Source of the DNA: Chlorophyllum brunneum
Lineage: Eukaryota; Basidiomycota; Agaricomycetes; Agaricales; Agaricaceae
Length of the DNA stretch: 64,000 nt
Direction of reading: 5' to 3'
Assembly: GCA_963576785.1 (NCBI GenBank)
Contig: OY756140.1
Coordinates: forward strand, 2,604,001-2,668,000
A model generated the notes under the pieces. It had not been told where the DNA came from. It searched no databases and saw only the letters and a list, made by a program, of their open reading frames with translations. Below are positions 1 through 64,000 of the stretch, in pieces (positions within the stretch are counted from its first letter, which is position 1; the number at the start of each line of letters is the position of its first letter). A program made the translations under genes and the position numbers.

Positions 1-1606
1 AGAGGGAGTATTGGTTGACAGCACCAGGACCGACAGCCAGCTTGTCCATTTCTCCGACTTTCAGGATATTGTCCAGGCCATCAAGCGCAACTTGAATAAT
101 CTTATTATCCATCATGGTCAACAGGTCACAAAGGGGCTTGATGCATCCTTGGGAAACAAGGTAGCGGATTTGGGAAGGTTCTTGCAAGCCTCCAGATGTT
201 GCGTTGGAAATCGCCCAGCATGCCTCCTTTCTGGTCTTGAAGTCAGCGTTCGAGAGGATGTTGATCAGAGGAGGTATAATATTTGCGTCAATAACGGATT
301 GAATCTGAGGAGGAGATCCGGCCGTGATATTAGAGATAGTCCAACATGCCTCTTTCCTGATACCATCCTTTGGCGAAGAGAGGAGAGAAAGAAGGGCGGG
401 AAGGGCACCGGAAGCGATTACGACTTGTGTCTGGAGGTCGTCACCAGTTACAATGTTACCAACCGAACGAAGCGCAGGAGTTTGGACGGCAGTGGACTGG
501 TGCATCAGGAGGTCGACAAGGCGCCTGCAGACGCCTGATTCAATGACAGCCTGTATCTTGTCATTTGAGCCATCGGAGAGATAGGAGATAGCCCAGCAAG
601 CATCAATAAGAATCTCGTCGTCAAGAGAGTAGATGAGTTTCGTCAAAACAGTGAGAGCAGGGGAAATCTAAGACTGGCTTTCAGAAATCAGGTTATATCA
701 AAGAAGAGGCAACTTACTAGTTCCCAGTCAGGCTGCGGCGACTTTCCCCTGCAAAAGTTGCTCAATGTCCATGTGGCATTCCTCAGCATGCTGAGCTTGT
801 GTTGCTCGCTCAAGAGTGCCAAGAGTGGCCTCAAAGCACCGGCCTGAAGAACATAGTCCCTGCACTGAGGACTATCGCCAGCGATATTACCCAATGCCCA
901 GACGGCTTGTTCACGGACATCGAGAACAGGCGAGGAGAGGAGATTGATAAACTCTGGGACAGCTCCAGCATTGATTACAACTTGCGTGTGCTCCGCAGTG
1001 CCGGAGGCAATGTTGGTCAAAGCCCACGCAGCTTCGAACTAATAAAAATAAAAATAAGAAACAAACATTGATTGACGGGAAAGAGTGTACCTGTAGCATG
1101 GAATGACCGGTTCTTAAAAATTCTACGAAGCGAGGGACAACACCACATTCGATAACGCGTTCAATCGGAGGGTTCTTTTCTTTTGAGAGCAGCTTGCGGA
1201 ACTTGGTGGTCGCGTCCAACTGACGCTCAGGATCCTCGGAGAACACACCGCCGATCATCTCCTCAGCGAGCTAACAAAGACCATGTGAGTCAAGTCCAGC
1301 CGGAAGTAAGAGAGAAATGGATAGATACAGGAGGATCCCAGGCCCCACCACCAATTTCATCGTCCGAATCACCACCGGTGGCAGGAAGGAAATTGCGCCT
1401 CTTAGAAATGTTTTCTTCTCGCTTTTGACGCCTAATCTCAACCTGCTGCTCCTCCCTACGACGCCTCAGCTCGTCGGTCTTTAAACCTGTCTTGCCCTTG
1501 TAGGCTGTTGGAGCGCGTGTATTAGCACGTTAATCGTGATTAGCGAATAAAACGATGTACCTTCTCTCCTAGCCTTCATCGTGCGTGAGTCCGTGACAGA
1601 ATCCAT
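1..1606 (-). CDS. SRP1: Importin subunit alpha (karyopherin alpha), 3' end cut by window edge
   Basis: Adaptor that binds nuclear localisation signals and carries cargo with importin beta through the nuclear pore. The start is ATG at 1606-1604 ([15 protein letters not shown]). A first intron (about 1560-1508) leads into a classic importin-beta-binding domain with [19 protein letters not shown] and an acidic tail. ARM repeats follow, each with the W...N pattern of the NLS-binding groove ([56 protein letters not shown]). Introns at about 1330-1271, 1090-1039 and 717-668 have good GT-AG ends. The frame is open at base 1, so the last ARM repeat and acidic C-terminus lie outside the window. Identification is firm; the exact start is likely but not proven. 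Confidence 0.95.
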
Positions 1607-2300
1607 TATTTCTTTCAAACTACTGACGAGGCACTTGCTGAAGGAGTTGAGATGGATGTAAGAAAGAAAGAAAAGAAATGCTTTGGCTCCCTGAATCTCT
1701 CAAACGCTGTGTGACCCAAAGAGCGTGACTAACATGTCACGCGATAAGTTGATCAACGCCTTCCTCAACAAACACGTCCGCACCCTGAACAATAAAGCAA
1801 TATCATCCCTGTTTCTGTTCTGATCTCAATGTCCTACTCGTCTCGGTGTGCCCTACACACATGCGTTGCTGAAAGGAAACAAGACCGGTCGCGAGTTGCG
1901 GACCCTTGTAGTCTTATATGCCCGGTCTCAAAATCAGGATGTTGTGCAACCCCTTATAATACGAACCGTGCTGCTACATGTATCCTCCGCCCGGGCCCAG
2001 CATGAGGTATTCTTTAGATAGTCTGTGACCATGTGAACTGCCATTTCGAGCTCATACGACCGTGCGATCTCAGATCATCTCACCCTCCACGACCTGATGT
2101 TTGGTATCTACCGCCCGGAATCTTCTGCGGGTGGCACAATTCCGTCTTGGTCGTAGAGCTTGGCGTTTCAGCGAGCATGCACTCCGTGTGCACTTTGCCC
2201 CAGCCAGTAACGAACATTCGATCGGCGTCCATCAGCTGGACTTTCTCTGCTCTGTATTTAGCGACAATTCTCACCTATCAACGTGTGGGACAGTGCAGAT
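1607..2300. other. Divergent intergenic region, importin alpha / P450
   Basis: About 750 bases separate the importin start from the P450 start. An open frame runs upstream of the P450 ATG from 2033, but its residues do not look like a P450 leader and I treat it as untranslated. I see no RNA gene or repeat here. Confidence 0.5.
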
Positions 2301-2308
2301 TATTTAAA
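2301..2308 (+). promoter_or_regulatory. Possible TATA element of the P450 gene
   Basis: TATTTAAA lies about 55 bases before the chosen P450 ATG. The spacing is plausible for a fungal core promoter, but the call rests on an AT-rich octamer only. Confidence 0.3.
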
Positions 2309-2362
2309 CTCAACCTGGTAGGGGGTAAAGATCCAGAAGGGCCCCAAGACTGTCTTGAGAGA

Positions 2363-4473
2363 ATGTTTGACCAGAATGTTCCCCTGGTGGCAGCCGCCCT
2401 CCTCCTCACCGCATATGTCGTCCGTAGGATCCGAAGGCGCTCCTGGGGTCCCCTGCCTCCCGGGCCCAAAGGCTGGCCAATCGTCGGAAACATCTCAGAC
2501 ATACCACACAAGAACTCCTGGCTTACCTACATGGAGTGGAGGAAAGTCTATGGGGATATAATCTACGTCGAGCCTTTAGGGTCACCAACTGTTATCTTGA
2601 ACAACCTTGATGATATCCACGAACTGTTGGACAAGCGATCAGCTATCACGGCCGATCGGCCTCGAATGGTGAGCGGGCGACAACCTCGCGTGGGCGGTAC
2701 TGGACTTGGGTTTTAGGTTATGGCCAACGAACTCATGGGCTGGGAGTGGGACCTTGTACATATGCCTCATGATAACTACTGGAGGTACGCACAGCTCTGC
2801 CCCAGTCTCTAAAGTATTTAAGTAATGGGTCGTGGGATCACAGACAGCACCGCAGAGTTTTTCACCAATATTTCCAGCAGAAAAACATGTCTATTCATCT
2901 TCCTGCTATTCACAAAGCGGCACTAACATTCCTGGACTACATGACCAAGTCTCCAGACGATTTCCGGAGCCACATACGGCAGTAATGCTTCCTGTACCTT
3001 CCTGCGAGATGGGGTAGTAACACTTTGCAGGTATTCGGGTTCAATTCTTCTGAAATTGACCTACGATTACGATGTCGTGTCGAATGACGATTACTACGTC
3101 GGCTTGGCTAACACGGCCTTGGAATCGCTTCTGCAGGTAATACACGTTGGGTCCAATATTGTGGATGTGGTTCCAATCCTTAGGTATATTCCTGGTATGC
3201 CCAATCACACGTCAGCTTGATTATCACTTATCGCGCATAATGATCAGCATGGTTTCCCGGTGCGGGTTTCAAGAGAGATGCTAAGATCAGGGCACAACAC
3301 GCCAAAAATCTTCGGGATATCCCATTTGATCATGCAAAGAAGAAAATAGTAAGGCCGATTTTCCCATCGTTTCTCAGCATAAGATCGAGTATCATCTTTC
3401 CCTTCTCAGTCATTAGGAGGCATCGGTCATTGTTTTGTCACCGAATCTCTCACCAAGGACGAGGTGGAGGAGGAAATAATCAGGAATGCAGCTGGTATTG
3501 CGTACTTAGGTTCGTCTCTTAAAGAAATTATCAATTATACCCGTCGTGTTATACTGAATATCTCCCTTTCCAGCCGGGTCTGACACCGTAAGCCCGGATT
3601 CTCTACCCACCGTCATTTCTCTCATAATTGCAGACTGCTGCCATCCTCGAGTCATTTATACTTGCGATGCTCCATTATCCCGAGGCACAATCTCATGCAA
3701 GAAAAGAGATCGACTCTGTCACCGGTGGACACAGGCTTCCCGATTTTAATGACCGGCCATCACTCCCGTATATCGAGGCCATGATTTCAGAAATATTTCG
3801 ATGGGCACCTCCAGTGCCTTTAGGTAATTGAATTTTTCGGTCTATAAATGAGGGCTGACTGTGATATCAAAAGCTGTACCGCATAGGTCACAAGAGCCTG
3901 ATATATACAAGGGCTACTACATCCCCTCTGGTACACCAATGCCCTATCGTCTTTCTCTTTCGGTTGGTCAATTGATTATCCAGGTACTACCATTGTGCCG
4001 AATGTGTACGGCGTCTTCCGGGATGAGACTATCTTCCCGGAACCAAATAAATTTAAACCGGAGCGCTTCTTCAACGAGAACGCAGATTTCGATCCACAGA
4101 ACATGGGTGGTTTTGGTTTTGGTCGCAGGCAAGTCATCCCCCGTCCCAGCACACGGTCAGACCCTGGTTTGAGTTTGGATCATTTTATCTCAGGATTTGT
4201 CCCGGCCGATATGTCGCCCATAATGCCTTCTGGCTCGTCATCGTCCAGATGCTGGCAGCGTTTACAATCGCACCGAAACAGGATGAAAGTGGTCAGGAGA
4301 GGTTAGCACCTCCGGAATTCATAGGTGGGGTGGTCATGTAGGTACTATATCCTTGATAAATCCTGCTCTCTAATGCGACTCGTGCCAGCCACCCAGCTCC
4401 GTTTGAGGCTGAGATTAGACCTCGGTCAAGTAAGGCACTTGAGATGATTCAGCAAGCGAGTCTTGAAGTCTGA
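2363..4473 (+). CDS. Cytochrome P450 monooxygenase (microsomal, fungal CYP)
   Basis: Heme-thiolate monooxygenase, expected at the ER membrane with a P450 reductase. The start at 2363 gives an N-terminal anchor (VPLVAAALLLTAYVV), then basic residues and the proline hinge PPGPKGWPIVGN. Landmarks in order: C-helix WxxxR (WRQHRR), I-helix AGSDTTAA, K-helix ExxR (EIFR), KPERFF, and the heme loop FGFGRRICPGR with the cysteine ligand. About nine short introns interrupt the gene. The intron inside the heme loop (4129-4193) starts with GC rather than GT (AG|GCAAGT), a known minor donor class. The protein ends ..MIQQASLEV at 4473. All catalytic motifs are intact and the length is about 500 residues. 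Substrate cannot be told; no secondary-metabolite core gene is adjacent. Confidence 0.93.
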
Positions 4474-4629
4474 AATTTTGGACAATCCGAAAGTCCGTGG
4501 ACTAGAGAGAATGGGTAGTGTAGTTCTGTATGGAATGTCAAAAGGAAGTGAAAGTCAATTGCAACAATAGGCCATGGCTCTACTCTACAGAAGTGTTTAA
4601 TCGGACAAAACGAACCGGGTAGCAACAAC

Positions 4630-7600
4630 CTATGAATCATCATCTTCATCATCATCGAAGGGGTACTAGCAAATACCGAAATCAGCTTGGGCTCTCCCAA
4701 ATGAAAATAAGTTACATACTTCAAACGAAGCAGGGGGCTCCGCTTCAGGCGTGCTATCGTCCAGGGCAATATGCGGACCCACGGGGGTAGGTTGGGCACC
4801 CGTTGCGTTCCCGTTTGGGGTTGTCGTACCGACGGGAGGCTCAGGAGCAGCAGGCACTGGAGGTGGCTCAAGCTCAATAAAATCTGTCTCCTCGTCTGGT
4901 CTCAGATCTGTCAACAAGATAATCCCACCACCACCAGCATATTTCTCCGCAGAGCCAGTCTTGTTACCTGCCTTCAAACCAGTAGTAGGAGCAGAAGGGT
5001 CCTTGGGTGTAGACGATACGGGTCGTACAGGTTGATATCGGCCACTAAGCGAGAATGAGATGTAGCCCAATTGTGCCGGCGTCACACGTGAGAAGTTGGG
5101 TCGGAGTTCTTGGGAGGGTTCGACTTTCTTCTTGTTGGGCGCGGGTGATGATGCCGAAGGTTTCGGTTCATCGATGAGGTTGGATATTGACCGGTTGATG
5201 GGGGAGACATCACCATCCTTCGGTGAGGCACCGTCTTCAGCCTTCATCTCAACGTCAGCCTCAGTGGCCTTCACTTCTGGCTTGTCGTCCTGTTTACAAT
5301 TTAGTCGAGGGAAAAGGGTATGAAGGGTGACTTACAAGATCCATGGCTTCGCCTTCGGCCGCCGCTTTTTTCTTTTCCCTGGCTTTAGCTCTTGCAGTGG
5401 TGGAAAGTATGGCTGTAACGGCCTTGGTAATCGTCTCCTTCTTGGGTGGTTTCGTTGACGCGGGATACGCAAACAAGCTAGGCTTGGCATTCGAAATGTA
5501 TTCAAACTTGGGTGCCTACAGAAAGTGTAATTAGGAGCATCTTCATTAGCAGGTAGGTAGTGCCCACCTTTAGGTCTCCGTTTAGACCGATGATACCAGT
5601 CGGAGAGAATGCCAGGCAAGCAGAAAGTGCTAGAGGATACCAATACCAAAACTGGCAGAACAAAACCATACCAACAATGGCACTAGTATTCGAACTACCA
5701 GCTCGGCTCTGCAAGCTGATAGTAACATTACGGCCGCCAGCATCAATGAAACCCTGCCCAATTGCAGCACCGAAACGTGCCATCGGGTCTTCGTGCTTGT
5801 CACCGATAATCTTTTGATATCGGTTACGAGTGGTCGTGAATGAAGGCGATGAGACCTCAGACTGTTCGACGAGTATCATGCCAAGGGCGATAAATGCACC
5901 CTGACGGACAAAGTCAACACTATCCCTTGTCATTGGTTCAAGGATCTCTACGGCATCCTGGAGACCCGTTCCTGCGCAAGCGATGCCTAGGGCGAGAGTT
6001 GCACCACATCGGACGTGCGCGTTGTAACTTTCGCTCAGCAGCTGCACGATCCTTGGTACCTGGCTGGGGTTTTTAAAGAGCAGGAAGGCCAATGATGTGA
6101 CAGCTGCTCGTCGCACATCATCAGAGACGTCAGAGACGGCAATGTGTAGCAATTGGCGGACAGCCTTGTTGTTGGAAGTACCAGCATAAGCCAGCGCGAG
6201 GGTATAAACCCCTCCGTATCGAAGTATAGGATCCTAGCAAAAGGTTAGTCACCAAAAGCCCACCCAAAGGTAAGTGGTTCGCACCTTCTCAGCCAATAGT
6301 GTCTTAATTATGTCATCCGCTTCTTCCTGACGTCCGTAATAAACAAAGGCAATACCCATAGCAAGACCACGAATAATCTTCTCGTGCTGCGTCTCGTGAG
6401 CATACTGCAACATCTCGTCAACGGGCTCCGCAGCGGCTGTGCCCAACATAACTAGACCCATCGCATATCCAGATGCCTCGCCGGCTATGGCCGAATCGTT
6501 GAACAACACGCGCTTCAAATCCTCGAACGCCTCGAGACTCTTCGATCCCATACCGGCTACACCCAAGCCTAGTGCTGCACCATGCTGTACGACTTCACCG
6601 GTCGCGTCGCGGAGGGTTTGGCGAAGGTAGTTCGTAACGTCACTTCCACATCCAGCGTTGATGAGACCAAGTGCGTACAGTGCGCCACCTTCGGAGTAGT
6701 TAGCACCCTGGATGTTGCTTTCGCCGGTCGTTGGCAGGTATGGAGTAAGGATCGTCATTCCCTGCTCGAAATAGCCTTTGTGTATGACACCCAGACCCGC
6801 CGTTGCAGAAAATTTGGACCAATTGTTGGCGAGGCCGAGCCATTCCAGGTTTTCGCGGAGGAAGACGTCTGACGTTGTTCCAGCGTGCATGAAGGAGTTT
6901 TGGAGTGTCAAAGCAACATGATATACCGAAGAACGAGGATCGAGGGCGTCCTGAAGCATGAAAGTAAGTACAGAAACTAGGTGGTCGAAATAGAATTTTA
7001 CCTTCGAGTTTTTGAGAATGAGAAGGTCTGTCTGGTTATTTCGTTTGAGGAATTCAAGATACAGCTTCACAGACTCTTTCCCGGTCAGGATAGCACGAAG
7101 CTTGTCATAAACTTCCTTCGTTTTCTGGAAAAGAGTAAACGAAGTCATTAAGCCAGTTCTTGCAGTGGACAGCATAAAAACGAACCAAATCACCCTCTGG
7201 TAGTTCACTACGGATGCTTTCCAAATAATCCTGTGAACCACCATCCACTAGATCAAACACCAGCTGATACGCCAAAAGCTTTGCCTTCCCGACCAATGAG
7301 GACAGAAGGGGGACCGTTAGCGAAACGTCGCTTAGGGTGACAAGTAGTCTTGTCAAAGCATGAATATGTGCGGAACCTTCGCCAATCGTCAATTGCGGGA
7401 ACAAAGGGAATAGGAATCGAAGGACATGGTCGCGGTATGACAGAGAGAAACCGGTATCTAGAGCAGCTTCCATAGCATATGCAAGGAGGGAAACGTCGTT
7501 CGTTTGTTTATATATCGCAGAGACGATATCCAGCCTGCGAGATTCAAGTGCAATGCCAATGGCCTAAAGTGGCGGGAATATGAGATGTCGACCCCGAAGT

Positions 7601-8204
7601 CGCATAACCTTGGGACCTACTTGCTTAAATTCGCCCTCGGAGATACATCGTTTGAAGATACCCTCGATAATTAGTTGCAGACGCGGGTCGATCTTCTCTT
7701 TACTCGTCCCGGATTGTTCTTCAGCCCGAAGTTCGATGTAACGGTCAATTGCCTTGGCTGGGGCACAGACAAGCATCAGCAAACGTCGCAGGGCCGGATG
7801 ATAAACAGCACACACAGACGATAGTCTCGACATACTCCTCCGAACCCGGTGTACGTGACTCTTCGTTAAACGCATTTCCGGCTCCAAGCGCGAATGACAG
7901 TGCGTCATCATATTCGCCGAGGTAATAGTAGACCTTACTGGCCAACAGTGCTGCTTGGTCTCGTGCATCTTTCGGAAGCTCGTCGCCCTCATAGAGAGAC
8001 TCACTGTACACCAAAGTATCAGCAACCAGAAGACGATAAACAAGGAGATCAGGAGACTGACATTAACGCGATGTGCTCAGATATCTCCGCCCAGAATTGG
8101 GGTACGAGAGGGTTGAGAGCCTTGAGAGCGTGGCGTTTGAAAACGATATCTGGCTCCTGTAACAAGGCGAGAACACCAGCAGCGGAGGATTGTTGCCGAA
8201 CCAT
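4630..8204 (-). CDS. RPN2: 26S proteasome regulatory subunit RPN2 (PSMD1)
   Basis: Large scaffold subunit of the proteasome 19S base; it holds the ATPase ring and docks Rpn13 and ubiquitin receptors. The ATG at 8204 opens MVRQQSSAAGVLALLQEPD, a typical Rpn2 start with N-terminal helical repeats. The middle holds proteasome/cyclosome (PC) repeats rich in GxxxGLxxxG patterns (YSEGGALYALGLINAGCG, GAALGLGVAGMG, ASGYAMGLVMLG, GLAMGIAFVYYG, GATLALGIACAG, GAFIALGMILV). The C-terminus is charged and proline-rich, and the last small exon (after an intron at about 4720-4664) encodes YPFDDDEDDDS and the stop at 4630. That acidic, aromatic tail resembles the Rpn13-binding tail of Rpn2. There are several introns of 50-70 nt. 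The full gene is about 1000 residues, as expected. Confidence 0.95.
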
Positions 8205-8366
8205 GGTGAAAGGCAAGGGAGAATAGCAAATTAGGTGACGCGTCCTCCCCCTGTTCCAAATCGGGAAAGGTCCTCTATATGCAACACGAACAAACAAAGA
8301 CCGCGTTTGCTGCTCCGAAATAACCCTGCCTGCAGCAAAACCCTCCGCTCGTTCCACAGACTCGCC
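8205..8366. promoter_or_regulatory. Divergent promoter RPN2 / COX13 with ACGCGT box
   Basis: Only 162 bases separate the two start codons, so both genes must share control sequence. ACGCGT (an MCB-type hexamer) sits at 8238-8243, 34 bases before the RPN2 ATG. Its function here is inferred from the motif only. Confidence 0.5.
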
Positions 8367-9009
8367 ATGTCTGCTCTTGCACGAACCACCCTCCGCACCG
8401 CAGCCAGATCTGCCCCCTGTCGCTCCCGTGGCTTTGCCCAAGCCGTTTCTGAGGCTGAAAATCCAAAGCTTAAGACCTACCTCACTGGGGAGAGCACTCT
8501 TGCACACCATGCTACTCGTGAGTGACTCCACCACGTTTTTCCCCATAGCTACCTACAATCGTAAAATTTTCAGAGACCTCCGACCTCTGGAGGAAGATCA
8601 GGTTAGTAATGCTGTTTTGTTTGCACAAATCTGTGTATGTAGCTCACTCCTACCCGCTTTGAACACTAGCTTCTACGTTTGCATACCTGCTAGTGAGTTC
8701 ACCTGCTCCTGCTATGCAATCCATTTATTAATATATCCTATTGTATAGTCGCTACCTGTGTCGCATGGGTCTACAACGCCGAAACCGAACATGCAGCTCA
8801 TATTGAGCATATCAGGGAGGAGAACGGTGGTGTACTCCCCGAGATACCGGCCTACGACTACCTCAACAGGAGGGGCAAGCCTTTCCCTTGGGGCATGAAC
8901 TCTCTCTTTTACAACCCTCACGTATGTCCATATTTTTCTCATGTTTCCGGCCTGAGTTTTAACCTTGTACATAACCCACCAGACCAACAAGAACATGGAG
9001 GAGGCGTAA
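8367..9009 (+). CDS. COX13: Cytochrome c oxidase subunit VIa, mitochondrial
   Basis: Small nuclear-encoded subunit of respiratory complex IV in the mitochondrial inner membrane. The ATG at 8367 gives a basic, Ser/Ala/Arg-rich presequence (MSALARTTLRTAARSAPCR) suitable for import. After introns following HHAT, RKIS, CIPA and YNPH, the mature part reads TSDLWRKIS, one membrane helix (YVCIPAIATCVAWVYNAE), HIEHIREENGG, then the family signature PWGMNSLFYNP and the tail TNKNMEEA, stop at 9007-9009. Length (about 130 residues) and domain order match COX6A/Cox13. The gene is tiny and split into at least five exons, so single-exon gene finders would miss most of it. It is divergent from RPN2. Confidence 0.93.
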
Positions 9010-9238
9010 ATTGGGGTACCAATGCAGCCCATGTGAACCAGGCCCATGTGAATTTGAACTTCCATAAAGCGTCCAGCCCAATCTAGAGTGTGTATGGTTC
9101 ATTGATGTTTGAAACACGTCTGGGTAGTTTGAGTTGCACTGATGTGCCAGCGCTGCTACTCATGGAAATCCGACAACCAACATCTGTTTTAATTTTTCGT
9201 TCGTTGTGCTACCCCTTAATGAAACATGCGTACAGTAA

Positions 9239-10298
9239 CTACAGAACAGTCCAAGCACCAAGAGCTATTGCCACCGCCACAGTGAAGAACGATTTGATTA
9301 ACCCAGATGTCGGCAAAATATCAAGCGGTCTCGCAGCAACTGCGACATTGGTCTTTGTCCTACAGCCATGGTCAATCTTTCATACATTGAGCACAGATCA
9401 GGAAACCCACGAAGAGGCAGATGCCTGAGCCGAGCTCGCGCTCACGCCGGTTGAAGTCCCACTCCGAGATGTAGTACTCGAAACCTTAAATATACTGGTT
9501 GACGTTGGGCTCACAGTTGAAGTTGGTGAACGTTGTTGGTCACTTGCTCCTGCCTGGGATGTTGGCCCTGGATCAGGAAATTGGCCTGCAGGCCCAGGAG
9601 AGACAGTTTGGTTTTGCCCATTCGAAGCGATAATTACACCAGCGCTGTCTGGATTTGAATAGATCGTTACGAGTGACCCGTCGGCCGCTGCAAGTTGCAA
9701 TCGGTTACACTCAACGAACTTGGGGGTGGTGAAGCAACTTACAGCTAACTGTGGTAGCGGTAGGAGAACCACCCGTTGACTTATTATCCGGAACAATTGT
9801 TCCAAACTTCTGGAAGACTGCGAAGCATAGCTTAGACGGAGCGCCTTGGCAACACTCCGTTCATCTACTCACTGAGGTCTTTCTTCTGGTCAATCTCCGC
9901 CAGCAGTACTTTCTGGAGATCACTCCCTTCTGGTGCTAAGTATCGCATCAATAAACGCTCTGGCACGAGAAATACTTTGGCTTACCAGCAGGAACAGCGG
10001 CTTCCAACAGTTTGTATTCTTTAATCAACCTCCCGAGCGTCTCCGAATCTACTAAACCATCCGTGCCAGAGTCCTGACGACGGAACTTCTTGCCACCGTC
10101 TTTCTTAGGGCTTCGATTCCCGCTCATGGGGTGCCTAGAACGCACAAGTCCACCGCTGGATTTATGGTGGGACATAGGCGCAGCATTGACAAAGAAACCA
10201 ACACTGCCAGTAGCAGGGCCGATATCGGAACCCTCGAACAAAAACGAGAGTGCGACCAAAGCAAGAATGCAAGTATTCAGGTTCACGAGCATGACCAT
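9239..10298 (-). CDS. Predicted secreted, GPI-anchored Ser/Thr-rich protein of unknown function
   Basis: No family recognised. The ATG at 10298 starts a hydrophobic leader (TCILALVALSFLFEG) that is a good signal peptide or signal anchor. A basic stretch follows (RSRHPMSGNRSPKKDGGKKFRRQ), then a short helical region (LGRLIKEYKLLEAAVPA, GSDLQKVLLAEIDQKKDL) and a Ser/Thr/Pro-rich tail. I join five exons. The last intron (donor GTGGGT, acceptor GGCTGTAG near 9332) removes an in-frame stop at 9398 and adds a C-terminus ending in SFFTVAVAIALGAWTVL, stop at 9239. That hydrophobic end after a Ser-rich region fits a GPI attachment signal. If the last intron is not used, the protein ends SASSWVS at 9398. 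The predicted place is the cell wall or plasma-membrane outer face. Confidence 0.7.
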
Positions 10299-11565
10299 CT
10301 TGCCTCGTAGGTACTGCTTATTTTTTTTGATATATGTTCCTCCAGGGAATCCAAGGATCAGAAAAACGGTTGAGAATTTCCTACAACGAAAGGGGACTGC
10401 GCGGCAGCCTCTTGACGGGGGAACGGAAAGAAGAGGGAGGGGGCGATCAACGCACTGCGCTAACCAGAGCAAGGAAACGCTGTGGGCTCTTGCATGGTTT
10501 TATACCGGAGGTCAACGTCTGACAGGGCCTAGGGCGGTGGTGGTTACCACAGTATCAGAAGTATCACCAGTGAAACTGTGTCAGGGTACTCCCAGTGCGA
10601 CCAGCTCTGTTAGGTAGTGGGGTTGTGTTTTACGCGACCTACATCAATGCACTATACATGGCCTTGGTTACTGGTAATTATATCCAGGCGGATGTATCGC
10701 GGTTGCGGAGCTGGCTGAGGGCGCATAGCAGCTCCGTCTTCGTGTAGTTTTCTCCATGTATTCTCTTTCCATCCTCGCTCATTGGTTCTTTGTCATTTCC
10801 TTGCCTGTATCGATATCTGTTGATTACCAGCCCCTCACACCCGACGTCCGAGTCCTACTTTGTGCTAGGGCCAATACTAGAGTGTTAGTGCGTCATATTC
10901 ATCCAAAGAGATTGTATGGGCCGAGGAATGGACCATTAGCTGGGTCTTATCTGCTGTTATTTTCATCTATTGAAGCTTCATATCCACAAATCACGAGGGT
11001 GGCCTAGGCTAGGAGGCACATATGGTGATTTCAACAAGTAATCACTCTGGTTGGTGGATCTCCGGATCACTTTTTTCCGGCCAAGCTTGGATTTGGTATT
11101 GGGTGTCATTCTCCGGGCGATCAATTCTCCTTAGGATGCGATAAGGAAATGCATAAATCGGACTTCGACGTGTATGTTTATCGGCGTGTTCGTTCCAGCG
11201 GTCTTTGATCCGTCTTATCAAAAAAGAGTGCATGAAGCCCCGAAAAGTCAGGTTGTTCTCCGAGCTATACACCGGACTCTCCGAAATGGCGGACACCACC
11301 CTCTTCAGTTGGTGGATGAGTGTAACCGATAGCTTCTCAGCGTCCGCTGAGCACTGAGCACCCCACCCTTCTGACTGTCGAGTTACATGTAAATCCAGTA
11401 GAAAGGTTAGGATTATATCTATTAATAAAGTCCGACACACAATAGATAGAGCAATGAACCAATCTAAATTAATACGGGGTCCTGAAAGACGGTGGGTAGA
11501 GGTGAGAACGAATTGTAGTACTTCCGAAAACGACGTAGTTTCGACGTGGGGTGCGACAGATACGA
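10299..11565. other. Intergenic region with no gene I can support
   Basis: Contains a minus-strand open frame of 175 codons (11042-11569) that starts inside the stop region of the next gene, and a plus-strand frame of 83 codons at 10756-11007. Neither shows a domain, signal peptide or splice structure. Part of this stretch must be the promoter of the 9239-10298 gene and the 3' end of the 11566-12252 gene. Confidence 0.4.
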
Positions 11566-12252
11566 TCATAGAGTGATGGCAGCCCCGAGCAGTGCACTGC
11601 CCATAACTGTCACCAGACCAATAATGGCAGGGGATGACATTCCCGCAGTGTGCACTCCGATAGCAGCGTTACTGGTGGTTTGTACAGCGGCGGTCGCGAT
11701 AGTGTAGACAGAACCGAAAGCAGAGGTAGCAACACCTGCGCCTGATTGCGCGAGCGTCAAGCCCTCTCCACCAACACTGGTGACAATCGTAAGTGCTTGG
11801 CCACCAACCGCTGTAAAGAAGTTGAGTAAGCCGTTGACGAACGTGAAGGTTGTGCAGGAGTAAAACGCACACGTGACTGAGGTGAGAATCTTAGCTCCTT
11901 CGCTTGCGACCTCACTGCCCACACTCTCAGCGGCACTGGTAACCTGGGAGAAGACGGAAGCACCTAGATAATAAGTGAGCCGAGTTCGGCCGGGGAAAAG
12001 AATTTCTGAACGAACCACCAGCGGTAACGGCAGAGGCAGCAGCACTGGTCAGCGAGTTAAAGACGTCACCAGCTAGAGTAGCCATTATTATTATCGATCA
12101 CTTAATCTCGGTATTAGGAAGAGGGGCATACGATTTTGGCGAGCGTGTAGCTCTTGTGCCTCGGGAGCTGGGGTGGGTAGAGGACTCGGGGAGGCAGCAC
12201 TAAAGGAGGCGGCGGAGGCGAAAAGGGCAACGACGAAGAGTTTGGAGTACAT
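11566..12252 (-). CDS. Predicted secreted small protein with hydrophobic C-terminus (GPI-type), unknown function
   Basis: No family recognised. The start at 12252 gives a clear signal peptide (MYSKLFVVALFASAASFSAA), then a short pro-like piece (PLPTPAPEAQELHARQ). The body is Ala/Ser/Val/Gly-rich with repeated TSVGG and TSAA patterns. The C-terminus (SPAIIGLVTVMGSALLGAAITL) is hydrophobic, as in GPI signals. Introns are placed after ARQN and after AVTA. A third, 60-nt candidate (donor GTGCGT, branch CTTAC, acceptor TTTACAG) near 11871-11812 is a multiple of three and has no stop, so the frame stays open with or without it. Removing it joins LTSVT directly to SVGGQAL and deletes two of the Cys. 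Low complexity suggests a cell-surface structural protein. Confidence 0.65.
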
Positions 12253-12468
12253 GGCAGATTAAAGCAGCACAAGACGTAGCGAAAGGAGGGCAGAGAGAGA
12301 GGGGATGCAGTGAAAAATCTGAGCGATGGAGATTAAATATGTACAGAGCGGCAACTGCGGCGCCGCAACAGTCGCGAAGGCAGTGTGAGCTGCACCGCCA
12401 CCATTACGTAACGGGAAACGGGAAAATATTAATGGAGCGAGGCGGCTGGTTCCTGCCTCAAGAATCCA
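12253..12468. promoter_or_regulatory. Divergent promoter, secreted protein / ribulose-phosphate 3-epimerase
   Basis: A 216-base space between two divergent start codons. It must hold both promoters. I recognise no specific operator. Confidence 0.4.
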
Positions 12469-13589
12469 ATGCCACGCGCAATCATAGCCCCCTCGATCCT
12501 AGCCTCCGATTTTGGCCAACTCACTGCAGAATGCAAGCGCATGATCAAGGACGGTGCTGAATGGCTACACATGGGTATGTCTACCCCCCATATCTCTTGA
12601 AACTCTGCTCACCATCTTCCCAGACGTCATGGACGGGTGATTACAACCGCTTCTGGCTCTCGTTTCATCCCCTCACCTCTTTTTGCAGCCATTTTGTACC
12701 AAGTATTACAATCGGTCAGTTCCTCTCATCCGTTGTTCACGCATGAATCCTTATGCTTTTACCCCCCTCCAGGCGCACCCATACTCTCATGTGTCCGCAA
12801 GGGCGTTCCCGGAATTTTCATGGACTGTCATATGATGGTATCAGAACCTGAAAAGGTTTGTATCATGTTCTCTCCGGGATGGCGACACGTTTATCTGAGT
12901 TACGTGTCAGTGGGTAGACGACGTTGCAGATGCTGGAGGTGCCCTCTACTGTTTCCACTACGAAGCAACTTGTACGCATCCTCCAAATTTGACAAAAAAC
13001 AACTTGTCGTAACTGACTGGCCCTTTATTCACCTTACAGCCGACCCCCTTTCCCTCATTCATACGATTCACCGGCGCGGAATGCGAGCTGGTGTGGCTAT
13101 CTCTCCCGACACTCCATCTACAGCCATCACAAACGAAATCGGCACGGCTGCCGACATGCTCCTTGTCATGACCGTATATCCCGGTCCGTCCACTCTTTTC
13201 TCCCTTATCTGGATCCACTAACGCTCCGGTATCTATATTTAGGCAAAGGTGGTCAGAAATTCTTGGATCGGTGTGTTCCCAAGGTGGCTCAGCTACGCGC
13301 ACGATTCCCCGATAAGGATATCGAGGTTGATGGCGGTGTCGGTCCCAAGACAATCGATGCCTGTGCAGAAGCCGGTACGGCCACACATTCTACCTCAGTT
13401 TCACCTTTTTTTGTGCTTAAACCCTACTGCGCATTCCTAGGCAGCAACGTCATTGTAGCAGGCACTGCCATTTTTGGTGCGGAGAATCCGGAACAGGTAA
13501 TCTCCACCCTCAAGTCCGCAGTTAACACTGCTCAAGCAAAGTTTGCCGCAAGGGGGGCAAATGGTACGAGCGGAAAATCCATAGACTGA
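12469..13589 (+). CDS. RPE1: Ribulose-phosphate 3-epimerase
   Basis: Interconverts ribulose 5-phosphate and xylulose 5-phosphate in the non-oxidative pentose phosphate pathway; cytosolic TIM barrel. The ATG at 12469 starts MPRAIIAPSILASDFGQL. Signature residues seen: WLHMDVMDG and HFVPSITIG (metal and catalytic Asp/His), MDCHMMVSEPEKW (second conserved His-Met), VYPGKGGQKF, and EVDGGVGPKTI with the second catalytic Asp. Phosphate-loop residues follow (GSNVIVAGTAIFGA). Seven or so short introns split the gene; one lies between DVMDG and HFVP. The tail ends GTSGKSID at 13589. Length (about 240 residues) is normal. No missing catalytic residue was seen. Confidence 0.95.
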
Positions 13590-13954
13590 CGCCCCATTTG
13601 TAATCAACCGACCATTTAGCGACTTCAATTCTGAATATACCACCTCGGATCTCCTAATTATCATTGGTGCAAAGCAAGCAAAACTAAATTTCAAGTGCGA
13701 ATCGTTGGATGCTGAGTTGAGCAAAACCACCGAGACGTTTGTACCGATAGCGAGAACATGGACACTGGGTTAATCATTAGTATCATGGCGTTTAACATAC
13801 CCTAGGAGCACGTAGTAACTAGTATTGTAATACAGTCGTGAGATAAGATCATGACAATACCAAATGAGGCGTCCCATCCACCCGGACATAAAAATAATGA
13901 GAGTAGAAAATAGAGGGAAATAGATAGATATCAAGGCCTCCCAAGAACGGGATA
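13590..13954. other. Convergent 3' region, RPE1 / glycosyltransferase
   Basis: A 365-base stretch between two convergent stop codons. It is AT-rich and holds the 3' untranslated regions; no gene is seen. Confidence 0.5.
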
Positions 13955-16442
13955 TTACCATACCAGCCACTCTCCATACATGTTCGGTCTCTCTCCACGG
14001 ATATACGACTCGAACGTCCGCTTCAGCACTGTCGCCCAGTCTAAGTCTCGCCGGTCTTGTTCCACGCCCTCTTCACCATCCAATACGGTGGCACCACCTT
14101 GAGCCTGCTCTCGTAGCGCTGCACGAGCTGCTCGTTCTCCAGCACGGAAATTGGGTCCAAGGTCAGGCCAGTTACGCACCGGATCGAAAGGCTTCCACCT
14201 GCGAGAGAATCAGTGGGCTAGAGGGGCCGGTATCAGGGTGATGAACCTACCAAAAGTTGTGGAAATGGTATGAGTATGCACCTCTAAAGAACCCTTCAAA
14301 TCCAAGTGCTTGTGGGGCGGCGCTCTCTGCTATGGGGGTATCAAAGAACTGCTCAAAGCTACAGGGGCAAACGCGACGATAAGGACCAAAAAGAGGCTAT
14401 AAATAGCTTCACTCACTTAGTAAAGAATGGCTGAGGGGGCCGCGATAACTGATAACTCTCTGTATTCAACCACGCTGAATCAAAAAGAGCATCTGGTAAC
14501 CTCAACAACAGGCTCTCTAGATGTGCCTCCCTCGCATATACCGACACTGTCATCGGATGGAAATCCAAATTATTCTTCAACGCAGTCCTGAACAAGAATT
14601 TGCCCAGAGCCGAGTCCTTGTTTAACTTGAGGACTGCAGTATTGTATCTTGACAATCGGGACCAACGATACGCGAAAGCACCACCCCAACCCCATAGCTC
14701 TTCCCAGTCTCGAAGGAAGATCGTGTCCGCGTCGAGATAGATACCACCGTATCGGTGGCACAGAATGAAACGTGCCATATCAGAGAGAATAACTGAGAGC
14801 TTGTCATACGTTGAAGCCGATTTCGACCCTGCACGGTCGACTATATCCTCTTTTCCCCTTGCTTCTACGTCTGTCTCATTGGCACTCGCCATCAGCGGAG
14901 GGGTTTTCCTCTTGTTAACATTGACCACATTCCCACCAGAGTTGAATAAATCCCTTGAACGCCATTCGTCCTTCAACTCTGGGATGCCATCCAACTCTCT
15001 CGTCGTGTTCCACATCTTAAATTCCACAATACCGTGAAACCTGGGGTGCAAAAACGGCGACGCCCAAGGATTTGACGCCAACTGGTCGAACATATCTTTC
15101 AGTGCGTTCGGATTGGGGACTGCAGCTGCTGGTCCTGGATTTATCCACATCCAGAATTTCGGTCGGCAAGCTGCATTCTCCGACCAGTGCTTCACATGTA
15201 GTCCTGTATTTTGAGTGAAGAGGAAACTCAAAATCGCGAGGTAAGGTTTATCCGTGAAGGGACCTGTCCAGAACATGTGGAATATCCGCGGATTTTCCGG
15301 ATCGCAAGGCTGTGGGAGCGATGCGTAGGGTTTATACTGAACTGGCCCCCGTAAATTAATGGGAGGTGACTCGGGCTCGACACCCCGCCGTTTGAAAAGT
15401 CCAGAATCTAGGTCGGAATTATCCTGCGGTCGTGCTTCTGGTCGTCGTCCAGCGACCGCATCGTCCCAAATATCCTCCTCGTCCTCCACTTGTCGACGTA
15501 CAGGTGCATGTGCTGTTGTGTTGTCCACCTTTTCGACATATATGTATTTCCAATCGTCTAGTCTCCCTCTGCGTAGTCGTTTACCGTTGTCCAGTCCTGC
15601 ACCAACACGTAGGACCTCTAGACAGTCCCTGACAAACTACCAAATTCGTAAAGACCTGAATTATAACTTCCAGGAAGAGCTGGCACGCACCTTTTTCTTC
15701 GAAAAGTCACAATGCTCCATTATAATATCTAAATCCGCGATACTCCCAGGTATAGGTCGAGGAGGGTAAGCGACATCAGGAGGTTGGCTCTGGATATCGA
15801 GGTATATGCGTTCCGGTCCACTTCCACGCGTCAATGTCACATATTCGCTGGCCTCTTCAGTCAAGGGTGAAGGTATATTAATCTTCCTTGGAGGAAGCGC
15901 TGGATTAACTGGCGTGTCCTTCAGCCGTATCTGCTCTGGAACTAGAATACATCTCAATCCCCGGTGCATCCCTAAAGAGTGAAAGATAGGAAAGTATACG
16001 CACTGGCTCTCCGACTTGGATAATGCCCACTCGCAATCTCCCACTTCCAAATCCTTTGTAAATCCTCTCGTCCGTACACCAATGTCCGTGAATCCTTCAC
16101 AAGGGGCCACTGCTTCGCATGCGTGCCAAAGCGTCTCGCCAGTGCGAAAACGAAGAAGAACGCCAGCATAATCAATAGCACTAATATTGAGCACCCCCGC
16201 TTCCTGCCAAATCGTCTCGTAGCATAATCATGTACCCTCCTTGGGTTTATAACGAATATCCGGAATGGGCGCGTGCAGCAAAATGGAATAGGAAGGCTGA
16301 GTCGTAGCCACCATGGCGCGAGATGTGGATGTAGCGCGAGTTTCTCCTGTACTGCAGAAGAACTGTTGGCGTAGACAGGTAATGAGTTACTATTTGAGTG
16401 GCCCCGTTGGGTCTCGCCCGAGAAATATGTAGAGAAAGACAT
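13955..16442 (-). CDS. Type II membrane glycosyltransferase with DXD motif (Gly_transf_sug / GT32-like)
   Basis: The start at 16442 gives a cytosolic N-terminus, a single anchor (CSILVLLIMLAFFFVFALA) preceded by RRFGRKRG, and a lumenal domain, the layout of Golgi type II transferases. The catalytic core shows NPRIFHMFWTGPF, KFWMWINPG, then LSDMARFILCHRYGGIYLDADTIFLRDW. The DAD of that last motif is the nucleotide-sugar/metal-binding DXD of the sugar-transferase family related to Och1 and alpha-1,4-glycosyltransferases. Introns are placed after YPSRRA (62 nt), after DFSKKK (acceptor GGTAG before FVRDCLEVL), and two more in the 3' part. The C-terminus ends YGEWLVW, stop at 13955. Acceptor sugar and linkage cannot be told. 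The 5' part carries an unusual acidic insert (EDEEDIWDDAVAGRR) before the core. Confidence 0.85.
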
Positions 16443-16724
16443 GCACAGGTGCGGCCCAAGTCAACAGGGCTGCTCGACGCCGCACAACAGAATAAAGTTT
16501 GTAGCTGGGATCAGCAAGTGGTTTAGATGATGATGGCCAACGAAGGCCAGTGTCCTGAAATTTCTGGGCGTGGGAAGCACATATGATGGCTCAGTCTCCA
16601 CATCATGCGCTCGAGTTTCAGAACGATCAACATTGCAGCGGATTCTATCAACACAATGGAAGCAGAAACGTGACAATTAGAGCTACACATGGCCTATCGT
16701 TTTTATTAAGTTACTCCTGCATTT

Positions 16725-18904
16725 TCACAGAGAACCAAGGGGCTGCAGCTCGAGATCGGCAGGGTCGGTGGGTACGGTTAGGATGCGGAGCGTGTTGGTG
16801 TGACCGAGGCCTCCCTTCCAGCCTTGCACTGCAATGATGGTGGCACCAGGTTTGATGATGTTGAGTGCCAAGGCGTTGCGAAGACCGAAGCGGATACGGT
16901 TGTCAACATCAGTCTGCCATTGGTGGGTTTGAACACCACGAGGTTCAGGGTACCAGAACGGGTAACAACCGCGGTGCAAGTGGATCTGTCTTGCAGTTTG
17001 CTCATTACGAGTAACTATGTTGGACAAATTAGTATTCTGGTCCAGGCAAGTGAAGACCGATGGACCCACCGGTGATGATGGGGATCTTAGGGCGGTATTT
17101 GGAGACGAGGCGAGCGGTGTTCCCACTTGTCGAGAGAACAAGGAGGGCTTTGGCATCCTGTTCAGCAGCAGCAGCAACAGCGGCAATGGCAACGGTCTCC
17201 GCAGTCTCTGTCGGACGCGCCTGGATGGCGCGCAAGTCATCATATAGAGGTGGATAGCATATCGCAGATTCTGCGAGCAAGCAGGTCTCCGCCATCATAA
17301 GGACTGACTTTTTGTTAGAACGAGGGCCCTCGTTTTTTTAAAGAACGTACCAGATTGGACGGGGTAAGAACCCTTGGCAGTCTCACCAGACAACATAACA
17401 CAGTCAGCGCCGTCGAGAACTGCATTGGCAACATCGCTGACTTCGGCACGAGTGGGGCGAGGGTTGTACTGAAAAGAATGGATTTTGAACCCGACAACAG
17501 TAAATGGATGGTGCTACTCACTGTCATAGACTCGAGCATCTGAGTCGCAACGATGACTGGCTTGCCAGTAATATTGCACTTGGCAATCATCATTTTTTGG
17601 GCAAGGAAGACCTGACTCGCAGGGATTTCAATACCCAGGTCACCGCGGGCAACCATGACACCATCGGCCTCCTTGAGGATGTCATCAAAGTTGCAGACAC
17701 CCTGCTCGTTTTCAATTTTGACGATAATCTTGACACCAGCACCATCAGGGCCGAGAACCTCGCGGATTTGCCTGACATCCTCGCCACGACGGATGAATGA
17801 CGCGAAGATCATATCAACCCCATTCCGAACACCAAACTGAATGTCAGCCTTGTCCTTCTCAGAGAGCGCAGGAAGGTCGACCTCAGTCTTGGGCAAATTG
17901 ACACCTTTGCGAGAGGAGATGTTGCCATTATTCAATGCGCGGACACGGACATTGGGGCCATCGATAGCAAGAACAAGGAGGGAGAGAATACCTGGAAATC
18001 ATGAAAAATTGATCTGGATCCGTTCGATGAAAATGCCTACCATCGTCGACATAGATAAGCTTGCCAGGGGCAGTAACCCTGGGGAGATTAGCCTAGATGG
18101 ATCAGTGTTTGTCACAGAACCAAGTTAAACCCTACTCACATAATCTACGAACATGGAGTGGTCATCGGAACTTTCACTGTACTTAGGATCAGTGGTAATG
18201 AGGAATTCATGACCAGCTTTAACAGGATACTGGGTAAAAGGATGAGCCAGATGAAATATACAACGGATCCTCAGAACGTATGACGTACATCTTTGCCATC
18301 CTTCGTTAGACCGGTCCGAATTTCAGGGCCTTTCTATCAGACAACTCGCAGATTAATGTGGGTTTCGGGGAGAAGACAAAGGAACACCGACCGTGTCCAA
18401 AGCGATGGCCACGGGGCGCCCATGTGGGTCATCTAGAGGGAGACAGTGAGGAAAGCGGGCAAACGGAATGAAAAGTCATAAACCGACCTTTAACCATTTG
18501 CCTAGTATTATCGATAACGCTCTGGTGGTACTCATAGGATCCATGCGAGAAGTTCATGCGGACTACAATGAAGCATAAGTCAGAAGCCGACGAGGTTTCT
18601 GTTGAGGAGAGTAGGAACCGATGTTTACGCCAGCACGACGAAGCTCAGCGAGCTTCTCGACAGTGTTGACCTTGGGGCCTGCTGATGTTGAGCGAACGCG
18701 TCTATCACGAGAGGTTTCCAAACCCACCAATCGTCGCTATAATGGACGTCTACGCAAACATAGTCAAGGAAGAGCACGAAGGAGGCGCGTCAACGGACAG
18801 ACCTTGCGAAAATACTTGGTGCTCTCGGTAGGGACGGGGGCATCAGAGACATTGAGAGTAGAGTTCCACTCGAGTTGAGAACGGATACCATCAACAGGAT
18901 ACAT
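16725..18904 (-). CDS. PYK1: Pyruvate kinase
   Basis: Last step of glycolysis: phosphoenolpyruvate plus ADP to pyruvate plus ATP, cytosolic. The start at 18904 gives [19 protein letters not shown]. Motifs seen across roughly ten exons: [42 protein letters not shown], the B-domain segment around VDDGILSL, then [27 protein letters not shown], the signature [45 protein letters not shown] and [10 protein letters not shown]. The C-terminal domain has [15 protein letters not shown] and an allosteric-site-like [10 protein letters not shown], ending ELQPLGSL at 16725. All catalytic residues appear present (Lys in KIENEQG, Glu and Asp in ARGDLGIE). Introns such as the one between TSIIATIG and PKVNTV are short GT-AG. 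Confidence 0.95.
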
Positions 18905-21151
18905 GATGGGCGGGAGAGAGGATAGATGTAGAAGAGGGGAGAGACAAAAAAACTTTTATGGCGTAATAAAGCGGAGCTAGAGAGGATGGAGTGATGTCGG
19001 AGGAACGGACTGTTGGGGTGGTCATCGATAACAATATACACGCCGAGCGGCAAGATCCTTCTTACGTCCCAATCCCTTCACCACAGCAACCTCTATTTGC
19101 AAACCGGCCATACTAGATGCAGTGCATGACGCATCTCCATAGATATCACAGCTGTGATCACTGGGTTGACGACATGGCCACCAGTCCGAGTCACTACTGA
19201 ACAACCACACGAAAGGCCACCAGCCCTACGTTGGGGTATCTCCAGAGAAGTAGCAACCAACAAAAGCTTTCAGGTGGTCATGCCATGCCATGCCTGCAGC
19301 TGGCGAGAAACACATCGTCTGCTCTGAGGTCGAATGCCGCAGAGGCCACAGCCAGAACTCTCGCTTAAAGAAAGTTCCGCTCCTAATCCGGTCCATGTGG
19401 TTCAAGCCGAGCGCTCGAGAAAAGTATCTCCGGCTGGTCGCCGACCTCCAGAACATTCATTCGTCTCCCTCATGACCTGCGCACCTGAACTCACCGCCTG
19501 GTGTGACTCATACCCCACTTCATGCACCGACACCTTCTACATTGGTAAGTGTCGCCACCAGCCCTGTGAATCCAGCAGAAGGGAAAGGTGTGGACCGAAT
19601 CACCACAACCGTCCATAGACTCCCGGATTGAAGAGAAAGATGAGGTTCCCTCTTCCCTCCGACAAGACGCTTCCGAAACTCGGTGACAGATATCTTCACA
19701 AAAGCCCGGCGGGTAACCGCATTCCAGGTACACGTTATCTCCACCCACTTAGCTTACAGCTACATCTACAGCCTGAAACGCCCCACGTTCTCTCTATTCG
19801 ACTCGCAGTTCACGCTCGTCCAACAGTGTCACTCTCCAGAAACATACATACATGGTAACGTCTGTCTCACTTCACGCAAGGGTAGTCTGTGTCTCCAGCT
19901 ATCAAGTCGCAACCACGCACCCGACCAACTACGTTAGAGCGACCGCCAGATATTATCGATCACGAATGCGGGGTTCCCGCGTATGAACTCCTCCGATCTG
20001 AATGTGACAAAGCGATGCGAGAAACCGGTGTTGGATGGAATCTGTATGATCTTCAGTGTTTCCTACCAGGAGGTTGTATCTACCATCCGCCATCTCGCGT
20101 TATCTCGAGAGCTGTCTTGTAAAAGCCACCTCTCTAGCTGAATACATCGTATACTATTCGGTGCGCCAAGAAGTACGATGTCTATAAGATGCAACCCACG
20201 GTATCTCCGGGCGTACCATCTCGCCCGCTACATATAGCATCGGGACGGGATATTCGGGGACCATACAGCCTGGGTGGCAAACACATGGTGTTCATGACTT
20301 GAAGAAACACAAGGATGTCATTTGCATGCATAGATGCAAGACGGCGATTTTTACTGCTGAATGCACGCCAACAGCCTCAACCGTTTTTTTTTGACAATTG
20401 AGTCCTCGTATATACCAACCGTCTGTCCTATGGCACTGGGTGCCGTTTGAGATCTGGGATCTAGCGGCCGAAGGCAGAAAGCATGGCCCATAGGCTGTAT
20501 ATCTATCTTTGTCTCTGGCTTTGCCCGACGTTCTAAGGCGGATCGGATCGTCCGTTGACTGCTCAGTTGAAGGTAGTTTTCAGGTCTCCTTTCGTTTTAA
20601 GGCTGATTTTTGCTGGTCCAGACAGACGTACACTCTAATTTTTTACGAGCCCGGCTGGTATGATGACCCCGTCGCGTCGGTTATCTGGTGCCTTACAACG
20701 GGGGGGTTCGCCTGGGCCAAACTGACACGGTTCGCGAATGCTCTTCTTGAGGTCATCTATAGTATACTGCCCCTAAAATATGGATGTTGGTCCATCACGC
20801 GATGGCCGTGGGTGACCATTTCCTGGGCCATTGGCAGGTCAAGCCTAGAGTACGGGACTTGCAACCCGATGTCTGGGGCTCTGCATGCATACGTGGATAG
20901 CAGTAGTTGCTATTTACAACAGCACTTCGTGGCGCAGGGCGCTGCGATCTTGGCTAGTTGTAGCTATAACTCCAAGCGGTGGCGCTCTGTACCTGCTGCT
21001 AGCTCCAGGATGTTGCCGATTTGGGTACATAGATTCTACCGAACTAAAGTGCATAATACGATAGCGATACAACACTGGTAGAAGCCAAAAATAGAGGTGC
21101 AAAGGAACACATGGAGCCACTGACTCAACAGGAAGTATGAGACGACATTCG
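18905..21151. other. Gene-poor region, about 2.2 kb
   Basis: Lies between the pyruvate kinase start and the MCM3 stop. The first part is the pyruvate kinase promoter. Open frames on both strands at 19.0-20.1 kb give only ambiguous coding signal (see the separate entry). A plus-strand frame of 190 codons at 20509-21081 is rich in Trp and Ser and shows no domain or start context; I do not call it a gene. A run of nine T residues lies near 20387-20395. No tRNA and no transposon ends were seen. Confidence 0.4.
19469..20122 (+). other. Possible exons of a small Cys-containing protein, or a decayed gene
   Basis: Short protein-like segments occur in order on the plus strand: CAPELTAWCDSYPTSCTDTFYIG followed by a GTAAGT donor near 19545, then a frame around FSLFDSQFTLVQQCHSPETYI, then ECGVPAYELLRSECDKAM and GVGWNLYDLQCFLPGGC before a stop at 20122. 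Cysteine spacing and the WNLYDLQC ending recall secreted enzymes, but I could not join the pieces into one frame with credible introns of normal length. It may be a real multi-exon gene, a pseudogene, or chance. No function is proposed. Confidence 0.22.
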
Positions 21152-23893
<2,742 letters not shown>

Positions 23894-24647
23894 GATAGGC
23901 GGAAAAAAGAGAACCGGAGAGCTCGTCAGATAAGAGAAAGGGCTGGGGAATTGTCATTCAGGTCACGCCCACCGCGTCCTCATTAACGCGTCAACAACCC
24001 CAATCAGGGTCAAATCTGTCCAAGCATGTGTCCACTTCCGTCAACACCTTGGACGTCACTCGGGAACTTCCAGACTCTGGGGCATGATGTCGTCTCACAC
24101 AACCGCCCCTCGTTTCTATGTGGAATTTTCATATTGCTGGATGTATTCGTATGCATTGTCCTTCAATAGGGACGGAACGGGGTCCACCCCCACCCGGGTC
24201 CTGTGGCCCAGAGCGGAGAATTTCTATCTTTGCGCGAGTTTTGCCACAAGAACTGAAACCGCCTATAGTATCCCCAAACATGTCCCTGAGCTATTGCGTG
24301 AGGAACCCCCTTTTCCCCAAAGTAGGTCTTCAGGTCGTACACATCACTCACTATTTTTATCCTCTGGGTTTTGGTTCAGCGTCTATGCTCTTCTATTCAC
24401 AAATTCACCGTCAAATGTGTAGAGATTGTTTATGTTAGGCAGATAACGGAGATCGGCAATGACAGGTGGCTTATATTATCATCGGGAGCCAAGGAGTCTC
24501 GGAAGGTGTTGCCAAGAAATAACGTATCGTTAAACTGGTGGTATACACTCAAGTCAGAGAGAAAGTATGTGGATAATAGAATAGGGATCAAGCGCATCAA
24601 TAAAGGTCCATGTCGTCAAATCATTCATATACAGACAAGATACCCGG
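23894..24647. other. Intergenic region, MCM3 promoter and 3' side of the repeat-protein gene
   Basis: About 750 bases. The right-hand half lies beyond the stop of the minus-strand repeat protein. Short plus-strand frames at 24084-24438 have no support. The only recognised element is the ACGCGT box near MCM3. Confidence 0.45.
23986..23991. promoter_or_regulatory. MCB (ACGCGT) element upstream of MCM3
   Basis: Perfect ACGCGT hexamer 93 bases before the MCM3 start codon. In yeasts this is the MBF (Mbp1/Swi6-type) site that drives G1/S transcription of replication genes; MCM genes are known targets. Use in this fungus is inferred. Confidence 0.55.
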
Positions 24648-25258
24648 TCACGCCTGTATGACAAAAATCAGAAACCACCATAACGAACAGACATGGTTAA
24701 ACGAACCTGCTCAAGCTTCCTTCTCCAGTCTGAATTACCACGCGCTTCAATCTCTGTACGTTTCCAATCCGAGTTACCGCGGACATCAACTTCAGATCTT
24801 CTCCAGTCAGAGTTTCCGCGACTGTCTAGCGCCGCACGCTCTGGCAAAGCCGCATTTCTTCTCCAATCCGAATTTCCCCTAGCCTCGACACGGACGTTGG
24901 TATCAGACCGTCTCCAGTCAGAATTGCCGCGAGCGTCGGCTTCTGACCGTCTCCAATCCCTATTTCCGCGTTCATCGACTTCCCCACGCCTCCAATCAGA
25001 GTTACCTCGTCGCCAATCACTGTTGCCCCTTCGCCAGTCTGAGTTTCCGCGTCGCCAGTCCCTGTTTCCCCTACGCCAGTCCGAGTTTCCACGCCGCAAG
25101 TCAATGTCGCCGACAACAACAGGAACAGGAGCAGGCTCAGCAACCTTACAAAGATATAATTTAGCTCGATCACCAAGGGACTGAAAGTGTACGCCACATA
25201 CCGGAAGGGCTGAGGCCGCAGCAGCAAGGAACAACGAGAGGAAAATGGCAAGTCGCAT
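24648..25258 (-). CDS. Secreted KEX2-site repeat precursor with eleven GN(S/R)DW units
   Basis: Not a family I can name. The start at 25258 gives a signal peptide (MRLAIFLSLFLAAAASALP); an in-frame ATG at 25270 would add four residues. A 57-nt intron (25203-25147, GTATGT...TTTGTAAG) joins ALP to VAEPAPVPVVVGDIDL; it is a multiple of three without stops, so retention stays in frame. Then come eleven copies of RGN(S/R)DW(R/K)R. The first five are tandem heptads; the next six have spacers such as GEVDE, SEADA, SDTNVRVEA, SEVDV and TEIEA. Every copy ends in Trp followed by RR or KR, ideal Kex2 sites, so Golgi processing should free pentapeptides GNSDW/GNRDW and extended forms. A likely last intron (GTTCGT...CATACAG, branch CTGAT) ends the protein KLEQA at 24648; without it the end is 24668. 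It could be a RiPP-like, pheromone-like or defence peptide precursor, or a structural secreted protein. Confidence 0.8.
24989..25093 (-). repeat. Five tandem 21-bp coding repeats (RGNSDWR units)
   Basis: Five consecutive 21-base units each encode R-G-N-(S/R)-D-W-R. Arg uses CGT, AGG, CGC and CGA; Gly uses GGA, GGG, GGC and GGT; Ser uses TCG, TCA, AGT and TCT. Nearly all differences are silent, so the peptide is better conserved than the DNA. Confidence 0.85.
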
Positions 25259-25316
25259 ACCTAACAGCATATGAGAGGAAGCGATATGAAGTGAGAATGC
25301 TGGGGTTGAGAGGGGA

Positions 25317-25398
25317 GAAACCCAGAACCTGGGTTGCTTTTATGCGTACCGACAGATTTGGCAAGACGGGTATAAATGCGACCCATGTGTTGGGATTC
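25317..25398. promoter_or_regulatory. Imperfect inverted repeat upstream of the repeat-protein gene
   Basis: Arms 25317-25345 and 25370-25398 match at 22 of 29 positions when one is reverse-complemented, with a 24-base loop. The left arm itself contains the dyad AACCCAG-aac-CTGGGTT (25318-25334). It lies 60-140 bases before the start codon of the minus-strand precursor, the usual promoter position. A symmetric regulator site is possible; an RNA hairpin in a 5' leader is the alternative. A TATAAAT sequence inside the right arm faces the plus strand. Confidence 0.5.
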
Positions 25399-26518
25399 GG
25401 GGAAGGAATGTCTATCCGCTTTTCCGCATGTGGTATCCAGAGTACCATGTCATTTAGGTTCACGTGGAATCTTATTTGGTTGTCGGTCCGTGACATGTAT
25501 ATTTCGTTTTGGGGACATGTCGTCATGCTTGAAGCTCAAATTTTCCACTTTCTTGCAGAAGATTGCTTTAATGAGGCATTCTGGGCGGCAATTCTTCCGT
25601 GCCCAATCAAGTATTTGTCGTGATGCTGTGATAGCCAACTGTGTCGATCGTGGAATGAAAAATGAGGGTTATTTTAACTATATCACCATTCCTGACCAAT
25701 ATGGTGCTTCTTTACCGTGTTACTGGTGCCTTAAGGCTAGGAGGGGTTTGCACATGTTTTTCTACTTTGGCCGTTTGGTCTTCGACCACCGTTGTGTGCC
25801 AGGCGGGTACGAGTATTAATGTAGTTATTCCTAGAGGGCTGAGATGAGTCTGTCTCACACCAATCTAGCGTAGGGATTCGGGAGGGGGGTACCTTTCATG
25901 CCCACACATGGTCCGGAAACTCTAGTTCCACTTCTCACATGAAGGGTGCACAACGATGGATGTGGCACTTTTGTTCCTCGTCCGGGTTGTATCGCGTCTT
26001 GTTCAATGGAATTGGATGGGTCTGATGGGCTGCGCAAACTTTGCATCTGCATTTGGACTTTGTTAGTGACTATGTCCAGTCAGGAAGCGTCCGTTGACAG
26101 GTGGAGTTTCAATGTAAGTGAAAATTCGATCACGATATGCCTTTTGAAGGTGGATGGTTTCCACGACGATGATCAAATTCGATCATGGGAGGGGCGATTG
26201 GCCAGGATTGGCCCTGATTGGTCCCTACATCATAAGGTTCTGCTCGGCATGAAGCAATGTGGGAGAACACAACATGCTTACCAGATTTCGGCAGCAAGCA
26301 AATACGACGATTTTTTTTTGGTGACCCTGTCGCTTATCGGGAACCTCACAAAGGCCTGAGGGAGATGAGGTGTTACATGAGAGTTCTGACCAAGTGTGCG
26401 ATACTCCGGGGTACCTGCAGACTTCACAGGTCTCGTTACTTCGATGTTCAACTGACATGACATGTGAGTGATGTCATGAGTATTATTCAACATATTATTG
26501 ATACAATAGGGGAAGTAT
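25399..26518. other. Intergenic region, no gene supported
   Basis: About 1.1 kb between the repeat-protein promoter and the PRP17 stop. Plus-strand frames at 25376-25819 and 25946-26359 (147 and 137 codons) have no domain, signal peptide or splice support. Confidence 0.4.
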
Positions 26519-28595
26519 TCAGTCCTATCGGAAAGTCGAGGTTAGCATGATTACAAGGGTAAAGTGAGGAGAAATATTACCCATAACTTAACAAGGCCAT
26601 CCCATGAAGCAGTAATAACTTTTGACTGGGTGGAATCGTAAGCACTGTCACCTCTGCAGCTACGAGAGGCTTACTGTTTCGTGTGGTAGCCATTCGTGTG
26701 CAATGACGACTTTGGAATGGGCTTTGAGTCGCGACTTGATTCGACCAGTTTTCCAATCCCAGTAAACTACATTGCCTTCGCCATCACCACTGCTTATCCA
26801 TTTGCCGTCAGGGGAAAACCCGACTTGGCATGCGTATCCAGCGACAGAGTGGCCCGCAAATCGCTTCTTGCGGTTCTGACGGAAGTTGTCGGTGCTGTAT
26901 ACAAGAATTTGATTATCAAGCGACTGAGCGGCAAGGTACTTCTCTGTCAAATTGCAAATTAGCACATGGCAATTTCAAGAATCCTGCACAAGTGACGTAC
27001 TTGAGGGATGGAGAGTGACAGAAGGCATTGAATGCATGTGGGGTTCAGCAATATACTTGATGACCACGGGTATGTCGAAGTCCCAAGCACGAATCGTCTT
27101 GTCATCCGAGGTAGTAACGAACCGCCGGTTCTCATCCACAAACGTGATCGTATTCACAGGCCCAAGATGTTGGTCGTATTCTTGTGTGATTTCACCGGAG
27201 TTGATATCGTACTATTACGCCACAAGTATGAATGATGGCTTCGAGGAGGCCATGGAGAACATACCTGTATGATTTTCTTGTCTGACATCCCTGCAAGGAA
27301 AATGTGTTGCTTGTCTTCATCAGGATGAAACTTCACGACGTAAGGGATTTTCCCGTTGCTGAATCGTTTCAGACATTGTCCCGTTTCGGTGTCCCATAAT
27401 TTCATCTGGCGGTCATAGCCGCAAGAAAGGAACTGTCGACCATCGTTTGAGAAGCAGATATCCTTGACAGCCTTGACGTGACCATGAAACGTCCGGAGGC
27501 AGTTGCCGTGGGTGTAGATGTCCCAGAGCTGGATCCAAGCCATGAGAGATCATATCCATTTTACAAAATACGTCGTGCATACCTTTATCTTCGTGTCCAT
27601 GGACCCGCTCATAAACAAATGCCCTGTCTCTGGGAACGTTCGGATAACCGAGACGCCTTGGGTGTGGCCCGTCCAAGTGTGAATACAGGTTTTGGGAATA
27701 AAACATTCTTGCGTGCCCGCTTCTTGTAATAGTTGAGGTGCTTCTGCGGTTGGAGGGGGCATGTACGTTCTTCCCTGGTAGTCCGTTAAAGACGTGCCAT
27801 GAAATACTGAAGTTTCCTGGCCGACAGCACCCTTCTTGGGCTTGGCCTTCTTGACTGTATACTCAGGTTCCTCTTCCTCTTCTTCATCTTCTTCCTCCTC
27901 ATCACCAGCAGTAACTCCCGCCAAAAAGTCCACCTGGTTATCTTCCCCTTTCCAAGACGCCCAAGGCCCAACATAAGCACCCTCTCCGTCAACGACCTCG
28001 AGATCTCCCTTATTCTCCCGTTTCCGTTTTAGCTTTTTACGCTCATGTCTTGACGCTGTAATAGTATCTATTGTTTGGAAGTTGTTGGATTTTGCATCTT
28101 GTAATGACCCTATAATTGCCGGAGCATTTGGATCCACAGATGGGTTTGCCGAATAGCCGAGGATGGAGTGAGTGAGGTGTTGTGCACGGAAAGCATGCTC
28201 GGACATAGACTGCTCTTCTACATGACCAGCCAACGCATTTTGATTAAGGAAGCGATTCTGGTCACCAAATGGGTTTTCCGGTCCTTGAAGCGGAAGCATC
28301 ATGTCTTGATACGGGATGTTCACGTTCATTTGGGTGTCCGTCGGCCGTGTAACAAGAGAAGTCATATTCAAAGGATCCTGCAAGTGATTTTAGTACCGCT
28401 TAAAGCTTTGAACGGAAGAATGCACACCTCCGCCAGTACATGGGGTGCAGCATCTGCTTTTCCAGATTTGGGCTCTGTCTCCTCCTTGACACGGAGCTTT
28501 TTATTGGTAGGCAATGATGAGATTCCAAAAGCATCTTTTGCAGCGGATGCGGTAAGTTCAGCGTCGTCGGAGGAGTAGTCGAGGGTTAGGGACAT
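26519..28595 (-). CDS. PRP17: Pre-mRNA-processing factor 17 (CDC40), WD40 splicing factor
   Basis: WD40 protein needed for the second step of splicing. The start at 28595 gives [21 protein letters not shown]. The N-terminal half has the conserved stretch [21 protein letters not shown], basic and acidic low-complexity parts ([12 protein letters not shown]; a run of about fifteen Asp/Glu), and [10 protein letters not shown]. The C-terminal half is a seven-blade WD40 propeller ([105 protein letters not shown]). The last intron (GTAATA...GATAG) leaves only GAC TGA, so the protein ends LWD at 26519, exactly as the family does. The gene is divergent from the Myb/C2H2 regulator with 167 bases between start codons. 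Confidence 0.95.
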
Positions 28596-28762
28596 GTCGG
28601 TATAAGCAAGTTGCGGACTTGAGCGCGTCGGCTGAGTGACTCTGTGTCACAGACTACCCAGATCGGGAAGCAGTGATGGATGTGACAGGCTCCGGCCCAT
28701 TGCAGTGTTGAGAGCGCTGCAGCTTCACCTCTGTGTCATGATTTCGTGATTGGTCTCTCCCC
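28596..28762. promoter_or_regulatory. Divergent promoter PRP17 / Myb-C2H2 regulator
   Basis: A 167-base space shared by two divergent genes. No specific site was recognised. Confidence 0.4.
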
Positions 28763-31301
28763 ATGGCAGAGAGAAACGTTGGTCGACAGTGGACCGAACA
28801 TGAAGGCATATTTCTGCCCCTTCCAACGCCCGCTCTTACTCACTATTGTATCCAGATCAGTTGCTCAAAGATGCTGTAGCAAAACATGGCGAACATGATA
28901 ATTGGAAGAACATCGCACTGTGTATCCCAGATCGAACCAACAAGGCCTGTAGAAAGGTTTGCCTACCTCTTGCAATACCCTGACTCTCAGCACTAATTTT
29001 TCTCCATAGCGCTGGTTGCATTCGCTTTCTCCCAACGTCAAGAAAACGGCTTGGACACCCGAAGAAGATAAATTACTTTTGGATCTTTACGACCAATATG
29101 GTGCCAAGTGGTCGACAATAGCCCGCTCGATATCAGGGAGGACCGACGATGCATGTTCGAAACGCTACAGGGAGGCCCTTGATCCGAACCTCAAGAAGGA
29201 TGAGTGGACGCCCAAAGAGGACGAAAAACTGCTAGAGGTCTTCGGCCGTATTGGAGGCAAGTGGGGTCAGATTGGTCAAGAAATGAAACGCAGTGGACTT
29301 GGTTGCAGGAACAGGTGAATTTCTGAGAAGCTGTTACCGCAGATTCGATCTTTAACGTCACTCCTAGGTGGAGACTATTAGAGAGAAAGAAGGCGGCGGC
29401 ATTGAGGGTGGGAGGTCGGCCTGTTACTTCTAACAGTGGCCCCAATACCACCTCCAAGAGTTCTTCAAATTCCCCCTCAGTTGCTTTGCCCAACAATGGA
29501 GTCCCAACTCCGCCAGACCAAATCCACCCATTGCCTTCACCAGCCATACCATCCATGAGCCAGCCGACACCGCCTCCGACCCGGCCTCCGCCACTCCCAG
29601 AGGAGGGCCCTCCACCAGAGGGTCAAACAACAGACCCAGGACAATCATCACCTGGGCCCATTTTTGACTCATGGCCACCATACTACCCCCCCGAATCATA
29701 TCCCATACACGGCTCATCTTACAACTCCTCTCAGTCTTTCCGGCTTCCTTCTCCCGAAATTGTGTCCGTCTCTCCTCACGTTGCACCGTTCCAATTTTCA
29801 TCGTCGTCTCTAAGTGCGGCCCTATCGGCCCCTCCACAGCTTCCACGACCCTTACCGCCAATCTCAAATGAGCCACCAATAATGGACGTGCAATTGGAAC
29901 CCGATTTTCCATCATCAACGGACCACACCTCGAATACAGATCAACATCACGAGGATGACGATAATTTGATGTCGCTGGACGACCCACCCATATCCGTCAC
30001 CACTGAGACAGGTCCTTTAATCGAACGCTTTACTCCTCTGTTACCAACAGTTTTCACTTCTCCTCTGTTACAACCACCAATTTCACTCAATGTACAACAT
30101 CCATCAGTTCCCATTTCCCCCATTTCCCATTCCAACGACATACCTATCCAACTTGACCAGATTCCCGACTTTTGGAAATCGCCAGGTCCCTTGGGCGACC
30201 TTCTCGCTCCACTATTTGAACAGTCGCCCCAGTCTAACACGGACAATAATCTACTTGTGGATACCAATTACGAGGACTTATCATCCGCCTCATCTACTCC
30301 ATTTTTGTTTGCATCATCGCTTTCTCCAACATCAAGTCCGAACGTCTCCTCACCTGTAGATCTTCCAGGCGGCGAGCAACCCACAGGCTCAGGTTCCTTG
30401 TTATTTTCAACGTCCCGCGAGCCGACTCGTCCTCATGTCCAACCTGCAAGAAGAAGTCGACCGACCTCTACTAAGAAGCTCCTCAAAACCAGCACTCCGA
30501 TGAGACTTTCATCATCTCTTCCTCTGACTGCAGAGTACGCTTCCTCCCCCCCCCCCCCCCCCCCTTCCCATTACTTAATCTAATGCCCTACTCTCTAGTC
30601 CTTCCGTCAAGCCCTACGCGTGTGGGACTGAAACATGCTGGCCAGTCAGTGCCACAACAAGTCGCTCTTGCTTCACGACATCAAAGGAACTCTTTGATCA
30701 CAACAAGAACGAGCACAGCGATGAACCATATACTGAGAAGCCTTACCGCTGTGCCCTTGCAGGCTGTGGCAAATCATGGAAGGTGTGTTAGTGTACCCTA
30801 CAGTCAGATTTAGTTTGCTAAAATTAGGGCCATTCTCACAGTCAATTAACGGCCTTCAATACCACCTTCAAATGTGTGTCCAATCTCCAACACAATCTAC
30901 AAATAGTTTTCTGATCCTGCCATCCTTCACTGTCACCACAGATCAACAGCTCACTTCCGAACAGCTTTATCAACGAGGTTCTCTAGTCAATCGCTAAATG
31001 AGGAAAACGGTTCTGGTACGGACCCTGAGGTAGATGACAATGAACGAGAGTTCGTGTGTCATATCCCCGACTGTTTTAAAGCATACAAACATTCAAGCGG
31101 TTTGAGGTATCACATGAAACATGTCGGTTTTACCCATTCTCCCCCCCCCCAAAGTATTGATCACACTGACATTGATCAATCTTCCAGGGACATCCGCAGA
31201 ACTTACCAGCACAACTATCAGAAGTTCCCCCGGCACTCGCCCGTCAGATTCCGACGAAGACGAGGCGTATGCGGCGAAAAGCACATTCTGAGGAACTATG
31301 A
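28763..31301 (+). CDS. Predicted Myb (three SANT repeats) and Sfp1-like C2H2 fusion transcription factor
   Basis: The start at 28763 opens MAERNVGRQWTEHE, the beginning of a Myb repeat completed after an intron (28806-28855) whose donor reads GC rather than GT. Repeats: DNWKNIALCIPDRTNKACRKRW; TAWTPEEDKLLLDLYDQYGAKW; DEWTPKEDEKLLEVFGRIGGKW. A long Pro/Ser-rich exon (29367-30538), a likely activation or linker region, stays in frame and splices (GA|GTACGC, poly-C intron) to zinc fingers: PYACGTETCW..FDHNKNEH; YRCALAGCGKSWKSINGLQYHLQ; FVCHIPDCFKAYKHSSGLRYHMKH, then GHPQNLPAQLSEVPPALARQIP, typical of Sfp1-like factors. The stop is at 31301. Each domain is clear. That they form one protein rests on an uninterrupted frame through the large exon and a good intron. 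It could be two genes if that intron is not used. Expected to be nuclear; targets unknown. Confidence 0.8.
30546..30564 (+). repeat. Poly-C tract inside an intron
   Basis: Nineteen C residues in a row lie in the intron joining the Pro/Ser exon to the zinc-finger exons of the regulator. A shorter run of ten C (31141-31150) sits in its last intron. Such runs are prone to slippage and sequencing error. Confidence 0.85.
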
Positions 31302-32689
31302 TGATAGTGTCGATCGATGTTGTCAATGCTGCACTGCCCAGTCACGATTACGATTACTACTCGACATGATCTCGCCCGACTATTTTTTTTTCTATGCACT
31401 GACCCTGTGGAACCTGCGGGGAAAAAAGTAGGGCTTGAAGCTCCGTTCATCGGTCTCGGACCACCGCGTTCTCATGGATGTCACTGCCCTACAATAGCAG
31501 ATATAGACACACATGCACGTGTGTTTCGGGGTTTCCACCCCATTATGGCCATTTTCATCGGAACTCGGTGTTGCAACCAACGCATGACATTTCAATCACA
31601 GACCAGATTGATGATAGGCCTGTTGGTGTTTACTGATCACCACGATCTCCAGGGATCACATTTCAAACGTGATGGACCTATGTCAGCCCATCCTGACATC
31701 CGAACTTCAACACTCACAGTCACCAGCATAGCATTACCTGGACTACAAGCAACAAACACATCGTCTGATACTAACATTCAAACTTCCTGTCCGTTTTATT
31801 GGTGGCACCTCGTCTGTCCCATCGCTAAATTCCACACCTCATCATGTGCACACCGTGATAACGATATACCCATGTTCTAATGGACGCTACTCAAAACATC
31901 AACACCTCTGTAACTTGTCATCACCCATATATCTGCTCGGCCGCTGTTCCTCGCTTGGCTCCTACTGTAATAAGAGAATGGACTCTTATTTCACGAATGG
32001 GAGTCGGACAGTCACCGCAATCGTAGAGTAAGGAGTTCGGTTTGATAATCTATCGGTCTGGTAGGTTATGCATCGGATCTTGTTCCTGACGCGATTTACC
32101 ATTTTTCCTGCCTGAAGGGGATGGTCTTTCCCCCCATTATTTCCCTCCCCCTTTCCATACAGACTTTGACAGTCTGATGGAAAGTTCGGCATTGAACACT
32201 TTGCTGTCGTTTGTTTTATCCTCTTTTTCCCTACTATGTGCTATCGTTTCTGCTTCAATATCTCGTCTCATTCTATTTCATTTCCCATCTTCTGTTGACC
32301 TGTTTGAACCAAATTCTGGATGTATAGCATATCGACCTACCGCATAGCCTAGTTCATAATTAATCCAATTCGGGTGTTTTCTGATCCCATTTGTTTAGAC
32401 AGGACCGCACCGGCTGCCGAAGAACCTCAAGCAACCATTGCGTGTCACTGCCTTTTCCTGGTGAATAGTGAAGTATAGCGCGCGTCCTTCGATCTCGAGC
32501 GTAGCAGTACTACTGAAACCCCGAAGAGCATCGCCCATATGTCTCTTCGTAGGCCTACAGATTTACATCATCGAGAGAAAAGGATGGAATTGCGAGTAGA
32601 AAAGCGATGCAAACTAATGTATGTATGACGTGTGTGCAGGCGACACTTATCCAAGGTATACTCCTATGGCCCTCCAACCAAATGACACT
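31302..32689. other. Convergent region of about 1.4 kb without a supported gene
   Basis: Between the stops of the Myb/C2H2 gene and SGT2. A plus-strand frame of 187 codons (31317-31880) is His/Thr/Cys-rich with no domain and is probably 3' untranslated sequence. A run of nine T is present at 31382-31390. No tRNA was seen. Confidence 0.4.
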
Positions 32690-33952
32690 TCATCGACTAC
32701 CTGCATCTGCACCTGCACCTGCACCACCTAATCCAGATCCCAACTGTGAGGCCCTAGAGACGAGAATCAGTGCACGGTTACTAGGAAGAACTAAGAGTTC
32801 GACCGTACACATTTCTAAGTTCAGGATTGGTCATGAGCTCTTCCATCGAGGGTAGATTTCCAGATTGGACCCGGTTCATCTAGAGATCGATGGTTAGAGA
32901 CTGCACCATGCATTCATGTATGCATACCATGTTCGCTAGTGCAGGATTTTGCATTAGTCGCTCAAGCCCACCGTTAGCAGCCATCTGTTGAGCCATGGCC
33001 ATGACCTGGGGATTGTTCATGAGACTAGCGATATCCGGCATGCCGCCACCACCACCAGTCATGTTCCTGAGCATATCTGCCATGCCTCCAAGACCCGCAC
33101 CTGCACTTGCACCTGCATCTGCACCTGCGTCACCCGTTGATGGGGTCTCTCTCGGGGAGACGTCGCTACCGGAAGGGATCCTGGATTTAGCGTTTGCGAG
33201 ACCAGATTTGAGACCGTTATTATCTGGGTCGACCTCTAAACCACGGTCGAAGGCTGCGGCTGCGGCTTTGAAATCTCCGAGAGAGTACTGTGCATGTCTG
33301 TAAACGGAAGAGTGGGTAGTTGCATCTGAATATGATACCGGGGCCTCAATGCATACCCTAGCCGGTGGTAACCTTTAGAGAAGGAGGGATCGACCTGAAT
33401 AGCGGTATTTGCGTCTCCAATAGCGGCGAGATGGTCACCCTTGCTCGAGTACGCAGCAGCACGGTTGGAATAATAGACGGGATTTGACCCGTCGAGCGTG
33501 ATTGCCTTGGTATACCTATCGATAGCCCCTTCGTATTCCTTGCTCGACATAAGAGCATTCCCCTCTTGCTTGAGCTTCTCCGCCTTGGTTTTATCCTCCG
33601 TTGAAGGTGCCTTGGACGCAGGTGTGGACACAGATGTCGCATCTGGGGCTTGTGCACGTGCACCAACTTTATCGCGAGTTTTCATGTAGACATCGAAAAT
33701 ACTCTGCAAAGTAGTAGGCCCGACAGAGAGCTTCTCGACCTGTTCCTCGTCCGAGGGATCGACGCCGAAGGCTTCCCCGATGCACTGAACTAATTAGCGC
33801 AGATTAGATAAGGGCTTTGGTCGGTGTGAAGGGGGGAGCGCACCAGCGACCTCCAAGCTCTCCTTGTCGTCGGCCCCTACGGTTCCGTCGTCGATGGAGT
33901 GGTTGAGGAAGTGGATAATGGCGAGGACAAGGCGCTGTTGTTTTTGCGACAT
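32690..33952 (-). CDS. SGT2: Small glutamine-rich TPR co-chaperone SGT2/SGTA
   Basis: Cytosolic co-chaperone that hands tail-anchored proteins to the Get4/5 complex and binds Hsp70/Hsp90. The start at 33952 gives the N-terminal dimerisation domain (MSQKQQRLVLAIIHFLNHSI). Three TPR motifs follow (AEKLKQEGNALMSSKEYEGAI, VYYSNRAAAYSSKGDHLAAI, LGDFKAAAAAFDRGLEVDP). Next is an Ala/Gly-rich linker, then the hydrophobic Met/Gln-rich client-binding region (NPQVMAMAQQMAANGGLERL, MNRVQSGNLPSMEELM). Two small 3' exons are easily missed: one begins at the ATG after the 32932-32881 intron, and the last (after GTACGG...CTCTAG) encodes ASQLGSGLGG, a Gly-Ala run and ADAGSR, stop at 32690. Length is about 330 residues. 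It is divergent from PRP19 across only 100 bases. Confidence 0.92.
32697..32723 (-). repeat. Hexamer repeat encoding the Gly-Ala tail of SGT2
   Basis: GGTGCA-type hexamers encode the alternating Gly-Ala end of SGT2. The same kind of hexamer (GGTGCA/GATGCA) recurs about 0.4 kb away at 33090-33130 inside the internal Ala/Gly linker of the same protein. Confidence 0.7.
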
Positions 33953-34052
33953 GGTGGTGGAGGGCAGAGGGCAAACAAGGATCAACAAAGTGACGCGGGG
34001 CAAAGTTGAACAAAGCGAAACCGCGTTTTTGTGTGTTTTTGTGTCGAGCGAA
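33953..34052. promoter_or_regulatory. Minimal divergent promoter SGT2 / PRP19
   Basis: Only 100 bases separate the two start codons, so each 5' leader must overlap the other gene's control region. ACGCGG occurs within it. Nothing else is recognised. Confidence 0.45.
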
Positions 34053-35673
34053 ATGGTGTTCTGTGCAATTTCTGGCGAGCCTCCCCAGGACCCTGTTGTC
34101 TCCGTCAAGTCTGGCCATATCTACGACCGCAGACTCATCACCAAGTACATCCTCGAAAACGGCGCAGACCCCATCACAGGCGACAAACTCGAGGAGTCTG
34201 ACCTCATAGAACTCAAGGCTTGTCCGTGCTCTCTTCTTTCACTGTCTCCTCATGTTCAACCCGTCTCAACAGCTCCGGAGACTGCACCACCTCGCCCGTC
34301 CGCACATACCTCCCTACCTGCTCTCCTTCATACCCTGCAAAACGAATACGATGCTATTGTCCTCGAGCTTTTCTCTCTCAGGCAAAAATACAACTCTGTT
34401 CGTCAGGAATTGAGCTATGCCTTGTATTCGCAAGACGCAGCTACTCGTGTCGTCGCTCGTTTGATTCGTGAGCGTGATGCTGCCCGAGAGTACGCCATGA
34501 ACTATCCTTCGATATTAAGCAGCACCCTAATTTTTTTTGACCAGGGCCCTGGCCAATGTTCAAGCATCAATGGGCATCGCCCCTTCCGCCGCGCCAGAAG
34601 GTGGCGATGTGGAGATGGGCGAGAGCGGAACCACGGAAGGTCTCCCCGCAGTCGTCGTTTCCCAAATTGACGAGACCCATGCGTCTCTCTCCGCCGCCCG
34701 CAAAAAGCGCAAGCCCCCTGCAGGCTATGCAACTACTGCCGAAGTCAAAACCTACGCTGCCAAACACACCATCCCATCCCTCCACTCTGCCTCTCCAGCT
34801 GGTATCACCTCCCTCGCAGTCTCTCGCGTCAACCCCTCGCAATTCCTCACTGGTGGCAATGATAAAATCGTTCAGTTCTATGACAGGAGCACGGACAAGG
34901 TCTTAGCCTCTCTCAAAGGCCATAGCAAGAAGATCAACCATGTAGCGATTCGCGAACGCCAAGACGAGAAAACTCTTCTCCTCTCTGCTGGTGCCGACAA
35001 AATTGCCAAAATCTGGTCTCAAGACTCTGACTCTGGGGAGTACATATCCAACTACACCCTTCGCACCCACAAGGGCGAAATATCCGGTGTTGCTGTTCAC
35101 CCAACTTCCACACTTGCTGTTTATTCCTCACTGGACAAGACATACTCCATCCACGACTTGAATACCTTCGCCCAGGTCTTCCGCTCAGCACCGTCGGACG
35201 AACCGTTCACCTCTCTCGCGATTCACCCAGATGGTACACTCATTGCTACAGGCACACCCACATCCACAATTCAGATCTACGATATTCGTACTGGTGCAAT
35301 TGCAGCCACCCTGACTCCAAGTGAAGGCACACCCTTCACCGTCAACACCCTTGCCTTCTCCGAAAATGGATACCACATGCTTGCACCCGATTCACTTTCG
35401 TCGATGTCCATTTGGGACTTGCGCAAGACGAAGAGCACGCATAGTATCTCCCTCGGCGATAACTTCAAGGTGAATAGGGTTGTCTATGACCAGAGTGCAC
35501 AGTTCTTGGGTGTGGCAGGCAACCATGGTGCAAGAATATTCGCGCATAAGACCTGGGAAGAGCTGGTGCGCGTCGAGGAGGGGAGCGATATCTCCGAATT
35601 GGTGTTTGGTGAGCAGGGTAAGGAGGTCTGGGCCACGACCGGAAGGGAGGTCAGGGTTTGGGGTTCCGCTTAG
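34053..35673 (+). CDS. PRP19: Pre-mRNA-processing factor 19 (U-box ubiquitin ligase)
   Basis: Core of the NineTeen complex; a tetrameric E3 ligase that activates the spliceosome. The start at 34053 gives a U-box with no zinc cysteines (MVFCAISGEPPQDPVVSVKS, DRRLITKYILENGADPITG). A 51-nt in-frame intron joins DLIELKAS to PETAPPRPS. The Prp19 coiled-coil tetramer region follows (LLHTLQNEYDAIVLELFSLRQ), and a second intron (donor GTACGC, acceptor TTGACCAG) precedes ALANVQASMGIAP. A single long exon encodes the WD40 propeller (ITSLAVSRVNPSQFLTGGND, LLLSAGADKIAKIWS, GEISGVAVHPTSTLAVYSS, ending EVRVWGSA). The frame also runs upstream of 34053 to 33864, but that part overlaps the SGT2 start region, so the U-box ATG is chosen. 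Confidence 0.95.
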
Positions 35674-36222
35674 TTGATTGTGCTGATATTTTCTACTGTT
35701 GCTTTTGTTTATCTGTAAAATTTTCTGGAGCGCGCTGGACGAAATGCCGCCAGCTCACGGTTTGGGAGTCTGTTACAAGTTTTATGACTCTGTATACAGG
35801 CCAATCGCACAGAATCACGGTTCCAAATGCAATTGCATTGCGTTCGTAGTAGGGTACATGAAACGACATCGTGAATGAGTATGAAAAATCCGCAAGCTAA
35901 TAACGATATGAACAAGAAACAATATAGTACTACTGCAGCACCTAAACAGGAAAGTCACTACCAAAAAGAAAGAAAGAGATTGAGATCCGATCGCTAAATT
36001 TTGTGGTGTAGAATACACTGGTATATGCGTTGTCATTCATGAAATTGAACCTCATCACTGATTGACGAGGAGTAGGTATAGAAAGTGAAGTGCAGAACAA
36101 GTATTTCTTGCTTTAGTGGGGTGAAGGGGTGAACACGCCCAGCGTCGATGAGTCCGAATGAAAACCAAGGTGATGTGAAGTAAGGTCCATTTGGATGGGA
36201 ACGAAAGGGGGAGCTAAGTCAA
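35674..36222. other. Convergent 3' region PRP19 / OPT transporter
   Basis: About 550 bases between two stop codons facing each other. Only short frames without support are present. Confidence 0.45.
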
Positions 36223-39005
36223 CTATGACCACGAACTCGGCCCAACGATCGTGCCTTCCGGGATAGGCTTGAACGGGATTCCGTTTGCATCAGCGTTGTT
36301 CTGCCAGACACTGGAAAGAAACATCATAATCAGTTTCATGCCTTGATCAGGTTGCCTAGAAGAAATCCTCACAGATTACCCCACCAGTTCAACTCAACAC
36401 CACCCTTCGGGTATTGTAGCGTAAAGAAGATCACGACGACACCAATCGCAACACCAGAATCGAGGGCGGCGGACAAAATATAGTTATACCTCATCCACCA
36501 CCTAAAGTGGTACTTCCTGATCACGTAGTTGAAGAGGAAGCCGACAAGTACCCAGGATATATAGTTGATACCGGATGCCGGCGGAATGGCACCAAGACCG
36601 GCGAAGAAGATCGGGATATTGACATACCGCCAGAAGGAAAGCGGGAAGCGACGAGCGAGGAGGTAGAACGGGATAGGTAAAATAGCGCCGATGAGGAAGA
36701 ACCAAAGGAGCGCATTGTATGGTGCACCAGGGCCAAATATCCTCCGCGGGCCGATACCACCCCAGATGAGCGAGGCAGTGGCGAAGACATTGGTGCCCGG
36801 GCAACTGAATCCGTTCTTTTGGCGGGGAGTACAGATATCCTCGATGTTCGCGAGCATCCAGTCTTGTACGAGTGTGACGACGAAACAGCTCACACCAGAA
36901 GCGGCGACTTGAATGGTGAACATAGTGCGGGGTGGGATCTTCATATAATGGCCCAGTTTGAGGTCGCCAGCGAAGCTGACAGCTTGGTGAGTACCGATGA
37001 AGGCGACCGTCTTGAAGAGAATGTTCGCGACCGGACGACCAGGGAGCATGTAACCTGCGATGAGCTCATGCATGACCTGAGTCGGGACTTGTTGATTCGT
37101 GATAGCCATAAGCATAGCCAAGGGAATCGCCAGAGCGCCAGCGATGATGAGGGCGATAAGAGCAGCCCAGGCAGGGAGCTGAGTGGGGAACACTTCCACA
37201 CCAACGCACAAAAGGACGAAAGTCACGGCGCCAATAGCGGCATACCACCACATCGGGACTTCGGGGTATGCTTGCATGAGACGAGAGTGGACGTCGCGTT
37301 CATCCTTGAGGGTATTCCTGAAGCGTTTAACAATGTCCTTGCGGAACCACAGGAAGGTGTGCACAAAGACCGAGGGGAAACAGGCGAAAGCGATACCGTA
37401 AGCCATTGTGAGTGTAGCGGACATGAAAATGGGCGAATATTGCGAATACAACTGAAAGTCGAAGATGCCATCTGTGTTCACGACGGCCCGTGGGTTGTAG
37501 GGAGCACCAGTGTTATCCCAGGAGAGGAAAGATGAAATGGGGAAGTGAGCGGTATTGAAAGTATTGGTGACTGATAGTAACATTAATTAGCCACAGGGAC
37601 ATTGTGAAGAAGTATGTAAGTTACGCACAATACCAGATGGGAGCGATGATCCAGAAACAAAGAATGAAAGCAACGCCAGTGTTCATCTCCGACCACCACT
37701 GTTGAAAAAAAAAAAAAAAAAAAAAACTTGTTAGCGCGGTTGCTCATCTCAAAACGACAAGAGAAAAATAAAGAACTCACGGGCGTCACGAGAGGGCTGC
37801 CAATGAAAGAGATCATACTCCAATCGAAAGTTAGGACGCTCATACCCAAACCCGTGTTAACACCGAAGAGTGTGTTGACGACAACATTGTTTGGGGTAAT
37901 CCAGCAAACCCAGCTGAACATGCTGAGGCCAGTGAAGAGATATCCAGGAACCCAATACCAGGCGAAACTAGCCAAAAACGCGTAGAGGAAGAAGCGCTCA
38001 CGGCTCATGTGTCCGTCACGCTGACCGTAGTTCTTGTGCAAGGTGTTGAAAAGAGCCGAGTTGACCAAAGCACCAGGCCAGATCATACTCGACGGCCAGA
38101 CAACAAATTGACGGAGGATACCCGCCATTGAGTAACCAATGAGTTGGGAGGAGAGAACGATCATGATCTGATAACCATAGGAAATCTGCTGTCCATAGAA
38201 GACACGCTGGGTGAGCACAACATCGGTTGCGTAAGCACCACCGACGACGACATTGGCCATAACAGTGATGCAAACATGCTCCTTGATGGTGAAAGGGCCA
38301 GGATTCAAAGACCATTTGTAACCAAAGGTATTGAATCTGGTCGTGGGCAGAACGCGTTCAAGGAGCTTGCCAAAAGGGAGAGTCACCAGTTGGACAACGA
38401 TGCCCGTGATGAAGACGGAGGGATCTGAAACGTATCGCTAAGGGACGATAAATCACAGCCGATTTTGTGAACATACAGCGCAGGGAAAAGATCTGATTCA
38501 GTCCGGAAACTAAAATTGTAGCAAAGAGACCAATAAACCACCTAGGAATTTGGTCAGACCAGCCAAGCCATAAATGGACGAGACTCACATTCGGAATGTG
38601 TTCACGGGCATCAACGGATCGTCCACACTTGAGACTGCAGCACGAACTTCAGGATAAGGTGACTCGCTGCAGGCTAATGAGTATGTTAGGGCAAAAGTGA
38701 AGTATGACTGACTCGTCAAACTCGATGGTAGTGGAATTCCTTGATGACGGTCGTTCCGATTCGAAGTGAGATTCGGCGTCGTAGTCGGACTGACGATCGT
38801 AGGCGTAGATTTTCTTGCCTTGCACATCTGTTGTCATAGAACGCATGGAGGGAGGATAGGACTTTTTGAGGTCGAAATTGGGGTCGTTGAGATGCTCCAT
38901 GAGAAAATCGACGTCTTCTGGTACATCGGGGACTTGTCTGTTACGGAGAGTCGTAAGAACGACGGGTTCCGTCGAGTAGGACAAACTCTGTTTGGATTCC
39001 TCCAT
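36223..39005 (-). CDS. Oligopeptide transporter, OPT family
   Basis: Proton-coupled uptake of small peptides, glutathione or related compounds at the plasma membrane. The start at 39005 gives a cytosolic Ser/charged N-terminus, then the family lead-in ESPYPEVRAAVSSVDDP and WFIGLFATILVSGLNQIFSLR. Many membrane helices follow, with the OPT hallmarks NPGPFTIKEHVCITVMANV, the conserved NPG motif, GYQIMIVLSSQLIGYSMAG, WPGALVNSALFNTLHKNY, ARRFPLSFWRYVNIPIFFAG, GINYISWVLVGFLFNYVIRK and the terminal FFTLQYPKGGVELNWWGNL. The last exon adds a soluble end, EGTIVGPSSWS, stop at 36223. Length is about 800 residues. Several introns occur; one carries 22 T in a row right before its acceptor. Substrate is not known; glutathione or tetra/pentapeptides are typical for the family. 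Confidence 0.93.
37705..37726 (-). repeat. T22 homopolymer forming an intron polypyrimidine tract
   Basis: On the coding (minus) strand 22 T residues are followed by CAACAG, the 3' splice site of an OPT transporter intron. Length variation here could alter splicing and is likely in assemblies. Confidence 0.85.
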
Positions 39006-40209
39006 GGCGGATGTCTGGCCTATGCAGAACTATGGAGGTGGGTATGGGGTGAGCCGCTGGGGGTTCAGAGGGGGGGAGTGGGGATAGTGGGTCAGAATTC
39101 CCAGATGGTCTTTATGAATCCTAGCCCGCGTAAGGAACGGCACCGGGACCATTGATTGTGCATTCCGTGGAAAGCTCGATCAATCTCCCAGAAGGGTATG
39201 AAGAATCTCAGTGTCATTGCATGAAACAATTAGACAATAGCCAGTGGGATTATAGGGCAGTCCGTAACGGACATTGGCTGATGACCTAGTCACAGCAAGA
39301 CAATAGGCGCGTAGGAGGTACCGCGGAAGAAACAGCGGAGTGCATCATGCTTCTTCTGAAGGCTATCCAGTTGCACGGTGGCTTTCAGATTTTAACGTTA
39401 CCATGGTTCGTGAGCTCTTCACCACAAGACATTCAACGGTTACAGAAAAACCGAAGCTCTTCAGAAAGGCGTAAAGGCACCCTGTAAGACCTGATACGAG
39501 GACCAGGGAGTGACGCAGGAAGTGCAGGGCTCGAGCCAAAGGGGTAGGGGTGGAATGATGGTGTCGAGAGAGCTTATTGTTGTTATTGTGCGCCGCTGCC
39601 GAAATGTCTCACGGACGCGATCATGTGTGGCTCCTGTCTTTTTTGTCTTGCCCGATGGGATCTGCATGGATCGCAGTTGTTCGTGGCACAGACACTTAAA
39701 TATTAAATGCTGAGCCCGATAATTACCACCACTGCTTCTAGCCCAGTATCACCATTGCTACCATCGTTGTTCTTACAATAAATCGACAATGTTCCCGTGT
39801 GCGCGTCTCCGGTAATCCTTGACGTAGACATCGAGCGCCCTGGATGTCAACATGAGCCGATGGAAGTTAGTCCCCTGTTGTCTTATCAGATATACCTCCC
39901 TAACCAATTCCCAGTGTTTCCAACAACCGACTGGCAGAGACGCTCCGCCGCCAAAACGGATGCAACATATTGGTGCTTTGTAATGCTATCCGCACGCACT
40001 CCATGAATATATTTGGATGGCATCATCTGGTCTTCACGAGCATATGAGCAATACTCACAGGACACCGTCCCTCCGCCCTATTGGTGGCATCACAGTGTTC
40101 TTCGAAGCTCAAATGGCGACCCATATCCCACCATCAAATCCATCTGCGGGTAATATAATACCGCAAAAGTTGGACAAGCAGCGTAATCTCAGCTCGTCGT
40201 TCAAGTGCA
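39006..40209. promoter_or_regulatory. Long divergent intergenic region, OPT transporter / TauD dioxygenase
   Basis: About 1.2 kb, long for this window, between two start codons. It should hold both promoters. Open frames here are short and unsupported. I did not find a CACGTG box or any other site that names a regulator. Confidence 0.4.
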
Positions 40210-41649
40210 ATGACTACTACAGCTACCACTGTTTCCGACGTGGCGACTTTGCGCCTGCGGCCGCGCAACGAAGAAGACGGTAAAGCGGCCGAGGAATATC
40301 GTTATGCTCACCTTTTACCCCACTTTTCGGCGGTTCGTTACCCTCCCTTGGAACCATTTGACCACGTTGATCCAGGTTCTCGAGCTTTGAATCTTCAAAA
40401 CCCCCGCGTTTTTCTCAACAGCGCTACTAGCATTGTTGATCTGACTCCTAACATCGGCACGGAAGTCACTGGCGTTAATCTTGCCTCCCTCAACCCCTCA
40501 GGTCGTGACCAGCTTGCATTGGAGGTGAGAGCCTGAGTCCCTGTGGTAGCGGTTAGAACATTTCGGTAATCATACATGTCGTGCTCAGGTTGCGCGACGG
40601 GGTTTGTTGGTATTCAGGGACCAGCAAGACTTTATTGACCGTGGTCCCGATTTCTACCGCGAATGGGGAAGGCACTTTGGCCGGTAGGTCTTATTATTGT
40701 ACTTACGAGTCCGGATATCTGATGCTTTTGTGTCCTTTCAAAGCTTACACATTCACCCGACCTCAGGCCACCCTGCAGGGTACTCGGAGATTCACCTGGT
40801 CTATCGGTGTGTCGCTCTTGGTCCATCCGCCGAAGCACCCACTCTGACACCCCAACCCACATGTACATAGAGATGCCAACTCCACTTTCAATTTTGAAAT
40901 TGAAGAAAGCATTACCACAACAAGCTGGCACTCGGATGTTTCCTACGAACTCCAACCTCCTGGTTTGACTACCTTCTTCCTCCTCTCCTCCCCCGATACC
41001 GGCGGTGACACCCTCTTCACATCTCAAGTCGCAACGCTTAGGCGCCTCTCACCTCAATTCATCGCATTCCTCCGAACGCTCAAAGCCGTCCATTCCGGGA
41101 TTGAGCAGGCAGACTTCTCCCGTTCTGGAAAGCGCGGTGCGACCGTCCGTCGTGAACCAGTGGAGCACATCCACCCAGTTGTGAGGAGGCACCCAGTAAC
41201 CGGCGAAGAGGCTCTGTATGTCAATCGACAGTTCACCCGTAGGATTGTCGGACTTAAGCGTGAAGAGTCTGGTATGTTACGCGCCTTTCCTTTCATCTCT
41301 TCCTGTCTTCTTCCTTGGACGACTGCCTGCGGATGACGGCTCATTGGATACTTTTATATTAATAGAAGCGATCTTGAAACTCTTGTTCGACCACATCGAT
41401 AAGAGTGCCGACAACCAGGCTCGTGTCAAGTGGCGTCCTCATACTGTCGTTCTATGGGACAACAGAATCACGGCTCATGTAAGCTCGCGTGCCAAGCGGC
41501 CGCTGATCCTTTTTATTGATCTAATCCTTTTTTTACAGAGCGCGATTGTGGATTTCAAAGACAAGGGAGAACGTCGTCACGGGGCTCGTATCACACCTCA
41601 AGCCGAGCGTCCCATCCCAGCCCTCGACGGTCTTGACCTTAGCGTGTAG
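40210..41649 (+). CDS. TauD/TfdA-type Fe(II)/2-oxoglutarate dioxygenase
   Basis: Family oxidises taurine and other sulfonates or related acids with 2-oxoglutarate and releases the sulfur group. The start at 40210 gives MTTTATTVSDVATLRLRPRN. Core motifs: IGTEVTGVNLASL, ARRGLLVFRDQQDFID, WGRHFGRLHIHPTSGHPAGY, the HxD pair in SWHSDVSYEL, SPDTGGDTLFTSQ, the distal metal His in LWDNRITAHSAIVDF, and the 2-oxoglutarate Arg in RRHGARITPQAERP. All three metal ligands and the arginine are present. Five or so introns are short. The protein ends ALDGLDLSV at 41649. Length is about 390 residues, as for fungal taurine-dioxygenase-like proteins. The actual substrate (taurine, other sulfonates, or a sulfur-free acid) cannot be read from sequence. 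It is divergent from the OPT transporter. Confidence 0.92.
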
Positions 41650-42275
41650 ATACGCTACACCAAAGGTAGAAAAGAATTCAAGATTTAGAAGTAGAACGAA
41701 AAGCCGTAGCGTTGTTTGTGCTCTTCTTTACGCCGTTTGTCGTAGTGCTCGTTGATCGCTCACAGAATATGTGATATGTCCTCGTAATCTCTCTTCACAT
41801 CATTCATGCTACTATATTTGAAGCAGAAGGGCCGCGGAACTTTGTCGCTATCTCCTTTATTTGACGTAGGTTCTATCAGTGACGTCAAATTAACATGGAC
41901 CTTCTTCCTTCGAGTTGGTTCCACAGTTTGACATACATAGGCAGCTAATGTCTCATCAAACATGAAGCAGGTCGGGATGGCCCACAACCACCATCGGATA
42001 TTGACAGATGCCTACACAGTGCGACAAAATGAGAGAAATCAGCGGATCAAGACAAGAGTATTTAGAGCTAATCATGACAGGACTAGTACATTCTTGAACA
42101 CGTCACAGGGAATTTGAAGAGTGGCGAGTGGTCCATGACACGGAATAGGACTGCAGATACGTAACGGAACAAACGGAGATGTAAAGCGCAGATGAAACGG
42201 TGATGGAAGTAGATAAAAACGTCATCGAGACATAGCAAATGGGAAAGCAAACATACAAAGCGTGAAGAGAACGTT
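41650..42275. other. Convergent region, with an unassigned minus-strand open frame
   Basis: About 630 bases between the dioxygenase stop and the F-box stop. On the minus strand a frame ending at 41760 (MWAIPTCFMFDETLAAYV onward) is preceded by a TGTAG acceptor and could follow a segment at 42170-42060 through an intron. This might be an alternative 3' part of the neighbouring F-box gene or chance. Nothing firm. Confidence 0.25.
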
Positions 42276-43649
42276 CTAGTGATGCGGCTGAGGCTGGGGT
42301 ATCACGATGCCGAAGAGTGGTTGGATGATGGTGTTCGGACCGGAACACGTCAAAGTCTGTAACTTTGGGAAGGCCTGGGACAGATGGCCGGGGGGTTTAA
42401 GGGTTACGGTCGTTCCCGCATTGGATGGAAGAAGTAGAGTGAGGTTCTGGAGAAAGGGGGCCACCTGAGACAAACAGGCTACCACATCTGCAGTTGACAT
42501 GGAAGGGTATTGAATCGTCAGGTCGGCGAGGGGGCACTGCGATCGCTGGACGAAGGAAACAAAATTCTGGACGGGAAAGCCATCCCCATTCTCGGTGATG
42601 TACTTCAGCTTCCTAAGATTGGGCGCGGTTAGAATGTGGGTGATACTATCTCGTGTGGTATTCAACTCTCCGAAGTCCAGAATTAGCACGCTGAGGCGGT
42701 GCAGAACTACTGGTGCGGGGTCGGGTTCGTCTCCAAAGTAGATGATGCCATTGAATACACATTCTTCGATGTGTGGTGCAGCATGAAGTATTTTGATGCA
42801 ATCGTTTAACGAGACGGTCGTCGCTGTCACTTTGACGACATTTGCCCAGGATATGGTGAGTTGCTCGAAGGCGACTTCGTGGATATCGACCTGCCGTAGA
42901 TTATTGGCGTCCTGGAATAGGTCTATAACTAAATCGTCGTCGTCGTCGTCGTCCTCGAATGGGATTTCCCGTGGGACAATGCTGAGTGTGGTCAGGTTGT
43001 TGAACAGGGGATCGGGAATATTGGAGTGTGTAGGAGGGAGGAGAGACGCGGGTGGTAGTCGAGTACGGAATGTTGTACAGCGGGTACTGTACTTGAAGAC
43101 GGTTTCCAGCAAAGTTATAGCCGCGCGCTGGTGGTTGACAGACCATTTCTTTGGATTATAGCTGGAGCAGTCGATTTCGATGCTGAGTGGGAGATTTCCG
43201 GAGCGGGCAAGCCAACCTTCTAGAAGGCGTGCTTGTATATCTGCCTTGTACGGAACAGCGACTAGGTAAACAGAGCGCCAAAGAAGTGGCTCTCGGAAAG
43301 CCATGGCTCGCCAGTCGCGACAGACAGCGCCGAGAGTGAAGGGTGTTATCAGTTTGGAAGCAGGCCAGCGCATGTCTATATCCCCATATTCGTCCATCTT
43401 ATAGTGATTGAATGGGGACTCGGACAAGGATGTTAGAAAAATGCGACAGGCGAGTTCCGGGGGAAGGTCGCGCATACCCTGTCCAAGGGTAGTGTTGTGG
43501 GAGGGGGTGAGTGGGTTCATGTAGACGAAATTCAGCTTCGGATGTCGCAGGGTAAGGTGCGTCACGGACGCGGTAATGGTGATAGGTAACGCGATTTGGA
43601 CGGTGCGGATCTGGAGGAGATCACTTGGAAGGACAGGGATGTCAGGCAC
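42276..43649 (-). CDS. F-box domain protein with leucine-rich C-terminal region
   Basis: Single-exon gene of 457 codons. The F-box-like segment lies near residues 58-125: DLPPELACRIFLTSLSESPF, then ITPFTLGAVCRDWRAMAFRE and PLLWRSVYL, the pattern of the large F-box families of Agaricomycetes. A leucine-rich, LRR-like part follows (LFNNLTTLSIV, LRQVDIHEVAFEQLTISW, PLADLTIQYPS, FLQNLTLLLP). A run of seven Asp (FEDDDDDDDLV) is encoded by a GAC repeat. The family normally bridges substrates to SCF ubiquitin ligases through Skp1; the substrate is unknown. The start at 43649 gives MPDIPVLPSDLLQIRTVQ; a later ATG at MNPLTPSHN (about residue 44) is an alternative. Confidence 0.82.
   Translation of the reverse strand: MPDIPVLPSDLLQIRTVQIALPITITASVTHLTLRHPKLNFVYMNPLTPSHNTTLGQGMRDLPPELACRIFLTSLSESPFNHYKMDEYGDIDMRWPASKLITPFTLGAVCRDWRAMAFREPLLWRSVYLVAVPYKADIQARLLEGWLARSGNLPLSIEIDCSSYNPKKWSVNHQRAAITLLETVFKYSTRCTTFRTRLPPASLLPPTHSNIPDPLFNNLTTLSIVPREIPFEDDDDDDDLVIDLFQDANNLRQVDIHEVAFEQLTISWANVVKVTATTVSLNDCIKILHAAPHIEECVFNGIIYFGDEPDPAPVVLHRLSVLILDFGELNTTRDSITHILTAPNLRKLKYITENGDGFPVQNFVSFVQRSQCPLADLTIQYPSMSTADVVACLSQVAPFLQNLTLLLPSNAGTTVTLKPPGHLSQAFPKLQTLTCSGPNTIIQPLFGIVIPQPQPHH
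42933..42953 (-). repeat. GAC microsatellite encoding seven Asp in the F-box gene
   Basis: Six GAC codons and one GAT make an Asp run. It is a coding trinucleotide repeat that may vary in length between strains. Confidence 0.8.
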
Positions 43650-43714
43650 AAAAGGAGAAGTTGCCTAGAGAGGAGGAGGTTTTTGGGGGCGTATGACATG
43701 GTCCAAGGTTGCTT

Positions 43715-43974
43715 TTATACGCTGAACAAGGCTGTCAACGCATGGCACAAGGCGTTCCTGCGCTGCTTCCGGCAGTTAAAGCGGTTAGACAGGCATGAGC
43801 AAAATCCGATACGCACCTTATCCTCAACACCCAATCATTCCATTTGCCATTTGGGCCAAATGGGATATGATGGGCGAATACGGATTTGATTGAGTCGATG
43901 AGTTCATAGAAACTCGATCCGATGTCGACGAAAGATATATGATTTCTGATTATGGGCCAGCGAGTTCGTGCCAT
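43715..43974 (-). CDS. Possible small two-exon protein of 66 residues, unknown
   Basis: No family recognised. The ATG at 43974 opens MARTRWPIIRNHISFVDIGS and continues FYELIDSIKSVFAHHIPFG and GKWNDWVLRI. A clean intron (GTGCGT donor, TTTAACTG branch, GCGCAG acceptor, about 43817-43760) joins to RNALCHALTALFSV and a stop at 43715. The frame extends upstream of this ATG to 44127, overlapping the ALG10 start, so the short start is preferred. It is divergent from ALG10 (146 bases between start codons) and just upstream of the F-box gene on the same strand. Evidence is protein-like composition and one good intron only. Confidence 0.4.
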
Positions 43975-44120
43975 CTCCGAAAACACCCAGGCGCTCCGGA
44001 CCTCCGACACACATCCGGCGTCCCAGATAGTCGCCGAACGGCTGCCCAACTTCTCGCAACTTCTGGCGGACACAACACAGGTCCTCATCCCAGCCTCTCT
44101 CTCCTCTTGACAATACCAGA

Positions 44121-46026
44121 ATGTCAACGGTGTACCTTGCGTTCTGCGCCGCAGCGGTCACCGTCCTCAAGGAGCTCAATGCGGTCGTTGACCAACCATA
44201 CATGGTCCGTCACATACCACAGCTTATTCGCGTCGTTGCCCACTCCATTTTCCCTGTATCTAGGACGAGCCATTTCACATATCTCAAGCCCAGACATACT
44301 GTCGAGGGGAATTTTCAACCTGGGACCCAAAAATTACCACACCTCCAGGACTGTGAGTTCTTCACGCGCACCACCTCATTTCCAGTGGTTTTCAGCGTGC
44401 CGTTTGCATGGTGAGGATGCCTATCTGCACCTCTCTCCATTGCACCCTGCCTCTGTTTTCACAATGAAATGCAATACTGAAACGACGTGCATCAGCTACA
44501 TCATGTCTCTGTTACTGAAACGGGTCTTCCTCTTCAAGTGCAATACATCCATGCTCCGGCTCACCACTCTCCTGTCTTTGCTTGCTTTACCAATTGCCCT
44601 TACACGCCTTGTCTGTTATCATAAGCGAGTGCGACCACCTGCGTCGATCATGCTACCGGTGCTTGAGGCCACCGTGCTTGCGGGTTTTCCCATAGCCTGG
44701 TTTTTCGGATTCCTGTATTACACAGATGTTCCGAGCTTGCTATTTGTGGTTGCAACCGTCGTTGCTGCTACGGAAGGTCAGCATTGGCTGGCCGCTTTGG
44801 TGGGTTTTCATCTTGACGCTCCCATGTACTCGTAGAGAGTGAAGGGTCACAGCTAGGTTTGGTCAGCTGTACCTTGAGACAAAACAATATTGTCTGGGTG
44901 ATGTACGCTTATGCGTCGAGCCAGCTCACGTATTTGCGCTTCAGGCGCGTCACGCCGGATACCCCTCCCGCGAAACTATACGATCCTCCCGCTCTTCACG
45001 CTTCCGTAGGTGAGTGAATTCCTAAGATGTGTCTTTGTTACGACAGGGCTCAGCCAGTTGTCCCAGCCGATCTGTTTCGAGCCATCTGGAGCCTTCCAAG
45101 GGTTCTTCCGGAGATATTACCATCTTTTTTACCCTATTCAATTGTCCTAGTTGCGTTCGGGGTTTTTATAATTTGGAATGGAGGTATTGTACTTGGTACG
45201 TGTGCCATAGCGGTGTGTTTGAGGCAGAGGAGTGGAGGATTAATGATAATCATTAGGGGACAAGTCAAATCACATTCCAGCTCTCCACATTCCGCAGCTG
45301 TATTATTTCGTTACGTCTGCGACCTTTTTCGGATGGCCAGTGCTTCTGGATGGAAACCAAGGCGTTCAGAAGTTGATACACGATGTGTGGAAGCGCATGT
45401 TTGGGGATAGAATGTTAGTGTCCGTTTCTAGCCTCTCCCGGATCCTTTTACTAAACTATGTCATGAACAGACGTGCATCGATAACCGTCGCTGTTTTAGG
45501 TATTATGGGTGCCACCGTTAATTTTTTCACGTCAGTTGTATGTTTTCTTCAGCCGAGGATAATGTGTTGATTCTCTGATGCGTCCAGGATCCACCACCCC
45601 TTCCTGCTGGCTGATAACAGACACTATACGTTCTATGTATGGAGGAGGATATACATGTTTCATCCCCTGGTGCCATATCTCCTCTTGCCGATATACCTTG
45701 CTTGCGCATGGGCATGGTTCTTGCGTGTTGGTGCGTGGCTAGTCCTGGTCCCACGTAATTGAATATGGACTGATCGACCAGTAGGTCGTGATCAGACGCT
45801 TCTGCAAACGCTTCTATTGCCGATTCTGGTCATGCCCACCTTGCTACCAACGCCGCTGCTAGAACCTCGCTATTTCTTGATACCGTATATATTGCTCCGG
45901 GCACAGATAGCTGACGTCGGAACGTGGGGATTGGCACTGGAGGGAGTCTGGTACGGTGTGATTAATGCGATGACGATGGGTGTATTTCTGTACTGTCCGA
46001 GAGGGGAGGTACGGTTTATGTGGTAG
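44121..46026 (+). CDS. ALG10: Dol-P-Glc:Glc2Man9GlcNAc2-PP-Dol alpha-1,2-glucosyltransferase ALG10
   Basis: Adds the last glucose to the lipid-linked oligosaccharide in the ER lumen before N-glycosylation. The start at 44121 gives [20 protein letters not shown]. The family signature is rebuilt over an intron: PYM joined to [20 protein letters not shown], then [17 protein letters not shown], which holds the catalytic acidic residues near the first lumenal loop. Later parts are repeated membrane helices with [57 protein letters not shown] and [15 protein letters not shown], all typical of DIE2/ALG10. About eight introns occur, one of roughly 160 nt. The protein ends GEVRFMW at 46026. Length (about 430 residues) is as expected. 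Confidence 0.92.
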
Positions 46027-46160
46027 AGTGAATACATGTCGAGTGAGGGTCACAAGACCGTCAACAGGGGCAAACAAACGCGAGCCAAGTTGGGAGGTGG
46101 AATTGGCCGGGGGCAGCACGACACGCGACGACCTCACACGACAGCCCATCTCATCAGCTT

Positions 46161-48197
46161 GTGACTATGCCGGGCGAACCAGCTGTCCTCAGCCCCAAGA
46201 CCACCCCCGTCACGAGGAGGTCGTCCATCAGGCACTCTCTCAACCTCGCCTCCGTCGGCAGGGCCTTTGCGGATGTCATAAACAAGGACAAGGACACAAA
46301 AGACACCAGCAAACCTTCTAAGAAAATCAGGGATTCTCGCAGGCTCAGCGCTCAGCCCAGGCCATCTGCACCCCGCGCGTCTATGGGCGACACCAGGTCT
46401 CCATCTCAGGCTACCATCAGGACAGCCACTCCAGATTCAAAGGGCACTACTCGTAGGCGAGTATCTACTGCTGTCAACAGAGCTTCCGCCGACGAACAGC
46501 CTCCGAAACCTGACTCAACCGGCAGCACTGGCATCCTCACCAGAGCCGCAACTCTTCGTGCAAAAAATCCCAATTTAGCCGTCTCATCATTGCCGAAATA
46601 TCGTCCCAGGTCCGCTGCTTCTGAGCACCTCAAACCGCCCTCACCGGTGACAGTACGTGCTGGCACCCGTCGTCGGTTCAGTGGTTCGGATGAGGACGAA
46701 AAGGAGGACAAACAAAAATCCGGGACGCCTTCCACTGCTTCATCTGCAGAGAAAGGCGCGCGACCTATAAGCCCTCTTCCGCAGCGGGCTGCATTGAAAG
46801 CGCTGAACATCACTCCGAACCCCACGCCCCCAGCACCCACCAAGAAGATTCCCGCAGGCACACCCACTTCTAATCGAGGCTCCCCAACACGCCCCGCCAA
46901 GACATCCAAAACGTCATCATCAGCGTCTGCAGTTAGCCGCTCTTCCCCGACGATTTCTACAAATCCTCGTCCGCCGTCATCCTCATCCTCCAGCTCTATC
47001 GCCCCTCAGACCCCGAAAACCCCCATGGCCAGGGGCGGTCTTCGTCGGGCGACCCAGGACAAAAATAAACGGTCCTCTCCCTCTGCTACACCCCACCCTG
47101 ACTCTCCAACGCCTCCTGCTCGTCATGGGCGATCACAATCAAAGGTCAATAGCCCGTGTATCGGTAATATGTCCCACATCTCCGAAGGTGTGGACGAGGA
47201 CGAGGACGAGCTGGAAGACGTTGAACTCCTCCTTGCACCTGTCGCAAAGCTAGGCGCGCCGACGCCTGCAATGCCTAGGATCCAGAAATCGCGATCTCGC
47301 AAACCTCCCGCCCTCCCTCCGAAAACTCCTACCCGCGGTACGGCCCAGTTGCCGACGCGGTCAAATATGTCTTATCTGTCTCCGCTACCTCCTGGTGACG
47401 GAGATTCAAATCATCTACGACCTCCACAACCTCGTCAGCTTGGAGACAACGCTCGCAGCGCTGGTCGTGGCTCAATTCTCTCCTGGGAACAATTGGCGTC
47501 TGAAGCATCCAAAACTCTTGGAGAGGATGAACTCGAGAAGATGCTTGCTGATATCCCAGCGCCCTTCCGTTCTGGCGCTGCCTCACCCGTACTCAGCGCA
47601 ACGCTGGAAATTCCAGCAAGTCCTTGCCTGAGTGCACTTGACTCTCCTACTGGCTACGGTTCTATTTCTCAAGTCCTGTTACCAGATGTTACCCCTTCAC
47701 CGGCCATGCACGGCTCGCAACGCTACAACCTCTCAATGTCATCTGAGAAGGATGCCGTCAATTCGCCTGTCACCACTTTCCTTCGTCTTCAGCTCGCTCA
47801 GGCGGAAAATATGGCCAAAGAACGGTTGATGCAGATGCAAGCCATGGAACAGGAGATTTATTCTCTTAAAGAAACGCACGCGAGGAATGGAGAGGAACAT
47901 ATGGCCTACACCTCTTCTTTGGAGGATCGGCTGAGGCACGCAGAGGTTGAGAGGGAGCAGGCCGTGAAAGAAGCAAAGAGGAGGAGCGAGGAAAGTGTCA
48001 GGAGGAGCTGTGATTTGGAGAGGAGACAGGAGAAAACTGCCCTTGAGGCTAGGTGTACAGTACGTTTGGCCACTTCGGGGTGGTCGAACGTGAAGGATTT
48101 GACAGAAGCTGAACTCGATCTTGTACAAGGCGACCGTGCAGTGTTGTCGGTCCTTTTAGCGGAGCTGGATCAATTGGCTGAGACGTTGTCATTGTAA
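46161..48197 (+). CDS. Intronless Ser/Pro-rich protein with C-terminal coiled coil, unknown function
   Basis: A single exon of 678 codons in a region where most genes are heavily spliced. The start at 46161 gives MTMPGEPAVLSPKTTPVTRR; an ATG at 46167 is equally good. The first 500 residues are disordered: Ser/Thr/Pro/Arg-rich with many SP and TP sites (possible kinase targets) and an acidic patch DEDEDELEDVELL. A conserved-looking segment around SWEQLASEASKTLGEDELEK is followed by a coiled coil (about 555-640: QLAQAENMAKERLMQMQAME, then RLRHAEVEREQAVKEAKRRS) and a helical end, DRAVLSVLLAELDQLAETL. This layout is common in cytoskeletal or cell-polarity proteins, but I name no function. It is transcribed in the same direction as ALG10, 134 bases downstream. 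Confidence 0.85.
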   Translation: MTMPGEPAVLSPKTTPVTRRSSIRHSLNLASVGRAFADVINKDKDTKDTSKPSKKIRDSRRLSAQPRPSAPRASMGDTRSPSQATIRTATPDSKGTTRRRVSTAVNRASADEQPPKPDSTGSTGILTRAATLRAKNPNLAVSSLPKYRPRSAASEHLKPPSPVTVRAGTRRRFSGSDEDEKEDKQKSGTPSTASSAEKGARPISPLPQRAALKALNITPNPTPPAPTKKIPAGTPTSNRGSPTRPAKTSKTSSSASAVSRSSPTISTNPRPPSSSSSSSIAPQTPKTPMARGGLRRATQDKNKRSSPSATPHPDSPTPPARHGRSQSKVNSPCIGNMSHISEGVDEDEDELEDVELLLAPVAKLGAPTPAMPRIQKSRSRKPPALPPKTPTRGTAQLPTRSNMSYLSPLPPGDGDSNHLRPPQPRQLGDNARSAGRGSILSWEQLASEASKTLGEDELEKMLADIPAPFRSGAASPVLSATLEIPASPCLSALDSPTGYGSISQVLLPDVTPSPAMHGSQRYNLSMSSEKDAVNSPVTTFLRLQLAQAENMAKERLMQMQAMEQEIYSLKETHARNGEEHMAYTSSLEDRLRHAEVEREQAVKEAKRRSEESVRRSCDLERRQEKTALEARCTVRLATSGWSNVKDLTEAELDLVQGDRAVLSVLLAELDQLAETLSL

Positions 48198-48643
48198 ACT
48201 GCTGCTGTAAGTTAATAAATTATAGGATCCCATAGCACCTTGGGCTGACTAGACTAGGGCAGCCTATAATATTTTGCGTTTCCCCTTCTCGTATTTGACT
48301 ATTCCTATGCAACCTCGAATTGTACCATAGTCTCTACCTATGCTCGATATGTATCCTCTCCTTTTCCTTTGGTTCACTTAATGTGTCTCTACGCTCCTTT
48401 TGTCTCTCGATGTTTTAGTTATATTCCCTATTCATGAAACCTTTTACGACCTTGACAGTACGATCGGAACAGTAATGACATTGATGATTTCAATCATTGG
48501 CAAATGGAGGTAACTAGGATTGGAGAGGGCGATTAATCCCAAAAGGTACACAGGAACATACGGGAAAGATAAAAGTAAAATCAAGTAAACGTGCTGTACA
48601 ACTTGGAACATACAAGAAAAGTATCAATAACAATTTAATAATA
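48198..48643. other. Convergent 3' region, coiled-coil gene / KNL1
   Basis: About 450 bases, AT-rich, with no frame worth calling. Confidence 0.45.
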
Positions 48644-51600
48644 TTACTGGTTGTATATCTCCTGAGCCTCAATGCATGCGTCTAACAAGCACGCATAATT
48701 ATCAGTTGAGGTTGCTTGGCTGAGGCGTTCTGATACGGCTTGTGCAATAGTAGATTGACTGAGATCAAATATTAGCATTAATGAAGACACAATACCAGGA
48801 GATACTCACTCCACGGGTCCATAACCAACGTCGACATTACAAGTCAGCAGATTGATCGACAAAGGCCACTTGGAGAAAACGTCCGGGGCAAAGTTGAACG
48901 TGACGAAAGCTTTGGCCTTCTTGTATGGGATCATCACTTTGGTTTTCACCTTAAATCCTGGTAAACCATCCGAATCCACTGGCAAAATCTCGACTGGGTA
49001 TTTGACTGTCAACAACCTTAATTGCGCCCGGAGTTGTGAACAGGAGGACCAATAGTCAGATAATTGATGTATAATCTGAGGTATGGTTGGCACGAGGGGA
49101 CTAAAGGAGGCAGGATGGAACTGACCACTTTGCAAGAAGAAGGCCTTGATCGGTGCACGAGAGCTTGGGCGGCCTGAAGTAGGATATTGCTGAGTTTAGG
49201 AAAGTCGTCCTTGGTCGTCGTTAGTGTGTCAACGCGAGTGATGTCCACGTTCGATGCGATAGGATGATAGTTTTTGCAGGGAATGGAGACCTTGAAGCGA
49301 GAGGCGGAAAAATATTCGAACAAATTTTCATCAACCCGTGTGATACGAAAACGATGAAGGTCTTCGAGTGTCTCGAGTTCATCTGTCGATGGTTAGGTTA
49401 ATGGTTGGCACAGTGAGCGACTAGTGGCACAGACAGACCGCGCAACCTAAAAACCTCTGTCCTCGTACTGTTCTCCTTCATTTGTAGGATATGTTGCGCC
49501 TTGGCGATGGCAGTGGCGGCTTCTTTTTTCCCAACCACCAGTTCCTGCAGTCTTCCTCGCAAGTAATTAAGTTGGCCGATCTGCTCTGATAATTCAGCGC
49601 GCAATGCCTCCACTTCAATGCTAGGCACACGATAAAGCTAATGTCAGTAGCGTTATAGCGTAGACCACAAATGAACTTACTTTTGTTCTGCGATAGAAAC
49701 CTTGAGGTCGTTTAAATAGTCTTGATCACAGGCCTCGATTTCTGCAACTTCTGCCTGTTCGCGTTCAAGCTCTTGTAAGATTTCACTGTACTCTTTCTCT
49801 AATGTTGGTACAAGCTCTTCAGCTGATTTCTTGATAGGTTCCAATATTTCGGCGTCCTGGACATCCACAATGAGGAAAACGCTTATGCGCAGGGTCTAAC
49901 GAAACCTACTGATTGGAGGTCTTTAAATGCCTGCTCAGCAGTGACCTGTAGACCCTCCACCCATCTGAGTTTCCAGTCATACCAATCAGACTTTGCCTGA
50001 CCTCGAGCGTTTATTCGGATGAGATTCAATTGGTGCTACGGGAAAATTCGGGGGAATGTTTGAAAACGGCATCGAATACACATACCAACAACTCTGCCTG
50101 GCCGTCGTCATCCGCCCGCATAAACTCGATGAACAACTCCGGCGTGATTTTCGCCGCCTCCTCCTCGGCCTGCGCAAAGTCAGCTTTGCTCCTTGCCATC
50201 CACCCTTCTAGATCTTTTGACACTCGGGTAAACAAACCCAGCTGAGGTACACCAATGCTCATCGCGAGATAGTACTCTGATAATGGAATATCTGTTGAGT
50301 TGCGAGCTTGGCGGGTGCCAGTATGGGGGTGAATGGAACGCCTGGGGGCAGTTAACTCGTCCATGAATTTGATACCTGTCACTGAGAAGAACTGGTCGAT
50401 TGATATTGATGGCTATGATAACTTGTCAGGATATTCAGTCGACTGGAACGAGTATGATACTTACCATGTCCTCCTCAGGCTGAGGTCCCGATGGCTGTTC
50501 AGCACAAGTCGCCTCTTCAATATTGTCCCCTCCACTTAGGTTCACATCCCCGCCGCCAGTTTCAGGGGGTATCCAACCAAGAGGCACCACGGCGTGTTTT
50601 GGTGAGGGAGGGGGGACTGGCGTGGGACTGGAGCTAGGACCAGGTGTAGGCTGCAGCATGGGTTCCGAGGTGTATTTCTTCTGTTGAGACCCTTTTGCTG
50701 GTCGCGCGATATTAGGTACTGAAGATACATTAACATCCCTATCAAAGCGTGTCCAAGCCACTGAAGGCGCAGAACCTAAGCTGATGCGAGCGCCGCCGAC
50801 TCTCCTCACGGGGGAGGGAGGCCTAAGGGTCGAACTCTCTCTGCAATCGTTTGGTGGCGCGGTTAAGGCATTTCCAAGGCTCTTCCTACGCGCGAAGTAT
50901 CCGGATGGTCGTTTCGTAGGCATAGGCAACGTACCCGGACCACTGGTCTTGATTCTCTTGCCTGGGGACGATGACGCTCGTAGCTGTGCTGGAGCTAGTC
51001 CTTGCTTCGGGGTTCTTGTAGGACCCTCGACCAGTTTCGCACCAAGAGCTGGTCGCTTCGCGGGACTCGGGCGCCCAGGATCAGATTCATCATCCTGCAT
51101 AATGGAGAAGCGTCGTTTGCTAGGTGTGGGTATAGATGAAACCGAAGTCTTTCTTGGTGAGGGTTTCGTCACGGGAGGGGCGAATGCAGCGGAGAATGTG
51201 GGCTTAGGCTTGGGCTTCACCGGTGAGACAGGTCTGGTAGTAGTCTTTGAGGACTGGGACGCCAAGGAGGTTGATGGAGGGAGAATTGTGAAAGCAGGGG
51301 ATTTTTTAGGTTGGTCTTCTGTTGTTAGTGTCGTTGAAAAAGGCATAGATGGAGGTGAAGGTACATTTGCTTCTGCCGGCGGTTGAAACACTCTTGGTGC
51401 TTCGACATGTTCCAGCTCTTGTCCCCGCTCCTCTTGGGTCTGTGCGAGCTGGGCCGAAGACACAGACAGGGGTACCATGGATCCATAGACCCCGGACTCG
51501 TCCATCGTTGAATCCTGGTAACCGAGGCTTACCCGAGCATTTGCGCCGAGACTCATCCGTCCAATAACCTTGCTGACATTGAGAGTTTCGTTGCCTTCTC

Positions 51601-52822
51601 CATCGTCGTCACTAAGGCTGTCATCCGTACTTAGGCACGAATCTTCCTGAACCACGAAATTTGCATTTGCATTTGTGATATCCATGTCTTCGGTCGTATC
51701 CTCTGTACTTCCCGCTAGAGAGTCCCTTGCTCGCATGAGTCGAACCATGGCATCATTCAGGTCCATTCCTTGCTGACCACTAGTGATTTGGATATCATCC
51801 TCAGACGAGCCTTCCGGCTCATGGGGCGCATCGCCAGAATGAGTTACCTGGCGCAGTGCAAGCCATACCGGATCTTCAGTAGGCGGGGGTCGAAGGGACT
51901 GACCCATAGGAACCGTGAACTCCATTCCTTCTTGACTTTGTTCAATCTCTGAGTGCATCTGCGAGTCGTCTTCGATTATGGATTGTGTTTGATCATTATT
52001 GTCATCATCGTCTGAAGGTATCGCGTCGTCTGAAGGGAATGCAATGGAGTCTCTTGGCCGGACTGAGGCGAAAGGTTGCCTGCCAGTAAGCGAACGTCTG
52101 TGCACTAAATTTCCGCGCAAAACATCCGTCACCTCCATGTCGTCGTTTTCATCAAAGTCCATCTCTTCATCCATTAAAGCGGAGCCCTCCTCGCCTTCTA
52201 AGAAAGCGCTGTGGTTGGCAGAAGTTAAGTCCATGTCCTCACTACCTGCCATAGAATAGCGGACTGAGCTACGTCGGGGATCTCGAGGGTAGTCATTTTC
52301 ATTGGAGAGTACTGGGGGACGATCGATTTCGGGGGATGAGGATGGAATAGGAGAAGATTGCGGAGAACCGGTGCTATTGGTATTATCATGATTCGGTATT
52401 TGGAAGAGCCGTACTTGTGCGTGCTCGGCAAAACTGACGCGCCGGCCAAAGGATTTACGGGAGGAATTATCGTGAATGCGGGCCCGGTAGTCGACAGTGA
52501 GATCCATTGATTCAGCGGTGCTTCCGTCATCCGGTAGCGAGGATTGTTCAGGCTGTTGCTCTGTGTTGATGATTGAAGATGTTTTCAGAATGCTCTTTCT
52601 GGGAACCTGGTCATGATACGACTGAGTGAAGCCTACTGCACAGCAAAGATCACAACCACTCACGAGCGACCTGCGCGCCTTGGCCAACAGGCTCAAACGT
52701 TCTCCGGGAACTATGCTGTGTGCCCGCCGCTTCCCCGTTGGGGCGGCGATTGTTGGTCGGTTCTGGTTTGTAACAGCAATAGATCTGCGCCGCTTTGGAT
52801 TATCTTCCTTGAGGATGGCCAT
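48644..52822 (-). CDS. SPC7: Kinetochore scaffold KNL1/Spc7
   Basis: Outer-kinetochore (KMN) scaffold that binds microtubules, PP1 and the Bub1/Bub3 checkpoint. The start at 52822 is MAILKEDNPKRRRSIAV. A 60-nt in-frame intron joins ARRSL to VPRKSILKTSS, exposing the SILK motif; the RVSF motif (GRRVSFAEHAQVRLF) follows: both PP1 docking signals. Six MELT-like motifs are seen: MDLTVDY, MDLTSAN, MEVTDVL, MEFTVPM, MDLNDAM, MDITNAN. A Pro/Ser/Lys-rich middle leads to the Spc7 domain (IKFMDELTAPRR), long coiled coils (PTLEKEYSEILQELEREQAE; EALRAELSEQIGQLNYLRG) and a C-terminal RWD region, ending EAQEIYNQ at 48644. The 5' half is one long exon; the 3' half has several short introns. Identity is from motif order, as this family is poorly conserved. 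Confidence 0.92.
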
Positions 52823-52897
52823 AGCAGAATAGACGACGTCGGCGACTGGCCACCAGAGTGGAAATAACCAAGATAATGCCGCTCACCAAACAAGCAA

Positions 52898-52975
52898 CGA
52901 CGCGCCCTAATTCACGGTCATGTGACCGCGCAGACCTGCATGTCCCGATTAAGGGAAGACGCGTCGGTCACGTGA
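52898..52975. promoter_or_regulatory. Divergent KNL1 / kinesin-6 promoter with cell-cycle-type palindromes
   Basis: In the 260-base space between the two start codons lie three dyads: GGTCATGTGACC (52916-52927, perfect), GACGCGTC (52958-52965, containing the MCB core ACGCGT) and TCACGTGA (52968-52975, an E-box-like site). ACGCGC near 52899 is a further MCB variant. Motif names come from yeasts; use here is inferred. Confidence 0.55.
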
Positions 52976-53082
52976 TATACATCACCTCGCTCGCAAGGTG
53001 AATGAGGCCACAGCGATTCCTGCACTGATCTTCCTAAAAGTCCCTTGGTTTCAATTCCCATACCAATAATATACACACCGGT

Positions 53083-56000
53083 ATGGCCACTCGAGCCTCT
53101 GCACGCAACAAGACGGCTCCGGCTGTTCCACCAGCCCCTGTTACCACCAAGACCACAAGAACAGGAACAACGACAAAACCCACGGCATCAACTTCATTGC
53201 TACCAACTACCACGAAACGCACTAACGCCACAAGGAAACCTCTTAGCAGCCGTGAAAACTCAACTGTCGTTTCCGATGGACCTTCAAAGACCAAATCAAA
53301 GCCAACTTCAGCACGCAAAGCTGTCAAAGCCAAGGTCACTCAGAACTCGGATCGTGAACCTATCATGGTGCGTATCGACCCAATCTCTCGTAGAGAAATA
53401 TGTTCAAGCGAAGGCTAGGCATATCTTCGAATCCGTCCCCGGCTTGGCGACGAGGAGTTCATCCCAGCGCCCTACTTGACCCCACTTTCCGACACCACCG
53501 TCCGGATGACAGACCCTCAAGACAACACAGCCAACAGGACTCGATTCCGCCCCTCTACAGCTACTGGATCTTCCCTTTATACTTTCTCTCACGTCTTCCC
53601 TCCAGAAACAACCCAATCCGACTTCTTCACCAAGACTATGCTTCCCTTAGTTCAAGACGTGCTACAAGGACAGAACGGACTCTTGTTTACATATGGTGTA
53701 ACTAACTCCGGGAAAACATACACCGTCCAGGGGGGCAACGCTCAAGGCTCAGCTGGAATCTTACCGAGGACTCTCGACGTCATCTTTAATAGTGTCGACG
53801 GCTTGCAGGGTGATGGCAAAGTGAGTGTTTTCCTCTCATATCGTAGTGTTTGATCTTATGGGAACATAGTATCGTCCCATACGTCTGTATGGCATCGAAC
53901 CATCAGATGCAAACGACACAAATCTCCCCCAACTGTCCACCGAACCCGGCCTAGCTGAGGTCCTCGGCCAACTAGACTCCAATACCGAAGCTGATTCGGA
54001 TATCGATTCAACAGTAATCAAAGTCGACCGCAACTACGAATACACTGTTTGGATTTCCTACGTCGAAGTATACAACGAAAAGGTATACGACCTTCTCGCC
54101 TCAGTCAAGGACGATTCTAGTCAGAAATCAGCCCTAAAGTCCCCAGCGGATGCAAGACTCCTTTTGACACGAAAAGCTCTTCCTCTACGACCTTCTCCCG
54201 CTTCCGACAACGGCGATGCGGAAGTTAACGGCAAGTACATTGCTGGACTTCGTCAGTTCCGCGTTACTAGTGCCGCTCAAGCCAAATCAATTGTAAAACT
54301 TGGTCAGCTGCACCGTCGAGTGTTTGGAACTCTGGCAAACCATCAAAGTAGCAGAAGTCATGGAATGGTGATCATCAAGCTCGTTAGAGGACATCGAGGA
54401 GAGAAGGACGTAAGTTAACTAAATGATCGTCGTGATTGATTGCTCTGAATGTATCCCTTAGGATCCAACCTCTCTTCAAGTATCCCGACTCACTCTTGTC
54501 GACCTTGCAGGCTCAGAACGCACAAAACACACTCATACTACGGGTGAAAGGCTGAAAGAAGCTGGTAACATAAATAAATCCTTGATGGTCCTCGGCCAAT
54601 GTATGGAAGTCATGCGCTCAAACCAGAAGAAGCTTGCATCTAGCCTAGCGTTAGAGGGTTCTGGAAAAGATGGTAGAATGGATACTCGAGACGTTCGCAA
54701 GACGCTCGCCGTCATTCCATTCCGCCATAGCAAGCTTACGGAGTCCCTTATGGACTACTTCACTGGAGAGGGTCGGGCAGTAAGCCATTCCTTTCCACGT
54801 TTTGGACAGGTCCTTATATTCACCTTGTAGGTCATGATCGTAAACGTCAATCCGTACGACACAGGCTATGACGAAAACTCGCATGTCATGAAATTTTCAG
54901 CATTGGCGAGGGAAATATATATCACAAATGCACCTGCCCCGGTGCACAAAGTGCCTTCGATAGGTCCAGGAAAACTGCAGGGGCAGAAGTTCAAAGACCT
55001 GAATCCCATGACAATAAATGATCCGTATGTGAACCCTCATCCGCTCCGGAGAAAAGTCACCATTACAATGGGGAAGAAGAGTGAAGCTGTATTAGAAGTT
55101 CTCGAGGGTTCGCACATCAATTGTTTGCTCATGAGATCTGCTGATTCTCTGGACAGAGGATGAACCCGCGGACGAGGTGGATGACAACGACGAGCCCCTC
55201 AACCCGCTTATCGACGCCTTGTTTGATGAGGTTGAAAATCTGCGCATGCAGGTAATGACCACTACTCCAATCAGACATACCAATCCATTGAGACAAGCTA
55301 CCACTGCCTAGCTGTTTGAAGCAGAAATGAGATGCGCAGTCATCGAAGCCGAAACACGGGAAGAAGTAATGCGAGAAATGGAAGAACGCATGAGGACCAT
55401 GGAAGAGAAATACTCGCGCCGTCTCATGAGTGAAGTATGCCCAAACATTCCCCGTTATCTCCCAGGTAAACTGATGCGATAATACCTAGCTAGAACAAAA
55501 TGAGCTCAAGACGAACGCGAAAATTGACATGTTGCATAAGGCAGGCCTATTCGGCAGCCCTATGAAAACGCAGCAGCATTCCGTACCGACATTCTCGGAC
55601 GAAGAAGAGGAAGAGGAAGCCGCGGATGTTGAAATGAGCTTGGTAAGTTCATAAGTAATCCTTGACGTTGATCAATTTAATAAGCCGTATTCTTTACAGC
55701 TTGCAGATGATGAACAAGATGATGATGAGGAAATGTCCCCCTTATCCCCTCTTGCTGGAAAATCAGCTCCCAAGGACAAGCCAGTGTCATCAACAAGTAA
55801 GAATAAACCTCGAAAAAGTACGGAGGAACTACCGTCCGAGCAGGAGGACACGATCATGGACGATCTGACGGAGACAGAGGACGAGGAGAGAAACGGGCAG
55901 ACCGAACCCAATCTGCCCGATTTAGAGGCTGAAGAAGTAGACGAAGACGAAGCTGAAGAGGGGAACGAAGAAGATGACGAAGACGAATACGTGGAGGACG

Positions 56001-56511
56001 ACGATGATGATGATGATTACGAAGAGGAATGGCAACCTCCCAAGAACTTATCATCCAAATCGGCCAACCGCAAACTGTCATTGGCTGCACGTCAGAATGC
56101 GGCTAAGCAAGGTCCAAATAACTCAAAACGGGCCCCGGTCTCGAAACTAGAAAGGGATATGGAGGAATTGTCAATTGGGGACGGGGCCGGAAAAGATCTG
56201 GATAAGTCCGCCGTCATTCTACCGAAGAAGACGAAGAAGATAAAGAAGATTGTCATTGATTCGGAGAGTGAAGAAGTGGAGAAGGATGCGGACGAGGAAG
56301 ATGATGACGTACCGTCTGTTCCTGTGGTCAAGAAAAAGAGGTGAGTCTGACATTATGTCCAGTTCTTCTAAACTTAGCAATGTCATCAAGGCAACTAGGT
56401 AGAAAGCCAGTCATGACTGTCGACAATATCGAAAGGGTTACCTGGGAGATTGAGAAGAAGGTTTCCAGAACACAAGGCAATCGTACCGTTCGAAGACTGA
56501 CAGGGAAATGA
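53083..56511 (+). CDS. Kinesin-6 family motor (KIF20-like)
   Basis: Plus-end motor of the central spindle and cytokinesis type. The start at 53083 gives a basic Ser/Thr/Lys-rich N-terminus; the first intron (GTGCGT...GGCTAG) joins EPIM to AYLRIRPRLGDEEF. Motor motifs: P-loop GVTNSGKTYT, the KIF20-type variant of GQTGSGKT; YVEVYNEKVYDLL; switch I NHQSSRSH; switch II VDLAGSERT; AGNINKSLMVLGQCMEVM; RHSKLTESLMDYF. There is a long insert between beta strands (about 53880-54050), a kinesin-6 trait. After the neck come coiled coil (VIEAETREEVMREMEERM) and a very acidic low-complexity tail. The last intron uses the second of two close acceptors (ACTAGGTAG), giving KKKRKPVMTVDNIERVTWEI, stop at 56511. 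It is divergent from KNL1. Confidence 0.92.
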
Positions 56512-56817
56512 TTTTCGACTACTCGATAGATCTGGTTACAGTTGACCAACCCAAACATTTCAATCGATCAGTTATAGTCTATTATAACCCATAATCATTG
56601 CATATGACCAAGGGCTATGGTTTATTGCAGGTTCGACTTGCAGTAAATTTCACCCATGGTTGCGTGTTGACGGGCATGAGTTCATCGGTGTAACACCAAA
56701 TTCGACTTTGTGACTACCGAGTCAGTGTACTGACTCCGAAAGTTGCACAGCCCCTGACGTGACTGTGCCTGGCGGTGCCGCGGCCCGCCGAGGAAACGAA
56801 TCAAATAAGTGTACATA
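56512..56817. other. Intergenic region, kinesin / UNG
   Basis: About 300 bases. It holds the kinesin 3' end and the start of the UNG promoter. No gene was seen. Confidence 0.45.
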
Positions 56818-56829
56818 ACGCGAGCGCGT
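56818..56829. promoter_or_regulatory. Paired MCB-like motifs near the UNG start
   Basis: ACGCGA followed at once by GCGCGT (ACGCGC on the other strand) 67-78 bases before the chosen ATG. These are ACGCGN variants of the MBF site; yeast UNG1 is known to be expressed at G1/S. Function here is inferred. Confidence 0.4.
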
Positions 56830-56895
56830 CCTAAATAAAATACGCTACTCCGATTATTGAGGAATGCTCCAACATTCGGACCCATCAAACCACTT

Positions 56896-58204
56896 ATGCC
56901 TAAAGCCGCTCTAGCAGAAGGTTCCGGTGAAATGCTTGTCATAGCACAAGTCGTCAAAATCACAGCCAGAAAGCCCGGAAGGACAGCCTCTACATCCGTC
57001 GTTAATGCTGCAGGTGGTGCAGGTAGCTCGAAACGCACTACAAGCACGAAGAGGAAAATTTCAACGCAGAAACCATTAGTTAAAGAATCACTCGATCTTT
57101 CGAAAAACGTTCCAAAGAAGAGCAAGGAAGCAATTCAAGCAACTCTTGAAACGCTTGAAGCCCGGACTATGGACAAGTCATGGTATGATGTTCTTAGTTC
57201 GGAATTCACGAAACCCTACTTCAAAAAGGTCATCTTCCCAGTTCCCTGGATTCACACTTTGTTCATGTCCTGTTGTCCAGCTCAAGCAATTCTTAGTAGA
57301 AGAAAATACCTCGAACACCATCTACCCCCCAAGTAAGTAGCTGTGGTTTCTGCTGCTTCAGGTGCCCCCGTCAATGGAATTCCAGTGGAACAGATATATT
57401 CCTGGTCGAGACTTACTCCACTTGACCGCGTCAAAGTTGTCATCCTCGGGCAGGTAAGTCATACCCGTGTCTAGTTTAATTTGTCAAGGAAGTCACGAAA
57501 CTCAAACAAACATCAGGATCCTTACCATGATGTTGGACAAGCCCACGGTAAGTTCCCAAGTCAGTGGTGCTGCGGACAATCTTATATTCCTGGGGATTGG
57601 TGTAATAGGGCTTTCATTTTCAGTACTTCCTCCGACAAAAGTTCCCGGATCTTTGAGAAATATCTACAAGCAGATCGGTCAAGACATTCCTGGGTTTACA
57701 ACACCAAATGAAGGGTGGGTCGATTCGCCTCCCTTTCATGAAAGCTAAACGAAGGTTGGTTTCGGCTAGTGATCTAAGTCGTGTGGCCGAGTTTGGTGTT
57801 TTATGGCTCAACACGAGTTTAACTGTCCGAGCTCACAAAGCTGGTTCCCACTCCAAGAAAGGCTGGGAAATTTTCACTGCAGAAGTCCTTCGCAAAGTCT
57901 TGAAGAGAGAAGGTCAACCTGGTGTCGTCTTCATGGTGTGGGGTCTCCCTGCCCAGAAGACATGTGACACTATAGGTGTAGACGAGGTCGGTTCTCCGAC
58001 CTTGGAGATGACCGAGAACTGACATTCAATCTAACCACACAGAAAAAACACCTCGTGTTGAAGTCTGCACATCCCTCCCCCCTTTCAGCCCATAGGGGCT
58101 TTCTTGGGAATGAGCATTTCAAGAAAGCCAACGAATGGTTAGAGGAGAAATATGGCACTGGAAGTGGTATTAATTGGAAGGTGCTGAACTCCAAACCTAA
58201 CTGA
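56896..58204 (+). CDS. UNG1: Uracil-DNA glycosylase (family 1)
   Basis: Removes uracil from DNA in base-excision repair, in nucleus and mitochondria. The start is uncertain; the first in-frame ATG gives [20 protein letters not shown], and an upstream exon is possible. A basic region ([17 protein letters not shown]) may be a nuclear signal. Introns join YFKK to [15 protein letters not shown] to [23 protein letters not shown] to [11 protein letters not shown]; and so on. Catalytic motif A is [16 protein letters not shown] with the water-activating Asp. [34 protein letters not shown] (uracil-binding Asn) and the DNA-intercalation loop [11 protein letters not shown] with the second catalytic His follow. 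The C-terminus ends KVLNSKPN at 58204. Note LWLNT where most relatives have LLLNT. All key residues are present. Confidence 0.92.
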
Positions 58205-59086
58205 CACGCCTAGCGTATGAGCCAACATATAGGTGTTGTTGCCTACCCAGTGTATCAACACTGAATTGATTAATAGCACCTTGTAATTTCCTGAACGAAT
58301 TGACTCTCGTTTGGCCTGCCACTTACAGGTAATCTACATTTATTCCAAGAGATCGTGGAGCGGTAGGCTATGTAATATACCCTAGATCGGTGTTGCATCC
58401 TTCACCCCAAGAGGGAGACCTGGTTTTCTCGCATGGCTACAATCTTACATTGCGAGACTCACTTTGGACCGCATGGTAAACCCAACGGAGTTGCCTGGAG
58501 GTCGATCTCAATTTGGTTCTCCCAGATCTGAGCTGATTCGTGGACAGGATGGAACCCCGATCCTTGGTCCCCTCTGAGATACATGCAGGTCGCCTTGCCT
58601 AATAGCTTTGTTCTTAACAGGCTGCTCACCCCTCGGCATGGGCAACACAATATTATACTGTGAAGAGTCGGCAAGAGTATGACACTTCCGCGAACCAATC
58701 AGGGATCATGTCTGCCACAAGTAATCACGAATAGAGTTAGCGGAGATAGTGCTTTGTGCACATACTGCGCGTCTGCTTTCCCAGGCTATGCGCATAGTAC
58801 GGGATTTGGCTAGTTTGTTGCCTCCAGCGTTTTTCCTTGTGTCAGTGACGAGCTTATGGCCCCATCGAAACCCCAAGATAGCATGGGGCAGTGCTCTCTT
58901 CACCGAGTTGGTACGTCCAAGTAGGTGCACCTGGCTTCATATATGCACCAGACTCTCCTATGGCATCTGTTCATGCGCGATCACAATGAGGCGGGACACT
59001 CCTTGACTCAACTACGAAATCCTATTCGAGTCGAGGCACGTGCAGGCCATTAGTAAGGCCGCCGGGCCGACGGCACTAACCAAGAT
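58205..59086. other. Intergenic region, about 880 bases, UNG / MTQ2
   Basis: Contains overlapping short frames on both strands near 58706-59006 with no domain. CACGTG occurs at 59037-59042, about 45 bases before the MTQ2 ATG, a possible E-box. No tRNA was seen. Confidence 0.4.
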
Positions 59087-60090
59087 ATGATTCCTACGCC
59101 CGACCTCTTGCACCTTACGAACGAAGACTATGACCGGGTATACGAACCAGCAGGTCAGTGATAGCTGGGATCCTAGGGTGTATCACTAACCTGAAGTCTG
59201 TATAGAGGATACATTTCTCTTTCTAGATGCACTCGAGTCGGATGCTGAGGAGTTGAAAAGTTTGAAACCGCTCATCTGCTTAGAGATCGGGTGTGTTGAG
59301 CCCTTTTGATTGCATCAGGCTACGGCCGCTGATGGTCTTTGGCTACCAGGTCCGGCTCTGGTTGTGTATCCTCATTCATTTCTCAGATACTAGGTCCTTT
59401 CGTCTGTGCGATCCCCTCCACCGTGAGAGCAGCATAATTGCTGACTTCAGTCCAGTATACTTGTGTACAGATATCAACCTTCACGCATGCCGCTGTTCTC
59501 AGCGCACGGGCGGTCAGAACAAGGTTCGGCATTAATTGTCCCACAGACGGGGGGAGGATCTCATATTCGAGGATGATGACAGGTTTCGCTGGAATGTGTA
59601 AATATGTCTTTCGCATCTGCCTTGTCGGCTCGTCTCAGGCGCCAGATCGACATTATCCTCTTCAACCCTCCATACGTACCTACAGAACATGAAGAGGCGC
59701 AAATCGCTCAACAAACTATGGGTCTTTCCGGCGCCTGGGCAGGCGGGCACGATGGTATGCAAGTGACGGACGCTTTTTTGGAATTGGTCAAGGTAAGAAT
59801 ACCCAAGGTTGTTTGAAAACGCTCAATGTCTCGCCCTTAGGACTTGTTATCAGACAAAGGGCGCTTTTATCTCCTCGCGCTCAAACAAAACAACGTTTCC
59901 CAAATTCGACAACGGATGTTGGAGAAATACCGCTTGGAAGGCAAGGTACACTTTCAGGAATTTGGCCCTGTTGATCTTCGCATTAATTCTTTCTCAGGTC
60001 GTTCTACAACGGCGAGCAGGCGGGGAACATCTTTTCGTATTACGTTTCACTCAAGGAACTAACCAACTAGCCAAAAGTGGAGGTACCTAG
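59087..60090 (+). CDS. MTQ2: eRF1 N5-glutamine methyltransferase (HemK2/MTQ2)
   Basis: SAM-dependent enzyme that methylates the GGQ glutamine of release factor eRF1, acting with Trm112. The start at 59087 gives MIPTPDLLHLTNEDYDRVYE; the first intron joins EPA to EDTFLFLDALESDAEEL, the family lead-in. SAM-binding motif I is split by an intron (CLEIG joined to SGSGCVSSFISQIL). The next exon gives YLCTDINLHACRCSQRTGGQ with the acidic ribose ligand. The substrate motif NPPY is present in IDIILFNPPYVPTEHEEAQI, followed by AWAGGHDGMQVTDAFLELV, GRFYLLALKQNNVSQI and VVLQRRAGGEHLFVLRFT; stop at 60090. The exact splice between SQIL and YLCTD is uncertain. Length is about 240 residues, normal. It converges on the tricalbin gene with 79 bases between stops. 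Confidence 0.88.
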
Positions 60091-60169
60091 GGCAAAAAAG
60101 AAAAAGAAATCTCGAGAGTAGAAAATGGAATTGCACGTCGAATACATCAAGATCGTTGAATGAAGAAAG

Positions 60170-63100
60170 CTAATCATCACCCTCAGTTCCGGGCCGTCGG
60201 CCGCGTATACTGAAGCGGGACGGAGATACCATCGACATTGTCCTGGAGACATGTTCACCTGAGGATATTGAACTGTCACTGCTGGGATTCACCGTAGAAT
60301 CAAACTCCAACCGTAGCTTCAAAAGGCCACCATGGCGAAGTTCAATGGAAACGTCGGCAGATGAGATGCCATGAGGTTGGATGTGTCGCCAAATCTAAGA
60401 GTAGACGTCAGGGTGTCGTGAAGTCAGGCAGTAAAAAGATGGCATTACATCGACTTCTCCCGAACCCAACTCTTTGTCTTTGCCGAGAGTTTTATGATCA
60501 TGGATCCAGGCATAAATCTTACCAGTGGAGATTGACGCGGCGAAGATGAAGGTTTCGTTCCTGTATAGTGTTGAGGGGTAAGATTCAGAGAGTACAGGTT
60601 ACAGCTTACCATCCAGGAGTTGTAGTCTTGTGGCTCGTATGCTTAGTCTTGAACTCTTTATCACCGACGCGGAGGGTGACATATGCTTTGGTCTCATTGG
60701 GAGCAAGGTCCTTAGCATCCAGCACCGTTATTCGTAGTGTACCAGGTTGCGACGAATTGCCGTCCATCGAGGGCCTACCCGTTGGGAAAGGTTCACTCTG
60801 GGCAGCCATCGACAAAGGCGCACCAACAGGATGAGAGGACTGGCCAGCGGGAAGGTCAGGTACCGGGGGAACTTCATCGTTATCTTTGTCGCCGCGCCTG
60901 AAGACACTTGTAACTCCGTGGAAGACGCCCTTCCCAGCAGACATAGGCAGGGCACCAATCTGGGTGACTGCACGCCCGGCTGTGCTGAAAGTTGAGGTTT
61001 TCTGACGAACTTTGGCAAGAATCTGGGGATGGAACACCATACGAATACGAATCTGGCCGTGAATTCCATGCTTAGACGTTGTCAAAGGTATGACGTGCTC
61101 TGTGGATGTGAAAGGTTCGAGATCACCGAGGTCGATGCGTGCCGTGCCCAGGCTTTTATTTTGTTCAACCTGGTTCCAGTCAAAGATTTCGACAGTGAAA
61201 TCAGCACCAACGCGGGAAGGCTGGGTTTAGCGTAAGCAAAGCGGAATCATTCCAGGACCACAAAATGTGACGTACTACCATACAGGAAAAGTTTTCATTC
61301 CATTCGGGGGATAAGGTCTTCTTCTTCATGGAAGACTTGAACACTCTCTGGCCATCGAGAGTGAATACGGCATAGGGATCGGATTTACCTCCGCGGTCGA
61401 CGCCACGAATCTCTTGGCCGTCAAGGAGATCAACACGAAGAACACCCATATCTGAGAAATTTTAGCGCTGATGTAGCACATATGTAACAAGGAACTTACT
61501 ATTAACACTCTCCTTGAGGTCCAACTTGATAGGGACAGGGATATACCGAGCTTGAACTGTAACCGTCGATGTTTCATCATCGTGGGTCAGAGTGATCGTT
61601 TGCGGCTCAGCCTAACCATCCCATCGATATCAACGTTGAAACCAGGGGTCAAAGAGCAGATATGAACGCACGAGAGCCTTCTCGAGGAACGTCTTCGCGT
61701 TGTCCTTCCATTCTCCAATGATATCCTCCTGGGAACCTTCATCTGCTTCGTTAAGTTTGAACCAAACCTGACTGAAATCGATTTCCTTGATGAAGCCTTC
61801 GCCAACGTAACCCCATTGCGCATTAGTACTACTCGATTTATTGGTACTGAAGCACGGCCAGTAACCGTCATCCATGAGAACGTCCAATCGTGCTTTTTTC
61901 GTCAAGTGACCCGAGATCACGTCGAACACAACGATACCGGATTCTGCCAATAGTCATCAAGATCGGCTGCCACACTGAGGCCCTGCGTCGACTCACGATG
62001 GCTAAGTAACTCTTCGATGCTCATATCAACACCACGCTCCTCTTCCACCTTAGACTTCTTCGCCGACCCCGGGGTGACAGGGGCCGTTGGCTCGCTAGAC
62101 TTGACACCATTTCCTTCGCCATTGGACACGCCGTTCCCAGTTTCGGTTCCACTTCCGGTAGCGTTCGAATCTATTGAAACGCGCTGGTTGCCCTTCTCTG
62201 TAACCTTGATCGTGACGCCGTGGGGGATTTCGTCATCCGAGGAAGAGTCGGAGTCGTCACCAGACTGCTGCCCTTGGTTCTGCTCCCTGTCGAATGCCAG
62301 GTTTTTGAGAGCCAAGGAGGGAACGAATTCGGCGGTGTAAGTAAGTGATCCTTTGAAGCCTTCACCTTTGTCAAGACGGATGGGTTCATCGACAGATTTG
62401 ATACCAGTGGATGCATAGAGATACTTGAAGTTGTTGGATTCTTCTGCAAGTTCTGAAATGTGAAGCTCAACACTACCAAGTGAACGATCCTGCATTGCTT
62501 ATCAATATCGGTTCACAGAAGTGCTCGCAGGGGCCTTACTCTTGTCAAATGTTGATAGTCCATACATTCCAGCATGAAGGTCTCCTTGAGCGAGTGAACA
62601 GGAATATACAATATCTGATCCCAGACCGGGCTAAGGTCTGATCAACGTGTAAGCTCGAGGCACTGAGTATCAAAACCAAATCCTTACTATTGTTGACAAC
62701 TTCAGTACGACCTTTGACGGTGTTTGCAGCCAATACGCGGACATAAGGATCACTCTGCAGGTGGGTGGTAAGTAACAGGTATAGACAGAAGCGATTATCT
62801 TCTCACCTTGCCGCCAAACGTAGCCTCGACATTCCTGTAACTCCATTTGAGCCTCTCTGTACTCAGCAAACGTGAAGACACATACTTGACATCAGTAGCC
62901 TTGATGATATTCAACCGAACGACACCGATTGGGAACTTGTAGCTATTAAGCCCATGTAAGCTGCCAGCCATAGCAACAGGTTTCCACTCTGCCGAAAGTC
63001 GAAGCCGACCGGACTTGCAACCACTGAGTGGGAACCAATCTCGACCAGCCTCGCCCATACAAGCCAATAAATCAGTGAGCTTGATAGACATATATCCAAC

Positions 63101-64000
63101 GACGGGGTCTTTGAGAAAATCACGGTCATCGATAACTTTGACGGTGATGACGGAGGTGTCCTTGTCAGAGCAGAGGAATTCATAGGGAGCTTCCCAGACA
63201 GGTGAAATGGTGTGCTTGAATCGAGGAGTGGCAAACACGTCATTGGTGGTGTCGTTTCCAAGGAATACTTTGGCAAAGGGGTTGAGATCACCGGAGAGAG
63301 ATTTAGATTGATCGAGATCCTTGGCTTGGTGAATGACAAGGCGGACAATACCAACGCCTGAGTATATCGTTTGTAAGTCATGGATGTAAGAGAAAGATAG
63401 GGATAAGACGACATACTGGATTCAGGAACTTCGGTTGAGCCTTCTGGAGCTTCCAAGACAGGATAGTACTCGATATCATAGCGCAAATCTCCGCGCTCCT
63501 TGCCATCCTTCAACACCGGTGACATGATACCCTCGTGTGAAGAATCTTCCGCAAGGATTGCCATGTCAAAAGTGGAGGTACCGAGAAGCGAGTTCTTCCT
63601 GTGATCGTTGAAATCCCAGAGATGGAGCATAAGAGTTTCGCTGAGAGAGTTGATCAAAATGAACTTGGTCTCCATCCATGTCGGGTTGTAACTAAACCCA
63701 AGAGCGATAAGTAAAGATGAATAAGTGGGCTAAGCAATGAAGCATACGTGTTCTCCTTGTGCTCGGTGCGAGCAAGCTCTTGGCGGTCGTTGATAGAAAG
63801 ACTGACGAAGGGGTCGGGGACGCCACCGCCAATCTTGGTACCTTTGATTCCACGAGCAGAATGAAGTGTAATTTGTAAAACACCGACTGCAGCATCGAGA
63901 GGTTTGCCGGAGAGAAGTTGTTCCAGGTTCAGAGTAAACACATTGGGCTCGTACATCATCGGACCAAGTGTCGCGTGGGTCATATCACGGATGAAAGTAG
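60170..64000 (-). CDS. TCB: Tricalbin-like ER-plasma membrane tether with multiple C2 domains, 5' end cut by window edge
   Basis: Tricalbins (extended synaptotagmins) hold ER to plasma membrane and move lipids through an SMP domain. The frame is open at base 64000, so the N-terminal membrane anchor and most of the SMP domain lie outside; the visible start (ATLGPMMYEPNVFTLNLEQL) is the usual SMP end. At least five C2 domains follow: VGVLQITLHSARGIKGTKIG; VGIVRLVIHQAKDLDQSKSL; IGVVRLNIIKATDVKNVEAT; MGVLRVDLLDGQEIRGVDRG with GGKSDPYAVF; and LRITVLDAKDLAPNETKAYV. Some keep calcium-binding Asp residues (GGVPDPFVSL, KSDPYVRV), others lack them. A disordered acidic linker (GDDSDSSSDDEIP) separates the third and fourth. 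The C-terminus ends RRPGTEGDD at 60170. There are many short introns. Which paralogue (Tcb1/2/3) cannot be told. Confidence 0.9.

Follow-up and report, generated by a model that had tools for sequence, protein, structure and literature searches.

A candidate KEX2-processed precursor of repeated GN(S/R)DW peptides in the mushroom Chlorophyllum brunneum

The window analysed here is a 64,000-nucleotide stretch of the Chlorophyllum brunneum genome (C2:2604001-2668000; genome of 38.9 Mb in 14 contigs). On its minus strand, at 24648..25258, lies a three-exon gene that runs from an ATG at 25258 to a stop codon ending at 24648 and encodes a putative secreted repeat precursor of 166 residues, as indicated by the spliced model, the repeats and the relatives of the protein. 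From N to C terminus, the product comprises a signal peptide, a short pro-region, eleven GN(S/R)DW cores and the tail KLEQA. A preliminary description of this DNA had placed the gene at 24648..25258, and the spliced model matches that interval exactly after removal of two introns; the unspliced minus-strand open reading frame covers 24668-25270 and 200 aa. Exon 1 (25202..25258, minus strand, as are all parts of the gene) encodes MRLAIFLSLFLAAAASALP, the signal peptide, which was assigned from hydropathy values alone (a mean of up to 2.92 across nine residues) and is probably cleaved behind ASA, at residue 17; cleavage of signal peptides follows an A-x-A rule. Exon 2 (24707..25144) carries the pro-region VAEPAPVPVVVGDIDLRR together with all eleven cores and ends in ..RRKLEQ. 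Exon 3 (24648..24653) consists of GCG TGA (i.e., the last residue, A, and the stop codon) and follows from the inferred intron 2.

Intron signals of the form found in this gene are typical of mushrooms. Intron 1 (25145..25201; 57 bp) reads GTATGT...TTTGTAAG and is an insert absent from P0006, a 75-aa protein of Pluteus cervinus (AALPVAEPAPVAGEDLRRGNSDWRR) in which ALPVAEPAPV runs uninterrupted over the predicted exon 1-exon 2 junction. Because P0006, which is known from protein alone, reads straight over this junction and agrees with it, intron 1 is externally supported. In a second relative, P0003, ALP and VTEP are separated by 18 residues, and in the unspliced window sequence 19 residues separate ALP from VAEP; both read-throughs start with VC, end with K and are largely unlike in the remainder, and their flanks agree. 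The common VC start and K end are what the splice signals themselves would give. Intron 2 (24654..24706; 53 bp; GTTCGT...CTGAT...CATACAG) has an acceptor placed by sequence signals only, and in two further relatives, P0002 and P0004, the reading continues past a comparable donor context, QV(R/C)L. The pro-region behind the signal peptide (25207-25091, minus strand, spanning intron 1) is a series of X-P/X-A steps, LP-VA-EP-AP-VP, that resembles the substrates of STE13-type dipeptidyl aminopeptidases; its counterpart in P0006 reads LP-VA-EP-AP-VA.

The repeats form a tandem part (24987..25093; cores 1-5), where RR is the only joiner, and a spaced part (24720..24970; cores 6-11), where each core is preceded by an acidic spacer with a terminal single arginine, the first such spacer lying just upstream (24971-24986). 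The eleven GN(S/R)DW cores claimed earlier appear in the spliced model as nine copies of GNSDW and two of GNRDW. An arginine precedes all eleven, RR follows ten and KR one; DW(R/K)R ends every unit, and SDW ends nine of the eleven cores. For KEX2-processed repeat proteins (KEPs), the class to which we assign this gene, the definition calls for at least three near-identical repeats split by KR or RR, and we found eleven cores and twelve dibasic sites. A degenerate DNA pattern for the repeat unit had 11 matches in the window, all within the gene, and none in 100 shuffles, and the unit did not arise in any of 20,000 shuffles of the residues of the protein.

The eleven units (264 bases) contain 53 nucleotide differences from their majority sequence, yet only 3 of 88 residues are altered. 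Random placing of 53 substitutions changed a mean of 35.1 residues and never fewer than 24 (5000 trials). Third codon positions vary at seven of the eight codons in the unit, first positions at four and second positions at two. Pairwise dN/dS was set aside, since dS could be used for no more than 13 of the 55 pairs. The small number of residue changes against the many nucleotide changes indicates that the repeats have come to differ at the nucleotide level with the minus-strand protein conserved, and these results demonstrate that the repeats are maintained by selection at the protein level. A chance or non-coding repeat is ruled out by the shuffle controls and by the 3 residue changes in 88 despite 53 nucleotide differences. 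Opposite the repeat gene, the plus strand holds an open frame of 163 aa (24693-25184) that mirrors the repeats; the codon-position variation favours the minus frame.

Relatives keeping the repeat, a check proposed in the preliminary description, were sought by protein search, and four proteins with the same core were found. The search depends on shared five-residue words and like length. Its first round (E <= 1) returned four matches, three of which have the core: P0002, with ten cores, the first of them, as read, having no basic site before it; P0003, whose cores comprise five exact copies, two NPDW variants and a decayed one (GNW), and which has one site reading W-ER; and P0004, a partial reading with three cores. 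The remaining match, P0005 (E 0.46), lacks a GN.DW core and was set aside. An alignment search (E <= 10, 8000 candidates scored) gave at least six matches, among which P0006 was new, while P0007 and P0008 (E 0.13 and 5.9) were dropped as basic repeats without the core. P0006, the hypothetical protein BDN72DRAFT_890582, has four GNSDW(R/K)R cores. It shares with the window gene both these cores and the ALPVAEPAPV that follows a hydrophobic start; it differs in its length of 75 aa, its four cores and its lack of spacers. Pluteus cervinus, an agaric of the family Pluteaceae, is the nearest named relative by the repeat gene among the matches listed. The core is thus known from five sequences including the window, of which P0002-P0004 lie on short contigs.

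The six acidic spacers align by position between relatives. The true order scored best of 720 for the window against P0002, and best of 120 in each of two other pairs, the window with P0003 and P0002 with P0003. The best partner of a spacer stood at the same position in four of six cases (window and P0002), five of five (window and P0003) and five of five (P0002 and P0003); for the window and P0004 the count was one of two, and pairs with P0004 say little, since they offer only one or two spacers. Judged by these alignments, the order of the acidic spacers is conserved among relatives.

With P0006 as query, only P0006 was matched among 206 candidates, and a paralogue search of the C. brunneum genome at the protein level (E <= 1, three candidates) matched the gene alone. 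Scanning the same genome with two DNA patterns, each requiring a DW(R/K)R pair within a limited distance, produced ten matches, nine of them in the gene and one on C6; the last reads D-W-N-R-stop and was rejected as a chance match rather than a paralogue, and a backwards control pattern gave one match in one run and none in the other. Pattern scans returned 9 stretches from viral_contigs and 61 from genome_contigs, with no relative in either set. Pfam and NCBIfam held no family for the protein, PDB gave a single weak match (E 0.15), and Rfam had no match over the window at gathering score.

We next consider how such a precursor would be processed. In-silico dibasic cleavage agrees with the earlier claim, yielding bare pentapeptides in five cases and extended forms in six. 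The description of the latter as extended forms with acidic leaders is right for the dibasic products; as end products they are less certain, since they may be recut at the single arginine before each core. This arginine stands directly before the core in 19 of 20 spacer-core junctions, counted by eye in four sequences (six in the window, six in P0002, five in P0003, one of them before the decayed core, and three in P0004), and the sole exception is R-GA-GNSDW in P0002. Several KEP products of C. cinerea expressed in Pichia were reported as cut after RR and, apparently, after single arginines (PMC9769878). The conserved single arginine and these cuts in Pichia together suggest that the extended forms are recut, and that every one of the eleven cores may be released as a bare pentapeptide. 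Alternatively, the single arginine could be a mere remnant of an RR site that was split when a spacer was inserted.

Peptides of this general kind have been described before. The name KEP goes back to Le Marquer et al. 2019 (PMC6339444), and Umemura 2020 (PMC7329392) extended the survey of the class; such proteins are reported as widespread in fungi, with functions mostly not known (PMC9769878). The impression in the preliminary description of a core without a described counterpart does not hold, because XSDW (PMC6339444), DW[K/R]R (PMC10106355) and -AADW (PMC9769878) are already published. The exact string GNSDW itself had no match in the literature text searched (i.e., text as distinct from figures and supplements), and passages of PMC7567395, PMC9233826, PMC7550596 and PMC12698804 say nothing of the motif. 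The XSDW repeat is reported as conserved in KEPs of Basidiomycota, in an ectomycorrhizal fungus and in saprotrophs (PMC6339444), and these KEPs, known here by description, resemble the window gene in their secreted precursor, KEX2 sites and short repeated core ending in SDW; the GN prefix, GNRDW variant and ordered acidic spacers are features recorded for the window gene. Its cores end in SDW, or in DW before K/R-R, as is characteristic of the XSDW / DW[K/R]R class. Umemura type G-1/P-2, the most widespread, was dropped from the comparison: high tyrosine content is noted for this type, which is known to us by description (PMC7329392).

Two further systems bear on the comparison. MiSSP8 of Laccaria bicolor is a small secreted protein having DW[K/R]R repeats with a KEX2 site (PMC10106355, PMC13430161); the motif is reported from proteins of saprotrophs as well, and knockdown of MiSSP8 is reported to impair mycorrhization (PMC7105643, PMC7329392); its expression rises in ectomycorrhiza and in fruiting bodies (PMC8708209). 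The window gene has the repeated DW[K/R]R and the KEX2 site in common with MiSSP8, a likeness at the level of the described motif. No Laccaria-named match appeared at E <= 10 in the P0006 search or the alignment search (8000 candidates scored in the latter; most entries nameless), and a homology with MiSSP8 is conjectural. Vogt et al. 2022 (PMC9769878) report -AADW peptides detected in L. edodes, P. ostreatus and P. eryngii, in fruiting bodies. L. edodes KEP 2599 and P. ostreatus KEP 1091723 are, like the window gene, Agaricomycete precursors with short repeated cores ending in DW; however, their cores (SGTGEASAADW, SGVAADW) are longer than its pentapeptide, and the STE13 dipeptides present in Pleurotus KEPs are absent before its cores (PMC9769878). 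In the same work, knockouts of six C. cinerea KEPs had no phenotype in axenic growth or fruiting, and the peptides tested inhibited none of the bacteria tried.

The gene anatomy supports the earlier proposal of a secreted Kex2-type repeat precursor with a common GNxDW core. We infer cleavage, release, linearity and function as follows. Signal peptidase would remove the signal peptide and the precursor would enter the secretory pathway, where KEX2 in the Golgi would cleave after every RR or KR and KEX1 would then take the basic residues off the C-termini. In the spaced part, the single arginine ahead of each core probably serves as an additional site of weaker cleavage, through which the spacers would be removed and every core would become a pentapeptide. 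The predicted secreted product is many copies of the linear pentapeptide GNSDW plus two of GNRDW, most likely working outside the hypha, either between hyphae or toward other organisms. The C. brunneum genome has one kexin P-domain match (57 of 86 positions covered), one DPPIV_N match and 44 exon matches to S10 carboxypeptidases, all at the level of domains and not of identified orthologues. Many of the S10 exon matches lie within about 240 kb at C2:3529751-3767430, possibly a local expansion.

Together, these data make it very probable that the gene is a KEP of the Trp-ending (XSDW / DW[K/R]R) mushroom kind, processed into secreted linear pentapeptides that most likely act outside the hypha. 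The KEP class and the DW-ending type of core were both in print beforehand; what the window gene adds is a clear pentapeptide core, a layout in two parts (tandem and spaced) whose spacers are ordered, and a single arginine that is conserved. Its compact precursor, near-invariant pentapeptide, relatives, clear gene structure and short list of exact masses make it a simple test case for the function of Trp-ending mushroom peptides, and also one for asking whether KEX2 or a partner cleaves at single arginines in mushrooms. The calculated [M+H]+ values are 578.2205 for GNSDW and 647.2896 for GNRDW, 1207.4974 for the extended form SEADARGNSDW and 1277.5756 for TEIEARGNSDW, and 492.1936 and 562.2719 for the spacers SEADA and TEIEA. 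More speculatively, the precursor could carry two layers of message, in which GNSDW is freed everywhere by dibasic and single-arginine cuts and acts through a receptor of its own as a signal across mushroom species, while the six ordered spacer peptides have a role of their own; we regard this extension as a long shot.

In Ustilago, Kex2 cleaves Rep1 into water-repellent peptides that aerial hyphae require (PMC7329392), and MiSSP8 peptides of Laccaria have been proposed to act in hyphal aggregation (PMC10106355). The window gene could accordingly be a source of repellent-type structural surface peptides, or its uncut repeats could act in the wall. The predicted products are, however, polar and five residues long (or 11 to 18 without single-arginine cutting), and we think this reading very improbable.

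Modification of the peptides is a further alternative. Pfam scans (E <= 0.001) covered all six frames at 17001-29400; the minus strand was also scanned at 14401-17000, with 29400 as its upper limit, and the plus strand in all frames to 32000 and in two of three to 44400. The nearest matched genes are MCM3 (23.84 to 21.16 kb), a WD40 protein (27.7 to 26.7 kb) and pyruvate kinase (18.0 to 16.8 kb), all on the minus strand, and Myb (28.9-29.2 kb) on the plus strand. Farther out lie a DXD glycosyltransferase on the minus strand (14.8 kb) and, on the plus strand, Prp19 (34.8-35.6 kb), a TauD-family dioxygenase (41.4 kb) and ALG10 (44.3 kb). The dioxygenase and glycosyltransferase could in principle modify peptides. 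They lie 16 and 10 kb off, however, with housekeeping genes between, and we see no cluster; the dioxygenase exon is just above its cut-off (27.4 vs 27 bits). The preliminary description had found no UstYa-like or other tailoring gene nearby, which stands for UstYa but does not extend to every possible enzyme, given the dioxygenase match.

A whole-genome search, positive in C. brunneum and in none of 14 control genomes, found seven UstYa (DUF3328) exon matches and none within 1 Mb of the window; the nearest (C2:3752922) is about 1.08 Mb beyond it, which rules out a UstYa cluster at the repeat-gene locus and makes linear peptides likely. The matches fall in three places (C2:216249-223048, C2:3752922-3757188 and C10:66498-67938) that may mark dikaritin-like clusters. 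That the peptides are cyclised or otherwise modified (as dikaritin-type or other RiPPs) by enzymes from other loci in the genome or from more distant parts of the contig is favoured by the existence of these UstYa-like genes and by the nearby dioxygenase, and tryptophan can serve as a cross-linking residue. Dikaritin cores such as those of ustiloxins, phomopsins and asperipin-2a carry tyrosine, but there is no tyrosine anywhere in the 166-aa protein. Furthermore, the distance between DUF3328 and KEP genes averages 3.09 genes (Umemura, PMC7329392). We consider such modification very improbable.

An alpha-type mating pheromone precursor, suggested by the repeat architecture and by the X-P/X-A steps with which the pro-region starts, is the least credible reading and was rejected as unlikely: the STE13 dipeptides (X-A/X-P) expected after a KEX2 site are absent, no X-A/X-P runs lie ahead of the cores (NA starts one of six spacers, and five cores directly follow RR), basidiomycete mating pheromones are described as a-type (PMC6339444, PMC9769878), and the C. 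brunneum genome has 20 STE3 exon matches, 19 of them above cut-off, and no STE2 match, although the STE2 search matched no control genome either. STE3-type receptor exon matches cluster at C10:1452704-1567615, with three more on C1, and this cluster may be a mating-type B locus.
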